The notes under the pieces are model-generated. The model had not been told where the DNA came from. It worked only from the letters and a program-made list of their open reading frames with translations, and ran no database searches. From contig CATPBU010000132.1 of assembly GCA_955652455.1 (NCBI GenBank), positions 1-14,073 on the forward strand: a stretch of DNA of 14,073 nucleotides, written 5' to 3'. A program made the position numbers and the translations under genes. Shown here piece after piece: positions 1 to 14,073 of the stretch. Every line of letters begins with the position of its first letter. The stretch's first letter is position 1. This DNA comes from Candidatus Dormiibacterota bacterium (GTDB lineage: Bacteria > Chloroflexota > Dormibacteria > UBA8260).

Positions 1-1
1 G

Positions 2-208
2 CTCGACTCGCCGCGCCCGCGGCTCCCACTATCGGACTACATCTACAGGGAACTGCGCTACCGCGTGCTGACCAATTCCGACCCGTTGGAGGCCGAACGC
101 CTGCTCGGCCTGGCACAGCAGGAGATCGAACAGCGCTGGAACGTGTACGAGGAGATGGCGACGCGCGGCGCGCAGCGATTCCCAGTCGACGCTCGGAAGG
201 ACCACTGA
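2..208 (+). CDS. nifJ: Pyruvate:ferredoxin/flavodoxin oxidoreductase, C-terminal end (partial)
   Basis: Only the last 68 residues are present; the gene enters from the left edge and stops at TGA 206-208. The visible segment contains SDYIYRELRYRVLTNSDP, then an acidic/Gln helix (ERLLGLAQQEIEQRW) and VYEEMA. This pattern is characteristic of the extreme C-terminus of single-chain pyruvate:ferredoxin (flavodoxin) oxidoreductases, which oxidatively decarboxylate pyruvate to acetyl-CoA with reduction of ferredoxin or flavodoxin. The thiamine diphosphate and 4Fe-4S regions lie outside the window and cannot be checked. The stop codon overlaps the next gene's ATG (TGATG), so the two are almost certainly translationally coupled. 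The family call rests on a short but distinctive stretch. Confidence 0.8.
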   Translation, partial: LDSPRPRLPLSDYIYRELRYRVLTNSDPLEAERLLGLAQQEIEQRWNVYEEMATRGAQRFPVDARKDH

Positions 209-1218
209 TGGACCTCTCGACCGTCTACATGGGCATCGAGCTACGCAACCCGCTGGTCGCATCGGCATCCCCGCTGTCCCGCACCGTCGACGGTGTCAAG
301 CGGCTGGCCGACGCCGGCGTCGGCGCGGTGGTGCTGTACTCGCTGTTCGAGGAGCAGCTGCGCCGCGAGGCGGAGCAGAACGCGGAACTGGTGGACGCCG
401 GCACCGAGAGCTTCGGGGAGTCGCTGTCCTACCTCCCTGCCGCCGCTGACCGGGAAGTCGGCCCGGTGCGCTACCTGAGCTTGCTTGAGCGCGCCGCAGC
501 CGCTGTCGACGTGCCGGTGTTCGGCAGCCTCAACGGGGTCACGCCCGGCGGCTGGACCGACTACGCGCGAGCAATGCAGGAGGCCGGGGCTGCGGGGATC
601 GAGCTGAACATCTATTACGTCCCCGGCGACCCGCGCATCTCCGGCCGTGATGTCGAGCAACGCCACATCGACATCCTCACCCAGGTCAAGGCGGCGGTGA
701 CCGTTCCGGTGGCAGTCAAGCTGAGTCCGCATTTCAGCTCGACCGGCGAGGTGGCCTTACGGTTGGATCAGGCTGGCGCAGACGGACTGGTCCTCTTCAA
801 CCGCTTCCTTCAGCCGGACATTGACCCTGAAACCCTGTCCATGGTCTCGTCGTTGGATCTCTCCAGCCCGACGGAGTCCCGGTTGCCACGCACGTGGATC
901 TCGATCCTCCACGGGCGGGTGCGTGCAGCGCTCGCGGCGACCACCGGCGTCGATGGCCCGACCGACGTGGTCAAGTACCTGCTGGCCGGAGCGGACGTGG
1001 TCATGACCGCCTCGGCGCTCTTGCGGTACGGCCCCGAGCATGCGGCGGTTCTCCTTGAAGGCCTGTCTGGCTGGATGGTACGTAAGGGATTCGCAGCGGT
1101 CGGCGATCTGCGCGGACTGCTCTCGCTGCCGCCCGGCGCGGATGAAGCGGCACACGAACGCGCCGGCTACGTGAGCGGGCTTCAGGCAGCCAATAGCAGC
1201 GCCTACGGCCCCTGGTGA
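208..1218 (+). CDS. Dihydroorotate dehydrogenase-like FMN oxidoreductase
   Basis: This 336-residue TIM-barrel flavoprotein belongs to the dihydroorotate dehydrogenase/PreA superfamily. It opens with the family N-terminus (LSTVYMGIELRNPLVASASPLS). Further hallmarks are a central LNIYYVPGD strand, a Lys-containing strand at VAVKLSPHF, an LFNRFLQPDI strand and a C-terminal phosphate-binding strand-loop (AGADVVMTASALL). It differs from pyrimidine-pathway PyrD in lacking the usual NPSGP-type N-terminal loop, and its partner is PFOR rather than pyr genes. Proteins of this type are commonly annotated 'dihydroorotate dehydrogenase-like' beside nifJ-type PFOR genes. The true substrate is unknown; an electron-transfer or salvage role with the PFOR is an inference. 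The ATG overlaps the PFOR stop by one base. Confidence 0.88.
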   Translation: MDLSTVYMGIELRNPLVASASPLSRTVDGVKRLADAGVGAVVLYSLFEEQLRREAEQNAELVDAGTESFGESLSYLPAAADREVGPVRYLSLLERAAAAVDVPVFGSLNGVTPGGWTDYARAMQEAGAAGIELNIYYVPGDPRISGRDVEQRHIDILTQVKAAVTVPVAVKLSPHFSSTGEVALRLDQAGADGLVLFNRFLQPDIDPETLSMVSSLDLSSPTESRLPRTWISILHGRVRAALAATTGVDGPTDVVKYLLAGADVVMTASALLRYGPEHAAVLLEGLSGWMVRKGFAAVGDLRGLLSLPPGADEAAHERAGYVSGLQAANSSAYGPW

Positions 1219-1289
1219 TCGGCCCAACGCGCGACAAGACGTATTCAGCTCGATTCGACATCCCGTTGGTGGCCGTGGCCAACCAGTGA
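1219..1289 (+). pseudogene. Possible 3' remnant of an unidentified gene before the thiolase remnant
   Basis: An open stretch in the frame ending at TGA 1287-1289 reads RDKTYSARFDIPLVAVANQ. Its stop overlaps the ATG at 1289-1291 of the thiolase remnant (TGATG), the same coupling seen between intact genes here. This suggests the tail of the gene that once preceded the thiolase in an operon. The fragment is too short to assign to a family, and it has no start of its own after the upstream gene's stop at 1218. Low confidence. Confidence 0.25.
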
Positions 1290-1425
1290 TGGCTGTGTAC
1301 TTCGGTGCCGCCGTACGCACGCCGGTGGGCAATTCCTCGCCTCTCAACGACGGTGCCGCCGCGGTGCTGGTCGTCTCCGAGATCGCCGCCTCAGAGTTGG
1401 GCATTATCCCAATGGTCCAGGTTGA
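1286..1425 (+). pseudogene. Thiolase (acetyl-CoA acetyltransferase family) remnant with internal deletion
   Basis: The frame starts with an ATG at 1289 (GTG at 1286). It first reads AVYFGAAVRTPVG, which matches the N-terminal strand of thiolases (usual form EAVIVAAVRTPVG). It then jumps directly to NSSPLNDGAAAVLVVSE, the conserved mid-protein motif normally some 240 residues further on (TAGNSSxxNDGAAA). It fades out after SELGIIP. Both catalytic cysteines and the C-terminal half are gone, so it cannot encode an active thiolase. The simplest reading is an internal deletion joining the start of the gene to its middle, followed by a second truncation where an antisense IclR remnant begins. The frame stays open to 1780 through unrelated DNA, so a longer translated protein would be fortuitous. 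Confidence 0.75.
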
Positions 1426-1570
1426 TGGCGGCGACGACATCCCCCGATGCGTCGCGCACAGGGACGGCGATCGAGCGCAGCCCGTACGCGAGCTCCTCAT
1501 TGTTGACCGCCAGCCCGGACGCCCGGACGCGATCGAGTTCGGCGTTCAACGCGGACTGCTGTCGCAAAGG
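1391..1570 (-). pseudogene. IclR-family transcriptional regulator remnant
   Basis: On the minus strand one frame, stopping at 1391-1393, reads LNAELDRVRASGLAVNNEEL, then AYGLRSIAVPVRDASGDVVA and AIN. This is the effector-domain core of IclR-type regulators (typically ELxxGLRSIAVPVRDxxGxVVAALNVS). The recognisable part covers about 1421-1570. It lacks the N-terminal winged helix and the last roughly 40 residues of the domain. The final codons (LDHWDNAQL) are antisense to the thiolase remnant and are not IclR sequence. IclR proteins often regulate aromatic-acid and beta-ketoadipate genes, including thiolases, so this remnant and the neighbouring one may derive from one former catabolic locus. 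That link is inference. Confidence 0.75.
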
Positions 1571-1780
1571 TGTTGGCGGCTGAAGCCAGCTACGATTTCG
1601 TCGCCGAGGCGCTGTTCGGCGGGCTCGATGTGGACGGTTTCTTCATGGAGTACGACGATGCGCGGTCCGGTGGCTCGAACCACTGCAGTTCGTTCCGAAG
1701 GACAAGTACCTACGACGAAGAGGTCGCCAAGCTCCGCCCTCATCGTCGATACTGCGGCGGCCGTCTGGGGCCAGACGTAG
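1570..1780 (+). pseudogene. Cobalamin-independent methionine synthase-like (MetE C-terminal family) remnant, frameshifted and deleted
   Basis: Three reading-frame pieces of one protein family lie in order. At 1570-1674, LAAEASYDFVAEALFGGLDV and DGFFMEYDDARSGG match the family segment AAEGGYxxVAEALFxxLDVDGFFLEYDDxRSG. At 1671-1709 in another frame, LEPLQFVPKDKY matches FxPLRFVPKDKxVVLG. At about 1717-1780, EEVAKL in the first frame continues, after a shift near 1734, as ALIVDTAAAVWG in a third frame, matching the C-terminal AKLxLVVETAxEVWG. About 65-70 residues between the second and third pieces are missing, including the region with the expected zinc-ligand cysteine. The parent would be a stand-alone C-terminal methionine-synthase-type enzyme. 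It is clearly non-functional. Confidence 0.8.
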
Positions 1781-1904
1781 CCGAAACGGGGACCCTTCCA
1801 CCGACGAGCGCGCCCCTCAGCCAGCCGTGGTACGGGGTGCGTATCCTGTATTCCAGCTTGCCGGGGCGGCGAGTACACCGCGGGCCCGATCCAATCTAGG
1901 AGAT

Positions 1905-4289
1905 GTGGCGATCGAGCAGCCATCCCAGGGCCCGGCGCCGCGCGCCGAAGCCGTGGCCATCGTGAGCGGAACTCAAGCGGAGGCAACCGAGCTCGGCAAC
2001 AACGCTGCCGAGCCACATTCCTTAGGGCGGTCGAATCGTCTCGTCGTCGGGGTGTTCGTCGCCTCAGGCGCTGCAGGTCTCATATACCAGGTCGTGTGGT
2101 CGAGCCAACTGGTAGTCATCTTCGGCAACACCACAGAAGCGATCGGCACGATCGTCACAGCCTTTCTCGCGGGCCTCGGCCTCGGAGGGATGGTCGGCGG
2201 CCTCGTCGCCCCGCGGCTGCGCCGTCCATTGCGGATCTACGGCGCCGTCGAACTCGTCATCGGTGCCGCCGCTTTGCTCGTGCCTGTCGGCTTCGAGCGC
2301 ATCGCCGGTGTCTACAGCTCCGTCTACGACACGGCATCGGCAGGACAGCTGACGGTCGTCCGGCTGCTCCTGACGCTGGCGGTGGTCACGCCGGTGACCT
2401 TTCTCATGGGCCTGACGCTGCCACTGCTGACCCGGCACCTGGTCACGTCGATGCGCACCGCCGGGGCGCAGATGGGGCGGCTCTACAGCGCCAATACCTA
2501 CGGTGCAATGACCGGCGCGCTGTTGGCGGGCTTCGTGCTCATCGAGCTGCTGGGGCTGTCGGCGACCACCCGCGTGGCGGTGGTGCTGAATCTGCTGGCG
2601 GGACTTGCTGCGATGTTCGTTGCGTCCAGAGTGCCCAATGTCACACCACTTCGCGTCCTCGTGTCCGCCGCCAGAGGCGACGAATCGGGCCTGACCCCGC
2701 GATGGCGCGCGTTGCTGTACGCAGCGTCATTCGTCTCCGGATTCGTGGCGCTGAGCCTCGAGGTTCTCTGGACACGCATGCTCGCCGAGGGCACTGGATC
2801 ACAGATTTACAACTTCGTCGTCATTCTCGCCATCTATCTCCTCGGTATCGCAAGTGGCGGGCGCATCTACCGCCGCCGCAGTAACGTGGAGCGCGACACA
2901 CCGCAGACGCTCGCAGTCACCTTTCTCGGCGTTGCAGTGTGCACCATCCTGACAGTTCCGCTCGCCACCATGTGGCTACCCACTATCAACGTCGCGCGCG
3001 CTGTCATGCTCCTGCCCGCGACCGTGTTCATGGGGTATGCGTTTCCCCTCTCGGCACGCCTGCTGACGCGCAACCCCGCCGACGGTTCGCGCAGCATCGG
3101 TGTGCTGTACGCATGGAACACGCTCGGATGCATTCTTGGTGCACTCGCCGCGGCTTTTCTCCTAGCCGGAACCCTCGGCACCAACGCCTCGATCCTGGTG
3201 CTCGGCGCCGCGGACGCGGCGGTAGCGGGCGCGCTGATCATTGGCGGTGCCGGGTCGCGGGGGGCCAGCTCGCTTCGGTTGTCCCTGATGACTGCCGCCG
3301 CCGTCATCGTGCCTCCGATCCTGGTGATCACCGCCTCACCGGTGCTGCTCACGGCCACCGAGCATCGCCTCGCTGCCACCTCACTGCCCTTCTTCCACAC
3401 CGAGGATCGCCTCTCCACGGTGGATGCTTTGGGCGGACCAGCTTACAAGCGTCGTCTGTACACCAGCGGCACCGCGATGACGACGCTCAGCGTCGACACC
3501 AAGCTGATGGCATACATCCCCAAGATCATGCGGCCCGGCGCTTCCACGCTTCTCGACATCTGCTTTGGCATGGGCACCACGTTCCGCTCGGCGCTGCAAC
3601 TCGGGCTGCAGACCGACGCGGTCGACCTCTCACCGTCGGTGCCGCTGCAGATGCCCGTGTTCTACGGCGATGCGCAGCAGTACCTGCAGAGCCCTTTGGC
3701 GCACATCTTGACCACCGATGGGCGCAACTACGCCAAGCTCACCTCGCGTCGCTACGACCTCATTACAGTGGATCCGCCACCTCCCATCCAGGCGGCCGGC
3801 GCCGCGGTGCTCTACTCGCAGCAGTTCTACGCCGACGCACACCATGCCCTGCGCTCGGGCGGGCTGATGCTGCAGTGGTTGTACTTTGCCGTTGACCTGG
3901 ATCAGTTCCGGGAGCATCTGCGCACGTTCAGGTCCGTCTTCCCGCATGTGCTCGTGCTCTTCACGCCGCGGAGCGGTGGCGTGTACTTGCTCGGCTCAGA
4001 TGACCCGATTGCCTGGACCGACGCGAGTGTGTCGCAGTTTCTCGGGGCGCCTCAGGCGGTTGCCGACGTCGCCAACACGCCCGATGCCGCGTACCTGCCC
4101 CCAGGTTCCTGGGCGGATCGCCTCCGCCGCATGGTGTGGCTGCAGGATGCACAGGTCGATCGCTTCGTGGGTGCCGGCGTGATCATCACCGACGATCACC
4201 CGCTCACCGAGTACTACCTGTTGCACCAGCTCTTCGACGGCGGCCCGAACGTCACCGAGGCGCGGTTACGAGGACTGGCACCAGGCTGA
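1905..4289 (+). CDS. Polytopic membrane protein fused to a spermidine-synthase-like domain
   Basis: This protein of about 794 residues has two parts. The first roughly 510 residues form two repeated membrane halves. Each starts with a related helix pair: SGAAGLIYQVVWSSQLVVIFG near residue 55, and SGFVALSLEVLWTRML near residue 280. The C-terminal half is a Rossmann methyltransferase/aminopropyltransferase-like domain with LLDICFGMGTTFRSAL near 547, TDGRNYAKL near 606 and YDLITVDPPPP near 620. Fused proteins of this architecture are annotated as spermine/spermidine synthases, but most have no proven polyamine activity, and no speD-like gene is nearby. The usual acidic nucleoside-binding VELDP segment reads AVDLSPSVP here. 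GTG 1905 is chosen because AGGAG lies at 1898-1902, although that spacing is only two bases. GTG at 1827, 1953 and 1962 are in-frame alternatives; 1827 would run back into the pseudogene region. It converges on the gene at 4304. Confidence 0.85.
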   Translation: MAIEQPSQGPAPRAEAVAIVSGTQAEATELGNNAAEPHSLGRSNRLVVGVFVASGAAGLIYQVVWSSQLVVIFGNTTEAIGTIVTAFLAGLGLGGMVGGLVAPRLRRPLRIYGAVELVIGAAALLVPVGFERIAGVYSSVYDTASAGQLTVVRLLLTLAVVTPVTFLMGLTLPLLTRHLVTSMRTAGAQMGRLYSANTYGAMTGALLAGFVLIELLGLSATTRVAVVLNLLAGLAAMFVASRVPNVTPLRVLVSAARGDESGLTPRWRALLYAASFVSGFVALSLEVLWTRMLAEGTGSQIYNFVVILAIYLLGIASGGRIYRRRSNVERDTPQTLAVTFLGVAVCTILTVPLATMWLPTINVARAVMLLPATVFMGYAFPLSARLLTRNPADGSRSIGVLYAWNTLGCILGALAAAFLLAGTLGTNASILVLGAADAAVAGALIIGGAGSRGASSLRLSLMTAAAVIVPPILVITASPVLLTATEHRLAATSLPFFHTEDRLSTVDALGGPAYKRRLYTSGTAMTTLSVDTKLMAYIPKIMRPGASTLLDICFGMGTTFRSALQLGLQTDAVDLSPSVPLQMPVFYGDAQQYLQSPLAHILTTDGRNYAKLTSRRYDLITVDPPPPIQAAGAAVLYSQQFYADAHHALRSGGLMLQWLYFAVDLDQFREHLRTFRSVFPHVLVLFTPRSGGVYLLGSDDPIAWTDASVSQFLGAPQAVADVANTPDAAYLPPGSWADRLRRMVWLQDAQVDRFVGAGVIITDDHPLTEYYLLHQLFDGGPNVTEARLRGLAPG

Positions 4290-4303
4290 GGCAGGATATC
4301 GGG

Positions 4304-4450
4304 CTAGGGCGTCGAGGCCAACTCAAGCAGGTCGACCAGCTCGTCACCCAAAACCTCGATGGGGACGGCGGCTTGCCGCCGGATCAGCTCCTGACTTGCA
4401 TGCAACTCGCTCTCATCTTCAGGCCGCGCTCTGTGGGTGCGACAACTCAT
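4304..4450 (-). CDS. Small 48-residue ORF overlapping the 3' end of the regulator
   Basis: A minus-strand frame begins at ATG (4450-4448), inside the last codons of the regulator gene in a different frame, and ends at TAG (4306-4304). The product is strongly acidic in its second half: RPEDESELHASQELIRRQ, then PIEVLGDELVDLLELASTP. It is predicted to be helical, with no cysteines beyond the one near its start. It fills nearly all the space between the regulator stop (4419) and the convergent gene stop (4289), leaving only 14 bp, which fits the compact style of the window. The ATG/stop overlap of 32 bases would allow translational coupling. I do not recognise a family. It could be a chance open frame, since the length is short and no clear ribosome site is seen. 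Confidence 0.45.
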   Translation of the reverse strand: MSCRTHRARPEDESELHASQELIRRQAAVPIEVLGDELVDLLELASTP

Positions 4451-5123
4451 ATGCGCAGCCGCGGCGCGGCAGCGGTCCCTGGGGCTCTACCTTCACTTCG
4501 ATTCCGGCGCCGCGGAGCGCACCCTCGAGGATGCCGGCCTGCGCTCCGCATACCGCAGCCCTTGCTTGGTCGCAGGCCTCGAGGAAGATGCAGTTGCCAG
4601 CGACGATTCGGTCCCCATCGACGCGGTACTCGGCTCCGAGACCTTGAAGGGGAAGCAACGCCTCGGAGACGGAGCGGGCTCCTGGGAGCGCCAGTTGTTC
4701 ACCGAACCGCACGCCGGCGCCCTTGGTTGCGGCAGAGGCATTTCGACCGAGCGCCGTGAGACCGTTCGCCAGGATGGTCGCCAACGTCACGAATTGCCGA
4801 GCCGGATAGCTCATCGCCAGCAGCTCGGCCCGAGCGACGTACAGCGAAGCTGGCTTGCCCAGTCGGCCGCGGCGTTGTGACTTCTCCACGTATCCCAGGC
4901 CAGCAAGTCGCTCGAGGTGTGTGAAGGCGACGGTCCGATGAACATCGACGAGTTCGGAGAGCTCGTCGGTGGTGCGCGGTCGCCCGTCACGGACCAGCGC
5001 AAGCAGGATTCGCCGCCGGGTTGGATCCTGGAGTGCGCCGACCAGCCGCTCGATCCCGTCGGAACGGGGCGGCTCGGCGATCGCGTCGAGGTGCGCGCCA
5101 TCCTGCTCATTGCCTTCGGTCAT
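4419..5123 (-). CDS. SufR/ArsR-like winged-helix regulator with Fe-S-type cysteines
   Basis: This is a 234-residue regulator. Residues 24-95 form a winged helix (IERLVGALQDPTRRRILLAL, TTDELSELVDVHRTVAFTHL, LAGLGYVEK, GRLGKPASLY), as in the COG2345/SufR-type group. The C-terminal part carries NCIFLEACDQARAAVC (Cys178, 184, 192), matching the family NCPFxxxA...LVC spacing of 13 residues, and RGCAYEL (Cys223), matching the closing family Cys. In SufR proteins such cysteines bind an iron-sulfur cluster that controls DNA binding; binding here is inferred. It is divergent from a Rieske-protein operon with a 104-bp shared promoter region. The start ATG sits six bases after a good -10, so the transcript may be leaderless; no ribosome site is visible. 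What it controls is unproven. Confidence 0.85.
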   Translation of the reverse strand: MTEGNEQDGAHLDAIAEPPRSDGIERLVGALQDPTRRRILLALVRDGRPRTTDELSELVDVHRTVAFTHLERLAGLGYVEKSQRRGRLGKPASLYVARAELLAMSYPARQFVTLATILANGLTALGRNASAATKGAGVRFGEQLALPGARSVSEALLPLQGLGAEYRVDGDRIVAGNCIFLEACDQARAAVCGAQAGILEGALRGAGIEVKVEPQGPLPRRGCAYELSHPQSAA

Positions 5124-5129
5124 ACGGGG

Positions 5130-5158
5130 AATCTAGCATTTATCGCGGCTTGACACAA
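5130..5158 (-). promoter_or_regulatory. Predicted leaderless promoter of the SufR-like regulator
   Basis: On the minus strand, TTGTGT (5158-5153) and TAGATT (5135-5130) are separated by 17 bases. TAGATT fits the actinobacterial TANNNT -10. Only six bases (CCCCGT) separate it from the regulator ATG, which places the start of transcription at or next to the start codon. This agrees with the absence of a Shine-Dalgarno sequence there. Confidence 0.5.
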
Positions 5159-5178
5159 TGAACGTCGGCCGTCAGCAT
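5150..5178 (+). promoter_or_regulatory. Possible promoter of the Rieske-folE-GH15 operon
   Basis: A perfect TTGACA -35 lies at 5150-5155, and 17 bases downstream is CAGCAT (5173-5178), a weak -10 that keeps only the A and T of TANNNT. The -35 overlaps that of the opposite promoter, so one bound regulator could affect both directions. The -10 is poor, so the call is tentative. Confidence 0.35.
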
Positions 5179-5227
5179 GAGCGGAACCCGCCGGCAGGTG
5201 GGAACTCCGAACCCATGAGGGCAAGAC

Positions 5228-6121
5228 GTGACCGAGAGGCTGGCGGACCGAATCATCCGGAGGCAGACCTGGCTGGAGACGGTGGCGGACGTGGTCCAGG
5301 GGGCCGTTGGGGGCGTGTACGGTGCCCTCGGCCGGCCGGGCCGCGCGCTCAAGAACGTGATGCACGGGACCACCCTGCTGGGGCATCCCCTTCATCCCGC
5401 GGTGAGCGACATGCCGATCGGCGCCTGGGCGACCGGGGTTGTCGCTGACTTCGTCGCCCACTTCACGCACGGACTGCCCACGCAGGCCGGAGACGTGGCG
5501 CTCGCTGTCGGCCTGTCCGCGGCGGCGCTGGCCGCGCTGACCGGTCTGACCGACTATCACGAAACCATTGGTCACGAGCGCCGTGTCGCCACCGCGCACG
5601 GCTTGACAATGGTCGCAGTGGTTGGGATCGATATTGCATCCCTTGCGCTGCGATGGTGGGGATCTCCGTCCCTGCACGCGCTTGCCGTCGCGCTGTCGAC
5701 AGTGGGATTCGCCGGGGTGATGCTGGGCGGGTATCTTGGCGGCCACCTCGTGTTCGGCATCGGCACCATGGTGAACCGCAACGCGTTCGCCGAGGGCCCC
5801 GAAGACTATGTCGCCGTTGGCGGTGAGGACGACTTTCCAGAGGGTCAGTTGCGCCGTGTGAGTGCCGCGGGAATGCCGGCTCTGGTCGTGCGCCGCGCCG
5901 GGATGCTGTACGCGTTGGCTGCGGTGTGCTCCCACGCTGGTGGACCGCTCGATGAGGGGACGCTCGATGGTTTGCGGGTCACGTGCCCGTGGCATGGATC
6001 GGTGTTCTCGGTTGACTCGGGCAGGGTGTGTGGCGGACCGGCCACGTTTGATCAGCCGCGCTTCAACATCCGGGAGCGCGACGGCCGGGTTGAACTGAAG
6101 CTCGCGGTGCCGCTCCATTGA
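5228..6121 (+). CDS. DUF2231 membrane protein with C-terminal Rieske [2Fe-2S] domain
   Basis: This 297-residue protein starts at GTG 5228, with GAGGG at 5217-5221 six bases upstream. Residues 50-180 form a DUF2231 membrane domain with the hallmark [21 protein letters not shown], followed by about four hydrophobic segments ([49 protein letters not shown]). Residues 190-297 form a Rieske domain. Its cluster ligands are Cys234 and His236 in CSHAGGPL and Cys253 and His256 in CPWHGSVF, so all four expected ligands are present. The protein is probably a membrane-anchored electron carrier, although its partner is unknown. The divergent Fe-S-type regulator gives a plausible context for control. The stop overlaps the TTG start of the next gene (TTGA). 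Confidence 0.9.
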
Positions 6122-6810
6122 CCTCGCTGTTCTTGTCCGACGCCTCGGCGGACGATGAGTCCCGGCCTCGCGACGCGAGCTCGGAGGCTCATGCTTGCAG
6201 CAGCTGTCCGTCGGTCCGCGCGTTGCCCGCGGCGCCGCGCATGATCGAGGCCGGACACTCGGTGGCGCGACTTCTACGCTTCCTAGGCGAAGACCCAACG
6301 CGGGAAGGTCTGAGAGGAACACCCGAGCGTGTCGCCAGGTCGCTGCAATTCCTCACGTCCGGCCATGAGCAGGACTTGGCTGACGTCGTCAACGGGGCCG
6401 TTTTTGCCGAGACCTATTCCGAGATGGTCGTCGTGCGCGACATCGACGTGTACAGCCTCTGCGAACACCACATGCTGCCGTTCTTCGGTCGCGCCCACGT
6501 CGCCTACATCCCCGACGGCCGGGTGATCGGCCTCAGCAAGCTTCCTCGGATTGTTGAACTGTTTGCACGGCGGCTCCAACTGCAGGAGCGGCTCACCACG
6601 CAGGTTGCGGAAGCTCTGGACTCTGTGCTCGCGCCCCGCGGTGTCGCGGTGGTCATCGAGGCCTCGCACCTCTGCATGATGATGCGCGGGGTGCAGAAGC
6701 AGAACACCAAGACGCTCACGTCCAGCATGCGCGGCACCTTTCTGTCCGATCAACGAACGCGGGCGGAGTTCATGAAGCTCACCGGCAGTCCAGGCGGTGA
6801 CGGAAGTTAA
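6118..6810 (+). CDS. folE: GTP cyclohydrolase I (type IA)
   Basis: FolE converts GTP to 7,8-dihydroneopterin triphosphate, the first step of folate and pterin synthesis. The core starts near residue 42 ([20 protein letters not shown], then [14 protein letters not shown]). It contains the zinc-site motif [20 protein letters not shown] (Cys115, His118), the conserved [23 protein letters not shown] segment, and the third zinc ligand Cys186 in [15 protein letters not shown]. All key residues are intact. Residues 1-41 are an unusual extension with a CSSC motif. It is real only if TTG 6118 is the start, which couples to the upstream stop; ATG 6241 would give a canonical-length enzyme but has no ribosome site. 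Placement between a Rieske protein and a glycosidase is not a classical folate operon, so it may be a second copy; that cannot be tested here. Confidence 0.93.
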
Positions 6811-8719
6811 CGGAGAGCCGCCGAACGAGACAATCCGAGTGCCGAGCAGCGGCTCCTTGGTGACCGCCGGACACGGGGCCAACCGGACGCAGCCGTATCC
6901 CTCGATGGACCAGTACGGTGTCATTGGCGACATGAGGTCAGCCGCCTTGGTGCACCGCAATGGCTCGATCGACTGGTTGTGCCTGCCGCGTTTCGATGGT
7001 CCCTGGGTTTTCGGCCGGCTCCTGGACTGGCGCCGTGGGGGTCATCTGCTGGTGGCGCCGGCGGAGGGCTGTCTATCCTCTCGGCAATATCGGACTGATT
7101 CGAATGTGTTGGAAACGACCTGGATTGGGGGCCGCGATCAGGCACAGGTCATCGACTTCATGCCTGTGCGCCCGAGCGGGCGCCGCGGACCAGGGCCGCA
7201 GTCACTGCGACTCCTGCGGATGATCCAACCGATGCGAGGCGAGCTCGACTGGCGCATCGACTTCTGCCCCGTCTTCGACCACGGGCGCAAGACCCCGCGC
7301 TTCTCTCAACCTGCGCCTGGGATGGTGACCGCACGAGCAGCAAACGAGTCGGTCGTCCTCGAGTATCCCAGTCATTTCGCTCTCGCCAAGGCACGCCACG
7401 GCTTGAGCTTGCGAGGCAGGCTTGCCGTCGGAGAAACGGGCGTTGTCGCACTGCATCACGGCGGGGGAGGAGGTCGTGCGGCAACGATTCCGTGGGATGT
7501 CGCCACGCGTCTCCTCGATGAGACGGATCGATTCTGGCGTCAATGGCTGGAGCAGTGCAGGTACCAGGGCAGGTATGCCCCGCTGGTACGGCGGTCGGCC
7601 CTGCTGCTCAAGCTGCTGCAATACCAACCCTCCGGCGCATTTGTAGCAGCACCCACGACCTCGCTGCCCGAGTCCGAAGGCGGCACCCTCAACTGGGACT
7701 ATCGATACACGTGGCTGCGTGACATGTCCGTCCTGGTGGACACGTTGCATCAGCTGGGGTTCGTCGACGAGGTCGATCAGTTCATGGACTGGCTCGACAA
7801 GAGTTGCGCCTGCCAACCCTCCAGGTATCAGATGCTGTATCGGGTTGATGGCGACCCGCGGGTCGCCGAGCGTGAACTCGCGCATCTCGATGGCTACCGG
7901 GGTTCCCGACCGGTTCGGATTGGCAATGCGGCGGCCGATCAGAGGCAGCTCGATGTCTACGGCGAGGTGATGGAGGCTGCCCACGTAGCGTGGAAGCGCG
8001 GCAAACACATGCCCCGACGCCGGCGGACGATGCTGCTGCGGATAGTCGACCAGGTGCTCCAGCACTGGGAGGAGCCAGATGCGGGCATCTGGGAGTCCCG
8101 TGGTCGCCCGAAGCGTTACGTATATTCGCAGGCCATGTGCTGGCTGGCGCTTGACCGCGCCCTGCGCATGGACTCGTCCCTGCATCTCGGCGAACGCCGT
8201 CGGGCAGAAGTCCGTCGCGCCCGAACTCGTGTGCGGCGCGACGTGCTGACGCGGGGCTTCAATGAGAAGCTCGGGGCCTTTACGCAGGCTCTCGACGACG
8301 ATGTCCTGGACGCCTCCGGCCTGACGGTCCCCCTTACAGGCATGCTCGGCGCCTCTGATCCGCGGGTGGTCTCGACGGTGGACGCGGTGCGGACGCAACT
8401 CACGCGGGGCGGCCTTGTATATCGACACATCGGAGCGGAGTCGGAATTCGGACAGGACGAAGGCGCATTCCTGGTCTGTTCCTTCTGGTTGGTCGACGTG
8501 CTTGCACAGATGGGCAGAACCGACGATGCTGACGAACTTTTCGCGCGCATCAGCCGCACCGCCAACGACCTCGGTCTCTTCGCCGAGGAGTTCGATCCAG
8601 CCACAGGGACACCGATGGGCAACTTCCCTCTGGCACTGTCGCATCTCTCCATGCTGGGCGCGGTGATGAACCTGGAGCGCGGCGCCGCGTCACGGCGTGC
8701 ACATTCTCGGCGGCCGTAA
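6797..8719 (+). CDS. Glycoside hydrolase family 15 protein (glucoamylase/trehalase-like)
   Basis: This is a 640-residue GH15 enzyme. The N-terminal beta-sandwich region begins with [20 protein letters not shown] and [15 protein letters not shown] near residues 43-75. The (alpha/alpha)6 catalytic part contains [19 protein letters not shown] near 298-316, [12 protein letters not shown] near 385, and two acidic motifs holding the likely catalytic pair: [12 protein letters not shown] near 424 and [16 protein letters not shown] near 551. Actinobacterial relatives include mycobacterial-type trehalases as well as glucoamylases, so the substrate (trehalose or alpha-glucan) is not decided by sequence alone. 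No signal peptide is seen; it should be cytoplasmic. GTG 6797 overlaps folE by 14 bases; GTG 6839 or ATG 6906 are possible later starts, the latter still keeping the whole domain. Confidence 0.92.
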
Positions 8720-9010
8720 GAACCGGGCCATGCCGGAAGGGCGGGAGATGAGCGGGCATGGAGCCGGAGCGAGGGGCGTTGGCGGATACCTGATCTTCCG
8801 TAGACCACCAGCCCCGACATGGCCAGAGGCGATGTCGGTGGCCGGGCTATCCGTAGGTGGGGTGGCACGCGTCACTCGCACCCGGGGTACTGGGGCCTAC
8901 GTTTGGGCTGAGCAGCGCGGGATCAACGCCCCGACAGCGGCCATCTGCGCCTACCGATGATCCATCGACCAATCGCTCACGTACCAGGGTTAGTCAATCG
9001 GCGCAGCTCC

Positions 9011-9032
9011 GGTTGTCCGGATTCGGACAACC
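9011..9032. promoter_or_regulatory. Perfect 9-bp inverted repeat, likely operator
   Basis: GGTTGTCCG (9011-9019) and CGGACAACC (9024-9032) are exact reverse complements around a GATT centre. The palindrome ends six bases before the Shine-Dalgarno sequence of the Tat-signal gene. A 9-4-9 dyad fits binding of a dimeric regulator. An RNA hairpin occluding the ribosome site is also possible, since the stem sits close to it. Confidence 0.55.
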
Positions 9033-9037
9033 AAGTT

Positions 9038-9043
9038 GGGAGG
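9038..9043 (+). promoter_or_regulatory. Ribosome binding site fixing the start at 9050
   Basis: GGGAGG lies six bases before GTG 9050. It sets the start of the small Tat-signal protein and argues against the upstream in-frame ATG at 8957, which would place the palindrome inside the coding region and push the twin arginines about 36 residues into the protein. Confidence 0.7.
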
Positions 9044-9049
9044 TACGGA

Positions 9050-9313
9050 GTGGCAGGAGTAACACGGCGCGGATTCATCACCACGTCGGCCGGGGCAGTG
9101 GCGGGCCTGGCGACCGCCGGTGCGGCGGGCGGCGCGATCTCAGCAGCGTTGGGCTCGTCAGCGGGAAGCCTGGTCGCCGCTCACAGTGACCAGATCCTGG
9201 TGGCATACGTCCGACCCGGATCCCATGGCGACGTCACGGTGGTGACTGGGAACCGTGAGGTCACGTCCCACGATCCCAGCTTGGTGCGGCGCATCCAGAA
9301 GGCAGCCGGGTGA
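9050..9313 (+). CDS. Small Tat-signal protein, unknown function
   Basis: This 87-residue protein has a textbook twin-arginine signal. TRRGFITTSAGAVAGLA (residues 5-21) gives the RR-x-F/I pattern, followed by a moderately hydrophobic Ala/Gly-rich stretch to about residue 44. No clear AxA cleavage site is obvious, although SLVAAHS near 40-46 could serve; an uncleaved anchor is possible. The remaining 42 residues form a small domain (DQILVAYVRPG, GDVTVVTGNREV, then SHDPSLVRRIQKAAG) that looks like a short beta-hairpin plus helix. There are no cysteines and no recognisable cofactor site. It is the first gene of a four-gene unit with a DUF4331 protein and TatA. A role as a Tat-targeting escort for the next gene's product is a hypothesis based on this context. 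Confidence 0.8.
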   Translation: MAGVTRRGFITTSAGAVAGLATAGAAGGAISAALGSSAGSLVAAHSDQILVAYVRPGSHGDVTVVTGNREVTSHDPSLVRRIQKAAG

Positions 9314-9361
9314 CCAGCGCGCACGTCGTGAACGCACGATCCCACCACGTAGGAGCAAGCA

Positions 9362-10798
9362 ATGTCCTCGCATAAGGAAGCGCCGGCGATCGCGGAGGAT
9401 CCGTCGGCAGACAACACGGACCTCTATGCCTTCGTCAGTCCCGATAGTCCTGACACCGTCACCCTGATCGCCAACTTCGTCCCGCTCGAGGATCCCGCCG
9501 GAGGCCCGAACTTCAGCGTGTTCGGGGACAGCGTGCAATATCAGATCAAGGTCGACAACGACGGCGACGGTGTCGAGGACGTGGTCTTCGGGTTCCATTT
9601 CTCCACCACGTATGCATATCCGAATTCCTTCCTGTACAACATTGGCCCGATCACAACGCTGGACAGTGCCAACCTGAACCGTCGCCAGACGTACTCCGTG
9701 ACGGTCACCAACGTAGCCGCCGGGACGACTACGACCCTGGGCAGTGGGCTGAAGTGCCCGCCCTGCAACATCGGTCCGGCGTCCACTCCGAAGTACGCCG
9801 CGCTGGCGACGGCGGCCACGTACGACCTTGGCGGTGGCCACAAGGTGTTCGCGGGCCAGCGGGCCGAGGGCTTCTACGTTGACCTCGGCGCGATCTTCGA
9901 CCTGGGCGACCTGAGGCCATTCCAGAACCTCCACATCCTGACCAACATGCCCAAGACCAAGGGCATCAACGCCACCAAGTACAAGAACGTTCACACCATC
10001 GCCATCCAGGTGCCCAAGAGCACCCTGACCTCTGACGGCGGCAACCCGACAGACCCGACCAAGCCGGGCTCGACGATCGGAGTCTGGGCCAACACTCGTC
10101 GCAACCGGGTGCGGATGTATGACTTCAATGGCGACGGTTCGATCCAGGACACAGGGCCTCTGGTCCAGGTCTCGCGTCTGGGCAACCCCCTGATCAACGA
10201 GGTCATCATTCCGATTGGCAAGAAGGACTACTGGAACTCCCAGCAGCCCAGTAACGACAGTCAGTTCGCATCGAACTATGCGAATCCAGAGCTGTCGACG
10301 TTGTTGCCGGTTCTGTATCCGAACGCCTTCCCCAACCTGAAGAAGCTGAACGATTCGAAGAAGCCGCGGGCGGATATCGAGGCGATCCTCCTCACCGGCC
10401 TACCGGCGGGGATCATCCCTGGGTTCCAGAACTTCACCGGCACAGTGCAGGCGGACCAGTTGCGGCTCAACATGGCCATCCCCCCGGCCAAGAAGCCCAG
10501 CAACCTCGGTCTCCTCGGCGCCGATGCGGCAGGGTTCCCGAACGGACGCCGTGTCTTTGACGACGTGACCACCATCGAGCTGCGGGCGCTCGCTGGAGCC
10601 ACCTACGCGCTGGTGGACAAGACGTTCACGCCCGACGCGGCCGCTGGCGCGATCACCCAGGGGATCAACTCCAGCAACTCGGACCTCACCGCCAGCAATA
10701 CGGTGCATTACCTGTCGAGCTTCCCCTACCTGGGGACCCCACACGCGGGCTACGACGTCCCCAACGACAACGAGCCGGCGCCGGTCACTGTGTACTAG
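9362..10798 (+). CDS. DUF4331 family protein lacking its own signal peptide
   Basis: This 478-residue DUF4331 protein begins MSSHKEAPAIAEDPSADNTD and LYAFVSPD. The opening SSHxEAP, with the acidic DPxADNTDxYAF, is the family signature. In many relatives it follows a signal peptide; here the ATG sits directly on it, with AGGAG just upstream. Other conserved features are DNDGDGVED (residues 65-73, a calcium-loop-like motif), IGPxSTPKYAAL, and VFAGQRAEGFYVDLGAIFDL. The only two cysteines form CPPC (132 and 135). The biochemical function of the family is unknown, and many members are predicted to be extracytoplasmic. Flanking by a Tat-signal protein and TatA suggests export as a folded partner. 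The base and codon style matches its neighbours. Confidence 0.88.
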   Translation: MSSHKEAPAIAEDPSADNTDLYAFVSPDSPDTVTLIANFVPLEDPAGGPNFSVFGDSVQYQIKVDNDGDGVEDVVFGFHFSTTYAYPNSFLYNIGPITTLDSANLNRRQTYSVTVTNVAAGTTTTLGSGLKCPPCNIGPASTPKYAALATAATYDLGGGHKVFAGQRAEGFYVDLGAIFDLGDLRPFQNLHILTNMPKTKGINATKYKNVHTIAIQVPKSTLTSDGGNPTDPTKPGSTIGVWANTRRNRVRMYDFNGDGSIQDTGPLVQVSRLGNPLINEVIIPIGKKDYWNSQQPSNDSQFASNYANPELSTLLPVLYPNAFPNLKKLNDSKKPRADIEAILLTGLPAGIIPGFQNFTGTVQADQLRLNMAIPPAKKPSNLGLLGADAAGFPNGRRVFDDVTTIELRALAGATYALVDKTFTPDAAAGAITQGINSSNSDLTASNTVHYLSSFPYLGTPHAGYDVPNDNEPAPVTVY

Positions 10799-10813
10799 AC
10801 GACCGCATGTCTC

Positions 10814-11185
10814 ATGACTGAGGAGATTCAACACGGCTCAACCCGCGCGGGCGCGGTCATCGCGGACATCGGCGGTGATCGCGGCGCGCTGATCCTCTAC
10901 ACCCCCGACGCCATGGCTGGCATGGAGATTGAAATCAGTCCGCTGGATAGCGACGAGAGAACACACGTCGCTGTCCTTGAGCGCCGCGTCGGTCCGGTGC
11001 CTTTCTTTGCCGCCTTCTATCCGATGCTCACCGCCAGGGAGTACATGGTGTGGCGTCCTGACGGTGCGCCCCTCGGTGCCCTAGCGATCGCTGGCGGTGT
11101 GGTGACCGAGGCCGCTGTCGTCACCGCTGCCGACGGCGGCGCGATGCTCGCCGCCCACTCACGACCGCCGACCGTCATCCCCTGA
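10814..11185 (+). CDS. Conserved-looking small protein of unknown function
   Basis: This 123-residue protein starts at ATG 10814, 15 bases after the DUF4331 stop. It contains GAVIADIGGDRGALILYTPD and MAGMEIEISPLDSDERTHVAV, then LERRVGPVPFFAAFYPMLTA and REYMVWRPDGAP. The regular alternation of short hydrophobic strands and turns suggests a compact all-beta domain. There is no signal peptide, membrane helix or cysteine. I associate this sequence style with unnamed actinobacterial proteins but cannot assign a family. Its position between a DUF4331 gene and tatA, with short spacing, argues that it works with them, for example as an accessory or maturation factor. That is inference. Confidence 0.75.
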   Translation: MTEEIQHGSTRAGAVIADIGGDRGALILYTPDAMAGMEIEISPLDSDERTHVAVLERRVGPVPFFAAFYPMLTAREYMVWRPDGAPLGALAIAGGVVTEAAVVTAADGGAMLAAHSRPPTVIP

Positions 11186-11207
11186 TGCGGATGACATCAC
11201 CACAAAT

Positions 11208-11212
11208 GGAGG
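11208..11212 (+). promoter_or_regulatory. Ribosome binding site fixing the TatA start at 11221
   Basis: GGAGG lies eight bases before ATG 11221. The in-frame ATG at 11185 overlaps the previous stop but would add 12 polar residues before the TatA membrane helix and has no comparable site. Confidence 0.7.
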
Positions 11213-11220
11213 TGGCACAC

Positions 11221-11493
11221 ATGCCCTTTATCGGTACCGGTCATATCTGGCTCATCGGGATCCTGCTCATCATCGTGCTGATCATCTGGGGTCCCGGCAA
11301 GCTCCCAGACGTCGGCTCCGGTATGGGCCGGGCAATCCGCGAGTTCCGCAAGGCCTCGAGCGAGACCAAGGAGCAGTTCGGGAGCGCCACCAGCGTCAAC
11401 ACTGCGCCGGTGGCAGGTGACGACGACGTCGCTCCCGCCCGGCCCATCCAGCCGGTCGCAGTCGCGTCGAAGGAGCCCATCGCGGGTACATGA
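11221..11493 (+). CDS. tatA: Twin-arginine translocase subunit TatA/TatE
   Basis: This 90-residue TatA-type protein has a short N-terminal helix (GHIWLIGILLIIVLIIWGPG), the hinge GPGKLPDVG in place of the usual FGPKKLPELG, and an amphipathic helix (GMGRAIREFRKASSETKEQF). A low-complexity acidic/Ala/Pro tail follows. TatA multimerises to form the pathway for folded Tat substrates in the cytoplasmic membrane. No tatB or tatC is in the window, so it would have to work with TatC encoded elsewhere. Its place at the end of a unit led by a Tat-signal protein suggests a dedicated, substrate-linked paralog. The stop codon lies in a 12-bp palindrome shared with the convergent gene's stop. Confidence 0.9.
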   Translation: MPFIGTGHIWLIGILLIIVLIIWGPGKLPDVGSGMGRAIREFRKASSETKEQFGSATSVNTAPVAGDDDVAPARPIQPVAVASKEPIAGT

Positions 11494-11502
11494 AGCGCTT
11501 CA
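11491..11502. repeat. 12-bp perfect palindrome joining two convergent stop codons
   Basis: TGAAGCGCTTCA is its own reverse complement. Its first TGA is the tatA stop and its last three bases are the stop of the minus-strand gene. It could be coincidental or part of a very short bidirectional terminator. There is no loop or T-run, so a stable RNA hairpin is doubtful. Confidence 0.6.
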
Positions 11503-11919
11503 GGCGGCGATGGCTACCTCGCCAGCTGCAGCGCTGACGGCGAGTTCTCTGGCGCTGGCGATTGCCTCCTCGACGCCGCCGTCGAGCGACGAGACGCCGG
11601 CTCGCAGCGTTTCCCGGAGGCCCAGCTTGCTCATTTGCTTCAGCAGCCGTTTCGCTGCCACGACACCCGAATTGACGCCGCCGTCGCGGATCAACAGGGC
11701 CGCCGCGCCGCCCTCGAGGATCGTGACTGGCTCGTTGGCCCGCGCATACGCGATCACCAATGCGGCATACCCTGCTCGAGCACTGGCTGGAATCGCTTCA
11801 TCGATGACAAACAGGCAACACGCACCATCCCCGGTCACCGCCCCGGCCGCCGCGACGAATCGGTCGTAACCGATCGCCCAGGGGAGCTGCGAGATCGGCG
11901 GCAGCTCCATCGGTGCCAC
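11500..11919 (-). CDS. Short degenerate GGDEF-like protein
   Basis: This 139-residue protein follows the order of a GGDEF domain. An early strand GACCLFVIDEA stands where LALLLLDLDxF is expected. A helix ALVIAYARANEPVTIL comes before EGGAAALLI, at the place of the RxGGDEFxxLL signature. VAAKRLLKQM and the strand TLRAGVSSL follow, then a helix with EEAIASAREL and GEVAIA. The GGDEF signature is replaced by EGGAAA (69-74), and the substrate-binding loop region is shortened, so diguanylate cyclase activity is very unlikely. It begins three bases after the response regulator stop (GTG 11919; ATG 11910 is an alternative), so the two are co-expressed. It might bind the regulator or a nucleotide as a non-catalytic output. 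The fold assignment comes from pattern alignment by eye only. Confidence 0.6.
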   Translation of the reverse strand: MAPMELPPISQLPWAIGYDRFVAAAGAVTGDGACCLFVIDEAIPASARAGYAALVIAYARANEPVTILEGGAAALLIRDGGVNSGVVAAKRLLKQMSKLGLRETLRAGVSSLDGGVEEAIASARELAVSAAAGEVAIAA

Positions 11920-11922
11920 CGG

Positions 11923-12360
11923 CTAGGTGACCAGGAGGTGGGTCGCGAGGCTGTCCAGCGCGGCCAGCCGATCGGCGAGCGGGGCAGCAGCGGTTAGCCT
12001 CCAACCGAGCAGTTCCTCCACGGCAGCGATCAGCTCGCGCAGGCGCAGCGGCTTGGGGAGCGCGCTCACGCCGCTGCGCAGCGGTAGCGGTCGACGAAGC
12101 GAGCCGCTCACGAAACAGATGCCGCTGCGGGCTCCGTTGGGGAGCGCGACCAGCCGCCGTCCGAGGTCGACGCCGTGTGTGTCGGGCAGCAGACCGTCGA
12201 GCAGGATGGCGCCGTAGCGATAGCGCTCGACCGCGCGCGTCGCCTCGGCGCCGGTGGCGACTGCGTTCACGTCGCCCGCGACACCGGTCAGCGCGCGCGC
12301 CAAGAACGACCGAACCAGCTCGTCGTCCTCGACGATCAAGAGGGGAGGGGAGAGTTGCAC
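11923..12360 (-). CDS. Stand-alone response regulator receiver protein
   Basis: This 145-residue CheY-like receiver has the acidic cluster LLIVEDDE (residues 7-14), the phosphoacceptor Asp55 in ILLDGLLPD, the switch Ser85 in CFVSGSL, and Lys103 in LPKPLRLRELIAAVEELL. All key positions are intact. About 30 residues follow the receiver (RLTAAAPLADRLAALDSLAT) without a DNA-binding domain, so output must occur through a partner. The best candidate is the GGDEF-like protein encoded three bases downstream. No histidine kinase is in the window. The GTG start has a TAGGAT -10 seven bases upstream, within an 18-bp gap from the previous gene, so separate leaderless initiation is possible in addition to read-through. 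Confidence 0.85.
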   Translation of the reverse strand: MQLSPPLLIVEDDELVRSFLARALTGVAGDVNAVATGAEATRAVERYRYGAILLDGLLPDTHGVDLGRRLVALPNGARSGICFVSGSLRRPLPLRSGVSALPKPLRLRELIAAVEELLGWRLTAAAPLADRLAALDSLATHLLVT

Positions 12361-12367
12361 CTCGGTG

Positions 12368-12373
12368 ATCCTA
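12368..12373 (-). promoter_or_regulatory. Possible -10 for the response regulator gene
   Basis: On the minus strand TAGGAT (12373-12368) is followed by seven bases and the GTG start, the arrangement expected for a leaderless transcript. It lies in the 18-bp gap between the formyltransferase and regulator genes. No clear -35 is seen, as it would fall inside the upstream coding region. Confidence 0.35.
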
Positions 12374-12378
12374 CCGGC

Positions 12379-13359
12379 TCAATCCTGACGGTGCGGGCAG
12401 GAAATCAGATTGTGATGACATCCGCACTGATGGCCGATCTCGTCCAGCGCGATCGGACCGTCCGTGAACTCGATGCCCGGCTGTCCCGGTTGTGGCGCCC
12501 CGGCGTGCGCCGCACGGACATAAGCCGGTTGGCCGTCAATCGTCGTCCACGCCGGCATGTTGGGCACTCCGGCACGGACCATACGCAGCGCGGCGGTCGC
12601 CGACGGCGCCGTGTCGAGATGTCGGTGACCCACCGACGGCGCGTACGTCGCAGTCGACAGGTCGATCGGGTCACCGGGCCAGTCGGTGAGCAGGCCCGAA
12701 AGTGCCTGTCCCAGGGCGGCGACTCCCAACTCCGAGAGCCGGCGGGTCAGCGTTCCCGAGGTATCGTCATCGGCAACGAGCAGAGTCCGCTGGGCCAGCA
12801 TCGGACCCGCGTCCACCTTTGCCACTGCGCGGTGCAGCGTGATCCCGGCACGGGGATCGCCGTCGGCGATCGTCCAGTACACCGGTTCTGGGCCACGCCT
12901 GGCGGGCAAGGCGCTGGGATGGATGTTCATCCAGCCGTGGCGCGGGACGGCGAGAGCCCGGGCTCCGATGATCTGGTCAAAGCTGGCCATGACGACGCCG
13001 TCCAGATCGAGGGCGGTAAGGTCGATGAGGGTATGCTCATCGTTGACTCGCCACGCGCGAAGCAGCGGCACACTGATGTGGTCGGCGATGCGGCTCAGGG
13101 CATTGTCGCCGAGGATCGCCTCGTGCGCTCCCGGTGACGTCAGCAGCCCCACCACCTCGATGTCGTCGAGTTGGAGCAGGGCGAGCAGGAATGCCAGGCT
13201 GTAGTCCGAGGGGAAGCCTGCGAACAGGATGCGTGCTCCCGGCGGAGTGTGAGCAACCCCAGGGAGCGCCGCCAGGTCGCGATCGGGGATGAAGGAGAAC
13301 TCCTGACACCGCCAGAGGTTCGCGCGGACGTCGTCGAGGGCGGGTGATGTTGTCGCCAC
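12379..13359 (-). CDS. Formyltransferase-family protein with Cys/His-rich tail
   Basis: This 326-residue protein has the formyltransferase fold of methionyl-tRNA formyltransferase relatives. ARILFAGFPSDYSLAFLLAL opens the Rossmann part near residue 42. The catalytic region reads MNIHPSALPARRGPEPVYW (Asn145, His147) and GITLHRAVAKVDAGPML (Asp183), giving the expected Asn-His-Asp set for transfer from 10-formyltetrahydrofolate. A preceding 40-residue N-terminal stretch (LWRCQEFSFIPDRDLAALPG) is not typical of Fmt. After residue 235 the Fmt tRNA-binding domain is replaced by an unrelated region, ending in CGCHHNLISCPHRQD, a possible metal site. The acceptor is therefore unlikely to be initiator tRNA and may be a sugar amine, peptide or other small molecule. 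It lies between mutY and a response regulator gene on the same strand. Confidence 0.8.
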   Translation of the reverse strand: MATTSPALDDVRANLWRCQEFSFIPDRDLAALPGVAHTPPGARILFAGFPSDYSLAFLLALLQLDDIEVVGLLTSPGAHEAILGDNALSRIADHISVPLLRAWRVNDEHTLIDLTALDLDGVVMASFDQIIGARALAVPRHGWMNIHPSALPARRGPEPVYWTIADGDPRAGITLHRAVAKVDAGPMLAQRTLLVADDDTSGTLTRRLSELGVAALGQALSGLLTDWPGDPIDLSTATYAPSVGHRHLDTAPSATAALRMVRAGVPNMPAWTTIDGQPAYVRAAHAGAPQPGQPGIEFTDGPIALDEIGHQCGCHHNLISCPHRQD

Positions 13360-13365
13360 CGGGGA

Positions 13366-13371
13366 ATCCTA
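13366..13371 (-). promoter_or_regulatory. Predicted -10 of a leaderless formyltransferase transcript
   Basis: On the minus strand TAGGAT (13371-13366) is followed by TCCCCG and then the GTG start, six bases apart. This spacing and flank closely resemble the regulator promoter at 5130-5135 (TAGATT, CCCCGT, ATG). No Shine-Dalgarno sequence precedes the GTG. The -35 is unclear. Confidence 0.45.
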
Positions 13372-13383
13372 GCGCCGCAGCGA

Positions 13384-14073
13384 TCAATGGACGGCGGTAT
13401 CGCCGGGGACCAGTCCGTCGATGACAAGACCCGCGAACGCTTCGTCGAACCGCTGCGGTGTGGCACCGGGCACGCCTGACACGGCCTGGCGTAGCGAGGC
13501 ACCGGCCAGCGTGGGATGGCCGAGCATGGCCGCCAGGATGGCTCCCCGCAACTGACGCAGGCTCCCTTGGTAACGCGCGTGACGGCGTGGCACCGCAGCG
13601 GTTCCGGAGCGGCGGAAGACGCAGCAATGCGCCATCGGACATCCCTCGCAGCGTGGCCGTGAGCGGCAGTGCAGCGCGCCAACGTCGAAGAGCGCGTATG
13701 TGTATTCACGGATCGGCATCCCCGCCGGGCGGCTCTCGCTGAGCACGATGTCGAGGGCGGCTGCGCCGACCTGTGCAGGCTCGGTACCGAGAGCAGCGCG
13801 GGCGGCGACGCGACCAACGTTGACATCGCGCGGTGGCACCACGGCCGTCCCCACGTCGCTGAAAGCGAGCAGCGCGCGGGCGGTGTACGCACCGACGCCG
13901 GGAAGGGTGCGCAAGCCGGCTTCATCCGCCGGCCAGCCGTCAGCGGTGACACGAGCCGCGGCCAGCCAGAGGGCGCGAGCTCGGCGCGGATAGCCGAGAC
14001 CCTGCCACTCCCGCAGCACGTCGTCGAGTGTCGCAGCGGCGCAGGCCTCGGCGTCGGGCCAGCGACCCAGAAA
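13384..14073 (-). CDS. mutY: A/G-specific adenine DNA glycosylase MutY (5' end beyond window)
   Basis: MutY removes adenine mispaired with 8-oxoguanine. The frame is open to the right edge and already reads as MutY there (FLGRWPDAEACAAATLDDV, then LREWQGLGYPRRARALWLAA), so the start lies outside; the GTG at 14019 is internal. Visible landmarks are the helix-hairpin-helix LRTLPGVGAYTARALLAF, the catalytic-Asp segment PRDVNVGRV, LFDVGALHC, and the cluster CRSRPRCEGCPMAHCC. The first Cys gap is five residues rather than the usual six (C-X6-C-X2-C-X5-C). The protein ends about 75 residues after the cluster (RFDEAFAGLVIDGLVPGD), without the NUDIX-like 8-oxoG domain, as is usual for short actinobacterial forms. 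The catalytic Glu lies outside the window. Confidence 0.9.
   Translation of the reverse strand, partial: FLGRWPDAEACAAATLDDVLREWQGLGYPRRARALWLAAARVTADGWPADEAGLRTLPGVGAYTARALLAFSDVGTAVVPPRDVNVGRVAARAALGTEPAQVGAAALDIVLSESRPAGMPIREYTYALFDVGALHCRSRPRCEGCPMAHCCVFRRSGTAAVPRRHARYQGSLRQLRGAILAAMLGHPTLAGASLRQAVSGVPGATPQRFDEAFAGLVIDGLVPGDTAVH

Follow-up and report, generated by a model that had tools for sequence, protein, structure and literature searches.

A candidate Tat co-export cassette for signal-less DUF4331 proteins

The window analyzed here (a 14,073-nucleotide stretch of a Candidatus Dormiibacterota contig) encodes a DUF4331 protein without a signal peptide, preceded by a gene for a very small Tat-signal protein and followed by a third gene, and these three genes very probably form a Tat co-export cassette in which DUF4331 hitchhikes on a dedicated signal carrier. 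The cassette is found in many Actinomycetota, and its genes occur together and are inherited together. The recurring pairing of a small, ticket-bearing protein with a larger signal-less one points to the former as the carrier that takes the latter out of the cell in folded form, and from these comparisons we strongly infer that DUF4331 is exported by hitchhiking.

Genome organization of the locus

Four genes are transcribed rightwards (+ strand) with short gaps, in the order small Tat-signal protein, DUF4331, small protein and TatA, and both the sequence and HMM searches agree with the preliminary description on this arrangement. The first gene (9050..9313, + strand) is an 87-aa ORF with a GTG start and GGGAGG upstream; its product, the proposed escort and signal carrier, reads VAGVTRRGFITTSAGAVAGLATAG... 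and then continues into a mature part of about 42 residues, which is a conserved C-terminal domain. The RRGFI Tat motif reported earlier is there on direct reading, as part of TRRGFI, although PF10518 scores only 13.5 against a curated cut-off of 22.7 and TIGR01409 gives no match to the window protein at E <= 1. Among 23 members of the small-protein family, PF10518 matches 11 and TIGR01409 matches ten at E <= 0.5, and in six of six hand-chosen relatives TIGR01409 is over its cut-off.

The second gene (9362..10798, + strand) codes for the proposed Tat passenger, a 478-aa DUF4331 protein that scores 464.4 bits against PF14224 (cut-off 27) with profile positions 1–421 covered. Its ATG falls on the usual mature N-terminus (MSSHKEAP), as had been noticed before, and there is no N-terminal extension because a TAG at 9350–9352 lies in frame and the ribosome binding site AGGAG (9351..9355, + strand), which overlaps it, stands just before the ATG. 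An in-frame signal peptide, which the preliminary description had named as evidence that would count against it, is ruled out in the window by the stop at 9350, and none was found on the other signal-less genes. A signal peptide split off by a frameshift is also rejected, since the small gene ends in a stop of its own and carries a conserved domain at every locus that could be read upstream. The AlphaFold2 model of the DUF4331 protein has a pLDDT of 85.5 (only 60 over residues 1–10) and a pTM of 0.89. Fold searches gave it no usable relative; neither sequence comparison nor Foldseek (E <= 0.001) turned up a PDB entry.

The third gene (10814..11185, + strand) codes for a 123-aa protein without a visible signal peptide, for which HMM searches gave no family over a curated cut-off. 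Its predicted structure is an all-beta domain (pLDDT 83.6) with weak matches to beta-sandwich proteins (best E 9.7e-4). Two near database matches are named Candidatus Dormibacteraeota, and by these names the window itself looks like DNA of that group.

The TatA gene (11221..11493, + strand; PF02416, 51 bits against a cut-off of 21, but 48.7 against 53.9 bits for TIGR01411) adjoins the cassette and lies outside its conserved part; translation more likely begins at the ATG at 11221, which is preceded by GGAGG and gives a 90-aa product, the alternative being an upstream ATG at 11185 that would give 102 aa. In the stretches fetched for the 21 other signal-less loci, all from Actinomycetota, no TatA gene is beside the cassette (0/21), so that the window stands alone among 22; TatA as a fixed part of the cassette is ruled out for the Actinomycetota loci, and the earlier proposal of a TatA dedicated to the unit is unsupported.

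Association of the partner genes with signal-less DUF4331

We compared 127 distinct DUF4331 genes (75 signal-less and 52 signal-bearing) at loci drawn from nine contigs, none titled Dormibacteraeota, and from 296 phylum, 394 class, 61 G206-relative and 147 order genomes. At most the 30 best loci of each search entered the set, so weaker matches lie outside the counts; matches without the SSH motif were left out and identical N-terminal cores were merged (180 rows to 127). Relatives of the small protein upstream of signal-less DUF4331 were found with A3, a profile of its domain.

Whether DUF4331 genes without a signal peptide always have the small partner, a question raised in the preliminary description along with a neighborhood search in actinobacteria, has a uniform answer: the small Tat gene is upstream of 74/74 signal-less genes that are readable upstream, and of 0/51 signal-bearing ones. 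A homologue of the 123-aa ORF lies downstream of 73/73 signal-less genes readable downstream and of 0/50 signal-bearing genes, so the third gene, described before simply as a small unknown protein, is conserved as strictly as the first. The small gene ends 2–237 nt before the first Ser codon of the signal-less DUF4331, and when signal-less lineages are clustered at 80% identity the partner is present in 26/26. A homology-free rule that asks for a small Tat-like ORF just upstream is satisfied by 57/74 signal-less genes, 3/51 signal-bearing genes and 13/368 other genes.

In the order sample the small domain (E <= 0.001) occurs in 33/147 genomes, and the signal-less class of DUF4331 (assigned by score, with one copy, G773, split between frames) in the same 33; the two are adjacent in 38/38 places, 9–163 nt apart. 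The other 114 genomes lack the small domain at E <= 0.001; seven of them have other DUF4331 matches and 107 have none. Among 80 chosen genomes, the domain is present in 22/22 with a signal-less DUF4331, and the remaining 58 (24 with signal-bearing DUF4331 only, 34 without a strong match) gave nothing better than 7.9e-4. The presence counts are partly circular because A3 contains rows from some of the counted genomes; the absence counts are unaffected. Further loci of the same kind come from 14 genomes of the genus of Streptacidiphilus anmyonensis, together with signal-bearing genes (L198 and L201) that lack both partners; the broken or gapped copies there (L181, cited only as frame-broken, and L194, L195, L196, L197 and L203) stand outside the counts. 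No relative was found in the viral contigs searched, and the 33 records from plasmids are all below 60% identity, the five that were read being signal-bearing and without the partner.

The small partners form a single family. All 74 have a twin arginine followed by a hydrophobic stretch by one rule (73/74 by another), with T or S before the RR in 68, although the counted signal position is non-hydrophobic in some (T in 20, E in five, P in two). They share one conserved domain of about 40 residues with a C-terminal pattern close to VAYVxDxxxGxVxVxxGxREVxVxDxxLVxRL. A database search with the 87-aa protein returned 11 matches, including itself.

The N-terminus of the signal-less forms coincides with that of the mature part of the signal-bearing forms. 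Among the best 120 of 7998 scored homologues, 119 begin M/V-SSH and in the remaining one (P0059) an N-terminal extension precedes the same start, and in all 75 signal-less genes of the genome set the start codon directly precedes SSH with no hydrophobic stretch upstream. The other DUF4331 proteins read, from Actinomycetota, Bacteroidota and Proteobacteria, have a hydrophobic signal that ends at or just before SSHREAP, and the preceding residue in the 52 signal-bearing genes is Ala in 50 and Ser in two. Residues S2, S3, H4, E6, A7 and P8 do not vary among 68 DUF4331 sequences, seven of them from Bacteroidota. FastTree, run on 126 rows, places all 75 signal-less rows together on one side of a single branch with a support of 100. 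These genes form one clade and the tree shows a single change, so the related loci are not independent, and an association without exceptions may go back to one event that was retained afterwards.

Where a genome has more than one cassette, the small proteins follow their own cassettes. Orthologous cassettes have small proteins that are 62–79% alike, whereas those of divergent paralogous cassettes within one genome are 25–47% alike; close paralogous cassettes have close small partners (75–100%). In the two pairs of genomes compared, taken from 15 cassettes chosen in seven genomes (G841b being frame-broken), G793a and G779a share 79% against 47, 43 and 38% within genomes, and G840a and G841a share 62% against 35 and 25%. 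The DUF4331 cargoes show the same pattern of ortholog over neighbor.

Export of DUF4331, its metal link and alternative readings

Under the hitchhiking reading, DUF4331 would be made without a signal peptide and fold, probably around a metal, while still in the cytoplasm, where the small protein would bind it through the mature domain of about 40 residues. The twin-arginine signal of the small protein would then route the complex, already folded, across the membrane by the Tat translocase, and the third protein may either help in the cytoplasm, perhaps by loading the metal, or travel as a third member. Once outside, DUF4331 would presumably act as its signal-bearing cousins do, in some species anchored by a C-terminal PxTG-like tail. 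The earlier idea of an escort passes the comparative tests above, both in the association counts and in the lack of in-frame signals, but the part of it that gave the unit its own TatA does not.

Several features link the family to metal. The third gene is His-rich (at least six His in a 20-aa stretch) in 11/21 loci against 1/304 other genes, the count covering 21 loci since L107 dropped out by the selection rule; the window's own copy is not His-rich. The frequent His-richness of the 123-aa family points to metal. Signal-bearing DUF4331 genes are often beside a TPR gene and a NicO-type transporter, and the five transporters tested are all over the Pfam cut-off but below the NCBIfam cut-off for nickel/cobalt efflux. 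An N-terminal motif of the transporter is seen in 16/26 signal-bearing loci against 0/22 signal-less ones, and one alphaproteobacterial locus has HupE/UreJ. The N-terminal Met is usually removed before Ser, and SSH at a free N-terminus would fit an Xaa-Xaa-His copper or nickel site. We have moderate confidence, on these sequence features, that metal loading is part of what the cassette does.

The same observations lend themselves to a second reading, which overlaps with hitchhiking, in which the small protein would primarily be a metallochaperone of the MelC1 kind that binds apo-DUF4331 and helps to load it with a metal in the cytoplasm, with export as a consequence and the third protein as a His-rich metal donor. 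The His-rich third genes and the NicO-type neighbors argue for it. Against it, the mature domain of about 40 residues has no Cys and no conserved His among the A3 rows, the transporters stay under the efflux cut-off, the window's third gene lacks the His-rich stretch and the metal site is putative. Nor does the small protein resemble MelC1 beyond its signal: the window protein scores 14.9 and 12.6 bits against profile NF047833 (cut-off 120), in signal residues only, and the best relative shown scores 16.4. We consider this reading plausible but somewhat less than probable.

Some passengers carry C-terminal tails. Among the 120 best homologues listed, 40 are at least 525 aa long and have a C-terminal hydrophobic segment preceded by xTG (PxTG in 35), with R or K within 15 residues after the segment in 40/40 and at least two such residues in 34; the 80 shorter ones have no such terminal segment. 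Neither the window DUF4331 nor any of the 75 signal-less proteins of the genome set (448–502 aa) has a long tail. A count at a loose threshold (64/75 genome-set and 37/120 database proteins) had in part caught internal strands and was replaced by length plus tail. The Streptacidiphilus genes with tails (L179 and L180, intact, and L181, frame-broken) have the small partner upstream in 3/3 and a match to the third gene downstream or overlapping. The motif of 35 of the 40 is PxTG without Leu, as against the LPXTG, helix and basic tail of sortase substrates, and the tails resemble a sortase signal or a tail anchor, as expected of a protein anchored outside the cell.

These tails bear on a third reading, in which the small protein would be exported alone and act outside, e.g. 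as an inhibitor or as an anchor, with DUF4331 remaining cytoplasmic and the two proteins sharing a pathway without forming a complex. Many small-gene stops lie 40–237 nt before the DUF4331 start, which suits this reading, and the contact between the two proteins is itself conjectural. It is nevertheless unlikely, as the partner accompanies precisely those DUF4331 genes that lack a signal peptide, signal peptides are found on the other DUF4331 proteins, and some signal-less ones end in xTG and membrane tails. It is more doubtful still that DUF4331 leaves by another signal-independent route with the small protein as an extracytoplasmic partner; sequence alone cannot identify the exit route of a signal-less protein, but an adjacent Tat-signal partner makes another route needless, and beyond the three genes no cluster occurs in more than 4/23 loci compared (in four of which the gene caller overlooked a gene that other readings show: the start of DUF4331 in L101 and L114, the small gene in L111 and L113). 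Shared ancestry alone, i.e. a conserved operon without a mechanistic link, would agree with the one origin on the tree but is highly improbable given that the three genes stay together across a wide range (the window DUF4331 is 64% identical to its nearest relative in the genome set), in paralogous copies and among changing neighbors.

Comparison with known Tat hitchhikers

Hitchhiking by DUF4331 may, tentatively, represent a widespread and unrecognized class, in which a domain of about 40 residues would serve solely to lend a signal to one metal-binding partner whose SSH N-terminus has to stay free; a metal loader would complete the three-gene cassette, and in some species the passenger would also be held by a PxTG-like wall or membrane anchor, such passengers corresponding to the signal-less C-tailed hitchhiker considered in excerpts of PMC10924467. 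On one branch an N-terminal signal peptide has given way to a separately encoded signal carrier while the mature N-terminus stayed as it was, so that one can directly test why the passenger would hitchhike: to keep its N-terminus free, to fold in the cytoplasm or to be loaded with metal. This gives DUF4331 a probable context, extracellular and tied to metal, and a minimal signal carrier would serve the engineering of Tat export.

Few Tat hitchhikers have been described ("a handful" in the 2014 text of PMC4273604, as excerpted). A search of the Tat hitchhiker literature found no such cassette, and another found no paper naming DUF4331 or SSHREAP, the coverage of both mostly leaving out subscription papers. 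The hitchhikers found in the literature are enzyme complexes or enzyme-helper pairs, whereas the cassette partner is barely more than a signal and a domain of about 40 residues. A similarly minimal protein is described by TIGR02811 (formate dehydrogenase region Tat target), likewise a very small Tat-signal protein named after its gene neighborhood. This model weakly matches 16/23 members of the small-protein family, the best shown scoring 31.6 against a cut-off of 48.45 bits over residues 2–42, and the window protein has no match at E <= 1; in the six members looked at, the matches lie in the signal part.

One close parallel is the MelC1/MelC2 tyrosinase of Streptomyces, described in excerpts of PMC2758597 as a two-gene operon for an upstream small Tat-signal helper and a downstream signal-less metal enzyme that are co-secreted by hitchhiking. 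The cassette likewise has a small Tat-signal gene upstream of a gene without a signal peptide, but its cargo is DUF4331 and a third conserved gene is present. The gamma subunit of FAD glucose dehydrogenase, termed a hitchhiker protein in excerpts of PMC6719666, is a small subunit, bearing a Tat signal, on which the catalytic subunit depends for its folding and secretion; as given there its mature part is helical with 121 aa and its cargo a flavoenzyme, in contrast to the domain of about 40 residues and the DUF4331 of the cassette. PaoABC of E. coli, a molybdenum enzyme, is a three-part Tat co-export system with one signal-bearing member according to excerpts of PMC4273604, and the cassette similarly has three parts and one signal bearer, export of the third protein here being only a possibility. 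Finally, excerpts of PMC10924467 describe actinobacterial Tat-dependent tail-anchored proteins and sortase substrates, in which a C-terminal membrane tail is found on a Tat cargo, and consider C-tail proteins that lack a signal and leave together with a Tat partner, a group that the search presented there does not directly identify; the tail-bearing members of the cassette family are candidates for such signal-less, tail-anchored Tat passengers.

Termini of the DUF4331 proteins

The mature N-terminus SSH[KR]EAP is almost invariant among the aligned DUF4331 relatives (9365-9385 in the window copy), and is kept both where the start codon sets the N-terminus, as in the signal-less proteins of the cassettes, and where cleavage of a signal peptide does. 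This near-constancy under either mode of N-terminus formation suggests that the free N-terminus of DUF4331 matters. At the other end, 40 of the best 120 homologues listed of the window protein (within P0023-P0115) carry a PxTG-like motif followed by a hydrophobic segment and a basic tail, and the signal-less DUF4331 proteins of two Streptacidiphilus loci (L179 and L180) end likewise. Judged by sequence, such tailed signal-less proteins are possible sortase substrates that lack a signal peptide. Frame changes are present in other cassette DUF4331 copies of Streptacidiphilus genomes (L181, L194, L196 and L197), and reflect either assembly errors or decay.

Gene 3 and the neighbours of the cassette

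Gene 3 of six cassette loci (L099, L103, L105, L106, L113 and L116) encodes long His-rich tracts, located at the N-terminus or within one loop; the window's gene 3 is without them. The window cassette is adjoined by a TatA gene (11221-11493), with none beside the cassette at the 21 other loci searched. One flank (5228-8719) encodes a DUF2231-Rieske protein, GTP cyclohydrolase I and a GH15-family protein; the other (11500-14019) includes an ORF at 11500-11919 that matches no family, and genes for a response regulator, a formyltransferase and an HhH-motif protein.

Surroundings of signal-bearing DUF4331

DUF4331 genes encoding their own signal peptide often lie beside a gene for a TPR protein and one for a NicO-type transporter rich in His (L118, L215, L220, L227 and L231). 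Two further genes recur nearby, at 10 and 8 of 26 loci respectively, and seem to encode a sigma factor in one case and an anti-sigma protein in the other, as they are annotated in L212.
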